The translations under genes and the position numbers were made by a program. Positions 1-64,000 of a stretch of DNA of 64,000 bases are shown in pieces. This stretch comes from Escallonia rubra (lineage: Eukaryota > Streptophyta > Magnoliopsida > Escalloniales > Escalloniaceae), in the NCBI GenBank assembly GCA_033065855.1, contig JAVXUO010001893.1, forward strand, positions 1 through 64,000, read 5' to 3'. The notes beneath the pieces were generated by a model. The model searched no databases and was not told the origin of the DNA. It saw only the letters and a list, made by a program, of their open reading frames with translations. Position 1 is the first letter of the stretch, and every line of letters begins with the position of its first letter.

Positions 1-651
1 GCTTTATGATGTTGTTCCATTCTTAGTGAGCTTTGACAACAAAAGTACTTTTGTTGTAGTTCAATGTTGATTAGTTTCTTTCTTTCAATTTCTAATCGTG
101 TTTCTTTTGTGGGTGGATCTCTAGATTTTAATCAAAGTTGAGGTGCACACATGTAATAAAATGTAAAGGAATGGACTGACTTCTTACATTCGGTTTTGCT
201 AATTTTGTTTCTCCTTTCGTATAAAGCAGTTGGCCATTTTGAAGGTAGTCCCTACTTTCACCTATAGGTGATTAATACTACAGTTTTATTAGATATTATG
301 CGAGCAAAACCTCTATTCCTAACAAAATCTGTATACACTCCTGCAGATTTCTTCTTTATGGATTGCTTGTTGATTAAGCGTTACCTTTATACTCGAGTCA
401 TCATCTTTGGTCTGATCACTTTGAGGCAAATAAGTTGAAGTCTCTCGGCGGGCTTGGCATAGTTGCAGTGGGCATTTAGTATCTTCTGTGAAGCCAATAG
501 TAAGTAATAAAGATCCAAAGGTCTTGAGTTACTAGTGTCCATGTTGGCTATTTACCATTGATTGCCAGTTCTTCTGTAGAGCTAAAAATTAGGTAATGTC
601 GAATTCATTTTGCTCCTTTCTGTTTGTTTTACTTGGTGTGGCTGTCTGCAG

Positions 652-696
652 ATTGAAGAAAGGGCATGGGGGCTATCAACGGTGAAGGGCTTGTAA
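652..696 (+). CDS. possible last coding exon of an unidentified gene
   Basis: A pyrimidine-rich tract ending in CTGCAG is followed by 14 open codons and TAA (IEERAWGLSTVKGL). About 300 bases of AT-rich, UTR-like sequence follow. The rest of the gene would lie left of the window. I do not recognise the peptide. It could also belong to the CACTA element whose right end lies at 1717. The evidence is only a splice-acceptor-like motif and a short open frame. Confidence 0.2.
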   Translation: MEERAWGLSTVKGL

Positions 697-1364
697 GAAT
701 GCACCAAAACTATTCATGTGCCAGTGTTAGAATTCATGTGGTTTTGTGACTTCACACTGCTCCCAGTTCAGTAACCATCTCTTTTTTGCAACTGTGGATG
801 GCATGTGATATCTTTGCCCCCCTTAGCAATACAGATTATATAATGCCATTAAGGTTCGATTGCCTTGTATTAGGAAATGTTAGGACAAACCCATTCCCAA
901 GAGGTTTCTGGGCTGATTCAATGTGTTAGTCACAAGGCCTTAATGTAATTCTTCACTTGAGACATTTGGATAATATGAAGACTTTGAATGTTATCCTTCA
1001 ATCAACTTGGTTTTTTAGTTTTCATGGTGCAATGTGTATGAACTAAATTGGGCTACATTGACGTTTTGATGTGGTACATATTGGAATTGGTTTTTTACTA
1101 TATGACAGTTTAGGATTTGTGTTGGACTTGGTATTTTATGTGTTTGTGGACTTGTGGAGTTTGTGTTAATGGTTTTGTGGAGTTTGTGTTGATGGAAATT
1201 GTGGAGATTGATATGGTAATGGATATTGTGTTAATGAATTTTGTGGAGATTGATGTAGTAATGAATTTTGTGTGCTTGATGAGTTGATGGATTTGTTGTA
1301 TATAAGTTTGAGAAAAAAATGGGATTTGAAAAAAGAGGCGGAACTATACTTCTTTTGTTTTATA

Positions 1365-1717
1365 ATTTTAGCGACGATTATGATTTGTCGCTAAAAGCAT
1401 AAAACATTGATTAAATACCTTTAGTGACGGAATTTTTCCGTCACCATTTATTTTAGTGACGTATTTCATGTGACGGAATTTTCCGTCACCAATGTATTTT
1501 ATACGAAATTTAAAAAAAAATATTCAAAATATAAAATACATTTAGTGACGGAAAATTTCCGTCACTAAATGTTTCCATTCCGTCACTAAAGTTAGTGACG
1601 AGGTTTTACGCGACGGAATCGTGTGACGGAATTTTCCGTCACTAAAACTTTTTGTGACGGAAATTATTTTTTTAGTAACGAAAATTTCCGTCACTAAAAA
1701 CCTGTTTTCTTGTAGTG
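1365..1717. mobile_element. right end of a CACTA (En/Spm) DNA transposon
   Basis: The segment ends in TTTTCTTGTAGTG, the reverse complement of the CACTACAAGAAAA terminus typical of plant CACTA elements. Just inside are many direct and inverted copies of a subterminal motif, TTTAGTGACGGA and TCCGTCACTAAA, as expected for transposase binding sites. No matching left end is seen, so the element probably starts outside the window. The degenerate tandem GTGGAGTTTGTGTT-like repeats at 1130-1290 may be part of it. It abuts a Copia remnant on its right, so it seems to have inserted into that element. Confidence 0.8.
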
Positions 1718-1720
1718 TGT

Positions 1721-2200
1721 AGTGTGGAATGTATGAGATAAAGGCATTAATTCATGTTGTCGCAGATATGTCTTATGGCACCAAAGTCAATCACCCAAGC
1801 TTTTTCATTAGGAACAACATTCATTTCAAAGGTGACCGCAAGAATTAAGTATTCCGCCTCAGCTAGCTAGCCCTCGAAGGGGCAGAGTAGTTTACTCCGT
1901 TCTTGACTAGTAGTACGGGTGCTTGGTTTGGCACAGTAAAAAACATCCTTCATTTGGCTTCGCTTTCTAAGATCAGGACTTGAGATGGTTGGGTTTCAGT
2001 TGAGGTCCATGGCTTTGTTTATGACTATTTCTATTGTCATGGTTGTGCCTCCTAAACAAGATTGACCTAAGAATGTTCCTTGCATGGGCAGCTTGTCCTC
2101 ATATTGTCCTTTTCCTATGTGTGAATACGAACAACTAGAGGTCTCTATGATCATGTCCTTTCTTTTGTGTTTCGTATTGTTTTTGTGATCCATCTAAGAC
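1721..2200 (-). pseudogene. Ty1/Copia gag-protease remnant
   Basis: On the minus strand near 1745-1810 the translation contains AWVIDFGAIRHICDN, matching the Copia aspartic protease signature (WIIDSGA.RHIC) with the catalytic DSG changed to DFG. Upstream, near 1880-1930, is a degraded CCHC zinc-knuckle-like run (YCAKPSTRTTSQER), and before that a lysine-rich gag-like segment. Frames are broken and no LTRs are seen. The remnant stops at the CACTA terminus at 1717, which implies it was cut by that insertion. Confidence 0.6.
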
Positions 2201-3525
2201 CGGATGACTTTTTTAATTCAGGAACCAACAATGGAAGGATCAGGCAACACTCCGTCTTCATTTCTAAGTTTAGTCATGACTAAACGAAGAATCGTGAATT
2301 AGAGAAAAGACACCATTTTCTTCGAACATGTTAAATTGTAAAAAGTCACTTGTCATTCTTCTTGGTTGCGGCATCTTCTATCACATATTTTTTAATCAAG
2401 TGGTGGTTGACGGGCTAGCGATGCAAGTGTGTTCTAGCGATGAAGAAGCTTATGCTAGCGGTGCATAGTAATGAGGTTGACGGCACCAGAGGCAATGAGG
2501 CTAGGTGGTTGCAGACGGGCAGCGGTGGCAGACGGGCGGTGGTGGTGAGGGTACCAACTAGGCTTTTGGTTGGCGACGGTGGTTGCTAGGGTTAGGTTTT
2601 GGTGGGATTAGAGAAGAAATTAGGGCTTTTCTAGAAGAGATAAAAAGGGAGGGTACTTCAGTCGTTCTAATGTATTAATTTTTACTAAATACACTTTTTA
2701 AGAGATTGAATAGCACGCGTCGTTAATTTAGACGATTTTTTCAACAGTTACAACAAAATAAGCATTTCATGTATCATTTTACTAGTTTTATAATTTGAGG
2801 TGGCTTTTTGCGAAACCCGCAAACTACAAGGGTGTTTTTTGCATCACCGGATATGGGATTGGGTAGGACAAAGTCGACTATATCCATGTCCAAAATAAGC
2901 AGAAGTATAGACTAACAACGTTAGAGTTTAGTCATTAAATTTGCTCGAACTGGGTCAAGTCAGGAATGAGCCTGTGGCGGTTAACATAATAGAATACATA
3001 AAATTAAATCTTAAGATAGTTGTACATACTACATAGGGTACTGAAAAAGACTGTGAAACAAAAATTAAAACATGAAAGGACTTAACGTATTGGAAGATGT
3101 GTGTTGAGGCGTGTGTACCAATTGTCTATAAGAGTTATTTCTGCTTCTCAAGGATGGTGATTTGATACTTTGATACTGAAGGTCACTGGCTGAAAACCTT
3201 TCCTATTCAACAACTCTTCCTCACAACGACGAACATTCAAGTAGCTTAGAGATATTGGAGCAACCTTGACTTGCTTGAAATTACAACCGGAACAAAATAG
3301 CAATAAATAATGAAAAATATATCTTTCGATCGAGAGAGAGAGAGAGAGAGCTTGCAAATTTTTGGTGTGAAATATTTAAAAGTGATGGCCTTGGCAAGGA
3401 TAAGAACGTGTAAAACATGTGCTAAATCGACTCAATATCAACTATTTAATTCAGACAAAGGATATATGTTTTGGATTTGCTAGCACAAATGAAACAGATC
3501 TTAAATGTCAATTTGACTGACAATC
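2201..3525. other. intergenic, no gene recognised
   Basis: AT-rich spacer. A GC-richer patch at 2395-2600 has GCGGTGGCAGACGGGC-like repeats but no convincing frame. There is a short (GA)n microsatellite near 3332-3350. I see no promoter or RNA gene that I can support. Confidence 0.5.
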
Positions 3526-3539
3526 AAAAGCCCAAAAAA

Positions 3540-4456
3540 CCTTTAAAAAAAGAAGTCGTCCTTTCTCTCTCTCTCTTGTTCAGCGTCTTCTCCAGACTCC
3601 TTCTTGCCACCCCTCCAACTACCATGGCAGTGAGGTGGGAAGGGGAGGCCCTCGCACTGCAAATCCTCGTCCTCCATCTCCTTTTGATGCCGTCATTTGC
3701 ACCTTTTGTTCCTCTAATTTGGGCAACCCATTTCTGCTTCCATCCGCCGCCACCATCCGATTCACACCACCACCCACAGATCGGTTGCCATTCAACCACA
3801 AATCTACTCATTCTCATTCGCTATCCTCAGATCTGAAAGGTTTTTTCAGATCCGTCGCAGTCACTGGACCTCTGATCCGATTGGTTTCGGTTGAGATCTT
3901 CGATGCGAGTCCGACATGGCGGGATTGTGGTTCGAAGTGGATGGATCTAGCTGAGCGGGATGATATTCTTTCCTTTCGAGCTGCGGATCTTTCAAATCTG
4001 GCCTTGGGATTCCTCTCCATCTCCGTTGGATCCGATGAAAACCGCGACAGTAATATAAACTGTCATCTTATGCGGCCCCTGGAACTGATGGCCCATTGCA
4101 TCTCTTCCACCCTGTTACCATTTGATATGGATTTTCAAAATCCAACAATGGTAATACTTATGTTTATTGCTTTCCTCCAAAGCCATGTTGTTCATGCATG
4201 TGCTTTCTTTGTTGTACTTTTCAGAGCCAAACGTTAATTTGTGCTCCTTTAAGTTGTAAATTATTGTCTTATTAATAAAATTTATGTTTCGACAAAAAAA
4301 AAAACTTTGCTTTTCTCAAAAGTCATGTTGTTCATGCACGTGCTTTCTTTGCTGTACTTTGTTATACTTTTCAGAACCAAATGTTAGGTTGTGCTCTTTT
4401 AAGTTGTAAATTATTGTCTTAGTAATAAAATTTCTGTTTCGACCAAAAAAAAAAAA
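3540..4456 (+). mobile_element. non-autonomous LINE-like retroposon with poly(A) tail and target-site duplication
   Basis: The insert is flanked by a perfect 14-bp direct repeat, AAAAGCCCAAAAAA, at 3526-3539 and 4457-4470. It ends in AATAAAATTTCTGTTTCGACC plus poly(A), a 3' end typical of plant L1-type elements. The last ~150 bp are duplicated in tandem: an internal poly(A) near 4290-4305 separates two similar tails (CATGTTGTTCATGCA...AATAAAATTT...GTTTCGAC). The open frame at 3635-4237 (200 codons) has no recognisable domain and runs into the tail, so it is probably not a gene. The 5' part (CT-rich, then ACCATGGCAGTG) may be a LINE 5' UTR joined to the 3' end. Confidence 0.7.
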
Positions 4457-4974
4457 AAAAGCCCAAAAAATCTAGAAGTCACAAAAGAGAGAGAGATGGC
4501 CTTAATCAGACCCTCACACGCATGGGCGGACCACTTGGATGACCGGCAGGACCAAGGCAATCCCCAAATTTTGGAACTTTTTTTACTCTCTTAAATTATG
4601 GCTTTCATATTTGAAGTGTTTAGTAAAAATGTCACTATATTGTAACATTAATATATTAAAAATGTCATTTTGTGGTGTTTTTAATTTTTTGTACTAATGG
4701 TCGACATAATCTGTTTTTCTCGTTTACTCGCTCCATCTACATTCTTACAAATTTTAAATTCAAAATCTACATATTATAAAGTAACATGAATATATCAAAA
4801 TTAAAATTTTTTTTTTAGTTTGAATTTTTATAATATGCTAACTTATGAAATTAATAATCACATTGGACATACATATATACACTACAAGTTAAGCTTTTTC
4901 ATGCGAGATTAATAATTTGTTGTTGTCTAATCTTACCAAATTAAATAAATCACTATAAATGATAAAATTATATA

Positions 4975-5345
4975 CTCCCTCCATCCCTTATTAAGTCACT
5001 CATTTTATTTTGCACGTATATTAACAATTTAAGTTATATATTATGTCTTTCTCATTTTACCGTTTAGAGAGAAGAAGGAAGAGAGTGGGCCATGGGAGAG
5101 AAAATTGGTTGATAGAGTGTTAAATGTGTAGAGAGAAATAGAATAAAAAAGTGTAAAGTGGTGGGCCATGAGAGAGAAAATGAGTTGGTAGAGAATTAAA
5201 TGTGGTGAGAGAAATAGAATAAAAAAAGTATAGAAAGGGTAAATGTGTAAAAATACCTAAAGAATCTTTCCTAATTTGGAAGTGATCACTTATTGTGGGA
5301 CGGCCCAAAAAAGAAATTTAATCACTTAAAAAGGGACGGACGGAG
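4975..5345. mobile_element. Stowaway MITE (Tc1/mariner type)
   Basis: Terminal inverted repeats CTCCCTCCATCCCTTATTAAG and its partner at 5320-5345 (...AAAAAGGGACGGACGGAG) match the Stowaway terminus. The TA target duplication is at 4973-4974 and 5346-5347. Inside is a ~75-bp tandem duplication (GGGCCATG-GAGAGAAAAT-GGTTG...AGAAATAGAATAAAAAAG). No coding capacity is expected or seen. Confidence 0.9.
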
Positions 5346-5347
5346 TA

Positions 5348-6119
5348 ATTACTAGTCAAATATAGCGAGCTATTTTGCATTTAATGTCTACAAAACTGAC
5401 GTGCATTTTTTTATTCTAAAATTTTTCTCGCCCTTAATTTGATAATCTGGGTCTAGTCGTGTTGACATGACTGCAATTTAGCCTAATATTCATTTCCTGC
5501 ACCCACGTAACATGGGTTGCGCCCGGCTTATTTAATTTGCTGAACAAGTTCTAAATTCGGAGTTCAAATGGTTTGCCCAACTCACAAGAAAATATTCATT
5601 TACTAGTTACCAGGCCAACATGGCAACAATAGTTAATCACTTTTTATAAAATCATAACAATAACGTCTTTGCAGCGAAGAGCTTTAGGCAAAACAAAGAA
5701 TATGGCTATGAAATAGCACAAATCTAGGCACCTATTAAAACATCACGTACCAAGCGCAGATCTTTTCATGGCTGCCTACAGAACTAAACATGCCATCAGG
5801 AACCAATGTCTCATCACGGTTACTTGGTAAATTATGAATATTTGGTACAGAGGAGAGTCACGCTGTCCTCCTCAGATCTCCTGCTAAAACGTCATATTCA
5901 GCTTTATGTTCTCGAATCCTTGTAAAGAGGCTTGTGAAGAGGGTGACACTCCACACTCACAAGTGCACTCGTATTCTTGCTACTACGTACAATTCAAATA
6001 GATATTCAACTTACGAATCATGAACCCATGGCTCACACTTTGGCTGTGGACTGAAACTGTAACCCCGTCATATTCTAATACATATAACAAAAGAAAAAAG
6101 AAAAGGCAACTATATCAAC
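5348..6119. other. intergenic, downstream of TAS3
   Basis: AT-rich sequence with no open frame of note, no repeat termini and no RNA gene that I recognise. It lies 3' of the minus-strand TAS3 transcript. Confidence 0.5.
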
Positions 6120-6379
6120 AAATTTTATTTTTTTTGGTGCAAACTATATCAACAAATGTTGATGCAGTCAGATCAGTAAGATAGGTATTGCCCTCTCATC
6201 CAAAGAAACTTGCCCTCACCAATCCAAAACCAACAAACAAACAAGAAACGTAGTATATTTTCGTGGTAATTACTTTCAGTCCAAACTACAATACATTCAC
6301 TGAGATGATCTCAGGGACGAAGCAAAAAGAAACTTAACAAACAACCACTAAACTGAGTGATGATGGTTGTTCTTCATCC

Positions 6380-6400
6380 AAGCTCAGGAGGAATAGTCAC
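6380..6400 (-). promoter_or_regulatory. 3' miR390 target site of TAS3 (cleaved site)
   Basis: The plus strand reads AAGCTCAGGAGGAATAGTCA, so the transcript is complementary to miR390. Pairing is perfect at miRNA nucleotides 1-12, G:U at 13, paired at 14-17, mismatched at 18-20 and paired at 21. Pairing at the cleavage centre is intact, as expected for the 3' site that sets the phase. miR390 itself is taken from established knowledge. Confidence 0.9.
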
Positions 6401-6494
6401 AGATGTGTAAGATGGGAGGTTTGAACGAGATAGGAATAAGAGAAAAAAGCAGATACATGTGCAACAGAAAAAAGAGAGTGTAAGAAAATTTACA

Positions 6495-6515
6495 AAAGCC
6501 TTGCAAGGTCAAGAA
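6495..6515 (-). ncRNA. tasiARF, phase register D6(+)
   Basis: The transcript reads TTCTTGACCTTGCAAGGC followed by TTT. The first 12 bases equal the canonical tasiARF. Position 13 is C rather than the usual T, and position 17 is G rather than A. It lies exactly five 21-nt cycles upstream of the first cycle (6390-6410) set by miR390 cleavage. The likely targets are ARF2/ARF3/ARF4-type mRNAs, known from the family. Confidence 0.92.
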
Positions 6516-6628
6516 AAAAATTAAAGAAGGTGCAAAAACATAGCACCAAAGAGAGAAAAAGCTCAGAAAAGATAGCACCATTGAAGATTCATAGGCCATG
6601 CGTTTGCTTCATTCTCCATTTACGGTGA

Positions 6629-6649
6629 AAGCTCAAGTGGTGACCTATT
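6629..6649 (-). promoter_or_regulatory. candidate 5' miR390 site of TAS3 (non-cleaved type)
   Basis: The plus strand reads AAGCTCAAGTGGTGACC. Against miR390, nucleotides 1-7 and 9 pair, 8 is G:U, 10 is mismatched, 11-12 pair, and beyond that pairing is poor. A mismatch at position 10 is the hallmark of the non-cleaved 5' site in the two-hit model. It is ~249 nt upstream of the 3' site, a reasonable TAS3 spacing, and not in 21-nt phase with it. The weak 3' pairing makes this less certain than the other elements. Confidence 0.5.
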
Positions 6650-6665
6650 ATGCAGTAACCTTCCA

Positions 6666-6710
6666 TCAGACATAAACAGGTACTGGTTTCCGTGGGCAAG
6701 GGTTGATCAT
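6666..6710 (-). other. short ORF in the TAS3 leader ending just upstream of the 5' miR390-like site
   Basis: A 14-codon frame (MINPCPRKPVPVYV, stop) ends about 16 nt upstream of the candidate 5' miR390 site. Arabidopsis TAS3 has a leader ORF ending near this site, where ribosomes stall. A longer 66-codon frame (6589-6789) starts earlier and reads through the site. Which AUG would be used cannot be told from the sequence. Confidence 0.25.
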
Positions 6711-6829
6711 GAACACGAGGCCAAGGGCTAGAAGAGAGAGAAGAGACAGATGGACAGAAGAAGAACATGAAGTTACTTGGGTTTGCCATGAAGTGATAGA
6801 TGATGGGCGAAAATGGATGCTCGGATGGA

Positions 6830-6839
6830 GTATATATAC
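6830..6839 (-). promoter_or_regulatory. TATA box of TAS3
   Basis: The minus strand reads TGTATATATACTCC. The predicted start lies ~25-35 bases downstream, near 6800-6805. Its position upstream of the miR390 sites and tasiARF supports Pol II transcription on the minus strand. Confidence 0.65.
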
Positions 6840-9505
6840 AGATAAAATAGATCTGATAGTAAATAAGAATCAGAAAGTACAGACATTTCTAATGGTTGCT
6901 AACAGCTAAGTTCCAAGAGAGGGAGAACTTATTAAGAAATTGTTATCCAATTTCCACAAAAGAAATCGTTATTCCCACTACACAAGTTTGCGCTAGATCG
7001 AGTTACCAAGAAATTGAATTAATACTGAGACCACTTTTTCCGGACATTTAAAATTTGTATTGTATTACAGAATACAGAGAGCTCAAATAGTAATTCTTGT
7101 AATTTAATTGGCACACCCCTTCTGCTAAGAACGCTTCCGGATTGCCTTTGTGCAAAAGATAAAACAAGCGTCATTGTTTCTTGTGGATTATATGAGGTAC
7201 ATATGAATGGTATTAGCAAATAAAGAATCGCTAATAAGACTTCAGGCCTTCAGCAATAAAAAAGAATAATCAACTTCTCTCCAGGTCAGGATGTCACTAA
7301 AAGCCTAGTGACATTTTCTTGGAGTGTATGTAATCAGTTTGCTGGAAAAAAAAAAAAAAAAGGACATGAGAGTTATGGAAAATAATTTTGTGCTGCCAAA
7401 AAAGGGGTACTTATAATATGTGAGCAAGGTTTTGTGGGGTAAGGAGATGATGCAATGGACTTCTTTACTTATATCGGTGTACAATATTGCGGACTATAAC
7501 TTTTTTTTTTCCTAGATAACGCTTCATTTCTTTATTAGTTATTTTGGTTTCGAAATTATGAAAAAGATAGTACTCTTTCAAAAGGTGGAAAAAAAACGTA
7601 TTAATTGTTTGTATATCATTTTTGGAATCAAAAAGTTAATAAAATTTCATTACATACCACACTAAATATATGAAAAGTCTTTTATATGTTTGAATACCAC
7701 AGTTCAGATGTTTCTAAGTCAAAATGAGTTGAGTGGATTTGAACAGATTTTTAAATAGTTGATGGATAGTGCTTAATTTGAAATTCTTAATGCAGAACTT
7801 GATAAATGTTAGCCAAAGAACAAAATTTCAAAAAATTGATTTTATAATATTTCAATTGTCCATAAAGCTTTGGTACCCTGCTAGTTTGTGCAATTCCCAA
7901 CAAACAAATGTCTAGCAATTCTTGTAGCACAGTTTTTTTTTTTTTTCCCCTTCTTTTGTTGTCATCTTATGCTCTAAGATCATTCATCATATGGCATTGG
8001 TAAATCTGCACATCACATTACTGATGTCTCTAACATCATATGCAATTGTTCTTGTGGGTAATTTAAAATATATAAAATAGTGATCAAGCCAAGGTGAGTT
8101 TTTGTATTGCTTCAGCAATTATAGATATTCAACTCAATATAAAGGCTAATATTTAGTGTCAAGTTAAAATAACATCCTCTTGGAAGCATTCAGTATTTTA
8201 CAATTTTAGTAAAAATGATACTAATAAACCAAATTGAACCCCATCAATAATTCAATATTGTCCCTGACTGTTCCTCCAGAGCATTAGAGTGTTTTGTTTC
8301 CCTACCTAGCAGATAAGAGAAGAGAGGGTGATGCAGCAATATACATAGAGTTGGCAGTGCTAGTAATGTGACTGAACAAAGCCATCAAAGTATCTAATGA
8401 ACCTCACGTCTGTCAACATCTTTTATCTACTCAGTTACGCTTCGTACGAAGGAATAAGATCCATGGGGACTCGGAGCCATACAAGTTGTCCGTGAGGGAA
8501 AAAGAGGGTTTCAACGCCTCTGATCTACCCAATTGGCTGCACTGAACAGTTATTATGAGAAGAAAGGTCAGGTGAAGTCTTTCGCTCTTGCACAAAGGAT
8601 TCTTGCAGCTACTTTTCCTGTAGCGTAATCATGACATGGATGTGGCCAACACATACATTTACGGCCTACTCGTAACATTTTTATTTACCATTAACTTTCA
8701 AGATTTTCTGATAAAAGATGCGGGTACAAAAAGTCATGTTATTGCAAATCAAAGGTAGTTGTTGTAATTAATTATGTACAAAACATGTTTTTGCCATAAG
8801 CTGCCTCTTATTTACACATTGGTAGTACCGACTAATTACGCAACGTCTCAGCTTAAGCAAGGTTCATTCATTCAAAGAGCCTCCACATGTCAATTTATCA
8901 AGGACTTATGAATCAGCCTAAAGTCAAATCCCAAATTAAGGCTAATTTGTCCTGGAGCAAGTCGATGACCGGTCCTTAAACTGTCAAATCAATAGTAACA
9001 ATGGCTAAGTTACACAGGACATGAAGTTTTAAACGGTTCTTAGTAAAGGAATGCTGCATCTCTCACCCACCCAGGACATGAAGTTTTAACGGTGCAACGT
9101 GTCATCGCGAGAAGAGTTGTAAAAACGTGATAGACTCTGGATGAAAATTTAGACTAAAAAGTAAAACGAGACTCTATTTAGTCTCAAACACATGACAAAG
9201 TCAGAACAAATTAGCTTAACGTGAGCAAAAGAATAAAACATGCATGCTTATATACATGGCAGCTCAAATTTTTTATCGACCTAATGCTAAATAATTGTAA
9301 GCTCAATTACAAACTTCATAAATATTCGTCTCAATTAATCATCTTCAGTGCCAAACACAGACTAACTCATATTTTACTTTATCACGTATTTGTTTACTTA
9401 GATAAACGAGTTTGCCTTAAACCCATCAAAACAACTATTTTGGTCACTCAAATAGCCACGAAAGTTATTTAATATGCGAACTAGTGTCGCACTCTCAGAG
9501 TAATA
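6840..9505. other. intergenic, upstream region of TAS3
   Basis: AT-rich spacer with several homopolymer A/T runs (7345-7360, 7500-7510, 7932-7946). No open frame with a recognisable domain and no repeat termini were found. The part next to 6840 is presumably the TAS3 promoter. Confidence 0.45.
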
Positions 9506-9878
9506 CACCATCGGTCCCACATAAATTAATCGTCTTTTTTTTTTAGGACCGTCCCACAAGAATTGATCACTTTTTAAATTAAGAAAGATTATGTAAGTAT
9601 TTTTACATATTTATTATTTTTGTATTTTTATTTTATTTTATTTCTCTATCCACATTTAACTCTCCACCAATTCATTTTTTTTTTATTGCCCCATCTTCTT
9701 ATATTTTTTTTATCTGTTTCTCTCTCCACATTTAGCACTCTACTAATTCATTTTCTCTCTTCTGATCCATTTTCTTCCCTCCTATTTCTAAAGGGTAAAA
9801 TTAAAAACATACAATATATGATCAATATTCTAAATTCGCATATAAAGAAAGTGATCGAATTATGTGGGACGGAGGGAG
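9506..9878. mobile_element. Stowaway MITE, second copy of the same family
   Basis: The left terminus CACCATCGGTCCCACATAA and the right terminus TTATGTGGGACGGAGGGAG are inverted repeats. The TA duplication is at 9504-9505 and 9879-9880. Length (373 bp versus 371) and internal motifs (CTCTCCACATTTA, CTCTACTAATTCATTTTCTCTC) match the element at 4975-5345 in inverse orientation. Confidence 0.88.
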
Positions 9879-9880
9879 TA

Positions 9881-11227
9881 TCATTTTATACGAGTTCACC
9901 ATAGCAAACAGTATGAATGTAAACCGCCTTTGCTCATTGTATTATAGAATTATATTTAGCTTGATTAGGAGTAGGAGTACAATAAATAGGATTAGTTGTA
10001 ACTCAAATAGCACTAAAAAGTCCTAATACTTTAGGCCAAAAGAATTATGAAAATATATTCAAGTCTTTACATATCATTTGGGATAAGTCGGTATATGCAC
10101 ACTCTCCTAAATGCCAATGCCAAATCTTTCAAAAAATTGAGAATACGGTTTACAGGTAGTCCCGTCACCGTCAGGACCAGGCACGCTCGCGTATTGTAAT
10201 ATATATAAACTTATTGACGACACGTGTCAAAGCGTTTTACAACTAAGCACACATTAGTAATTTTAAAGAGTAAAAAAATTGTACCAATTCAGCTTAAGCG
10301 AAAAATTAGGGTGAAAAATTAACCATGCATTAAGCTGATTCTTTTCATTTCATATGTAACATCGTCCCGGTGAGCTCACGTCCCAGCCGTTAACGGGTAT
10401 CAATCCATCGTCAAAGTGGTTCAACTACAGAAGAAAAGTGAATTTATTCCCTACGTGCATAGTAAAATGTTATAATTAATAGACATACATGCCTACTACG
10501 TAAGGATACGCGAGCCCGTTAGATTCCGAGAACGCAAATACCCAGCACCCAAACCCAATGTCAGATGAAAATACAGACTGTCAAACAAACAAGATCTTTT
10601 GATGATTTTAGGGTGGAAAACACTGTTTTTAGGTCCATCTGGGTGCAAATAAGCCTTGCAAGTAAAACTAAAACCTGGAGGCATAATGAATGAATACCGC
10701 CTGAGTGAATTTTTCCACACTGCTTTCTCTTTGCAAAATAAATGTTATAGTAAATTATAAAAACTGATACTGACGTATCATTTATTATGGCTGACACTCT
10801 ATTTTTGTTGTTCAAAATATTACAAGTGCTTACAAAGTATGTAGAAAATGTCACTGAATATAGTTAGGGAGAAGTTACACTTCACTCCGGCAAAAGAAAT
10901 GTCATATTGGTTTCGGCGCTAATATCACTTCTTTTTTCTTTTTGCTTATGATATCATTAACTGTTGTAGGGTTCTTAGAAGAGCTTTCTTATGTTTCCTT
11001 TCCAGCATAAAGTGCCACTAAGATCCAAGTACAACAGCACGAAATTCACTCTTCTATAATGAAGAGTAAAAAAGGTTCGCTAATATAACTCTACAATTTA
11101 ATGCATGTAGAAAAAAAGTCAAAATAAGTTTTGACCAACCCGTTTGTTGTTGTGTGGCCCTATTTGCATTTCTTAGCAAGGACCGCTTTCTTAATTGCTA
11201 ATAAATAACCCTACAAGACAAGACTTT
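9881..11227. other. intergenic; isolated G-box and TATA-like motif
   Basis: AT-rich sequence with no recognisable gene. A perfect 10-bp palindromic G-box/ABRE core, GACACGTGTC, is at 10219-10228. TATATATAAA lies at 10200-10209, an order that would suit minus-strand transcription, but no gene is evident to the left. Short minus-strand frames at 10496-10854 show no domain. Confidence 0.35.
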
Positions 11228-11713
11228 GGTAGCGTTTGAAATCACTTCCAGTGTTATTTTTTTATTTTAAAAAATATAAAAATCAAAACCAGTTTAGTTT
11301 TTATTTTTTACAAAAATAAGTTGGTGTTTGATTATCAAGTTTTTTTTTTAGTTTTTTTTTATTACTCAGTTTTTATTTTGAGTTTTTTCTTTGTGGTAGT
11401 TTGCGGTGGCGGTGGCCTGCTGGATGGTAGGCCTGCAGCGGTCGCCAGCGGCAGGCAGTGGCTGGCCAGCGAGCTGCGGTGGCTGATGGTGGTGGCCAGC
11501 GGTGGCGGTGGGAGGGTGGTGGTGGTCTCAAAATAAAAATCAAAACTGAAAACCCAAAACTCCTAAATGAGAGTTTTCATAAACAGCTCTGTTTTAAAAA
11601 CTGGTTTTCAACACTGAAGAAAAAAAACGAAAATTGTGTGTCGAAAGCGTTTTTTTCTATAGTTTACAAAACTGGAGAAAAAATTGAAAACGAAAAGAAA
11701 ATCAAACAGAGCC
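11228..11713 (-). mobile_element. Tourist-like MITE with GC-rich core, copy 1
   Basis: Ends are GGTAGCGTTTGAAATCAC on the left and AATCAAACAGAGCC on the right. The whole element is the mirror image of 13567-14104. The two share AT-rich arms (CTCAAAATAAAAATCAAAACTG) around a GC-rich GGTGGCGGTGG core. No clean target duplication is visible for this copy. The frames through the core are low-complexity and unlikely to be genes. Confidence 0.7.
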
Positions 11714-11812
11714 GAATCGTTTTCTCTGAGTCTTTTCTTGCTTAATGGGTGGAAAAAGTGCAAATTAGTTTATCTATTGTCTCGTCTTTTCCTTCACTCA
11801 CCCTCATCTGCT

Positions 11813-11878
11813 ATGGCTTCTTCAATTATCGAGTCGTCCAACTTGGATGAAGAACTAGCTATTGAGAGATGTGGGCAC
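11813..11878 (+). CDS. possible 5' coding fragment interrupted by an LTR insertion
   Basis: ATG opens a 22-codon frame (MASSIIESSNLDEELAIERC-GH) that runs to the base before the LTR at 11879, preceded by a CT-rich leader. It could be a first exon disrupted by the retroelement. No continuation was found on the far side, and I do not recognise the peptide. Confidence 0.2.
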
Positions 11879-12169
11879 TGAAGGAATAAGATACTGATGA
11901 AAGCTCCTTGCATCTTGATTAGATGATAACGATCTCTGTAAAAACTCAGGAGGCAAGATATGTATAATTATGAACAAGAGAATATGATTGTAGTTGAGGT
12001 GGGTTTTCTCTAAGAACTTGATTTTTTGGGTATACAGAAGTGCATAAACGATGTGGAGATAATGGCTCTTTATAGAGAGAAAATCTTATCTAAAAAAAAT
12101 AACCGTTGAAGTCATGGAGCATGTCTCCAGATTTTTAGAGTCCACTATCTCACTATCACTTCAACCTCA
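11879..12169 (-). repeat. LTR (3' LTR of the gag-only Copia)
   Basis: TG...CA ends. It is closely similar over its full length to 13204-13495. Both include GGAGGCAAGATAT and GAGCATGTCTCCAG blocks. Confidence 0.8.
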
Positions 12170-12611
12170 ACTCCCTATAGTCAACAAATGCTAAAATATC
12201 TCTGGAAGTTTTATCCATAATCAACCAACGGGTGCCATTGTACGTTTCAATCAAAAGTTGGATGTAAGTGTTGGAAGCAGTGCCATAAGCTTCAGTGACC
12301 GCATCCAACATTTCTTTAACAGTTTTATATTCCTCATAAATTAATTCTAAGTCTGGTTCCATAAAAGTCAACAAGGTCTATCTAGCCAATTTGTCATTTT
12401 CAGCAAAACGATCAAAAGCCTCTCTAGCAGCCTCCCCAGCTCTAAGAGGTGGTTCTTTAGGGTAAGGCACATCTAGCACATATTCAACTTTGTCTTGGAA
12501 TAAGATGTGCCTAATTCTACGTTTCCAGGTTGAGAAATTATTCCCATTGAGCTTTTCAGTTTTGCTAAGTTCAACACTAGCAGCCTTAGAAGCCATATGC
12601 AATTTCACCAA
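12156..12611 (-). pseudogene. Copia gag, shortened
   Basis: On the minus strand the frame starts MVKLHMASKAAS and contains KLNGNNFSTWKRRIRHIL, the N-terminal Copia gag motif. After one stop near 12375 it continues in gag-like sequence (LELIYEEYKTVKEMLDAV) to 12156, with its last residues reaching the polypurine tract and LTR edge. About 150 codons in all. The gag C-terminus and zinc knuckle are missing, so it cannot be a normal gag. Confidence 0.75.
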
Positions 12612-13203
12612 ATTAAGACAAGACTGAAAATTACGGTGAGTAAATAACTGACAAGAAATTCATTTGAATAATTTTACCAATTTGAGTGGTTTCTGATCAA
12701 GGGCTTCAATATGATTCCCGCCCTTGGTGATTTGGTTGAAGATTGCAATTGAAAAAGAAAGCTGCCACTGCAACAATCTTGCCTAATCAAAGCATTTCTT
12801 TGAAGACCCAGCAATTTTTGAATGACGAACTGAATTCGGTTTGACAGTATCCACACAAAGTAACAAACTCAACCGAATTAACAAACTTTTTGAACTTGAT
12901 ATTTCCTGAAACAAAGCCTTTTCAATCTCTCGGTATCGCACCACGCCAACGGCCAAAAGATGAAGAGAACGTAACTTTCACCGCTTCAAGTAAAGAAGAC
13001 AAAACAAATATGTAAGCAGTATTGCTTGAGGCAAGATTTGGATTTTTCAATGCAAAATGGTGGCTTTGATTTGTTCTCAGCAGATTGCACGAATCTGTGA
13101 GATGTTTGGAAAAGAGACTGGTGGGTATGATATGGTGTATGTTAGATGCGCCAAAGACGTGAAAAATACCAAGGCCAAAAATTAATTCGGGCTTTGATAC
13201 CAC

Positions 13204-13495
13204 TGAAGGAATAAGATACCGATGAAAGCTCATTACATCTTGATTAGATGATAAAGATCTCTACAAAAACTCAGGAGGCAAGATATATATAATTATGAAC
13301 AAGAGAATATGACTGTAGTTGAGGTGGGTTTTCTCCGAGAACTGGATTTTTTGGGTTTACAGAAATGCATATACGATGTGGAGATAGTGGCTCTTTATAG
13401 AGAGATAAATTTTATCTCTAAAAACTAACTGTTGAAGTCATGGAGCATGTCTCCAGATTTTTAGAGTCCACTATCTCACTATCACTTCAACCTCA
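13204..13495 (-). repeat. LTR (5' LTR of the gag-only Copia)
   Basis: Pair of 11879-12169. The primer binding site is immediately adjacent on its internal side (13190-13203). Confidence 0.8.
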
Positions 13496-13566
13496 ACTCC
13501 CTACAGTCAACAAAGGCTAAAATATCTTTGGCAGTTTTATCCATAATCAACCAACTGGTTGACTAA

Positions 13567-14104
13567 GGCTCTGTTTGATTGGGTTTTCGTTTTTAGTTTT
13601 TTCTACAGTTTTGTAAACTGGAGTGAAAAAACGTGTTTGGCACACAATTTTCGTTTTTGTTTTCTTTCAGTTTTGAATACCAATTTTTAAAACAGGGCTG
13701 TTTTTTAAAACTCCCATTTAAGAGTTTAGGGTTTTTAGTTTTGATTTTTATTTTGAGACCACCACCACCCTCCCACTGCCACAACCACCACCTGCGGCAG
13801 GCCACTGTCGGTGCCCGCCGACGGCGCTGCGGTGGCCATCGCCGACGACAGCCGCCGGTAGCCACCGCCGGCCACCTTGCCAACCACTACCACACCCCCA
13901 CCACCGCAAACCACCGCAAACCACCACAAAAGAAAACCTCAAAATAAAAACTGGGTAATCAAACACCCAAAAGAAAAAACTCAAAATAAAAAACTGGGTA
14001 ATCAAACACCCATTTCTTTATGTAAAAAATAAAAACTAAACTGGTTTTGGTTTTTATTTTTTTGGAAACAGAAATCAAAACTGAAAGTGATTTCAAATGC
14101 TACC
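13567..14104 (+). mobile_element. Tourist-like (PIF/Harbinger) MITE with GC-rich core, copy 2
   Basis: Termini GGCTCTGTTTGATT and CAAATGCTACC are flanked by TAA at 13564-13566 and 14105-14107, the usual 3-bp Harbinger duplication. It is inverted relative to 11228-11713. The core at 13760-13930 is GC-rich (CCACCACC/GCCGCCGG) and gives long but low-complexity frames on both strands, which I do not call as genes. Confidence 0.75.
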
Positions 14105-14289
14105 TAAGCCTTTCCCTTTTCATCACATTATTCTAGTTAAATTACCCAAAATTAACTAGACATAATTAAAATTATAATTAGCACATGGGAATTATTTTAT
14201 CCTATGGTTTGAGGCTAATTTATCCTTCAAACCATGGCTTTAATTCGTATGGCTTATAGCCACATAATCCAACGTGCACCTTGTCTCCA

Positions 14290-17200
14290 TTGATCCAAAT
14301 CTTCTTCGGATCCAATCTTAGAAATGGGCCAACACTCTAATGTGGATTCTCTTGCCTTTCCAAAATCCCTAATCCAACAAATCCTCAATCAATTCTGGAA
14401 AATCAGGGGTCAGTTGAGGTGGAAGCAATTGGAGAATTATTTTCTTTTCACTTCTCAAATGAATTGGACATGGAATGTTTGTTGTTTGACGGGCCATGGA
14501 ATATTCATGGTACCCTGCTAGTGTTAGTTAAATGGGTTCGTTTCTAGTGTTTATCTCGGCTTGATTTTTCTACCGTCGACCTTTGAGTTAGAATCAACGA
14601 TGTTCCAGCCGAGATGTTCTATTATGAAATTGTTGGCCAAATCGGCAGCTTCTTCGAAGAAGTAATGGCTGATGATTTTTATCCTTGGGGTTGTGCTTGA
14701 TCAACCCTTTGGCACTCCATGAGAAATTTGAGTTGGAATTGTGGAAGCTTGGGTCAACACTCCACAGTCGGGATTTTAACTAAGTTGATCCATGTTCATA
14801 ACCCTGACATTATCTTCCTTATGGAAACTAAACTTCTTTCTTGTAATATTTCCTGCATCTTTCGTAAATTGGTGTTTATTGAGTTGGTTGTGGTTGAATC
14901 GGAGGGACATAGTGGGGGTTTATGGCTACGAGGTTTATAGGCTTCTGCTATCACTGTCTTGTCTTACGACAAACACCTTATTCTGATTTCGCTTCTTTCT
15001 CGGTCTAGAGAGTTAGTATATTATGGTTTCATTTACGGTCACCCTATGGTTCAACATCGTTTTGACACTTGGCTGCACATTTAGGCAATTTTAGATCTTC
15101 TCTTAGGTCCTCTGTGCCTATGCGGTGACTTTAACCAAGTTTTGTCCTCTCATGAAATAATGGATCGCACACTAATCACTTCCCTGGTGCAAATTGGTTT
15201 AGAGCTTTTCTTGAGAATTTTGCTCTATCAGATATTGGTTGGAACGGCTCACCTTTTACTTGGATGCGTGGTTATCCTGAATCAGGATTTGTAATGGAAA
15301 AATTAGATAGGGTCATGGCTAATCTTGATTGGATTTTGCTCTTTCTATCCAATATTGCTAGTAACCAAGTTGTTTTTCGCTCTGACCATGCTCCTATCTT
15401 ATGTGATGACAACCCTCTTTCTTTACATTTTCCAAAACCCTAACTCTTTGAAGCGTTCTGGCTCCATCATCCTCACTGTTTACATATTCTCTGTTGGGTT
15501 TGGAATACCCTTCCCTTAGGTTCTCCCTTATTCCAATTCATGTCTTGTTCAAGCAAGGCAATGCAACTTCTCATCTCTTGGAATTTTGAGAACTCATCGA
15601 GTTTAGCTGGGTGCATTCAATCTATTCAAAACCTCATTTCCTCACTGTTCTCTCATAGCATCTCTTCTGACTTTCAATATTCCCAAATTTTCCACCTTTA
15701 TCGTCATTTAAATCTTCTTCTTCTTTATGAAGAAACTTTTTGGGCTCAACGTTTAAAGAGTCTTTGGCTAAACCTTGGTGACAAAAATACAAAAAAAATT
15801 CATGCCTCCACTATTATCCGTCGTAAACAAAATTTTATCTCTTCTTTGAAAGACAGTCATGGCATCATTCAGTCTGATGAGGTACTCATCCGAAAGACTT
15901 TGGTGGAATATTTTTCAGCTTTTGTTTTCATCTTCTACTTCTAGTTTATACCCTCATTCTTTTCCTTCCGAGCTTCATTCTATCAACTCTGATTAAATAC
16001 TTCATCTGAATCAGCCTTTTTCTGAAAGTGAGATTAAAATAACAGCTTTCCAAATCAAAGGATTCAAATCTCCCGGTCCTGATGGGTTGCCTGCAGTTGT
16101 CTATCACAAGTGTTGGCATATTTGGGGGCCACTTGAGACTCGAGGTGCTCTTTCCTTTCTGAATTCGGGTCATACGCTGAGGGTAGTTAATAGCACCTTC
16201 TTAACGCTGATCCTAAAAATACCGATCCTAGAACCAGCCTCTGACTTCCGACCTATCAGTCTTTGTAATGTTATTTACAAAATTATTACCAAAGTACTAG
16301 TATCAAGATTATCCTATGTTATGGCCTCCCTTATCTTTCCTTTCCAAAATTCTTTTGTGGCCGTTCGATGCCTTTCAGATAACATCATCTTAGCACAAGA
16401 ACTTACTCATTGCGTTGCTAAAAACTGAAAAGGTAAAGATGTGCTCATTGGTCTTAAATTGGATTTGAGTAAGGCTTTCGACAGATGACACTGGGATTTT
16501 ATCAATCAGGTTTTGCAAGCTATGTATTTTCCTCCGAATTGGGTTAGACTTTTCATGCAATGCGTGACGACGATGACTTATAATTACTTGTAAATGGTGC
16601 GCTCACACCTTGCTTTACTCCCATGTGTGGCATTCGTCAGGGTGACCCGCTCTCACATTTTTTTTCATTCTTTGCTCTGAAGTTCTTTCCCCTTTCATGC
16701 TCTCGGCAGAACATCGAGGTTTGATATCAGGGATTAAAGCGGGACGTCGATCCCCTCTTATTTCACACCTCATGTATGCTGGTGATATTTTTCTTTTCCT
16801 TAAATTCAATCAAAATCCTTTCCAAGAAGTCTTAGAGCTCTCTTTTATCCTAAACAGTTATTGTGAGATTTCTGGTCAACAGATTAGTTGGCTTAAGTGA
16901 AGCCTGTCCATTAGTCCTAATGCCTTTGCTAAAACCGGAGCAAAAATTAAATGTGCCCTTGCCTTTCATTCTCAGTTTACGTTTGGCAAATACCTATGTA
17001 TTCAGCTTGATGTATCAACTAATCTGAGGCTTTTGTTCTCAGGTGTGATCCAAAAAGTTCAGGACCTATGCGCTCATTGGTTGTGTTTACTGTTAAAGAA
17101 AGATGGTCGTGCTACTCTAATCCAATATGTTCTATCCTCCCTATTAATTCATTACATGTCAGTTTAGAAATTTCCAGTTTACATTTCTAAACAGTTGGAC

Positions 17201-19088
17201 ACAAATCTCGCTAGATTTTGGTGGTCTGGAGAAGCTTCTCAAAAATTTATCCATTGGATTTCTTGAACTGTTCTTTGCCTCCGTAAATACCTCGGTGGTC
17301 TGGGATGCCATGATTTCAGATCCTTCAATGAAGCTTTACTCGATATACAAGCATGGAAATTTTGGTCTTTGCCTTGGTGTTTGATAGCTCAGGTGCTCAA
17401 AGGTCACTATTTCCAACAACAAGCCTTCCTTCAATCCGCAAATTCTCGTAACAGCTCATGGGTCTGGAAAAGCATATTAGTGGGACATAGAGTTTTAGAA
17501 CAAGGTCTACAACGGAATAATGGGAATGAAAGAGATATTTCCATCTGGATGGACTGGTGGTTGCCCAATGTTCCGCCTTCTATCTTGGTTACGTACTGTA
17601 ATACTACTAATTATTATTGGCGTGTGGCTGACCTACTCTCTCCACATTTGTAGATTTGAGACACCCACCGAATCCTTTCCACCTTTCCTATTGATTTAGC
17701 CACTCGTATTTTTCGCATCCATCTTCCTCCCTAACTCTCCTCTGATGAAGCCTTTTGGTCTTTCACTAATCATGTTTCTCTGTGTTAGCCACTTATCATT
17801 TTCTTATCGGTCATCCAAAAAATTCTCTCCATCTTCATAATTCTATTCCCCTTAAACTTTGGTGTCGTCTTTGGAAACTACTATTGCCAGGAAAAAAATT
17901 AATTTTTTTCTCTAGCAATTTCTGCATAACCGTCTTGCCCTTCGTTCTGAACTTCTTAAACGAAAGTGTCTCTTGAATGGTCTATCACATTAGGGCTGAA
18001 ACTCAGGATCATCTCATTTTTGAATGTCCTTTTGTGAGAGATATTTGGCTACACCCCTTCATTCATCCTACTTTCCTTGAATCAAGCCATGCTTTAAGCA
18101 GTGATTGGCTTTGTTCCTGGTTATCAAAGCCTATCTTTCATCATATTGCTAATTTTTGGCGCATTATCCGAATCTCTTTCCTTCTCTGGAATATCTGGAT
18201 TGGTCAAAATGAATTAGTATTTCATGATCATGATTTCAAACCTTCCCTCATACTTAGAAAATCCAACTTGATGTTACAATATTCTAGATTTTTTAACGTT
18301 TACCAACAAGGGCTTTGTAAGATTTTTAAGTCTATTCATGATAATTCACCACCTTTCATAGGCTTCAAGCATTTTGTCCCTCCGCTTTTCCCTTTATACT
18401 TTCCGTCCCAATATTCTTGTTTTACCATAATTGCGCCAATCACCTGTGTTTTAACAATTACAGAATGCCAAGTTGATAACAGGTTTGGTATAGGTTTGGT
18501 TTTGTTCAATTCCCTCTGGGTTCCTATTGGTTCCTTTGTTACATCAGTTACTCATTCTGACATTTACTCAGATGATGAGACTGCGCTCTCTTTTTCACTA
18601 CAATGGCTTGTTACTTTACGTTGTTTACATATCATACTTGTAATTGACCTCTTGATCTTACTAGCATGGCCTTTCAGCATGTACAATGTTATGATAGTTG
18701 GTTTGCGTCAACAGCCACATACAAATTTTTGCATTCAGTGCACATCGGAAGGGGTACGGAACGAGTTCATGCTCTTGCTTCCACCCTAGCCTCTTTTGCT
18801 CTTTGCCAAAGGCTTGGTTATCAGCAAGCATGGTTTAATAAGTCACAAGCTTTTGTTCCTTTTTTCTTGCATAGTCACTCTCAGCCGTAAGAGCTCTCCT
18901 CCTAATTTTTTAAGATCATCCTCACAACTTTTGTTTTTGTGTTTGTAGCCTTGTAGTTTATGGTTTTTTTATAGTTTGTTTTAAAGTTTGTATTTGCTTC
19001 AGCTGTTTGTTGTAAGACTATGTAAACACAGTTTAACTTTGTATTCTTTTCTTTAATGGTATATATTTTCTCGAAATTCCCAAAAAAA
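14290..19088 (+). mobile_element. L1-type LINE, decayed, near full length
   Basis: Order along the plus strand: an ORF1-like DUF4283 remnant (14324-14690), endonuclease (14719-15440), reverse transcriptase (16020-16900), a linker with WXWK-type motifs (17280-17650), zinc-finger and RNase H-like region (17977-18890). It ends in CGAAATTCCCAAAAAAA at ~19088. The 5' boundary is approximate and no target duplication was proven. Many stops and frameshifts make it inactive. Confidence 0.85.
14719..18890 (+). pseudogene. LINE ORF2 remnant: endonuclease, RT and RNase H
   Basis: The endonuclease start MRNLSWNCGSLGQHSTVGIL and the GDFNQVL motif (near 15125) fit the AP-type endonuclease. RT landmarks are KSPGPDGLP, DFRPISLCNVIYK, KLDLSKAFDR (followed by a stop) and GIRQGDPLS. 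The catalytic YADD is changed to YAGD (LMYAGDIF, near 16780). Downstream QDHLIFECPFVRDIW is the zf-RVT region and DDETALSFSLQWL is RNase H-like. Several stops and frame changes break it, so it cannot mobilise itself. Confidence 0.85.
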
Positions 19089-19117
19089 TTGCTAAATAAC
19101 ACTCTTATGTTCAACAT

Positions 19118-20300
19118 CACTAGAACAAAAATTGGATTTGGCGGCATTTCAAAGTGCCAAAACTAACAGGGTATTACAGGATATGTGACAATGCGGCACA
19201 TATAGCGAGGTGGTGCCCCACAACCCAATCCGCAATAGATGTTTTGCGGCACTTTGAAGTGATGTTGTAAAGTGAATGCAAGGCACTACGACGTGCTACA
19301 TAAAGGATTTGTTGTGGCAAACAAGAGTGCCGCTACTTCCAACCTTCTTATCACATACAAAAGCCTTTGTGGCACTACAAAGCACCGAGTAATTCGTACA
19401 AAGTAATATGTTTAAGTGCCCTAATAACAATATAATAGAACATTTAAGAGCGTCGCAATATAACTAATATATGACAAACTATGTGCCGAATTAGGGATTA
19501 GCTGTCACTTCTCGTGACACTTTTAACCGTTGGAACCGTCCTTTTAGTAAAGACTATCAGATCCAAATCCATATTCAATTTTCTACATGAATTAAATTTG
19601 TTCCGCACTCCTTATTGTTCAACAACATGTAACTTCCTCTTATTGCAATAGTAAAGACATATACATATAATCATTCTAAAGTCAAATATCTTATATATCG
19701 AATGCCAAAATACATACTTAAAGGCATGCTCTAGACTTAATACATGTCGAATCTTTCAAGGTAAAGTACTATTGTGCAAAACAGAAGTGCCGTTAGCCAT
19801 TTACTACCACTAATTACGAACCGCAAACATTAAAAATAGTCAATGTGTCACTGACATAAATTATTTTATGCCCAAATAAGATTCATCATTTGGCTACCTA
19901 TCAAAAGCTACCATGCATATTCTTCCACCGGCATTTAGGAAGAAAAAGTAGACACATGATCAAATTCTAACAATATTATTAATTCAAGAGTAAAGGGAAA
20001 ATTAACCAACTATCTACACATAAATTTTATCACCAACTATGTTAGCAAGAATAAGCATGCTCTTGCTACAAGCATTTTTTTCGTATACATCCAAATGTCA
20101 ACAAAGAAACTATATATCAAATATCAAACCTAGTAAAGCATTGTAGCAGCTACAACTTACGCTAACCATAATCTTAAACAACAAAGGGTTGTAGCACGTT
20201 GAGTTTCGTACGAACTGGGGCGTTAGGCTAGATTAGACGCCCCATGCAGAACATACCAATGCATGGACTAGTTATTGCCTATCAACATGTATAACATGCT
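19118..20300. mobile_element. left end and body of a second CACTA-type element, right end not found
   Basis: CACTAGAACAAAAATTGG at 19118 is a CACTA-like terminus. It is followed by many direct and inverted copies of GCGGCAC / GTGCCGC and AAGTGCC motifs to ~19460, typical of subterminal repeats. No partner terminus is seen before the LINE-like sequence at ~20300. The body is AT-rich and without recognisable coding. Confidence 0.55.
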
Positions 20301-20305
20301 TCCAT

Positions 20306-20990
20306 ATGATGGTAGTTTGGAAGGATGTGTACACCACAAAACATGAAGGAGGATTGGGTACTAAAACAAAGTTGCTATTACAAGATGAACAGCTCTGCCC
20401 CTCTGCTTGTGAGCAAACTTCGACTAAGATGAACATCATTCTCCAGCCATTGCATAGACCTCTCCTTCTTCTGGGAGACTTTAATCAAGTCTGTGATATT
20501 TCAGAAAAATCAGAACCAAATTCTTCTGTAATACCTTCCCCTCTTGGTTTTTATAGACTTTATCCAAAACCTAGGTCTGATTGACATCCACGGGACGAGA
20601 TCCACCTTTACCTGGACTAGCAATTAGAGGTAGACTGCACCTTTGAAGAACATTTGAAGAACCTGACAAAGGTGGTTAATTTTGGTTGGATAAATTTATT
20701 CCCCTAAGCTAATGTGTAGAACCTAGATATACAAGTCTCAAACCATGCCCATATCCTTCTCGACCTTTCCAGCCCCTGGTCTCTGGCTAGAATCCCTAAA
20801 AGTTTCCAAGCTTTTGGGCTTCTGCATCTTGCTTACGCCGATATCTTAAAAACATCATGGGACACAAGAATATTTGGATCCCCTCTCTTCCAGATTATTC
20901 AAAAGGAGAACTTCTCATGAAACCTATTCGCATTTGGTGCACCTAAATCTTTGGCAGTGCGACACCCTCAACCTTGGTGACACCACCCGC
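20306..20990 (+). pseudogene. second L1-type LINE, part 1 (endonuclease remnant)
   Basis: The translation includes RPLLLLGDFNQVCDISEKS (endonuclease), SNHAHILLDLSSPW and LNLGDTT, all matching positions in plant L1 ORF2. The first ~25 residues (WKDVYTTKHEGGLG) resemble a C-terminal LINE segment, so the start may be rearranged. It stops near 20990 where an LTR element begins. The same ORF2 resumes at ~26336. Confidence 0.65.
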
Positions 20991-20997
20991 GTTGAGT

Positions 20998-23176
20998 TGT
21001 CTATGATAATTACATCATAACCCTACTCGAATTACAAAGAAACTTTAATTACATAAACTTTAAAATGCATCCTTGCAAAAAAAATTTTAAAAAACATTCA
21101 ACATGGTACATCGAAAGTCTTAGCACCACAATATCTACAACCAAAAGCACGGTTGTTACCGTGTTGCATCTTTCTCTATGCCTTAGAGCAATTTCTCATT
21201 TCCCTTCCAAGAGGTTTCTCCTTGATTAATCTTATAAATTGAAACAACACAGATAAGGAATGAGTGTAAATCGCCGAGTAAAGACAACACGAGGAGTATC
21301 GTGTGCAAGTGATTCGGAAGTATCGGAGGAATAATGATTATCTCAATGATAACAATGAATCAATAATTTAATAATAATTTCAGCGTCAACATAAGTTGTC
21401 AAACAATCTTTTTCTTTCGTTAGACTGAACAACTTCAAGGCCCAACATAATAACATTATTGCCACCTCCTCATGGACAAAATGTGCTGATTAACTATGCA
21501 AGTGGACGCTAAATTATATTTGCAAAAGTAAACATTAATAAAATACAAGTAATTAAAATCATTGACATTGAATAAAGTCAATTGTAATGCAGACTAGACT
21601 CGATCAGACATGACAGAATTTAGCGTCATACCTCTTTTTTGCCATAGATCAATTTCATAGGCCATCCTCATTTTGATGTGCTAGTATACGGGGTGTTCAT
21701 CTCAGTCTCATGTAACTAGAAGAGACACCGTCATCAAGAAGGGAACTCATATAGAATGTTTGTCCCTAGCCGCGTTACAACTTAACAACAAGGCGGGCTT
21801 AGGAGAAACTTTACCAGAAGTCCTCAACAGCGTTCTTAAATAGGAGAAATATCAGTTGTTATTAATTGCCGACATTTCATAACAAGAGCACATCAGTCTC
21901 TGTATAACATCATCATTAGTGACAGATATGCTAATCGAATCAATTCTTAGCATAGAAGGAACCGCATTATCCTTACCTGATTGGCTTTTAGCCGAAGTAA
22001 CTCACAACCTCTCATCGCAACGAGCGGGATCACCAATCAAATAAGACCTTGCTCATCAGATTTTGTACCAACATATACACAAACTTTATTCTACCCCTTC
22101 ATATTTAATTGTTCATAGTATTTTAAGACGGCTAGTTATTCCGATCTAATAATCGGATCCTCAACCTGGCCTTATTAACGCATTACCAATATCAAACTCC
22201 CTAGCTTGAGGCGTACTAACATTCTCCCTCGATTTCTATCACTCTTGATGCTTAATTATATGCGCTCACAACAATTACAGCGCCGACATGGAAATTACCA
22301 AAATACCCTTCGCATGTAAAATTACCAAAAACACCTGTCATATCTAAATCACCAGAACATCCTTCTCCTACGTAAAACCATCAAAATACCCCTATCATGT
22401 GTAAATTTACCAAAACATCCCTTTTGTTAGGTAAAATTATCAAAGCCCCCCTTTCAAAAAAAATTACCAAAATACCCCTGGTGGCTATAACACCGTGAAT
22501 ACCCCAAAACCGCTTTAAAACAACTTTATATATGCACTACACAAATTTTTGGACCGAAAAGTCCTTCGGGGAAATTATCAAAATGCCCACGGACGGATAA
22601 CCGAACGAGTGCCTAACAACGATTATCGGTAAAATTGCTATCGGTTTCAAAATGCCCCGAAACTCTAGGCACTGATGTATCACAATACTTTAGGGCACTC
22701 AAAATTTCTAAGCAAAACTACATTGATGTGCTACTTTAAATAAGCCGTGAATTCTTTTCTGCAACAAAATCAGTTAACACCCTTCATGAACACGGGAAAA
22801 TCCCAAACTTTCCGACATTGTAGATTTTTCAAAAATAACTAGGGTTTCTTTTTTCGCACTTGGCCTAAAATGTGCTCAGAAATGCCTTTTAAACATCAAT
22901 TATTGTACCCTTGTAATAAATAAGGTCTTTTAACAACACTTCAAAACCGTAAAAACCCTAATTTAATCCACTGTTCACCCTATACTTCTTCGTCTCGGCA
23001 GCCCCCTCTTACCAGTTGAAATACATACAACCACTAACATAAGACACACACTTTCACTTCCCTTTTTCTTGCACGCTTGCGCGCGCGCGCACACACACAC
23101 ACACTGTAGCACACACTGTAGCAGGGTATTATAAGGCCAATCAGAAATCACCCCATATCCGATGTCGGATATCACA
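20998..23176 (-). repeat. left LTR (3' LTR) of the non-coding element
   Basis: Ends GGATATCACA at 23176, next to a polypurine-like tract on the minus strand. It contains ~30-bp degenerate repeats of AAATTACCAAAATACCCC (22290-22480) and a (GC)n(AC)n microsatellite (23081-23104). The start at 20998 (TGTCTATG) is tentative. Confidence 0.5.
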
Positions 23177-24514
23177 ATCTCTCCACCTTATGTGTAGCGT
23201 TGTCGCTAAGGCTCGATCATACACAACCCATAGTCTTCCTCTCTAGCTGATGTGGCATACACCTAGCTCACCCTTCTTTGCCCTCCTTCATTTCCCCTAA
23301 CCATCGACGACCCAACTGGAAAGCCTTGCCCGAGCCTTCAAGAGTCAGCTCTGATACCATTTTTGTCACGACCCAAACCCACGGTTGGGCCTGTAAGCTA
23401 CATCTTTTACAAGCTACAAGCCTATTAGACTTTTACCCAGGGCTCTACCAAGCCTTACTCACTAAAATTAAGACGAATGCAACGGAATTAAAACTTTTAC
23501 AACTTCAAATGCATTTTTAAATTTCAAAATTTCAGTACAACACTTATGCTAGGACTCTTCATAACTCCGAATAGTCAATTCATTTCAATCCATAATAAAA
23601 TAACACCTATGATACAACTCACGATCAACTAATGTAGTCCCCAAAAGTCCACAGAGTTTCTCCATAAAATCCCAAGCCCTCGCTCGTCACCCATACCTTA
23701 TTTTTCAAACCTGAAATGATAAGTTAGGGGTGTGCTTTCACGTGCTCAATAAGTAACCAAGGAACAAACTAGGTGGATTATAGCATGTCAAAAATAACTC
23801 ATTTAACCAAAATAGAACTTTATAGACAAATAATATTTGAAAGCAATAAAAAGAAATTTATATAACAAAGCACAATAAAGTAAACGTAAAATGGCTCTGA
23901 GGGCATTAAAGTCACTTAGCATGAAAACATCATCATAAAATACTTTCAACCCAACATCAGCTCAACAGTATACTGCTATCAGCGCTTGGTCCCACCAACT
24001 TGGACCCGAAATCACACCTCGGGATAATTATCATTATAGAAACAGGGGCGACTACGAGCAACAGTAATGTGCTTCAACATTCCGTCCAGTTGACAAGGAT
24101 CCAAAATCTAACTTTCTCCCGTTGGATATGGGGCACAACAACTGAATAAGCAAAAACCACCTTTTTTTGTTTATCGTAAACACCATCACTTAACTATTGA
24201 TGCCGGGGCAAGTATCATGAGAATGGCGCGCAGGCATGGAAACAAAAGTAGCGGAGACAATACTTGGTGCCAGGGCACGTATCATGAGAATGACGCACGG
24301 GCACGGCGACGAACGTCGTGGAGACGGCGCAGGGCACGCGTCGGGTGTTTCGAAGATGGGATGTGAGTTGAGTGTGCATGTGATAACAAAATAATGAATA
24401 CAACATGTAGGAATGACAAAGTTGGGAGTTATGGTATGCGGTCATCGGTGACGGGTCATTCGGTGGTAGCGCGCGACTTTGGGCGATGGGCATCGCAGGA
24501 GTGGTGTGCGGTCA

Positions 24515-24765
24515 CGGACGACGGACATCACGAGGTTGATGCCCGATGGATGTCGTGAGGTTGATGCACGACGGACGTCACGAGGTTGATGTACGAGGGA
24601 CGTCGAGAGGTTGATGTATGAACGGACGTCGGGAGGTTGATGTGCGACGGACGTCGGGAGGTTGATGTACAACAGACGTTGGGAGGTTGATGTACGAACG
24701 GATGTCAGGAGGTTGATGTATGACGGACGTCAGGAGTTTGATGTATGAACGGACGTAAACATCGC
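24515..24765. repeat. minisatellite, ~28-bp unit
   Basis: About nine degenerate copies of CGGACGTCGGGAGGTTGATG followed by TACGAA or similar. The frames across it are translations of the repeat, not genes. Confidence 0.85.
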
Positions 24766-24794
24766 GGAAGTGCAAAGACTCGAGAAAACAAGTG

Positions 24795-25740
24795 CGCGCG
24801 GGAGGGCCAAGGCCACCACCCCTGGGGAGGCCGAGGCCGACTACTTGCGGAGGCTGAGGCCGACCCTAGGGGGTGGCCAAGGCCAATGGCCAACTCCCAT
24901 GAAGGGAGGCCAAGGCCACTCCCCCCTTTGGTGAACTTTGGGCGCGCCGACGGTAGATGTTTTGATGAGCAAAGGCAAATCTGGAAGTTGATTTACGACG
25001 AGCGTGTCGATTTGAATCGTACCCATGTGACGAATAAGGTGCCAAGATTACGTACAAAGCATACGAAGAGAAAAAAGTGTGAAAAGGGGTATGAAGGAAA
25101 TGGGTGAACCATTGGGGGAAAATGGCCGAGGCCAACCCCTCCTGGAGGCCGAGCCCGAGCCCGTAGGCATGGGGAAGGCCGAGGCCGAGCCCCTGGGGTT
25201 GGCCAAGGCCAAATGGCCAACTTCCATTTTCGGAGCCCAATGCCACTTCTCCTTTTGCAAACTTTGGGCGCATCGTCGGTAGGTGTTTTGATGAGCAATG
25301 ACAAATACGGAAGTTGCGTTACGATGAGTGTGCTACCAAGAATTGTACCCACATGATGAAAAAGCTGCCACAGTCACGTATGAAACGTACGAAGTGAAAA
25401 AAGTGTGAAAAGGGGTATGCGGGAAAGGGGTGAACCACCGGGGGAAAATGGCCGAGGCCAACCCCTCCTGGAGGCCGAGGCCGACCCCCTAGGCATGGGG
25501 AAGGCTGAGGCCGACCCCCTGGGGTTGGCCAAGGCCAAATGGCCAACTTCCATTTTCGGAGCCCAAGGCCACTTCTTCTTTTGCGAACTTCGGGCGCGCC
25601 GTCGGTCGACATTTTTGGTGAAAAGGTGTTTGGGTGGTCTCGGCGTGACGATCGCGCTAGCGTGAGTGACGTCAACATGAAATACATCGTGCCTAAGTCG
25701 CGCATAAGGCGCACGGAGCGAAAAACGCACGTGACTTGAG
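24795..25740. repeat. GC-rich tandem array, 326-bp unit, about three copies
   Basis: The block AATGGCCGAGGCC starts at 25121 and again at 25447, giving a 326-bp period, with a diverged copy before it from ~24795. Each unit has dense GGCCGAGGCC / GGCCAAGGCC motifs, then TTTTCGGAGCCCAAG..., GGGCGCGCCG and GTGAAAAGGGGTATG. The composition is unlike the surrounding AT-rich DNA. Long frames on both strands are by-products of the array. Confidence 0.85.
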
Positions 25741-26335
25741 CGTGCGCGCGCTGATCGGTTCGATGCGTTGGAAAAATGCACGTTGTATCTGTCGACGTGT
25801 TTGCGTGAAGCAGGACCCCTAGTGGGCCCTTGGGTACGACCAGAATAGGTTGGGAACAAAACTTTACCACAAGTCCTCAACAATATTCTTAAACAGGAGA
25901 GATATAAGACCTTACTCGTCAGATACCATTCAAACATATACACACACTTTTATTCTACCATTTTCCATTTAACCGTTCATAGTGTCATACGACGACTAAT
26001 TATTCCGATCCGATAACCAGATCCTTAACCTAACCTTATTAACGCATTAGCAATATTAAACTCCCTAGCTTGGGGCATACTAACATCCTTCCTTCATTCC
26101 CATTTCTCTTGACGCTTAGCTACACGCGTTCACAAAAATTCAGTGCCAGCATGAAAAATTACCAAAATACCCCTTTGTTATGTTAAATTATCAAAAACAC
26201 CCATCATATCTAAATCATCAGAACATCCTTCTTGTAAGTAAATCCATAAAAATATCCCTATCATTTGTGAATTTACCAAAACATCCCTCTCGTAGGTAAA
26301 ATTACCAAAGCACCCCCTACCACCTTTTGTTATCA

Positions 26336-26761
26336 AAAGTGTTGGTCATACTTAAAAAATGACACCACTAGTAGGGTACTCTCTTCTTCAACTCTGGACA
26401 CCTTCTATCCAAAGTCAACTTCTCATATATTGTGCTTATTCCCTAAGGAAATTCTCCTCAATATCCTTCAGTTTTTTGGCCTATTAGCTTATGCAACACT
26501 ATATACAAACTTATCTCTAAAGTACTAGACAATCAACTTCTATGCACCCTATTGTCCCTCATGTCTCCTTAGCAAAGTGCCTTCGAAAAGGGTATAGCAA
26601 TAGTTGATAACATAGTCATCGCACAAGAGCTGACTACTTTTATTCCACTAAAAGTCAGGCAACCTGGGTATCGCTCCAATTAAGATAGACATTAGTAAAG
26701 CTTTCGATTGAATAAGATGGGATTTCATCGATGTTGTTCTCACAAAACTCAGGTTCCCTTC
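26336..26761 (+). pseudogene. second LINE, part 2 (reverse transcriptase)
   Basis: Frames give GIAIVDNIVIAQELTTF and PIKIDISKAFDW-IRWDFIDVV, the RT region that precedes the catalytic motif. It is cut at 26761 by an LTR retrotransposon and resumes at 32245. Confidence 0.75.
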
Positions 26762-27917
26762 TGAAACCAATAAAACAACCCCAGAGGGGGGTGAATAGGG
26801 TTTTTAAAAATTAATGGGGAATTTAAACTAAGCACTATCAGGAATCTCAATCAAATCAAGTAATACTTAAATGAAGATGCTAACTACACAATCTCAAGCA
26901 ATTATAGAGTAATAAGTAAAAAGATTATGTTAGAGACACTTGACAAGGATATTTAAATGGTTCAGCTTGAACTATTCTCAAGCCTACATCCATCTCTTCA
27001 AGGAAGTCCCTTGCAAGAACACTAGAATCCACTAGCAACAGTTTTCTTTCATGTCAAAATCAAAACCCTTACAACATTTGGTGATATCCCCATACGAAGT
27101 AAAGGCCTTGGATCCACAAAGCTCACCTAAGACTTGACAAACACAAGCTTTGATCACAATCCTTTTACAAAGATCAATTGTGTACAAAGAAATCTCCTTG
27201 AAAGGAAATGAGTACAAATAAAGCTCTAGTACAATAGAGAGATAAGAGAATTGATGAATTGAAGAATGATCACTCTCAATCAAAGAATTGCTCACAAAGA
27301 TGCTCTCTTTAATGATGTAAAATCATGAAGATGAAGAAAGAAAAATTTAATCTATGAGCCTTGATGTTTTTCTAATGAATGTAAGCTTAGAATGTGGTTT
27401 CCATAGTGTATGATGAAGCCCCAAATCATTTTTATAGGGAGCAAATGAAATATAGCTGTTATAGGCATTATATGAGCAAAACTGCCATTGTAGTCGACTG
27501 TATTCCCAATGCAGTTGACTGGTTTCCTCTAAACTAGCCGTTGGGGTCTTCTCTTTGAAAATGATTGAACTGAATTTTGACCCATGCAGTTGACTGTATT
27601 GCAATGCAGTCGACTGTATTATCCTACTGCCTATCGGCTGCCTCACAGAACCCCCTTTCTTATTTTGGACATAACTTTTTCTATAAAAATCGAATTGAGG
27701 TACCATTTTTTATGTTGGAAAGCTAATGAAAAGTTTATCAAAATATGAAATGTTTAGCACCAAAAACAGTTTTGAGAAAATCTGAGTAAGCAGTTCATTC
27801 ATTTTTAAGAACCACACTTGTGTGAATGATTATGAACTCACATGCAATGCACAAGGTGTCCTAAGGTCATTTTAGGTCATAATATTTAATCCAAGCATTA
27901 AACCAAGACTAGTTACA
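26762..27917 (-). repeat. LTR (3' LTR) of the gag-only Copia
   Basis: TG...CA ends and near-collinear with 31081-32244. It contains a cluster of CAGTCGACTGTATT / GCAATGCAGT motifs (27490-27630). Confidence 0.85.
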
Positions 27918-29322
27918 TAATAGCAAAGATAAAGCATAATCGATAATAACTTAGCCTATGCATTCTTTCTTGCTCTTTGACATTGGACTTGATGAAGCTT
28001 TCATAGCATGTCCACTATAGTTTTACGCTTCTTTGTCTTTAATCCATCTATCCAACTTCTCAGATGTGTCTTCATGAATGTGTATGTGCATACTTACTAA
28101 GAATCCACTTAAAGCACCCGTTAAAACATAATCAATGTTTAGTTATCATCAAAACAAGATGTAAGCCTAGGTTATCCAATTACAGGGCTAACAATCTTCC
28201 CTTTTTCATGATGACAAACATTGATTATATATAAGGTATGATGTATCATATGATAGTCAATTAAGCACAAAAATCTCACCTAGAATATTCAGTCATTTCT
28301 AGTGTACTCAAGATATGTCAATTTATCTCATATAGCAATTAAGCTCATAGTTAGCTTCCTCTAGTTAAAACAAGATATGATCTTCCTCTAATGTTCTCTC
28401 AAAACACATAATCACATTGCATATAGAATCAAGATTATTTCTTCCTCTTTGTCATCAACAAAAAGACAAGGGTATGCATGTGTGAAGAGATAGTTATAAG
28501 CAAGATAATGGTGTGAAGTGTATATAACTCACGAACTCATACGGATGACATCAATAGTTCCTTCATGATCCATAGAAAGATCTGCAATGTAGCTCAATAA
28601 TCTCGTTTCCTTCATGCATTTTTCAAGAGTAACAAGATAGTATGTGATTCAAGCATGTAAGTTTCCCTATCAAGTTACCATATGTATATTTCATCTTAAT
28701 GTATGCTCCCTCTTAGAAAATCCCAAGAATACCCAACAAAAATAACTAAATGTCTAATCGAGTCATGCTCTCTTTTTAGCATTACCAAAAGGGGTGTGTG
28801 TAAGAATGGCAACTTGAAACACTAAGATGACATAATCTCCACATGGAATTTTCACAACGCGAATAATGGTCATCAATAATTAATGTTTCCAATATAAGTG
28901 CAAGAGGACCATTCGTCGTCATCTAAATCCTACAGGTATCCAAGATTATAACATAGAGAAGTAAACAATCAAGGACTCACAATTTAGACCGTGTTCGCAT
29001 GAATTCTCAACAAGCAAGTTTTTCTTTAAACATTTGACAATTTAAGCATACTTGATGAAATATAAGTTTAGCACATAGCATAATGTTGAGAAGATCGTTA
29101 AGTTTCACCCTCTTGTTGAATTACCAAGGAATTGAGCTAATGAGCGATCATTCTTGAAGTCCGTTTTCTTTGAGAAGCTTTGAGGCTCTCCTCATTTGAA
29201 GTAGCATGTCCAATCTTGGAATGCTTACTCCCCCTTAAGATTTATCTTGTTGCTCTCTTTTTCAAAATTTTCTTGGAGCCTTCTCCTTGTTGCTATTTAC
29301 CTTTGTTTTGAACAACCTACAA
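27918..29322. other. non-coding internal region of the gag-only Copia
   Basis: AT-rich sequence occupying the place where pol should be. No protease, integrase, RT or RNase H motif is seen in any frame. Confidence 0.6.
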
Positions 29323-30972
29323 TCACAATTTAGGTCTAATTTTTGGTACCCACATTTTCTTAGGTCCATAAGTGTTAGTCTTAGCAACATTAAGAAACTC
29401 TTTAACAACCCACATTTTCTTTACACCTCTAACATAAATTTTTTTAAAAGGACAATAACTAGTCGTGCACCAACCACAATGTGTAAATGATGTGCAATAG
29501 TTCTTAGGTTGTCTTGTACGAACATTCAATCTAGCTTGTTGCTTAAAAACTTTAAGAGGCAAGGTGGAAGGATCTAATCTAACACCGCCTTTGTTTAGGC
29601 CAATTCTTTGGTGTCCAAGCATGACATCCAAGTTGTTTTTACCATGAAAAAAATTTTCAAAACATTTTTTCAAATCACAAATCTCAAGCTTTAAAATTTC
29701 ATTTTGTTTTTCTAAAATCGAAGTATCACAAGAGATTTGTTTTGTGCTAGGAATGCTCACAATCAATTCAACCAAATCATTATTCATATGTTCTACATAT
29801 AAATGGTTAGATATGCATTCATTCTTGGCATGCAACTCATTATTTTCACTTTTTAAGTCATCTAGCTCTTTTGAAATCGCATGCACTTGTTTTTTCAAAG
29901 CACAATTTTTCTTGACTAATTTTATGTATTCTTCATATAGAAGAGCATAAGCATCACAAATATCATCATTGGAGCAATTGCTATCACTATCAGTATCACT
30001 ATATGAAGAATTTACCTCATCATCTTTTTGAGCCATGAAGCATAGATTTGCATCTCTATCATCGAAATGACTACCTTCATCTCTATTTGAGTCATTATCA
30101 CTACAAATGATGGCTTCGATTGATGTCTTTATGGAGTGCTTCTTTCTTGACTCTTTCTTCTTCTTATTCTCTCATGAGATAGTCTCTATACTTGAATCAT
30201 TTTTTCTCTTGTGTGAGTTTTCAACTTTCTTAATTTTGAGAAACTCATTGAATTCCTTTGCAAGTATGTCCATCTCTTTGTTATTCAAGTCTTTTTCCTC
30301 TTCACTTGAAGATTGATCCATCATTGATGAAGCTTTAAGATCAATACACTTCTTCTTCTTCTTTGGACCTTTTTGTTCGGATGATTCGAGTTGTATTTCA
30401 TAGATCATCAAGGAGCAAATTAATTCATCCAACGAGAAGGTATTGAGATCCTTTGATTCTTGAAGTGCGGTGATTTTTGCATCCCATTCTCTAGGTAATG
30501 AACTAATTACTTTTTTCACAAGATCCCCGTTAGAGAAATCTTTTCCTAATTGTTACGAAGTATTAACAATTTTAGTGAAACGAAAGTTCATTTCCGTAAT
30601 GGATTCATCGAAAAACATTTGAAAGAGTTCATATTCTCTGTGCCACAAATTCATCTTTGAATATTTTAGAAGAGAGGTCCATTCAAGAGTGACTTGAAGT
30701 GTATCCCACATACTCTTAGTCGAATCACACATAGTAACTCGATTGACTTCATTTGTGTTTAGAGCATAAGCAAGACAATTCTTCGCTTTAGAATTCATGC
30801 AAAGCATATTTGTATCGTAGTCACTACATTTGGATTTTTCCTTTGGCACAAGCTTATCCCTAATCAACTTGGTGGGAACGTAAGGGTCATCTTCAGTAAT
30901 TCCCCACATTTCAAAGTCTAAAGACTCTAAGAATACTCTTATCTTAAATTTCCATGTACCATGAAGACACAT
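29323..30972 (-). pseudogene. Copia gag, three frame blocks
   Basis: The 30553-30972 block (WKFKIRVFLESLDFEMWGI, then DDPYVPTKLIRDKLVPKE) and the 30172-30519 block (VISSLPREWDAKITALQES, then DLNTFSLDELICSLMIYE) are the UBN2-type gag of plant Copia elements. A stop near 30552 separates them. The third block (29323-30036) begins MAQKDDEVNSSYSDTDSD, has a coiled-coil-like stretch, and ends with HCGWCTTSYCP and YGPKKMWVPK, which in complete elements leads into protease. No zinc knuckle of standard form is visible. Confidence 0.8.
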
Positions 30973-31080
30973 AAAAAAGGGGAGGTCTAGTAGAACTCCC
31001 CTGAAGACTAGAAAATCCCATGATCTTTTAACTCTTTAGGTGTTAACCAAAAAATCAAGAGCCGAAACTCTGATACCACT

Positions 31081-32244
31081 TGAAACCAATAAAACAACCC
31101 TAGATGGGGGTGAATAGGATTTTTGAAAATTAATGGGAAATTTAAACTAAGCACTATCTCGAATCTCAATCAAACCAAGTAATATTTCAATGAAGATGCT
31201 AACTACACAATCTCATGTAATTATAGAGCAATAAGTAAATAGATTGTGTTAGAGATACTTGACAAGGAGATTTAAATGGTTTGACTTTAATTACTCTCAA
31301 GCCTACATCCACCTCTTCAAGGAAGTTCTTTGCAAGAGCACTAGAATCTACTAGAAATAATCTTCTTCCGGGTCAAGATCAAAACCCTTACAACACTTGG
31401 TGATATCTACATACCAAGCACAAGCCTTGAATCCACAAAGCTCACCCAAGACTTGACAAACCAAGCCTTGATATAATCTTTTTACAAAGATGAATTGTGT
31501 ACAAAGAAATCCTCTTGAAAGAAAAGGAGTACAAATGAAGCTCTAGTACAATAGAAAGATGAGAGAATTGTTGAATTGAAGAATGCTCACTCTCAATCAA
31601 AGAATTACTCACAAAGATGCTTTCTTTAATGATGTAAAATCATGAAGATGAAGAGAGAAAAATTTAATCTACGAGCCTTGATTTCTTCTAATAAATGTAA
31701 GCTTAGAATGTGGTTTCCATAGTATATGATGAAACCCAAAATCATTTATCAAGGGAGCAAATGAAATATAGCCATTATAGGCATTATATGAGCAAAACTG
31801 TCATTACAGTCGACTGTATTCGCAATGCAGTCGACTGTGTTCCTTCTAAACTAGCCGTTGGGGTCTTGTCCTCGAAAATAGCTGTTGAAACTGAATTTTG
31901 ACCAATACAGTTGACTGTATTGCAATGCAGTCGACTATATTACCCTACTGCCTATCGGCTGCCTCACAGAACTCCTTTACTTTTTTTGGACATAACTTTT
32001 TCTAGAAAAATTGAATTGAGGTTTCGTTTTTTGTGTTGGAAATCTAATGAAAAGTTTTATCAAAATATGAAAAGTTTAGCACCAAAAACAATTTTGAGAG
32101 AATCTGAGTAGGCTCCGAAGTTCACTCATTTTTAAGAACCACCCTTGTGTGAATGGTTATGAACTCACGTGCAATGCACAAGGTGTCGTAAGGTCATTTT
32201 AGGTCATAGTCATCAATCTAAGCATCAAACCAAGACTAGTTACA
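31081..32244 (-). repeat. LTR (5' LTR) of the gag-only Copia
   Basis: Pair of 26762-27917, bordered by the primer binding site at 31062-31080. It carries the same CAGTCGACTG cluster (31805-31945). Confidence 0.85.
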
Positions 32245-33464
32245 TGTACTCTGGATCACATTGACCATGCAGTGTGTAAGGATAGTCTCATATGCAATCT
32301 TGATCAGCGAGTCTCTATCTAAAAGAATCCATCCTTCTTGTGGCATTAGAAAGGTGATCCTTTACCATACCTTTCATATGTACTCTGTTTTGAGGCCATT
32401 CTGTAGCTCTAATCAAACCAGAAGAGCTAAAGGTATTTGCGGAATCAAGATCTATGTTTGTGCTCACCCAATCAGCCATCTCATGGTCGCATGTGACGCC
32501 ACTCTTTTTTCAGATGAATCTTCTATATGGTGAAAAGCTAAAAATAATCCTAGACAGATACCGCTGAACTTCTAGACAACTCATCAATTTTAAGAAATCA
32601 TCACTGGTTTGTAGCCAGAATATTGATCCCTTTATGATAGCACACGTCTCTTCTTACTTCAATCTACACGCGGCTAAGACTTTTGGACAATATCTTGGCA
32701 CCTCTTTAGATGTGATCACCAATCAAAAAGCTTTCTTCCAATCTCTTATTTCCAAGGTTCAATCTCGTTGCTCTGACCAGAAAAGCCACCTCCTTAAGAA
32801 AACCATAACATACAACGGTAATCGTTTTGGTCCTTTATGGATTACTTATGTACCATATGCAATCTTTTTTATTTCTTATACGTGTGTGTTAAAAGCTAAA
32901 TATAATTTTTACTCATTTTTTTTTTGTCAGGACACATACCTAAAATATAGAACTTTCATCCGTCAATTGGTTCACCCACTATGGACCCAAAAAAAAAAAA
33001 AAAAGGGTTCTTGGCTTTTGGGATATTAAATCAATTAATTTATCTCTGTTAGATAAAACTAACTTGAAAATCTTGCATTAGTCTGAAGGTGTAGAATGTT
33101 CACCGCCAAATACTGCAGATTAAATCATTTCTTGTGCGTCACCAAACCTACCACCTCATCTTGAACTTGGCGAGGGATCCACACGGGCACTTAATAGTCT
33201 TATTCAAGGATTGATGTGGAAATTTGGTGGCAGAAAATCTATAGACATATAGAAAGATCATTAGATACCCGAACACTCTCTAACACCTCTACTTCACTAT
33301 AAACCTTATGGTCACGTACGAAGAAAGGTCTTCGATTTAATTCAAACATGCGTTTGGGATGATATGGCACTCAACTCCATCTTCCCTAGATACATTTATG
33401 ACCAAATCAAAGAAATTTGCATCTCATTTGTCAGATTTCAAGATAAACCTGTATGGGCTCCGAA
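32245..33464 (+). pseudogene. second LINE, part 3 (RT end and downstream)
   Basis: It resumes as LWITLTMQCVRIVSYAILI, then HPSCGIRK, GIKIYVCAHPISHLM and VACDATLFS, where the RT catalytic motif should be FADD. Further on come FGQYLGTSLDVI and SEGVECSPPNTAD, standard L1 ORF2 order, ending VWAPN at a microsatellite. Read with parts 1 and 2 it is one LINE split by two LTR insertions. Many stops are present. Confidence 0.8.
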
Positions 33465-33573
33465 TGACAGACACACACAAACACACAAATGCACATACAC
33501 AGACATATACACATCCACCCACCCATCCATACCCCACCCACCCACCTACCCACACCCACACCCACACCCACCC

Positions 33574-33617
<44 letters not shown>

Positions 33618-33735
33618 CATGCACATGGCACATAGAGACAAACACAAACAAACACAAATGCGGACGCGCGTGCACAGCCATACATACAAACACTACAGTC
33701 ACGACCCCCCTTTCCCTCTCACGCACATAGACACT
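33465..33735. repeat. compound microsatellite (CA-rich, CCCACA, GA)
   Basis: ACACACAAACACAC, then CCCACCCACCTACCC, then about 15 GA units at 33583-33614. It truncates the LINE. The open frames on both strands are low-complexity. Confidence 0.9.
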
Positions 33736-34440
33736 CCCTAATTCATTTTACGGATGTGATGGTGTCAATTCAGCGGCTATAGTGGTGTTGGCAGCAATTC
33801 AGAGACAATGGTGGTTGCACTTTGGTTTTTTGTTGGTGGTGTAGGAAGCTGGTAGGGGTGGTGGGACTGTTTGTGATTGATTTACAGTGGGTATATAGTG
33901 GTGGTGGATCTATGGTGGTTGGTTTGATGTTACTCGTTAGTGACAGGGTGTGGTGGTGGTGTTTCAGGAATAGTGATCGTGGTGACTAAGTAACTGCTGT
34001 TGGTTGGTAGGTGGTTTTTGTTGTATTCACCGATAAGATTTTTGTTGGATTGAGCTAAGAGATTTTGTGGTTTTTGATCTAGTTAGATTTAGCATTTGAA
34101 AATACGCTACGACTATAAGGGCAATTTAGATAAATCTATCGATAAAGGGTGTCAGTTTAATTTCTCAAACGAAGATATAGCGAGCATATTAAGCCCAAAA
34201 TTTAGGAGTACTTAATATAGTTTTCCAAAGGTTAATTTATCCCATGGATCAACTTTCTATTTCAAGACGTCTCAAAATTGTTGCTAAGTTTTGGCATTTA
34301 GGATATAAATTTTGATACTATTTTATTTTTGCTTTTATATATTTATTAATATGACAAGTCTCAACTACTTCGTTATTAATAGGACCTATCTTTTCGTTAA
34401 AAGATGATCAGCTAATTAAATTAGAGTGTAAAACGGAAGG
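33736..34440. other. intergenic, upstream of the acetyltransferase gene
   Basis: GTGGTGG-rich low-complexity sequence, then AT-rich DNA. AAAACGGAAGGAGTA at 34431-34445 resembles a Stowaway end, but no partner was found. No gene is seen. Confidence 0.4.
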
Positions 34441-34457
34441 AGTATTATACTCGGTAT

Positions 34458-34465
34458 TATATAAG
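34458..34465 (+). promoter_or_regulatory. TATA box of the acetyltransferase gene
   Basis: TATATAAG lies about 70 bases upstream of the chosen start codon, followed by a purine-rich GAGAGAGGGAGAGAG leader. Confidence 0.5.
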
Positions 34466-34528
34466 TATATTAGTACAAGATTGAGAAGACAGATAAAACG
34501 GGGAGAGAGGGAGAGAGAGGATAAAGAA

Positions 34529-37500
34529 ATGGCGGTCCTCGCAACTCCACCTCTGCCCATCTACCTACCCTCCATCACTAGCACCGCCACTTCATTCAAC
34601 TGCAGGCCACAGTCCACCACCTCCGTTCCAATTCGCAGCACTCCTCGCTGCAGTGCCGCCGCCGCCGCCGCTTCGCAGCTCTTCACGAACGAAACTCTAA
34701 CAATCGATAAGTCTTCGTTAAATGTCGCCGTGGCCAACTCCGAAGGCGAGCTTTGGGCCGCCTCATGCCTCCGAGTTCGGTCCTTTTACAGCTTCCAGCC
34801 GTCCTTCGGAATCGAAGTGAGTCGACTCGTCCAAATCCAAATCCGTTTACTCGCTCTGGTTCTTTATTTTCATTATTTTTTGACCTTCTTATGAATTCGT
34901 AGAATGTTATGTTATTTGAACACGTGAAATTAACTGTAAGCATTGTTGTTTTGCTGATTGTAGTGTCAAACATATCGTTGACTTAGCACTGACAGCCACG
35001 TGACTGCAATTTATACCGCTCTTAACTGTATACATTTCCATGTATACCCCCATTAATGGTGTCGCTGTCATCAATTTGTGCCTAAAACTCAGTGGTATAG
35101 ACCGGAAATATATGGCACTAACAAATACGCTTTATTTTTCTAAGCGGACAATTATTTGGTGTGCGGAGGGAGTACTTGTGTTTGATTCAATTTTTAGATG
35201 TTTCAATTCTATTATAGGAATTTGCAAAAATTCAAAGCATTTTAGAGTGTGTTTGGATATGAAATTTTGAAACAATGGGTACTTTCAAATTCCCTCATTT
35301 TGAAATTCCTTCATTCACAAATCCCATTATTACAAAATATTCTGTTTGGGAATTTTTTATTATTGTGAGAGTTCTTAGTGGATATTTGTAAATTCTTTGT
35401 TTGGATAAGTATTAATGTATTCAAGACCTCCTTTAAAAAAAAAAAAAAAAAAAATTGTTAAAAGGGTGGGGAGCAAATATCCTAGATAGTAGGCATTAAT
35501 TACGTAATGGTTTTACAAATTACCTCTTTGAAGGGATTTGCCAAATAACTAGTCGAGACTAGTTATTTGAATTATGGATTTGGAGGCCTTAAATTCCCAG
35601 TTTACATCCCTCTGAGAATTTCGCAAATTCTCTTTCCTATTTTCCAAACAAGATTTTATGTTCAAGGAATTTCTAAATACCTCCCCAAAGTGTAATCATC
35701 CTTTCAAATCTCACATCCAATTCCCTAGGACATTTTATCCTTGATTGTTTACATGGTCAACACAATGTTCATGAAGTTATCTTTTGAATTTGTTGCATTA
35801 TATGAGGTTACCAAATAATGCGTTGAAGTGAGCAAAGGAATCAAGGACAAAATGCCAAGAAGTGAAACCTTGTTACACAAGGGCTATGCTTGTAGGCTCA
35901 ACCACTAACTAATCACAGATGGATAGCCCGTGTTATGAGATAAAGAAGTTACATGGAGAATTAAATCAAGTTGGATACAGGTCTGGAGAGAGTGCATCAT
36001 CCTCAAAGATGCTGTCCCCAACAATTGTAAACCAGTTCATAGCAACGCTAACTAATCACAGATGGATATTGTTTCTTTTTCGTAACTATTCTGCATCCAA
36101 TGCCAATTATCCATCTCAGTGCCGCACAACAGCGAATGTGACCCGCAGCACATCTATTACTATTTATCCATCTCAAAGCCACACAAGAGCAAACATGATT
36201 CGCTGAAAAACCAATCTACGGAACCAATTTATGAAGCTGAGAGCTCATACTTGAGTAAAGAAAGTAGGCAAATGATTGATCTGTAAATTTCCAGCTTTAC
36301 AGAGGCTTGGATATAAATTAAACACTTCATCTTGATGAAAATCCTAACTCATTATTGATTCTGATGGTGATATGGCGACGTGAGGACTTGATAGGGTCCT
36401 ACTTCAGATTTCTAGGTTAATGGTGATATTGGCATGCATAACGAGTTACAAGATTTTGAGTCTCCAGAAGGTGGAGATACATTGATGTAATACTGATGGT
36501 ATTTTCTCTTTGTCAAGTTTTATTAGGATCATAAGAGGTACTTGACCGAGCGTGAGTTTGAAGCGCTGAAGGAACGCGTCACAGGCAAAAGGGTGGGCTT
36601 TGGAAGAGTTTCTTGCATCAATGCTACACTTCCAGTGTCACAAGTATCAGGCCTTTCAGATGATATATGCAGTGCGTGTAAGGTAGGAATGGTTCCCTGC
36701 ATGATTACCTGTGCACTTCTGTATATGTGTAGCTCAGTTTTTTTGTTTTCCTTTTGATTTCAAAATTGAGCTGGGATTGTCTAAGCCCAAACATTTAGCA
36801 GTTATACTGTGAACAGCTTATGGGCAATCATAATGCCAATAGCTATCTAGGTAATGCTACATAGGATTGCATCCTCGTTTGAGTTTGTCAAGTCTACTTA
36901 TTTTTCTGCAATATTGCCACAAATTCATCTTTTGCAACCCAGCTCTAGAGCTGCTCAACTATAGAAATTTTTTCTTTTCTCCTACAGTTATTGCTCACGT
37001 CCTACAGAGTAGAAAAATTATGTTTGCATATATGGTTTATATGGCACTAGTGGGGGGTACTTTCGGTGTAGTGTATTCAGAGAGCTGTCTTGGTTCTTGC
37101 ATCCCGATTACATTAGTGGTTAAGACCTATGCCATGGCTCTATGCTTTGTTCTTTCTGTACTTCGAATGGAATCATGATAGGCCTTAAGCATTTTATGTA
37201 GTTGGTACATCATCCTTGGTTAATGAAAGCTCTATTTAGCAACTCATAACAGAAGTCTAGTAAGTTACTTTGTTCTTGGTGCTCAAAGGTCAGCACAAGA
37301 GAATTTTCTGTTGAACATCTCTAAAAGCCATGCTCCGGTTTTCTAGTTTATTCAATTTTCAGTACTACAGTACATCCTGATTGTTTGGAGTATGTGTATT
37401 TTTTAGAACGTATAAGAGATCAACAGATTTAGTGCACTCGATTCCCTCCCTTCTATAATTATGGAGCTTATGTCATGCTTCGTTAGTTTGGCTTTAATAT

Positions 37501-39843
37501 TTCTGGCGGTCTAGGCTTAACCAAACTAAGCCTTTGTCCCTAATTACTTGCATTAGCTACACGAGTCCTTTGCTCCCGATTGACCTATTTAAACTCATGG
37601 TCTTTAATGTGATTATCCGAATCACGTCTTTTTTCACTACATCTGTGCATGCGTGGGTTCATATTTTTCATTTATCATATTCTGATGTAGTATCCAACTT
37701 TCTCGGTTATGTATTTGTAGTTTTCAGATGATGGAGAAGATAGAGTAGTAGTTGGGACCCTGGATCTTAACCGGTGTCTAAAGCTTCCGGATGAAATAAC
37801 AGGAATGAAGCCAAAGGTATCAATAAAATCTTATCTAACTTCCTATTGGTCACGCATGCAGGTTATCTTCGAAGTTCGTAGAAGGTAAGATGCTGGCTGT
37901 AGATCTTTATAGTACATTTGCTTGGCTATAGAATATCGTGTACGGAGGCGCTATTTCCTTATATTCTGGTTTCTCTTGCTTCTCGAAGGTACCTAAGAAA
38001 TAGGATAAAACTTGAAAAAAGAGAAAATATGGGAATGCGTATTGTTTTATTATTTTCCGAAATTAAAATTCTGTTCATAGTCCATGTTTAGTAGTCCCTT
38101 TGGACGAGTTATGAAGATCATAATAAAGGGTTACCTACACTCGGTCTACTGAGGTTTCTTCTTATTACACTAGTCTACTGTGGTGTCAAAAATTACAGTC
38201 TACACCTTGCTGGATAATTGTGGTGACAGAAAAATAAAAATGACAATGTTACCCTCACTATTATTAAGAAATTTCGAGAGTGATTGCCCAGATAATCTGA
38301 GCCTAGGGCTAAAGATCGCTAATTTGGAATAAAACTACCCTAAACCTACAGCCAAACATACGCGCCTTAGCCTCTGAGTACAGCCTCCAATTACAGTCAC
38401 CACCATTCCCCCGCCCAACACCGGCATTTCTAATCGCCGCACACTTCTCTCCACACACCCCCCCCACCAAAACAATCACAAATCTGTAGATCTGGGCCTC
38501 GAACTTGCAATCCCATCGATATCAACCCCATCCAACAGCCCTCCAAAGATGAACACATCAAGAACCGCAATTCAGCATTTTTTTACTTATTGATTGATTC
38601 TGGCCAGTTGAGCTTCTTCTAGATTCAGTTTCACATTTGATGGTCATCTTCACACTAGGTGGTCATAGATCGATGACGTTCAGCAGCAGCCTGTTCCCCA
38701 TCGAAATCCCAATTTGGTACGGCGGACATCATTTCTGGTGGTTTCAATGAGTCATGAGTTTATTGTAACAATTTCCCGATGAAATCCTTTGCGCAATAAT
38801 CCTTTGGATGACCACGAAGCCTTACCAAACGGCAAAAATAGGTTTTTCTCATATAATAGAGAGAGATGCAGATCTAAGCGGACTTTTTTCAGGAGTTTAA
38901 CCAGAGAATTTATGATCAATTTTTTCTCTAGGTTGCTCTCACGATTTTGGATTTGCATCGGTGTAAATTTCTTTAGACCCGTCACTCCCACCACTAACAC
39001 TGCTAGCATCGCCACTGTCACCATCGTCATGTGGTTGTAGCAATGGGTGGTAATGTGAAAACGTCTAAGCAAGGTGAGGAAGAAGGATGGTGTTTACTTT
39101 TCTGTCATACTCGGTGACTATTTTCTACAGGAGGGGGCTTAGTGTAAGGTAATAAAAAACCACGCAGAGCGGAGCGCAATTATTCATACCATGGTAGGTG
39201 AGTGTAATAATAGCAAACCTTAATGGTGCTTAGTGTAAGCAACCCTTTTTCTATCTCTCCAGACAGAATCAAGTATAAATTTGTGAAGAAGTTCATGCAG
39301 TGCCATTGTATTAAATGTTAAGTTAATGATATTACATTAAACTATGACCTATTTTCATGTGAAACTGAGGGATTGTACTTTTAGCCACTTGTGGAGTCGA
39401 TGAATTGTAGGAGTGTTTTTGGCTTCTTATATGTAAATATACTCAATTACCCGCACATTACGGGTAATAGTTTCGGTGTGATTCCAACAAAAGAAAGGGG
39501 TGGATTTAAGAGTTTTTTTTATCTGGATATAGATTTGAAATGGCATTATAATTGATATACCACTAAAGATTTTACTTGTGAAATTTCCACCAAACATCAA
39601 GCCCTTTACATTTGTCAAAAAATTCATAAATCCACGGATTTGTCCAACTGATGACTTACTTTGATAGTACTTACTCTGAACAGGGAATTGGTGCTGATTT
39701 TGCGAGGGCATATCTGAGTAATGTTTGTGTGGCCAAGGAAATGCTTAGAAACGGAATTGGTTACACTCTTGTTACAAATTCAAAGATGGTTGCTGAAGAT
39801 TGGGGTACTTACGTTTTTGACTTTTGTCCATTTCTTTTCACCT

Positions 39844-39877
<34 letters not shown>

Positions 39878-41021
39878 TCGTGTACCGCATGATATGGTTA
39901 GCATAAATGTAGCGTAATGCAAACCTAGGGCGTTTCTAATGGAATGTAGTTCTCAATCCAACTGTATATGGCTCTTAGCTTCTACCTTACACGTGGGGCT
40001 TCGTTCAGTTCATGCATATCAAACAACCAAGTGCTTGATGTTTTGAAGGCTGAGACCTGGATTAAGTAGAGAATTTTTGCTATGATGTAGTACTGTAATT
40101 GATTTTTCTATCACCTCTTCTGATACTGTTGTTTATATCATTTATCAGGGACATTGAAACTGATTAATTTGATCACCTGGTGGCTCTGTTTGTGTGCAGC
40201 AGATATGCTCTCAGCCTGATACTGGTTGTGGTTGGGCTCAATATTTTGTTAGCGGTGCATTGCTTACTCTTGCAATGCCCTTCACTTGGACTTGTCAGAT
40301 ACCAATTATGTAGTTTTGTGTTGGGAAATCTAACCAAGGAGAAACTCCTCCATACCATCCATCTTTGGTTGTTACAGGGGCAATAATAGGAAGTGTGGGA
40401 GAGTAGTGGTCTTCGTATTGTTGTCCTCTGGATTGCGTCACCCTTCCATATGAAAATAATTCTACATTAATCGGGGTACTTCACGCTGTATATCCATATC
40501 CAAGTATCTATCTGTGCAGCGTCAGAGTTCTGACACATCAGGTGCACTTGTGTGCCTAGTTGAAAGTTCTGTGCTTCATACTGGAATTTCTGAGTGTCCA
40601 GACATATCTAGGATACTAGTCCTTTTGTCCGATGTTTGCAGTTGCTTAGGGTGTGTCAATGTGCATCTCTCTCTCTCTCTCTCTCCCCCTCTCCCCGGGC
40701 CCCGGCCCTCCGGAGATGTTTCTAGTTTTCTTGGATATATGTCCAGCTTTCTCGCGGGTGCATCAAATACATATCTTGAGTCTCAAACTAACTGTATTCA
40801 AATTAGTTTGATTTGATCAACTTATGTTTGTTCTTATTGTTTTTCTTTTTCCAGGAGTAAGTGATTTATATGTGCACGTTGCTGTTGACAATGAGCCAGC
40901 AAAGAATTTGTATATGAAAAGTGGTTTCGTTTATGAGAGCGACGAACCTGCACGGCAAGCCAGGTTCCTAGATCGGCCTCGAAGGATTCTTCTGTGGTGT
41001 GGTCTTCCTATCACGTATTAA
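34529..41021 (+). CDS. GNAT-family N-acetyltransferase, probably chloroplast-targeted (five exons)
   Basis: Exons: 34529-34816, 36527-36682, 37721-37816, 39684-39804, 40855-41021. All introns are GT-AG and phases join without a stop, giving 275 residues. Residues 1-50 are rich in Ser, Thr, Pro and Ala with no acidic residues, as in a plastid transit peptide. Residues 97-180 (DHKRYLTEREFEALKERV... and DRVVVGTLDLNRC) and the GNAT core follow: ARAYLSNVCVAKEM, the acetyl-CoA loop LRNGIG (201-206, with Leu at the usual Gln/Arg position), and DNEPAKNLYMKSGF with Tyr240, the usual general acid. The C-terminus ends RRILLWCGLPITY. The family transfers acetyl from acetyl-CoA to protein N-termini and/or lysines; the substrate cannot be inferred here. 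An in-frame ATG at 34481 lies upstream of the likely transcription start. I chose 34529. Confidence 0.9.
35242..35725. mobile_element. possible MITE in intron 1 of the acetyltransferase gene
   Basis: The left part (GTTTGGATATGAAATTTTGAAA) and the inverted right part (AATTGGATGTGAGATTTGAAA) are imperfect inverted repeats around AT-rich DNA with an internal A-run (35434-35456). Boundaries and target duplication are unclear. Confidence 0.35.
38128..39245. mobile_element. TIR element in intron 3 of the acetyltransferase gene
   Basis: The left end GGGTTACCTACACTCGG and the inverted right end GGGTTGCTTACACTAAG stay similar for ~70 bp (..AAGGTTT-CTATTATTACACT..). Long imperfect TIRs and a GC-richer interior (38390-39050) suggest a Mutator-like or other non-autonomous element, possibly with a captured fragment. 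No target duplication of 8-9 bp was found. A 106-codon minus-strand frame at 38752-39072 is unrecognised. Confidence 0.5.
39847..39876. repeat. (CT)n microsatellite in intron 4
   Basis: About 14 CT units. A shorter CT run is at 40667-40684 in the same intron. Confidence 0.9.
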
Positions 41022-41798
41022 CTGTATATTTAACATATTGAATAACCCTTGCTGTCAAAATACGTCACATTTACATGTCTACTATGTGAGAGTGTGTGAG
41101 CGCGCGCACGTGTAGGTAGGTAAACTCTGTTTGCATTATAGAAATGAACAGTTCTATGTTCTTTGATGTAGAATCAGTACGAATATTGAGGTCATTGACA
41201 AAATGGGTTGTGCCGTCTAAGCCTATGAAATTCCATGGCAACAATGCCTCAGTTCGGCAGCAATTATGCGGGCTGCCAGGTACGTGTGACCTTACACGGG
41301 GTGCTATGTGATATATTTCCTGGCAGCAATACCTGATAAGACATGATGCCTTGCAAAAATCTTAAGAAAGGAAAACAATGTAAAAAATCTTAAGTTACTG
41401 ATCGAGATACTACTCTGGTAATATTAGGCTTGTAATTTCTTTTTGGTGGATAGTGTAAAAAGTTATAATCGATTAAAGGAAAGGTAAAGGCTGGTCAGGC
41501 TCAAGATATCCATAACATTAAGCATACATAACCCTAATTTATGGCAAAGAAGTTCAGGAAAATAGCAGCAAAGCTTCAAGTTTTCATGAGGTTTAGACAA
41601 GATATTATCAACTCCAATCGGTTCTCATGATGGTTCGTATTTGTTCCTCGACAAAAGATGCAGTTTATTATTAAGACTGATCTACTTTAGCAGTGCGTTG
41701 CAAAAGAATATGAGAATGAAATGGATTCCTTTTAGGGCAAGTCAGAATTTATTTATCATGCCATAGAGAATTTCTCTATGACAATTTACCATCACTAC
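41022..41798. other. 3' UTR and spacer after the acetyltransferase gene
   Basis: The first ~200-300 bases are probably 3' UTR; no clean AATAAA can be assigned. The end holds a palindrome CCATAGAGAATTTCTCTATG (41761-41780). A related one (CCATAGAGAAGTTTTCTATGG) lies at 50925-50945 on the other side of the Harbinger element. No gene is seen. Confidence 0.45.
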
Positions 41799-42929
41799 GG
41801 TCCTGTTTGTTTCAAGAAAAATACTTAACGGAAAACGCTTTTCGAAAAATGCTTTCCGGAAAACACCAATCTCCGGAAAATATTTTCCAAAATTTCATTT
41901 TCCGCTGTTTGGACGATACACGGAAAAATGATAAAATTACTTATGGCTGTATGCTAAAGATTAGATAGAAAGTAAATAGTATAAACCATAAAAAAACATC
42001 GGTGTATGCTAAAGATTAGATAGAAAGCAAATAGTACAAACCATAAAAAACATCGGTAAACGATACGACCTTATCCAATTTACATACGCATTCTTAGCGG
42101 AAAAATAAGTACAATAAAAACATCAAAAAATAAAAGTAAATAAATATAAAAATAAATAAATAGATTCCTAAACATTTCCTCAACCACCCCCCCCCCCCCC
42201 CCCCCCGGTGCTACGATAATCATTCCATATTTCGCTTGCTATGTGATCCCTTTTCATTGCCCATTCTCCATGTTCTTCCCTCTTCTCCCGTTGAGTTGGC
42301 TCTCGTCTTGTTCGTTCTTGTCCACTTTGCCGTTGAGATTATATCTCTTGAATAACATCTCGAGTAATTTGGTCATTTGGATCCACACCCATAATGTAGT
42401 TATGAATGATACAACATGCGAGTACTACATCCACCTGTCTTTTGAATGATCAATGGGGAACATCTAACACACGAAAACTCCCATTCAGTACTCCAAAACC
42501 TCTTTCAATTGTTGTTCGTAAAGAAGCGTGGCGGAGATTGTAAAGCCCTCTCTTGTCTTGAGGTGGATGCTCACTAAACTCTTCCAATGATAACAAACAC
42601 CACGATAAGGAGAGAGAATTCCATTTCTGGTACCACAACCAGCATATCCAAGATAGTATTTTCCTGCAAATATGAAAAGGATATATTACTTAAGGCACAC
42701 TACTCATTAGAAACAACTAAAATATTCCAACTTCTATTAATACCTTTAGGAATGGTTAAACCTCTCGGCCTCAAAAGTGCATTAGTTACAATTATACGAG
42801 AGTCATGCGCACTTCCCTCCCATCCCGCAAGTACATAAGTGAATTTTAAATCGTAGTTGATAGTACATAAGACATTTTGTGTTGTTCCCTCCTTTTGACC
42901 ACGAAAGCTTTCTTGAATATCCTAGTGGA

Positions 42930-43323
42930 TGTGATGATGTGTCTTGGATAAAAAAAAACTCGGAATGTGTGGGTGTCCTACATCGGTTACTCAAAGAAGG
43001 TTACAACTTGACCCTAAGTATATAAGTCTTTTTGTCCCACATTGATTATTTAAAGAAAGTCACTACTTATCTCTAAGTATATACATGTTGTCTTGTATTG
43101 TGTTTTAAGTACAAGAGAGATGAGTCATTCTTTGAGAGGGTTTGTTGAGAGAGACAAAGATCTGTAATCTCCATAGCAAAACATAGTGAAATCGCTACAA
43201 CTACCGTGGAGTAGGCTTTCGCCGAACCACGTAAATCTTGTGTTTTGTGTGCCTTTATTTTTTGTTATTATTTTTTATTTTCTTCTTTATTGCTTGGTGC
43301 AAAATCTAGTATATTCTTTAACA
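42930..43323 (+). repeat. 5' LTR of the nested Copia
   Basis: TG...CA ends, bordered by TGGAATCAGAGC. It contains the duplicated block TACATCGGTTACTCAAAGAAGG / CACATTGATTATTTAAAGAAAG, also present in the 3' LTR. Confidence 0.92.
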
Positions 43324-43369
43324 AGTGGAATCAGAGCTGAGGTTCACGGTAGATTGAAAGCACCTTGCA

Positions 43370-46300
43370 ATGGCGCCAAATACTTCGACGAAGTATGATT
43401 TGGAGAAGTTTAATGGATCAAACGATTTTAGTTTATGGAGGATAAAGATGCGCGCTGTTCTAATTCAGCAAGGGTTATTGAAAGCGTTAAAGGGGAAACA
43501 AGGGCTTTCTGATACGATGTCTGCTGATGAAAAAAAAGACATGTTAGAGAGAGCCTATAGTGCACTATTGCTGTGTTTAGCCGACAACGTGTTGTGAAAG
43601 GTTTCTCAGGAAACGACTACGGCTGGATTATGGCTGCAATTGGATAGCTTATATGTGACAAAGTCTCTGACAAATCGCCTGTATATAAAGCAACGACTGT
43701 ATACTCTTCGGATGAAAGAAGGTACATCGATCAATGATCATCTTGATGAATTTAACAAGGTAGTATTAGACCTGCAAAATATGGATATCATGATAGAAGA
43801 CGAAGATAAAGCTTAACTGTTGCTACGTTCAACACCTCCATCATATGAACATCTTGTTACTACCTTAATATATGGGAAGGGCAGTATCTCCATGGAGGAG
43901 GTTGAGGTGGTGATAAATTCTTAGGAATTAAGGAAGAAGGTTTCAGAAAATAGGGGAGAAGAACACGGCGATGGTCTGATGCCTCGAGGCCGAAGCACTA
44001 ACCATGCTGGGTCTAGAAATAAAGGAAGATCGAGGTCTCAGTTAAAGACCAGAAAATTGAAGCGCTATCATTGTCACAAGGAAAGGCATTATTGAAAGGA
44101 TTTTTCTGAGCGTAAAGGGAAGGAAAATGATAATTTCAAGATGGCTAATGCTGGAGTAGTAGAAGATAATTATGATGGTACGGATGTTCTCTCAGTTACT
44201 ATCAGTTCTTCGGATGTAAGGTGGATTCTTGATACGGGTTGCTCCTATCATATGTGTCCCAATAGGGATTGGTTTGCCACTTATCACTCATTTGATGGTG
44301 GTAAAATTCTTATGGGAAATGATGTCGCCTGTAAGGTGGTTGAGATAGGTTCAGTTCAGATTATGATGCATGATGGTATTTTGAGAACTTTGACTGATGT
44401 CAGGCACGTTCCAGAGCTGAGAAAAAATCTGATTTCTTTGGGTACGCTTGACTCTAGTGGTTGTAGCTATCGGGCTGCAAGCGGAGTTATGAGGATAATG
44501 AAATGTGCTCTTGTTGTGATGAAGCGATTGAAACAAAATAGCCTCTATTTGTTACAGGGTAGCACAGTTACAGGAGCAACGACAATAGCTTCATCTTCTA
44601 ATATAGATTCTAACACTACCAAGCTTTGGCATATGCGTCTTAGGCATATGAGTGAGAGGGGTATGGATGTGCTGAGCAAATAAGGTTTTCTGGGATGCAA
44701 GAAAATCGGGAAGCTATAGGGAAGCACTGTAGGGTGAAATTCAGTCGGGCTATTCATACCACCAAATGTACGGTGGATTAGATCCATTCATACCTTTGGG
44801 ATCCTTCCACGATTCCTTCTAAGGGTGGTGGCAGATATATGTTGACCTTTATTGATGACTTCTCAAGAAGGGTCAGGGTGTACATTTTGAAAAAGAAGAG
44901 TGACGTCTTTGTTCATTGGAAGCAGTTTAAAACGATGATTGAAAAACAGACCGGGAAAGAAATTAAATACTTGAGGAGTGACAATGGCATGGAATTTTGC
45001 TTGGATGAGTTTACAGAGTTCTGCAAGAATGAAGGCATAGTGAGGCATCGCACTGTTAAAAAATGCCACAGTAGAACATATGAAGAGGACTCTCCTTGAG
45101 AGGGCTCGATGTATGCCTTCAAATGCTGGGTTATTAAAGGAATTTTGGGCATAAGCTGCACTGTTAAAAAATGCCACAGTAGAACATATGAATAGGACTC
45201 TCCTTGAGAGGGCTTGATGTATGACTTCAAATGCCGGGTTATTAAAGGAATTTTGGGCATAAGTTGCGCTGTTAAAAAACGCCACAGCAGAACATATGAA
45301 TAGGACTCTCCTTGAGAGGGCTCAATGTATGCCTTCAAATGCCGGGTTATTAAAGGAATTTTGGGCATAAGCTGTTGAGACAGATGCATATTTGGTGAAT
45401 AGGTCTCCATCGATTGCAATTGATTGCAAGACTCCTGAAGAAGTTTGGTCTGGTAAGCATGCTGATTAAGAAAATTTGAGGATATTTGGTTGTCCTGCTT
45501 ATGCTCATGTTAATGATTGTAAACTTGAGTCGAGAGCGAAGAAGTACATTTTATTAGGCTATACAAGTGGGATAAAAGGGTACATGTTATGGTGTCCTGA
45601 TTCTAAGTCATCCAGGTTCCTAATTAGCAGAGATGTGACCTTTGATGAGTCTTCTATGCTTTCGAAGAAGGATGAGTTGATTGATGCAGGAAAAGACCAC
45701 AGTGTCAGGGAGAAGGTGGAGCTCGAGCTCCAGATTCTTTGCCTATAATTCCTACAGATGAGGAAGATGGTTCTCATTCTACCGAGTAGAATGAAGAACC
45801 TCAGGAAAAGTAGTATAGTATTGCCAGAAACAAATCGAGAAGAGAAATTCGACCTCCTCAGAAGTATGAATATGTAGATATGGTTGCTTATGCTCTAAGT
45901 GTGGCCAAAGATATTGAGGTTGAAGAGCCTGTTACATACAAAGAGGCCGTCAAGAGCACGTAATCAGCACATTGGATATTTGTTATGAGTGAGGAGATGT
46001 AATCTCTTTACAAGAATCAAACATGGGAATTGGTGAAACCGCCTGTGCGCCAGAAGATTGTTGGTTGCAAATGAGTCTACAAGAAGAATGAGGGAATTCC
46101 TAGAACGGAAGATGCAAGGTATAAAGCACGCTTGACAGCTAAGGGTTTTACTCAAAGAGAAGGAATCGATTACAATGAAATATTTTCTCCTCTAGTAAAA
46201 CATACTTCGATAAGAGTGGTGCTTGCTATGGTTTCTCTATATGACTCAGAGTTAGAGTAGCTGGATGTCAAGATAGCTTTTCTAAATAGTGAGTTGGAAG

Positions 46301-47495
46301 AGCAGATATTCACGCGTCAGCCAAAAGGGTTCGTGATCCAGGATAAGGAAGATCATGTTTGCTTATTGAAGAAATCCTTGTATGGATTAAAGCAATCTCT
46401 AAGACAGTGGTATAAGCGGTTTGACAATTTCATGGTAGAGAGAGGTTACACCAAGAGTGCCTATGACAGTTGTGTGTATCACCAGAGGCTCGCGAATGGT
46501 TCTCATATAAACTTGCTGTTGTATGTCGACGACATGTTAATTGCTGCAAAATCGATGTCAGATATCAAGGGTTTGAAAGAGAAATTGAAAAGGAAATTTG
46601 AGATAAAAGACTTCGGTGGAGCAAAGAGGATATTAGGGATGGAGATTCAAAGGGATCGGCCTGCAGGAATCTTATACTTGTCCCAGAAAAAGTACATTGA
46701 TCGAGTACTGGAGCATTTTGGTATGGAAAACTCCAAACCTGTGACTACTCCTTTGGCGGCACATTTCAAGCTTTCAGCAGCTGATTCCTCACGTACCTAA
46801 GAGAAGGTGGAGCACATGGCGTGTGTTCCATATGCTAGTGCAATAGGCAGTCTCATTTATGCTATGGTTTGTACGAGGCCCGATATTTCTCATGCGACCA
46901 GTGTGGTTAGCAGGCACATGGGTAATCCTGGGAAATCTCACTGGCAGGCAGTGAAGTGGATACTTCGATACCTGAGAGATACTGCGGATACTGGTTTAGT
47001 ATACCATCGGGGTAGTGATGTGAATGATAGAATTTTTGGATATGTGGATTCAGACTACGCTGGAGATTTAGATAGGAGGAGATCTTTGACAGGTTATACT
47101 TCACTTTTTCGAGCTGTGTGATTAGTTGGAAGGCTACTCTACAGACTATTGTTGCCTTATTTACTACAGAAGCTGAGTAAATACCAGCGACCAAAGCAGT
47201 GAAGGAAGCTATTTGGTTGAAGGGCTTGGTTGGTGATTTGGGGTTGAAGCAGAAGTCCAGTACTGTTTATTGCGATATCAAAAGTGCCATACATCTGACC
47301 AAAAATCAGATGTTCCATGAGCGGACCAAGCACATTGATGTCATGTTTCATTTTACTCGGGATGTGGTTTCTCATGGTACTGTTATGTTAGAGAAGATTT
47401 CCACAGTTGAAAATCCAATGGACATGATGACAAAGCATATTCCAGAGATCAAGTTTAAGAACTGCTTAGATTTGATCGGTATCAACAATATTTGA
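43370..47495 (+). pseudogene. Copia gag-pol of the nested element
   Basis: Gag starts MAPNTSTKYDLEKFNGSNDF (43370) and is broken by a stop at ~43595. A damaged zinc knuckle follows (YHCHKERHY). Protease: RWILDTGCSYHMC (44219-44257). GAG-pre-integrase: LWHMRLRHMSERGM (44623). Integrase: FIDDFSRRVRVYILKKK and LRSDNGMEFC (44842-45000), then a triplicated block. RT: the [18 protein letters not shown] and LDVKIAFLNSELEEQIF regions, LYGLKQSLRQWYKRFD, and intact LLLYVDDM (46090-46540). RNase H: DSDYAGDLDRRRSLTGYTS and HIDVMFHFTRD (47050-47370). About ten stops make it defective. Confidence 0.9.
45052..45375 (+). repeat. 108-bp tandem triplication inside the integrase
   Basis: Three units start at 45052, 45160 and 45268, each beginning CTGTTAAAAAATGCCAC and ending AATTTTGGGCATAAG. 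The period is 36 codons, so the frame is kept. The unit encodes the EHMNRTLLERARCM and NAGLLKEFWA part of the integrase core. Units differ by a few substitutions. Confidence 0.92.
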
Positions 47496-47583
47496 AGTGC
47501 AGCCCGAGGGGGCAGGTGTGGTAGCAGCAGATGATATTTTCAGGTTGTCTGTGGCTTGTTTTATCCAAGCCAAGGTGGATATT

Positions 47584-47976
47584 TGTGATAATGTGTCTTG
47601 GATAAAAAAAACCCAGAATGTGTGGGTGTCCCACATCGGTTATTCAAAGAAGGTTATAACTTGGCCCTAAGTATATAAGTCCTCTTGTCCCACATTGGTT
47701 ATTTAGAGAAAGTCACTACTTATCTCTAAGTATATATATGTTGCCTTGTAATGTGTTTTAAGTACAAGAGAGAAGAGCTGTTCTTTGAAAGGGTTTGTTG
47801 AGAGAGACAAAGATCTATAATCTCTATAGCCAGACACACTGAAATTGCTGCTATCACTGTGGAGTAGGCTTTCGTCGAACCACGTAAATCTTGTATATTT
47901 TGTGCCTTTATTTTCTATTATTGTTTTCTATTTTCTTCTTTATTGCTTGGTGCAAAAGCTAGTATATTATTTAACA
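47584..47976 (+). repeat. 3' LTR of the nested Copia
   Basis: Pair of 42930-43323. The right flank GGGGA matches GTGGA on the left in four of five bases. Confidence 0.92.
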
Positions 47977-48616
47977 GGGGACCTTAGCACGAACGTTAGT
48001 TCCATCTAGTGCCCCCACACAGTCCCATTATTTCTTGTAACAACATTACAAATAGTTAGATTAGATCATGTATTTCTAATGTTATTTCACGCATGCTATA
48101 CATGATAACTAACCTTAAAATACGAAAACAACATGCGGCTATTCTTGATTTTTGTGGGAGTAGAATCCTCAGGATGTACAATAAGCTCTTTATACAACTT
48201 CAATACTGCTTTGTGGACAATCTTAAAATATCTATGGATTGTCTCGGTAGACCTATGGAACCATCCTCCTATCTCTTGAAATCTTACGTTGTGTTGTGTC
48301 CAAGTACGTGTAGAAAAATTAGAACTTGTTCCCTAATTCACAAGTTTGTAGTTGTATGAACTAAAATTTTCTTAGTTAGAAGTACACACAGTCCAAAAAA
48401 TACAGAAGGCCTCATACGTATTTGGCTTATGCAATGCTAGTCACCTTTATACAAAATAGTGTTCATGTACCTCTCCCTCACAACTTCATCGTTAACACGG
48501 GGCTCCGTTGGTATAGAATCCCTATTCTCCCGGCAGTTCTCTAGCATAACAACTCCCACAGATATGACGGAGGCAGCTGCACCCAACATTGCAGCACGAA
48601 TGTATTTATTTTCCAT

Positions 48617-50436
48617 CTACACAATTGTTTTGAAACAATTAGCAGATGTTAGGGAGCTTAACACCATGGATAGACTGCACAAAAACAAACCAAAGCTACA
48701 CAAATAACTAGAAAAGGAAACAGGCTAAGAGTCACTTACCACAAAATGCTTTCGCAGCAAGTGGTACTACACAATCCAAGAAGATGTTGGCTCAAATAAA
48801 AAATACAACAATAGAAGTTGTTTTTAATGTAGAAACAAATCGATCACTAGGTGCTACTTACTGAGATACTGATCATGAACTTATAATAACCATTTACAAC
48901 ATATTCTATTTGAACTAGCTTTTCTTTGCCAGAATTTGCAACCAACAATGATGAATGAGTTTTTTAAGAACGAAAATCATTGGCAACAGTGCATTAAAAA
49001 TTAGAAGTAAAACATACCCAATCAACCTTGCAACTAATAAAATTTCAGCCACAATCCATCCTAATGAAGAGCAGTCATCAATCAACCGTGTAACTAATAA
49101 TATTTATAATTCATATTCATCTCTATCTCCTTTATGTATGCTCATACATAAACAGTGACAGTATCATATACGATACAAACAACCAAATAATAGGACCAAG
49201 AACTATTGGTTAGCTTCAGTCTATTATCTTTATTGCAAATCAACCAGCACCTTCCATTCATTCGAACAACCAACACTTCAACTTAGAACCCCAAGAAGAG
49301 TCACTTTGAACACCAATTAGCACCACTCAGGTTCTTGCCATTATCAAGTTCCAGTACAAAATGAGTAGCAAACTAGAAACCAGAATTGTTATTCTAAGTA
49401 GCTAAATTTATTTGTTTGCTCTTTGGCGCATCCTAGGACAGGCTCTGATCAGCTACGTTGCTCAAGCTTTACATGCATAAGGAACTTTATTTGTAGATGA
49501 CTGCCCGGAAATAATGCAACGGGTAGGGTTGGAGCTTTTCCTGGATGTGAGGGAGCAAGATAATGGTCTTCTGGTGGCAACTTTTAGGAATGAAAAATGA
49601 AACCAAAAAAAAAAAAAGAACGAGAAGCATGGATTCTGAATTATACATGACAAGCATCAGTCCTAGGCCGAAAACTACTATATTTGTTATCTTTAACGGG
49701 TAAAGCATATGATGTGGGAAGGACTTGCATTCAATTTTGGAAGGATTTATTTGGTATCCAAGTCCTCAACTTTCATAAAACATCTTCGATTAAATGGAAA
49801 AAATCTTAGGAAGTCATATATATGGTCAAAATAACAGAAAAAGAACATTGCAAATCTCTCACTCCTTCCATGTTATTGAAGACGCATATGCACACACTGT
49901 AGACCTACACTTTACAATAGTAATCAAAATGGCCAAAAAGCAAATGCTGTGTCAGAAGATCTCCCATCAATAATGAAAAAAAAGCTTAATGATCAAAGAG
50001 GCGTTTAATAGATTGGAGGGTACGCTAAGATTTGTCAAAAAGCCATGCGGTGATTGTAGAAGAAATCAAGAGAGATATTCATAGAAGGAGAGAGGAAAAA
50101 CCTAGAGGCGGTGCAGGCGAAAGCGGCGGAGACAGCCGTGGCAGAGTCGGCCGTGGTGGAGGCGAGGGCGAGGAGGTAGTGGTGGCAGAGGCCAGGGTGA
50201 GGAGGCATCGGGGTAGAGGTAGTGATGGAGTCGGGCATAAGAGAGAAAAGTGAAGGGAGTTGTTTCGAAAGAATGACTTCCCGTTTATATTTTGGTAAGT
50301 GGTTTTCCATATAATTTGTCTTGTTTTTGTATGAAACGTAAACATTTTCTGTAAATAATTTTCCGACAAGCACGCCAAACATTGAAAAGTATGGAAAATG
50401 TTTTCAAGAAATATTTTTCGTGAAACAAACATGGCC
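48617..50436. other. rest of the Harbinger element, no gene recognised
   Basis: AT-rich sequence, then a GC-rich patch at 50090-50245 whose frames (Gly/Arg-rich on plus, Pro/Ser-rich on minus) look like low complexity. The segment ends in the transposon's right TIR. Confidence 0.45.
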
Positions 50437-50439
50437 TAC

Positions 50440-51460
50440 ATCATGTCGAGCTAAGTATCAAAGTTTCAATTTCTTTTACGTCATTTTGTTCCCCTCCCCC
50501 TCAAACCCTAAAGCCCAATACAATGGATTCTCTTTTTCCCATACTCTCTCTTATTTCAATCACACATGCAGCGACCTCTCCCACCGGGACAAGGGAAAGT
50601 CCCTGCATGCTGCCTCTTTGACTTCGTTGTTCCCCACCAACTTCTTCCCATATCGTAGCCATTCATTGCTTCCTCGTTGCTATCGTGCATTGCGACTGCA
50701 TTTTGCCACCTCACCACCTAGCCGACGGGATGCGTTGAACCATCGGTGGGATCTTAGTTGCTTTGCCGACGTGACCGTCAGATAGAAGTTGGTGATGGCT
50801 AGGGCAGAAAGAGAGAACAATTATGGTTGTAAATTTAAAACACAAATAAACTCGTCACCCTTGATGAACTAATGCATGTGGGCTTGCTATAAGGGCATAA
50901 TTGTCTTCCTTGTTAGTTGCCATAGAGAAGTTTTCTATGGCATACTAACACATTTGATTTTGCCTTTCTTTTAAGGATATACAACATTTAGCCCCTTTCC
51001 GTTTTTTGATTTAGATACTTTCACCAAGTTTGGTTGAAGTTTATATGTTTTATTTTTGCACGAAGTTTTATTGTACTTGAATAAATAGGGCAAACAATGA
51101 CAAAATTGAAAAATAATGGAAGATGACATCAGAGGTTACTTTAAGCTCCACGTTTACTACTAAAGAACCCCCTATCATTACTATATATTTGAGGCCCTTA
51201 TTGTTAAAATTGGAACTCAAAAATAAATTTTTAAAAACACTTAAGAATCCGAAAAAGCTAGTACACTTTTTGACCAAAGGTCGTTAATGGTCTTGCGTGG
51301 TGTAGTGCAACTTCGAAACTTACAGGTGGGAGTAAATGCAACTACATGAAGTAAAGGGCAGAAAAGTTAACCCTTTGGAAAGTTCACCTGAACATTATTA
51401 GATATCAAAAAACTCCACTTGCAGCATTCCAGCCACCAACTACCATGTCGTCATCTCCCT
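50440..51460. other. intergenic, no gene recognised
   Basis: A 121-codon frame at 50420-50785 begins inside the Harbinger TIR and has no recognisable domain. The rest is AT-rich spacer. Confidence 0.4.
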
Positions 51461-51479
51461 CCACCAGTGCCGCTGAAAT

Positions 51480-52690
51480 CAATACTCTAGACACTCCATT
51501 TTTGTACTCTTATTCTATTCTCTTTTATTTATTGATTATTGGGCTTTATTAATTATCAAGTTCATTATGATTATTATGGGTCTAGGCCAAGTAATAATTA
51601 TAGGCTTAATTTAATTAATTAAGTCTAATGCAATGAATGGTCCGGCCAATTAGAGTCCAACCCAGTCAGTAGTCTAGTCAGGTCCAGTTGGTTAAACCAG
51701 TCTAGTTCGTTGAGTTTAACCCAATGCGGTCCGCCTTTATTCATCTATACCAGCTGATACGCACGACTTAAATAAGTTAATTCATATTTAACGTGAGGAT
51801 AATTTTTGAAATTTGGCGCATCCCATCTATCTTTCCAGAGATTCTTACCGTATTAAGGGCAAATAATTTCTCAAAATTCAGGGGGAATTTCTTTTTAATT
51901 ACGAGCTGAACTAGTCGATTTTCAACACAGGCCGGTCAGTTGACCTTTTTTGATCTTTGATTTATTTGTTAGAAATTTTAGACTTGAAAAATTACTCTTT
52001 ACCACTATAATTTGATCCTTGGGCTTCAGAATTAGAAGTGTGGTTTTGTTTCAAGAAATTTTGGACCTTTCTTCCTTAGAATTAGTAGATTATATTTAGT
52101 GAGAATTCTCTAATAGTTAATGAATATTATTCTTATTTCCTTAGTCTACTCGCATCTTGGATCCATCTCAATGCCATCCTGAGTCATCTAAGCGAGCTTT
52201 ATCTCGAGATAACTTTTATATTGCTTTTCTAGATTACTTTAAAAGAGTCTAGATCGTTTCCCCTTCCCATGACCTTATCTTGGTCAAAAGTCTTAAAAAT
52301 TACAAAAACAGTTCAAATTTGATTTTTGTTCAACTAGAAGAAGTCGTACCAAAGACTGAGATTGTCACCTCTCGTAGGATCTGGTTAGAACTACTTGATT
52401 TTGATCCTGATTTGTTCGACTGGGTACATCGGCCACTTGACCCTCATTGTTGAATTCAAACTAATTTAGGTTTAATTTAGACTCTGTATTTTTTCCATTG
52501 CTTGTTTTGGGATAAAAAATCACGAAATAAGATAAAAACAATTTAGACACCAATCAGGATATAGCATATGCCGAGCACTTTCCCGTTGTATAACTTAGTC
52601 CCTCAATCCAAATATCCTGTTTCGTAGGTCAGAAGCTTAAATTTTGACAATCTAAAGTCAAATTAGGGTTTTCTCGTTACCTTCATTAAT
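51480..52690 (+). repeat. old LTR-like repeat, left copy
   Basis: Shares collinear blocks with 57785-58885: GTCTAGTCAGGTCCAGTTGG, GGATAATTTTTGAAATTTGG, GGCCGGTCAGTTGAC, and CTTCCCGTTGTATAACTTAG followed by TCCCT. Identity is moderate, so the pair is old. It may be the LTRs of a decayed Gypsy element that surrounds the inserts at 53-57.8 kb. Confidence 0.5.
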
Positions 52691-53149
52691 TATTAAATTT
52701 AACCTTAAAAATCACACACACATACACACACTCGTGTGCACACCCCCCCTACACTGCTCACCCAGCACATCGGGCCAGCACCTTCTCACAAACACAACCA
52801 CCACCGCCTGGCCACCACATCTCGATAACCACCAATGTCTGTCTCCTACCTACACCACTGCCACCCACAACCTCTTGACTCCTCCAAGGATATACTGAGG
52901 AATTGCCCACCCACAACCTCCAAATTTGTCGACGTCGCATCTCTTGCATCCCATCACCGGGTGGCCTCCCATTGCCACTTTGTCGCAAATCTCTTCCACG
53001 ATAAGTTAATCCAGAAAAAATCAAAGCATAAAAATGCAGAGAAACTGCAGTTAAGGAGAATACAGAAAGAAAAATTGGTAGCATAAAGGTTAATGACAAA
53101 ATTTTGAGATGAAATAATACAAAATTCTAGGAAGAATTTGACATAGGTG

Positions 53150-53485
53150 CCCGAACTCCATCTCCTCCCTTGTGGCTTAAAGTAGATGGCATACCTGCCT
53201 CCAGCGAGCATCCTAGTCACCACCCCCTCCAAACCACTTGTCGTGGTTGTAAGCTCCACATCCTAGCTAAACTTGAAAGCTCCGGCGGCGCTCGTAAAGC
53301 TGGGGAGGGGGGTGGAGCTACACCGCGTTAAACACCTCCCAGAGGGCCGTGAGTCGACAATCAAGGTTCTGTACTGGACCGACACCTTATTTTTGGGCTT
53401 CGAGGGGCGAATAACGGTGCCTGCATACTAGGCGCTGCGGAAGCCCTCCTCGTTTCTGCTGATCTCCGCTTTGGTACCCTTTGGA
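53150..53485 (-). pseudogene. Agenet (Tudor-like) domain gene fragment
   Basis: The minus strand reads FPKGTKAEISRNEEGFRSA-stop-YAGTVIRPSKPKNKVSVQYRTL, matching the first Agenet repeat of plant chromatin or RNA-associated proteins (the stop stands at the conserved Trp). After a frameshift it continues RRSFKFS and then GLEGVVTRMLAGGRYAIYF, the second repeat. A ~60-bp direct repeat flanks it (53086-53145 and 53488-53550; AATGACAAA-TTTT...AATTCTA-GAAGAATTT). The stop and frameshift make it a fragment, probably carried by a mobile element. Confidence 0.65.
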
Positions 53486-53883
53486 AAGTTTAATGACAAA
53501 TTTTTTACGATAAAAGAATATAGAATTCTAAGAAGAATTTAATGCACGCTTACTATTCGGAGAATTGAAATTCTTGGAAGAATTGTCAGTTGCCTATTTC
53601 AATCCGCAGAGAAGACGGAGGAAGGGAGAAGGGGAAAAAGAAGTCGATGGGTGGTTATGTGAGTTACAAGAAGGGAGGGTGACTCTCTCTGGTAACTGAA
53701 GGTTTGTGGAGAGATGGCTAGAAGATTTTAATAGTTTTACCCTGATGGTTGTCTAAATTCCTGTTAAGATGATGGGTAATTTAGAAAAAGTCCTTATTTT
53801 GGACACTTGTCAAGCTTAGAATCACTTTCAGCGTAATAGCAAAATGAGTGTTACACCAAAAGTGGTGTTCTCATTATACGTAG

Positions 53884-54315
53884 TGATATTAGCTAAAAAT
53901 ACACCATCAATCAACGTACAACACGTGTTAATTATGACTCATGGTCATGTTTGGTTAACTACGAGATTGGTACTTACCTTATTAGGGCTGAAGATTCTAA
54001 AAGGATTATAACGGGATCCTCAAGGATCCTAACGTACTCCTAATAGATTTTCCCAAGGCTCAACCGTCAAGCTCCTAGTCCTACTACGGGTTTTCTACCT
54101 ATAGCTGTATAAATGAGAATATCCCAGGATCGCAAACAACTTGACACACACATACACAAACTTTCATGCCTTTTTAGAGTCCATATGTTGTAGCTACGAT
54201 CTGACTTAAGCATTGGAGAGTTCTCCGCCGAAAAACCCACTAGGCTGTCACTCGTTTACTATTTTGTTGGTCATCATTTCTGGCTAGGGTCTGGAGCATA
54301 TTTTTAGAAGTAACA
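53884..54315 (+). repeat. 5' LTR of the LARD-like element
   Basis: Contains CTTAAGCATTGGAGAGTTCTCC and GGTCATCATTTCTGGCTAGGG, both in the right copy as well. A probable TATA region (TGTATAAATGAGAA) lies near 54106. Confidence 0.8.
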
Positions 54316-55116
54316 GATTAGCCCAATCTCTGGGACCCGCCCGCTTAGTCGATTGACCACCAGCATCAAGCTGCTCCATCACCACTGCCAGTGAGGAGCC
54401 GACGCCGTGCATAGACAACGAGAGTGCCTCTCCGCCATTCACCAGTGGAGTGGTCGCCACCTTTGCTCCCGATCTGCACCACGAACAGAAAATACAGCCG
54501 TCCTCTATCATCGATGGCCCTTGCTGTCTTGTCCTTTCCCCACCACGATCGACAACAATGGCATCATTTCATTGACATCGCACCTACTGAGGCCTCAAAG
54601 TTATGATAAGAAGTGTCGTCGCCTCACCGTTTCACCGCGTGACTGCCGCCGCCTCACCATTACGGTCAAATTTGCATTCAGGCCATGGTCATCTTTCGGT
54701 CAAATGAAGGAAGGGGCAGAAAAGAAAATAAAGGGGTAATTAGCTAATGACCCCTTGTACTATACACGGTGTGCGATTTCCTCCCATCTACTTCAAACTT
54801 AAGCACTAAACTCCCCCACACTTACAGAAATTGGGCACCTAAAGCAGAAACTGTTAAATTTAACAGCGCGTGGTAAGCACATGCGTTGACTAACGATTTT
54901 TTTTAAAAATGAAAATTTTGCCCATTCTTTTACCTCTTCTTCACTAACTCCCCCCCACCCACAAACTCTGCACATGCCCCTTGCCCCCACACCTCCACTG
55001 TGTTAGCCCAGCCCCTTTCATCCCAACTCTCCACTCACACGTCCTCTTATTAGGCCAGCCCCCTCCCCCTTCCTTCCAACTCTGCACACACCTATAAATT
55101 GGCACATACCCATCAC

Positions 55117-55425
55117 CTGGAGAATCCGTGAGACCTCAGAGGCCTGGTGCGAGAGCAATGAAGAGGATAGGCAGTCGACGACGGCGCGGCGGAGCGGCTC
55201 CGGTGGCTTCTTCAGGGACAATGATCTCAGTAGGAGGTGCTCCCCAGCTGCAGCCTGGACGAGCTCACAGGTCTCTACAATGGGCTGTAGCTCACCGACA
55301 TCGATGTGCGTGAGTAATTCACTCACTTTTTGCATGAGCGTGTTTAGAAGTTGCATGCAGTGGTGTGTGTAAAAGTGAAGAAGCTGTCGCAATTTTACAG
55401 TATTGGTTTCAGTACATTTGAACAA
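55117..55425 (-). pseudogene. captured gene fragment, exon ending in a splice donor
   Basis: A minus-strand frame of good composition contains LLTHIDVGELQPIVETCELV, then HLLLRSLSLKKPPEPLRRAV and VDCLSSS, then ASEVSRILQ, ending at CAG followed by GTGATG, a donor-like junction at 55117/55116. It looks like one exon of a helical-repeat type protein, but I cannot name the parent with confidence. It is enclosed by the TIRs at 54742 and 56019. Confidence 0.5.
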
Positions 55426-55439
55426 TCGAATGAAGTGTT

Positions 55440-55860
55440 GGTTTGTGTTAGGTGGGCAGTTTAAATTAGGAGAGAGAGAGAGAGAGAGAATAATGTGTGT
55501 GTGTTGGTTTGTGAGACCAGTGTGTGTGAGTTTGTGGGTGTTTTGGTAGGGGGAGGGGAAACCATGGAGAATGTGTGTGCATGTGTGTTAACTGTGTGTG
55601 AGAGTTGTGTGTGTGTGTGTGTGGGAGAGAGAGAAAGAGAGGGGGGAGGGAGAGATAAGTGTGTGTTTGTTTTTCTGTAGTGGGTACATGTTTGTGTGTG
55701 GGTTTAGGGTGTGTGGGTACGTTTGTGTGTGGGTTTAGGGTGTGGGTACGTTTGTGTGTGTATATATGTTCATTATGCATGTATGTGTGTTGGGTAAACG
55801 TGGAGTGTGCGCATGTGTATTTATGGGGATTGAGTAAAAGTGAGAGAAGGGAGAGAAAGA
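55440..55860. repeat. GT/GA-rich microsatellite tract
   Basis: Runs of GAGAGA, GTGTGT, and three copies of GTGTGGGTTTAGGGTGTGGG-like units (55695-55765). Frames across it are low-complexity. Confidence 0.85.
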
Positions 55861-56019
55861 AGTTGGAAGAATGGTATTAAATTTAAATATGGCAAGGAAA
55901 TAAGGGTATGTTGATCATTTCACGCTACTCATAACAGACCCGTCTAAAATGTCCAATTTTCACGTGGGGGGGGGGGGGGGGGAATTGTACACCGTGTATA
56001 GTACAGGGGGTCATTAGCT

Positions 56020-57322
56020 TTTTATCCAAAAAACAAAAGAAGGTCCATTCTTTGTTTTTAGAATTGGCATTCACCCACATAACAATTCATATTTCTATTT
56101 AGACCTACAAGGTATTATTTATCCAACATATGCCACAGGTTTAGAAAGTATTACGTTTTTAAGCCATGCAAAATGTATATTTATGTTTAAGACCCACATG
56201 GTCTTATCTATTCAACTTAGTCCACATACTTTGTAAAGCATTAAGCTTTTAACCTAGAAAAAAAGGCCAATTTAAATTCAAGAGCACGGGGTCTCATTTA
56301 TTTAACATGTGATGTACATTCTTAAAAGCCTGTACACATTTTAAATTATGTAACATGTCAATAAAAATAAAGCGGCTAAGATTTCAGGCGCTTGCTAGCC
56401 TTCCAAAGGCTGCGTCCTGTAAGCTTCTATAATATGTAGACTTATTTATTTTTGGTCTAGCATTATGCAGTTGCGTCAATTAGCGCAAGCACATCACATG
56501 TCGGGCCTTACCAATTGCTAACACTTTTTAAAACTCACATCGCAACACGTGGTACAACAAACCCTTGTTGTCTATATGATAAAAGTCTTAATGAGGCCAT
56601 AGTGTATCAGCATTGCTTTTATTTCTATGCTAAGAAATAGTTGTACTTGTAAGCTCATATGCTTTATTGCTTTAAGGATATTTTTATGTCACATACTTTT
56701 TCTTGTTGCAAGGGCTTAAACCGTGCCCACAAGCATCAACAGTGACGTGAGAGCTGCTTCATAAGCGAGGAACAAATTGAAAAACACCCTGCAACTTGAA
56801 GTCACGCTTACGGTTTCTGCTGCAGCATCTTGCCAACTTGGCAATACTTATTGTCTCGTGATATATTCGGTTATACAGTGATACTATTAGTTCTGAAGTA
56901 TTCACACCACAACACATTGACAACTAATTCTACAGTGACCGAGGCATGCACGCTACTCATTGAATCTAGTGAATCAAAACACTTTACCAACCTTTGCTAA
57001 TAGCATTGCTAATATGTCTAGCACAATTGGCTCATGCTCATGCAACCGGTAAACCAAATCTAGTTGCCGCACAATATATTGACAAAATAAGGCAAACACA
57101 AGATCCTATGATCCGTCTCAAGAACTAAAGTTTGAACCGCTTGCTTTGGCGAAATTAGGTGGCTTGAGCTGCCAAGAGTTTGAGTCTGAGCAGAAAGAAG
57201 TGGATAAATTTTATTTTTCCCTACAAGCGGATGAAAAATTCCTTAGAAATTTGATGTGTGTCTCAAGACACCTAGTATACACTTCCTCAGCCAAACATTC
57301 TGGATAAGAAAGTGGGGACTTA
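56020..57322. other. non-coding internal region of the LARD-like element
   Basis: AT-rich sequence with no gag or pol motif in any frame. It ends in the purine tract before the right LTR. Confidence 0.55.
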
Positions 57323-57775
57323 TGATATAGCTAAAAACACACCACCAAAACGTACAACATGGGTCAATTACGACTCACTATCAATCTTGGTTAAGTACGA
57401 GATTGATAATTACTTATTGGGAACGATGATTCTAAAAGGATTATAACGTGATCCTTAAGGATTCTGACGTGATCTCCAAGGATCCTACTTTAATCCTAAC
57501 ATATCTGGCCCAAGGCCCAGCCGTTAGGCTCCTAGTTCTACTAGATTTCTTCTATCTACAACTATATAAAGGTGACTACCCCAGGTACGTAAACAACTTG
57601 ACACACAGAGATACACAGTCTTTCACGCTTTTTAAGAGTCCCTATCTTGTAACTGCGTTGAGACTTAAGCATTGGAGAGTTCTCCACTGGGAACCCCACC
57701 CGATAGTCACTCGTTTTCTATTTTGTAGGTCACCATTTCTGGTTAGGGTTTCAGAGCATTTTTTTAGAAGCAACA
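57323..57775 (+). repeat. 3' LTR of the LARD-like element
   Basis: Pair of 53884-54315, following the polypurine tract. Confidence 0.8.
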
Positions 57776-57784
57776 AGTAGTATA

Positions 57785-58885
57785 GATGGGGTTTATGCCG
57801 AATAATATAATGAGCCTAATCCGTTTAATTAAGTCGAGTAAGTGGTATAGTCAAGTCTAGTTGGTTAGACTAGTCCAGTTAGTTAGGTTTAGCCCATGTC
57901 CAGTTAAGAGATTGAGTTTGATTAAATGCCTAGGAAATATCTTGTGATTTATCCTTGATAAATTCAAATATCCTTGATTAAGATGAAGATGGGGGATAAT
58001 TTTTGAAATTTGGTACATCCATTCGTCTTTTTTAGAGATAATTACCAAATTAAGGATAGAAAATGTCCCAACATTCGAGAAAAAATCTTGAAATTTTAAG
58101 GGGTGAACCGGCCAGTTTGTCGAAGACCGGCCGGTTCGTTTACTAGCTGGCCGGTTGGTTGACTTATTTTCAGTTTTCCATTTTTATCAAGTATTCTATT
58201 TTATCCCCAGATCACAGATTGAGATGGTCATCTTTATCATTTTGGGCTACATTTATAAGGATCAACTGTTTCTCTCTAGATCTTTTATACCATTTCTTCT
58301 ATAGAAGTGGTAGATAATATCTAAAGAGAAATTTAGCATTTCATACTTCATTCTCCAAACTTGTATGTTATTGGCATTGTGGATTCATCACAGAGCATTC
58401 ATGTGTTTTTTAGGCAAACGCATTCTCGAGGTGTATTTACAGCTTTATAAATGGTTTAGATTATAGTGGTCTAGAGTGTCTCCCATCCCTGCGATCTCAT
58501 TTCCAATATTCAAACTATCAGAAGAGTCTTTCATTTCATTTCTTAGTTTGAGTCTAAGATCAAACTGTAAGTCGCCTCCCGTAGGGCCATGTCGAACTAC
58601 AACGTTATAATTCTAGTTTTTCCGACCAAGTTCGTAGCCCATTTGACCCTTGCTGTCGAATTCAAACAAATAATGTAGAATTAGAGTTTGGGGAATTTGT
58701 TAAAAGGCAAAAAATCAATAGAAATGAAGTAGAGACCAAAAGGTTATGACGGGTGCTTAACACCTTCCCGTTATATAACTTAATCCCTGAGCCCATTTTT
58801 TTTGTTTGTTTTTGATAGACAAGTTAGTCTGTGGACATTTTAGAGTCATTTTTAGGGTTTTTATTATTTTTATTTTGGTTAATTA
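57785..58885 (+). repeat. old LTR-like repeat, right copy
   Basis: Direct-orientation partner of 51480-52690. It contains short repeats of GGCCGGTT (58105-58160). It is followed by ACGACTCCTAAATTT, which may be the remnant of a primer binding site, so it could be a 5' LTR of another element. Confidence 0.5.
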
Positions 58886-58889
58886 AATA

Positions 58890-59500
58890 TGATAACGACT
58901 CCTAAATTTATTGACCTTTCCAGGGTTTAAGGATTTTTTTCGAGGCGGTTCGCTATAATGGGCTGATGAATTCCCGCATAATGCATTCTTTTCTTGAGGT
59001 TTGGAGCCAGACCAAGCCTTCTCAGAGCTTGGGCTCATAAGTTCAACCCGTAAGGGATAATGGAGCACATAGTTCATTTGAATGTCTTTAGGGGTTAAGT
59101 TGAGGTGATGCCATAGTGTATTCCATCAGACTTAGTTGAGCTATTGCGTACGACGCCTCAAAAGAGTTATCTCTTGAAGGTTTGAGTAGAAACCTACTGC
59201 TGATTTTTCCTTTAACTTAATCTAAACAACTTTACTTGTAGAGGTGTATTCATGCTTGGTTCAGGAATTTCATAAGGACCAACCTTACAGATAAGTTATT
59301 GGAATTGCATCAAGTGGGTATCCTACCTTATAGCTACCACGATTGCTCTTGTGAGGAAACTTTTCTAGCCCCCCAGTTATTTGGTAAGTTTTAACTTCAT
59401 AGCTTAAGGAGCTGAGTCGAATATTCTTGAGCTCTTACCAAAGTGGATTTTTTAGACTGATAATCAAGGATTTTCCTTAGCTCAAATTTCCTAAAAACTT
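58890..59500. other. degraded retroelement internal sequence, not resolved
   Basis: No domain could be named with confidence. It lies between the LTR-like repeat and the Gypsy gag remnant, so it is probably decayed retrotransposon. Confidence 0.35.
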
Positions 59501-59638
59501 TGAGAGGCACGATTGATCGATAACATCAAATTCTTCATGTAAACGGGCGGCTCCATAGGATGCTGTTCAACGTGTCTTTGATGCTTGAAGGCATTAACAC
59601 ATCTTTTACGCTTTCGTCATCTTATAGTCGTTTCCTTT
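59500..59638 (-). pseudogene. Gypsy gag remnant, distal part
   Basis: The minus-strand sequence right after the CACTA insert reads on in gag-like fashion (lysine/arginine-rich stretch, then MEPPVYMKNLM). Removing the transposon and one TTT copy joins it to the gag at 62789 without losing the frame. The domain call rests on that continuity and is weaker than for the proximal part. Confidence 0.4.
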
Positions 59639-60197
59639 CACTACAAGGAATAAGGCCTTTAGCGACGGATTTTCCCGTCGCTAAAAGCCTAAATTCCGTC
59701 GCTAAAACTTTTAGCAACGGAATTACCGTCGCTAAAAGTTCCTCGTATAAAAGGCCGTTACTAAAAGTTTTGCGACGGAATTATAAACTCCGTCGTCTAA
59801 TATAGAACGTTTTGCGACGGATTTATTTCTAAATTAGCGACGGAATACCCGTCGCTAATTATGTTTTACGTACTTTAATTTATTTTCTTTTTTACGAAAT
59901 TAGCGACGGGATAAAATTTTTAGCGACGGAATTAATCCGTCGCTAAAAGTTAAGTCATTTTTATTTTTAATTTTTTAATGCCCAAACCTGTAATAAAAAA
60001 TTCAAACCAATTGAGTCCCATCCTCCGTCAACAATCTCAATATATCAAATGAACGATTAACAATCTAAAATCATCGATCAATAATCACAATTAACAACCT
60101 AAAATTATCAAACAAATAGTCAATGTTCACAAAATTGTTCAAAATGTACATATCCGATGCGATTAATTTAAAATATTGTCTAATTACGCCTCAGAGT

Positions 60198-60640
60198 TCA
60201 ACATTGGGGGAAAGGTTTTTCACAAGTACTTTGATCAAACACGCTGACTTGAAAACACATTTGCCCCATGTGTTGAAAGATTACAAAGTCTCCTAGATGG
60301 AGGTCATGTTGTTGCACGAATTCGTTCCAACCCTCTTTGAAGCAAAGAACCTCTTGACCAACCTTCTTCTTCAATTTAACAAGCCATGACCCCTTGCGGT
60401 TGGTTAAAGTTGCTTCAAATCTCAATGTGGTATGCAATCTCCAAAATGCTACCGGTATGGCCTAACATATTCATAATACAGTAAGACATGTAAGTTTTTA
60501 ACCAAAGATAAAACTTTTAACACACACGAAAACACAGAGAAAGCGGGATGACATACAAGTTCTGTATGAAAACTAGGCATCATGACCTTGAAGAAGTGCC
60601 TGCTGACTGAAACGTCCCTGTTCACCGAAGCAGAAGCCAT
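60198..60640 (-). CDS. captured B3 DNA-binding domain gene (REM-like), two exons
   Basis: Exon 1 is 60640-60557 (28 codons) and exon 2 is 60461-60198 (87 codons plus stop). The intron is GT-AG with both exons ending on whole codons, giving 115 residues. Exon 1 ends RHFFKVMMPSFHTEL, the first strand of a B3 domain. Exon 2 carries IPVAFWRLHTTLRFEATL, GSWLVKL, FKEGWNEFVQQHDLHLGDFV and IFQHMGQMCFQVSVFD, the rest of the fold in the right order. B3/REM proteins bind DNA in the nucleus. It is one domain only, with no stop or frameshift, and the splice sites are intact. It lies wholly inside a CACTA element, so it is a transduplicated copy. Expression is unknown. Confidence 0.8.
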
Positions 60641-61095
60641 TTAACCTACTTTAACATGAAAAACCAATCGATGATTATTCAATCGACGAGCATCAATTTC
60701 ATAGCTGAATTAAATCTATCAAATTATGTTAAAGTGATGCTAAAAAAACAGATCCACAGTGAGTTGTAGCTAAAATGACTACCACAAAAATCTCAACTAC
60801 GCACAAGTAGTAACAAAGCTTTGTCACTAAAACTCTTTTAATTGTTCTGGTTTGTTATTCCCTTGGAGAGCGTGAAGACCAATCCTGCCTTGTGCTGACA
60901 CTAAGGAGCTTAGCTATGGCCGTTGTGGTGTAGTATATAGTTAGGATTTGTTGTGATCTATCAAGTGGGGTGGTGTCGCAGGAATATTATGTCAATAAAA
61001 TGAAAGCTTCTAACCCCCCCATAAACTAGTGCTATGCTCCAGCGGGTAAAAGCTTTGGAATCGTCGACTTGTGTAAAAGCTTTGGAATCCTTTGT

Positions 61096-61119
61096 GATTC
61101 CAGGTGTACACCTGGAATC
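61096..61119. repeat. 24-bp perfect palindrome
   Basis: A perfect inverted repeat centred on CCAGGTGTACACCTGG, extended by four bases on each side. It lies among short tandem AGCTTTGGAATC-like copies (61050-61130). Confidence 0.85.
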
Positions 61120-61137
61120 GTCGGCTTCAGCTTCGGA

Positions 61138-61215
61138 ATGGTCGCGAACAGCTCCGGCGACAACTACAAGTCGATAATGGCTTCCGTGAGGTGCTTCCAA
61201 GCTCTCGGCCATAAG
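61138..61215 (+). pseudogene. exon-like piece in the CACTA element, unidentified
   Basis: ATG opens 26 codons (MVANSSGDNYKSIMASVRCF then QALGHK) ending at AAG followed by GTGAGATT, a donor-like site. Codon composition is GC-richer than its surroundings, suggesting a captured exon. The parent gene is not recognised. Confidence 0.3.
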
Positions 61216-61699
61216 GTGAGATTCGCAAATGTTTGTTTTTTCAGATTAGGGATTTAGGGCACAATCAATTTCTCTTAAAAAAACCCCCACTTCTTACATT
61301 TAATACCGATTGACCCCCGAAATTAGTTCCAAAAATTCCAAAGTAGCCCCAAACGGTCGGACACTGCACATCACCGAGTCCGACACGGTGTCGGAAAATT
61401 AAAAAAAATAAATATCGGACACAGATTGGCGGTGTCGGACACGTGTCGGGCGGTGTCCGGAGGGTGTCGGGGTGTCCGTCCGTTTAGGACACCAAACCCC
61501 CCCCCCCCTAGGAGGGGTGTCCGTGCTTCAGAGGTGCTTGCTCTTCCATGTGCTTGAAAAATAGTGAAACGCATATGTGGATTCTAGGTTTGGGGTCGGT
61601 TTCATATTCACTATAAGATAGTGACTTACTTTTGTTCCGTGGTGAGTCTATTTTCCCCCATTAAGGTCGATGTTATTGTCAATGAGGTATAGAATTTGT

Positions 61700-62110
61700 T
61701 TCCACTCCATACCTCACAACAATCACACCCGGCACGTCATAAGCTACACCTATTTCCCTCCATTCACTCACTCACTAAACTCACACAGACAAGCACTCAT
61801 TACACCCACATACACTCAAAACAGCTGCACAAATACACACTCATCCACACTGTTTGCACACCCATACACACATGCTGTAGTCCCTAAGACATACACCTCA
61901 AGCCCTTATTGTAGCCTGTAAAACACACACCATAACCCACCCCCCACCCCGCGCTGCAGCCCTTAAAACACATGCCAAAACCACTGCTGCAGCACATTAC
62001 ACACCACACACAACACCACTGCTGCTACTGCTACACACACTCACTTAAACACACACCCTGTACACTCCTAAAACACACACACAAGCACTCAATACAAATC
62101 CCTTTTCCCT
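61700..62110. repeat. CA-rich low-complexity tract
   Basis: CACACA- and ACTCAC-rich sequence inside the CACTA element. The frames across it are not genes. Confidence 0.8.
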
Positions 62111-62788
62111 CAATTCACACCCCTTTTCCCTCAATTCCATCAGCAATTAAACAACCTAATTCCATCAGTTACAAAATCAATTGCAATTAAAAATAATTGA
62201 AATTATAAGAAACATATCATAATTCCATAAACAAATTAGGGCAAGTTCCAATTAGGGCAAATTGACATAAATCAGAACTGAAGAAAATTAGGGCAAATGG
62301 CGCTTAAACATGCATTAAAGCAAATTAGGGCAAATGGACATACAGAGAGGTGGTGCGGCGGCAGAAGTGTTGGTGGCGCGGCGGCAATATTGAAGGGCCT
62401 TGGTGGCGCGGCAGTGGAGGGAACTGGTGGCGCAGCGTTGGTGGCACGCGGATATGGATGGGCACGACGTCGGGGGAGGGGGGCGGTGATGTCGCTGGAG
62501 GTGGGTCGTCGGAGAGGGAGAACGCCAATATCGTCGGTGAGTGGGTGAGAGTGAGAGACAAAGAGAAACGGGGAGAGTGAAAAAAAGACGCAGGCGTTTT
62601 ATGTAAGGACTTTTAGCGACGGAATGACACCGTCACTAAAAGCCCGTCGACAAAAGATATATTTAACGACAGACTTTTTAGCGACGGTAACTTTCTGTCG
62701 CTTATAATGTTTTAACGACGGACATTTTACAAACGGGTTTATCCGTCGCTGAAAGACGTTTTCGCAAAATCCTAATTTTCTTGTAGTG

Positions 62789-63250
62789 TTTTGTTTAATC
62801 TTGTCTATGGCCCGGGCACGATGTTCTTCAAGATATTCTTCTGCTTGAATATACTTGTTGTTCTTCCCCAAGAGTGCCTTTATGTTTCCATGAAGACTTT
62901 TATCCATCGAAAAATCAAATCATGTCGTCTGGCAGAGATCGTGCATGAAGGCAACATATTTAACTAATCCATTCAAACTGCCACCTCAAGCTTTGCCGCA
63001 TTGAAACAGTCAAAGTATTGGGACAAACACTCACTCATTCTTTTCTTGCATAATGTTGAGGAGAATGGTGTAGCATTTTTGTCGATAGCAGATAAAAAGA
63101 GTGGATAGACCAGGAATGTAGAAACTTGAACCATGCACGTGCGGGCTTTTTGAGCGTCATTGAGAAGGCCTGACACATGACAGTGTCCGACATTTGTAAC
63201 GGCATCATGCTGGTCTTGAATTATGCTCTTTCGAATCGCCGCTGGTGTCG
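62789..63250 (-). pseudogene. Gypsy gag remnant, proximal part
   Basis: Minus-strand blocks: DTVMCQAFSMTLKKPARAWF (63190-63125), SECLSQYFDCFNAAKLEVAV (63036-62973), NGLVKYVAFMHDLC (62963-62921) and GKNNKYIQAEEYLEEHRARA (62870-62810). These match the retrotransposon gag domain (PF03732 type) in order. Frameshifts and stops separate the blocks. The CACTA element interrupts it at 62788. Confidence 0.75.
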
Positions 63251-63259
63251 TTCATGCCA

Positions 63260-64000
63260 CATTGAGGCATCTTCAAAATTGGTGGTAATTTGCCTTTTCA
63301 ATGGCTTTTAACAGGGGATACCCTACTGTGGTGACCGACCTCAACGAGGCACGTCCATGAGGAAGACAAGACTGTAGTGGTGAAGAATAGGAACTATCTT
63401 CTTTGGACGATTGTTTGTGGTAGCAATATTCGCTTCAAGTTGTATGTCTGTCTTATTCTTCGTCTGGCTGATAAGTTGGTTCATACTTTGAGTTGTACCT
63501 TCTGTCATACATAGCTTGATCGTGAGGATTGATTGAGAGGTCGATTTGATGGATTGCAGTGAGAACGGTTGGTTGAAACAGAGGTTTCTGCAACATGTTT
63601 TGTCAATTTTGGTTGGAGGTTATGACCACGTCTTTCAGTTGACGGGTTTCCTTGGTTAGATCTGGATGAAGAATCATAAACAAATTGCGCTTGATACGGT
63701 GATGCAAGTCATGTTTCCGCAGAGTAGGATCGGCAAACGGCGTCCTCCCAGCTATAAGTGCTGGGTGTCACATTGGTGTGGCTTTTGTTGAACCGGTGGT
63801 TCGATTGATCTGGCATGTAGACACCGTGCGCCAATTGTGAGAACAATCGGTTCGATGGGTATGGCTTTATTGCTGGTAGCGATAGTTGGTTCATAGGATT
63901 TGAGACTTGTTAGATGACATGTCGCTAACCATGATTCTTGTCATGGCCTTATGGATGGTCCCAATCTTTTGCTACCAAAAAGTTGATTGGAAACCACAGC
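63260..64000 (-). other. probable upstream part of the Gypsy element, unresolved
   Basis: Between 63290 and 64000 short minus-strand frames (for example 63709-63894) show no domain. By position this would be the gag N-terminus or leader of the element at 62789-63250. No LTR edge is visible before the window ends. Confidence 0.3.

Follow-up and report, generated by a model that had tools for sequence, protein, structure and literature searches.

The minus strand of the 64,000-nt stretch of Escallonia rubra DNA analysed here (the window) carries, between positions 6838 and 6124, what is very probably a short TAS3 gene, with one tasiARF. In transcript order, the locus begins with a candidate TATA box (TATATATA, 6838–6831), proposed in a preliminary description of this DNA; the sole matches to TATA(A/T)A on the minus strand between 7300 and 6570 start at 6838 and 6836. 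Transcription was assumed to start 30 nt downstream of this box, near 6808, and the first ATG after that point opens a short ORF of 66 codons plus stop (6789–6589), which ends 9 nt before the first of two miR390 sites. This 5′ site (GGTGCTATCTTTTCTGAGCTT, 6579–6559) has a penalty of 3.5 and is the best miR390 match on either strand of the window. It is adjoined by an imperfect 25-nt repeat of its own region (6548–6524), which is 76% identical and, with a penalty of 12.5, unusable as a site. The tasiARF (TTCTTGACCTTGCAAGGCTTT, 6515–6495) is followed by the 3′ miR390 site (GTGACTATTCCTCCTGAGCTT, 6400–6380; penalty 4.0) and by a candidate poly(A) signal (6129–6124), the sole AATAAA within 6400–5800 on this strand.

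The two sites are the only places on both strands of the window with a miR390 penalty of 7 or less. In the 5′ site, position 10 forms an A:U pair, and G:U wobbles fall at positions 9, 11, 12 and 19; those at 9, 11 and 12 adjoin the scissile bond and should weaken cutting, which speaks against cleavage of this site. The 3′ site has a G:U pair at position 13 and mismatches at positions 18–20, and its cut is predicted between 6390 and 6389. The tasiARF starts exactly 6 × 21 nt before this cut, at D6(+) with zero offset. The predicted 5′ cut lies 53 nt (2 × 21 + 11) from the tasiARF start and 179 nt (8 × 21 + 11) from the 3′ cut, with an inter-site gap of 158 nt, and the tasiARF is therefore in register with the 3′ cut only. 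The imperfect repeat beside the 5′ site may, at a guess, be connected with this changed spacing. The preliminary description had placed the 3′ site and the tasiARF correctly to the base, and its predicted cut and D6(+) register were exact. The sequence features bear out its identification of a TAS3 gene, but the account was incomplete, having missed the 5′ miR390 site and the 66-codon ORF.

A pair of miR390 sites, a single tasiARF and a 5′ site that is paired at position 10 place the locus, on its sequence, in the short one-tasiARF class, the type of apple TAS3-2 and of cassava and lotus TAS3c. The hallmarks of the two-tasiARF form, tandem tasiARFs and a position-10 mismatch in the 5′ site, are both absent from the locus, and a core-match scan counts one tasiARF between the miR390 sites. 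In later nomenclature the short genes are TAS3S, as distinct from TAS3L. Genes of this type make no known protein; a microRNA guides the cutting of their transcripts into small RNAs that adjust auxin-response genes. The locus is an ordinary, canonical and well-explained example of this known type, its novelty confined to the locus itself, and it is very likely to have TAS3 activity. The preliminary description had called it the main functional RNA gene of the window; this is plausible, as the window contains no Rfam match at gathering scores and no tRNA was found in it, but the activity itself is a prediction. Rfam likewise gave no match for 5900–7100 at E ≤ 1. A reading as a hairpin miRNA precursor was set aside, because the fold has a z-score of −1.10 and is equalled or bettered by 30 of 200 shuffled sequences. 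Pieces of the tasiARF and of the 5′ site, searched as text in the literature, gave no match, and a TAS3-shaped pattern had 0 matches in viral contigs. A scan for bacterial-type promoters and terminators carries no meaning for a plant gene.

The sites, register, ORF, miR390 and targets discussed here are read from the sequence, whereas the steps that join them are taken from established knowledge of the pathway. In this scheme, miR390–AGO7 would bind both sites and cut the 3′ site at the predicted position, while ribosomes translating the short ORF would halt immediately ahead of the 5′ site and contribute to retention of the transcript. SGS3 would protect the 5′ product of the cut, RDR6 would copy it from its 3′ end and DCL4 would dice it in 21-nt steps, and the sixth plus-strand product would be the tasiARF, which would guide cleavage of ARF2/3/4-type mRNAs. 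Some details sit less easily with a short TAS3 gene: the inter-site gap is 10 nt under cassava's, the tasiARF differs from the Arabidopsis type at 5 of its 21 bases (16 of 21 match), and the 3′ site is mismatched at positions 18–20, although the two-tasiARF TAS3 gene of the same genome, described below, is mismatched there too.

A refinement compatible with the short TAS3 reading is that both miR390 sites are cut, giving two siRNA registers 11 nt apart, of which only the one set by the 3′ cut yields the tasiARF. We regard this as possible, with the balance of evidence against it. It fits the 11-nt remainders in both the cut-to-cut distance and the distance from the 5′ cut to the tasiARF, and the 5′ site pairs at position 10, as in the short TAS3 genes for which 5′ cutting has been proposed (PMC3835848, PMC4124141, PMC4254747). 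Set against this are the wobbles around the 5′ scissile bond, the judgement in the apple report that the 3′ site sets the phase (PMC3446319), and the few and scattered 5′ RACE ends described for cassava TAS3c: at site 1, two at position 11, seven at position 1 and one at position 0, and at site 2, two at position 5 (PMC4124141). Shifted registers in cassava TAS3c (PMC4124141) and Arabidopsis TAS3a (PMC12127299) are ascribed to the genes' own siRNAs, so that off-register siRNAs by themselves would not establish cutting of the 5′ site. For grapevine, many non-phased siRNAs are described from TAS3 (PMC3742267), which weakens any test that uses phasing only.

Genome-wide, the tasiARF core TTGACCTTGYAAG has 75 exact matches, against 16 for the pattern read backwards; the search took the exact core only, so that any TAS3 gene or ARF site whose core differs falls outside it. 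Stretches reaching about 1–1.5 kb to each side covered all 75 matches and were scanned for miR390-like sites at a penalty of 6 or less. Such sites occur near the core at four loci: the window locus, its allele and two others, L041 and L039. Many of the other matches resemble one repeated protein-coding family reading ...LQGQ....

L041, on contig C1718, is a two-tasiARF TAS3 and served as the positive control for the TAS3 scan. Its tandem tasiARFs fall 1 nt off D7 and D8, registers also given for tea TAS3a in the literature, and its 3′ site (TTGTCTATCCCTCCTGAGCTA) shares with that of the window locus the mismatches at positions 18–20. Like the window locus, L041 and the Arabidopsis TAS3a type have dual miR390 sites, a tasiARF and a short ORF that stops just before the 5′ site; L041 differs in its tandem tasiARFs, in an A:A mismatch at position 10 of the 5′ site and in the 271 nt between its cuts. 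L039 (G000:C1633:561400–563400, minus strand) carries a near-perfect miR390 site (penalty 2.0) and a tasiARF (TTCTTGACCTTGCAAGCCCTT) that starts 3 × 21 + 2 nt from the 5′ cut. No second miR390 site was found at a penalty of 6 or less in this 2,001-nt locus, the next best within 400 nt downstream having a penalty of 10.5. L039 thus shares a miR390 site, a tasiARF and a nearby ORF stop with the window locus and is without the 3′ site; it may be a copy in decay, or else a TAS3 that depends on its 5′ site. When the three TAS3-like loci are aligned, the tasiARFs fall together, and the remainder is too divergent to use.

An ORF stop precedes the 5′ miR390 site in all three TAS3-like loci found in the genome, at a distance of 9 nt in the window locus (66 aa), 4 nt in L041 (30 aa) and 10 nt in L039 (31 aa). 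Among window positions, 2.4% have a stop of an ORF of at least 30 aa within 10 nt upstream, and 0.7% that of an ORF of at least 60 aa. Shorter ORFs that run into the 5′ site are also present at the window locus and L041, and the three peptides show no likeness by eye. Li et al. 2016 (PMC5207768) describe ribosome-protected short ORFs bounded by the miRNA site in the TAS RNAs of Arabidopsis, and cite AGO7-dependent ribosome stalling on TAS3. Deletion of most of the ribosome-bound region of Arabidopsis TAS3 is reported to lower transcript levels and to leave miR390-phased siRNAs largely intact (PMC12127299); by analogy, the ORF is therefore probably an inessential helper and carries limited weight as evidence. 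An ORF ending just upstream of the 5′ site, as at the window locus, is a supporting and not a strictly defining feature of TAS3.

The genome also encodes the other components expected of the module. A search allowing one mismatch found two exact miR390 sequences, and none with the pattern reversed. One of the two loci (L080) has a predicted hairpin fold (−59.4 kcal/mol); at the other (L081), the folded stretch ended within the second arm. Targets were compared through the core complement within the fetched loci, leaving out L001–L004, and the best 45 matches were listed. Among these, seven distinct ARF-type sites pair with the window tasiARF free of mismatches (penalty 1.0–2.0), with wobbles at positions 17 and 19–21, and all seven read VLQGQE in frame. 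They are distributed over C1505 and C3171 (two each) and C2219, C2124 and C1133 (one each). The antisense of L039 scores 1.5 (one mismatch) and that of L041 3.0 and 4.0, since these are related TAS3 loci; the other matches listed score at least 4.

Four of the five target loci, holding six of the seven sites, contain ARF-type exons resembling the B3 and ARF ancillary domains (tblastn with five exon queries, E ≤ 1e-3). In C1505, Pfam identifies an ARF ancillary domain (1.1e-9), and tblastn adds exons of the B3-like and PB1-like kinds; C2219 matches AUX_IAA (8e-12) and, too weakly for the Pfam cut-off, B3, and includes an ancillary-like exon; in C3171 the exons are B3-like and ancillary-like, with no PB1-like match; and C2124 has B3-like, ancillary-like and PB1-like exons, all by tblastn. 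When ten exon pieces were compared with Pfam, seven matched no family, including the three that carry target sites. From the number of sites and the domains, and partly from general knowledge of the family, we tentatively label these loci as ARF2/3/4-type genes. At C1133, no ARF-domain exon was found within 9.5 kb. This locus (L079, G000:C1133:121500–131000) carries an intact tasiARF target site in an ARF-like exon resembling that of C2124, and is possibly a duplicated gene fragment.

A DNA search with 6300–6800 recovered only two copies, identical to each other, one on the window's contig (C2470) and one on C2469. The surrounding 10 kb is about 99% identical between the contigs in a gapped comparison, apart from a 371-bp stretch absent from C2469 and smaller indels, and on this identity the two copies are most likely allelic. 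No difference separates them over 882 bp; nearby, about 1.7 kb is equally free of differences, so this identity gives no evidence of constraint. The terminal 1.25 kb of C2469 finds no alignment in the first 14 kb of the window, and the contigs therefore do not overlap end to end. The stretch absent from C2469 (4975–5345) includes a 76-bp tandem repeat at 5085–5226, and the start of C2470 and the end of C2469 look like unmerged alleles with an insertion polymorphism. Farther along the window, which is otherwise AT-rich, GC-rich tandem arrays with units of 25/51/76 bp and 326 bp occupy 24518–25606. Judged by eye from their translations, a frame at 12378–12659 (minus strand) resembles a copia gag remnant and one at 15156–16428 (plus strand) a non-LTR reverse transcriptase remnant.

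It is very improbable that the locus is a recently silenced TAS3 copy, its sites intact and its transcription or processing lost. Such a reading would suit a window that carries retrotransposon sequence, with copia-type matches in three of ten long ORFs scanned out of 16 listed (30556–31035, 44096–44680 and 46261–46797), and a genome in which a related locus, L039, is without the 3′ site. However, the copia matches lie at least 24 kb away, every element that was looked for is intact, the register included, and the tasiARF retains its mismatch-free pairing with seven ARF-type sites among the matches listed.

The preliminary description had considered chance very unlikely, and a first-order Markov simulation based on the whole window (39,999,600 positions) agrees. 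The miR390 penalty stayed above 5 at every simulated position, whereas the window has two sites at 4.0 or less. For the ARF-complementary form of the tasiARF, the simulation gave 0 positions within two mismatches and one within three; the window tasiARF is two mismatches from this form and lies with both miR390 sites inside 200 nt, on one strand and in order. A match as good as the one to the Arabidopsis-type tasiARF arose at 58 simulated positions, about 0.19 per window. The ARF-complementary form makes the better reference, since the ARF loci of this genome contain its exact target, AAGGTCTTGCAAGGTCAAGAA, at three places. The match to the 21-nt register would add a further factor of about 1/21. 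A search of the 566-Mb genome for the 16-base core of the 3′ miR390 site, CTATYCCTCCTGAGCT, gave five exact places: two opposite the miR390 sequences, one in L041 on C1718, and two at the window locus (C2470 and C2469). Allowing one mismatch adds 13 places, which we regard as background because the reversed pattern gives 23 against this total of 18. That look-alike sites came together by chance in DNA rich in AT and in pyrimidines can be set aside, for although 6579–6380 is 73.5% pyrimidine and the simulation used the composition of the whole window and not of that stretch, none of the simulated positions was as good for either kind of site, the exact 3′ core occurs at five genomic places that all belong to the TAS3 module, and the register, ORF stop and targets all agree.

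The short TAS3 gene thus comes with the rest of its module, the miR390 sequences, a second TAS3 and the ARF targets, in one plant genome. With its tasiARF in exact register with the 3′ cut only, the locus might, we suggest tentatively, serve as a natural test of whether the 5′ or the 3′ cut determines the phase of TAS3. Were the 5′ site also cut, a second siRNA register 11 nt away would be expected to lack a tasiARF, and the 3′ spacing alone would be seen to be maintained by selection. This would be a small natural experiment on phase setting, and changes no view of how TAS3 works.

Among known short genes, apple TAS3-2 is described as having two miR390 sites around a region of ~190 nt, one tasiARF and a 5′ site unmismatched at position 10, and as absent in Arabidopsis and conserved in many dicots (PMC3446319). 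The accounts in PMC3835848 and of cassava and castor (PMC4124141) and lotus TAS3c (PMC4254747) agree with this class description. Further traits of the class are a conserved region on the 5′ side of the tasiARF and a divergent one on its 3′ side. The window locus shares with these apple, cassava, castor and lotus genes the two miR390 sites, the single tasiARF and the unmismatched position 10. Its siRNA region, 179 nt from cut to cut, meets the class value of ~190 nt approximately, being about 10 nt short. In lotus TAS3c the tasiARF is at D6 from the 3′ cut, as here, so that the exact phasing stressed in the preliminary description is what the class would lead one to expect. Lotus TAS3c also has a second phase, shifted by 2 nt (PMC4254747). 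For cassava TAS3c, the inter-site gap is tabulated as 168 nt, the region is elsewhere called 190 nt, and the tasiARF is placed at D4 counted from the 5′ cut (PMC4124141). By our own arithmetic, a 168-nt gap puts the cassava cuts 9 × 21 nt apart, so that D4 from the 5′ cut equals D6 from the 3′ cut. At 158 nt, the spacer of the window locus is 10 nt shorter than cassava's, and its predicted 5′ and 3′ cuts therefore do not share one register. The wobbles at positions 9, 11 and 12 of its 5′ site set it apart from the apple, cassava and lotus genes, and the lack of a common register between its predicted cut points is one distinguishing, mildly notable trait.
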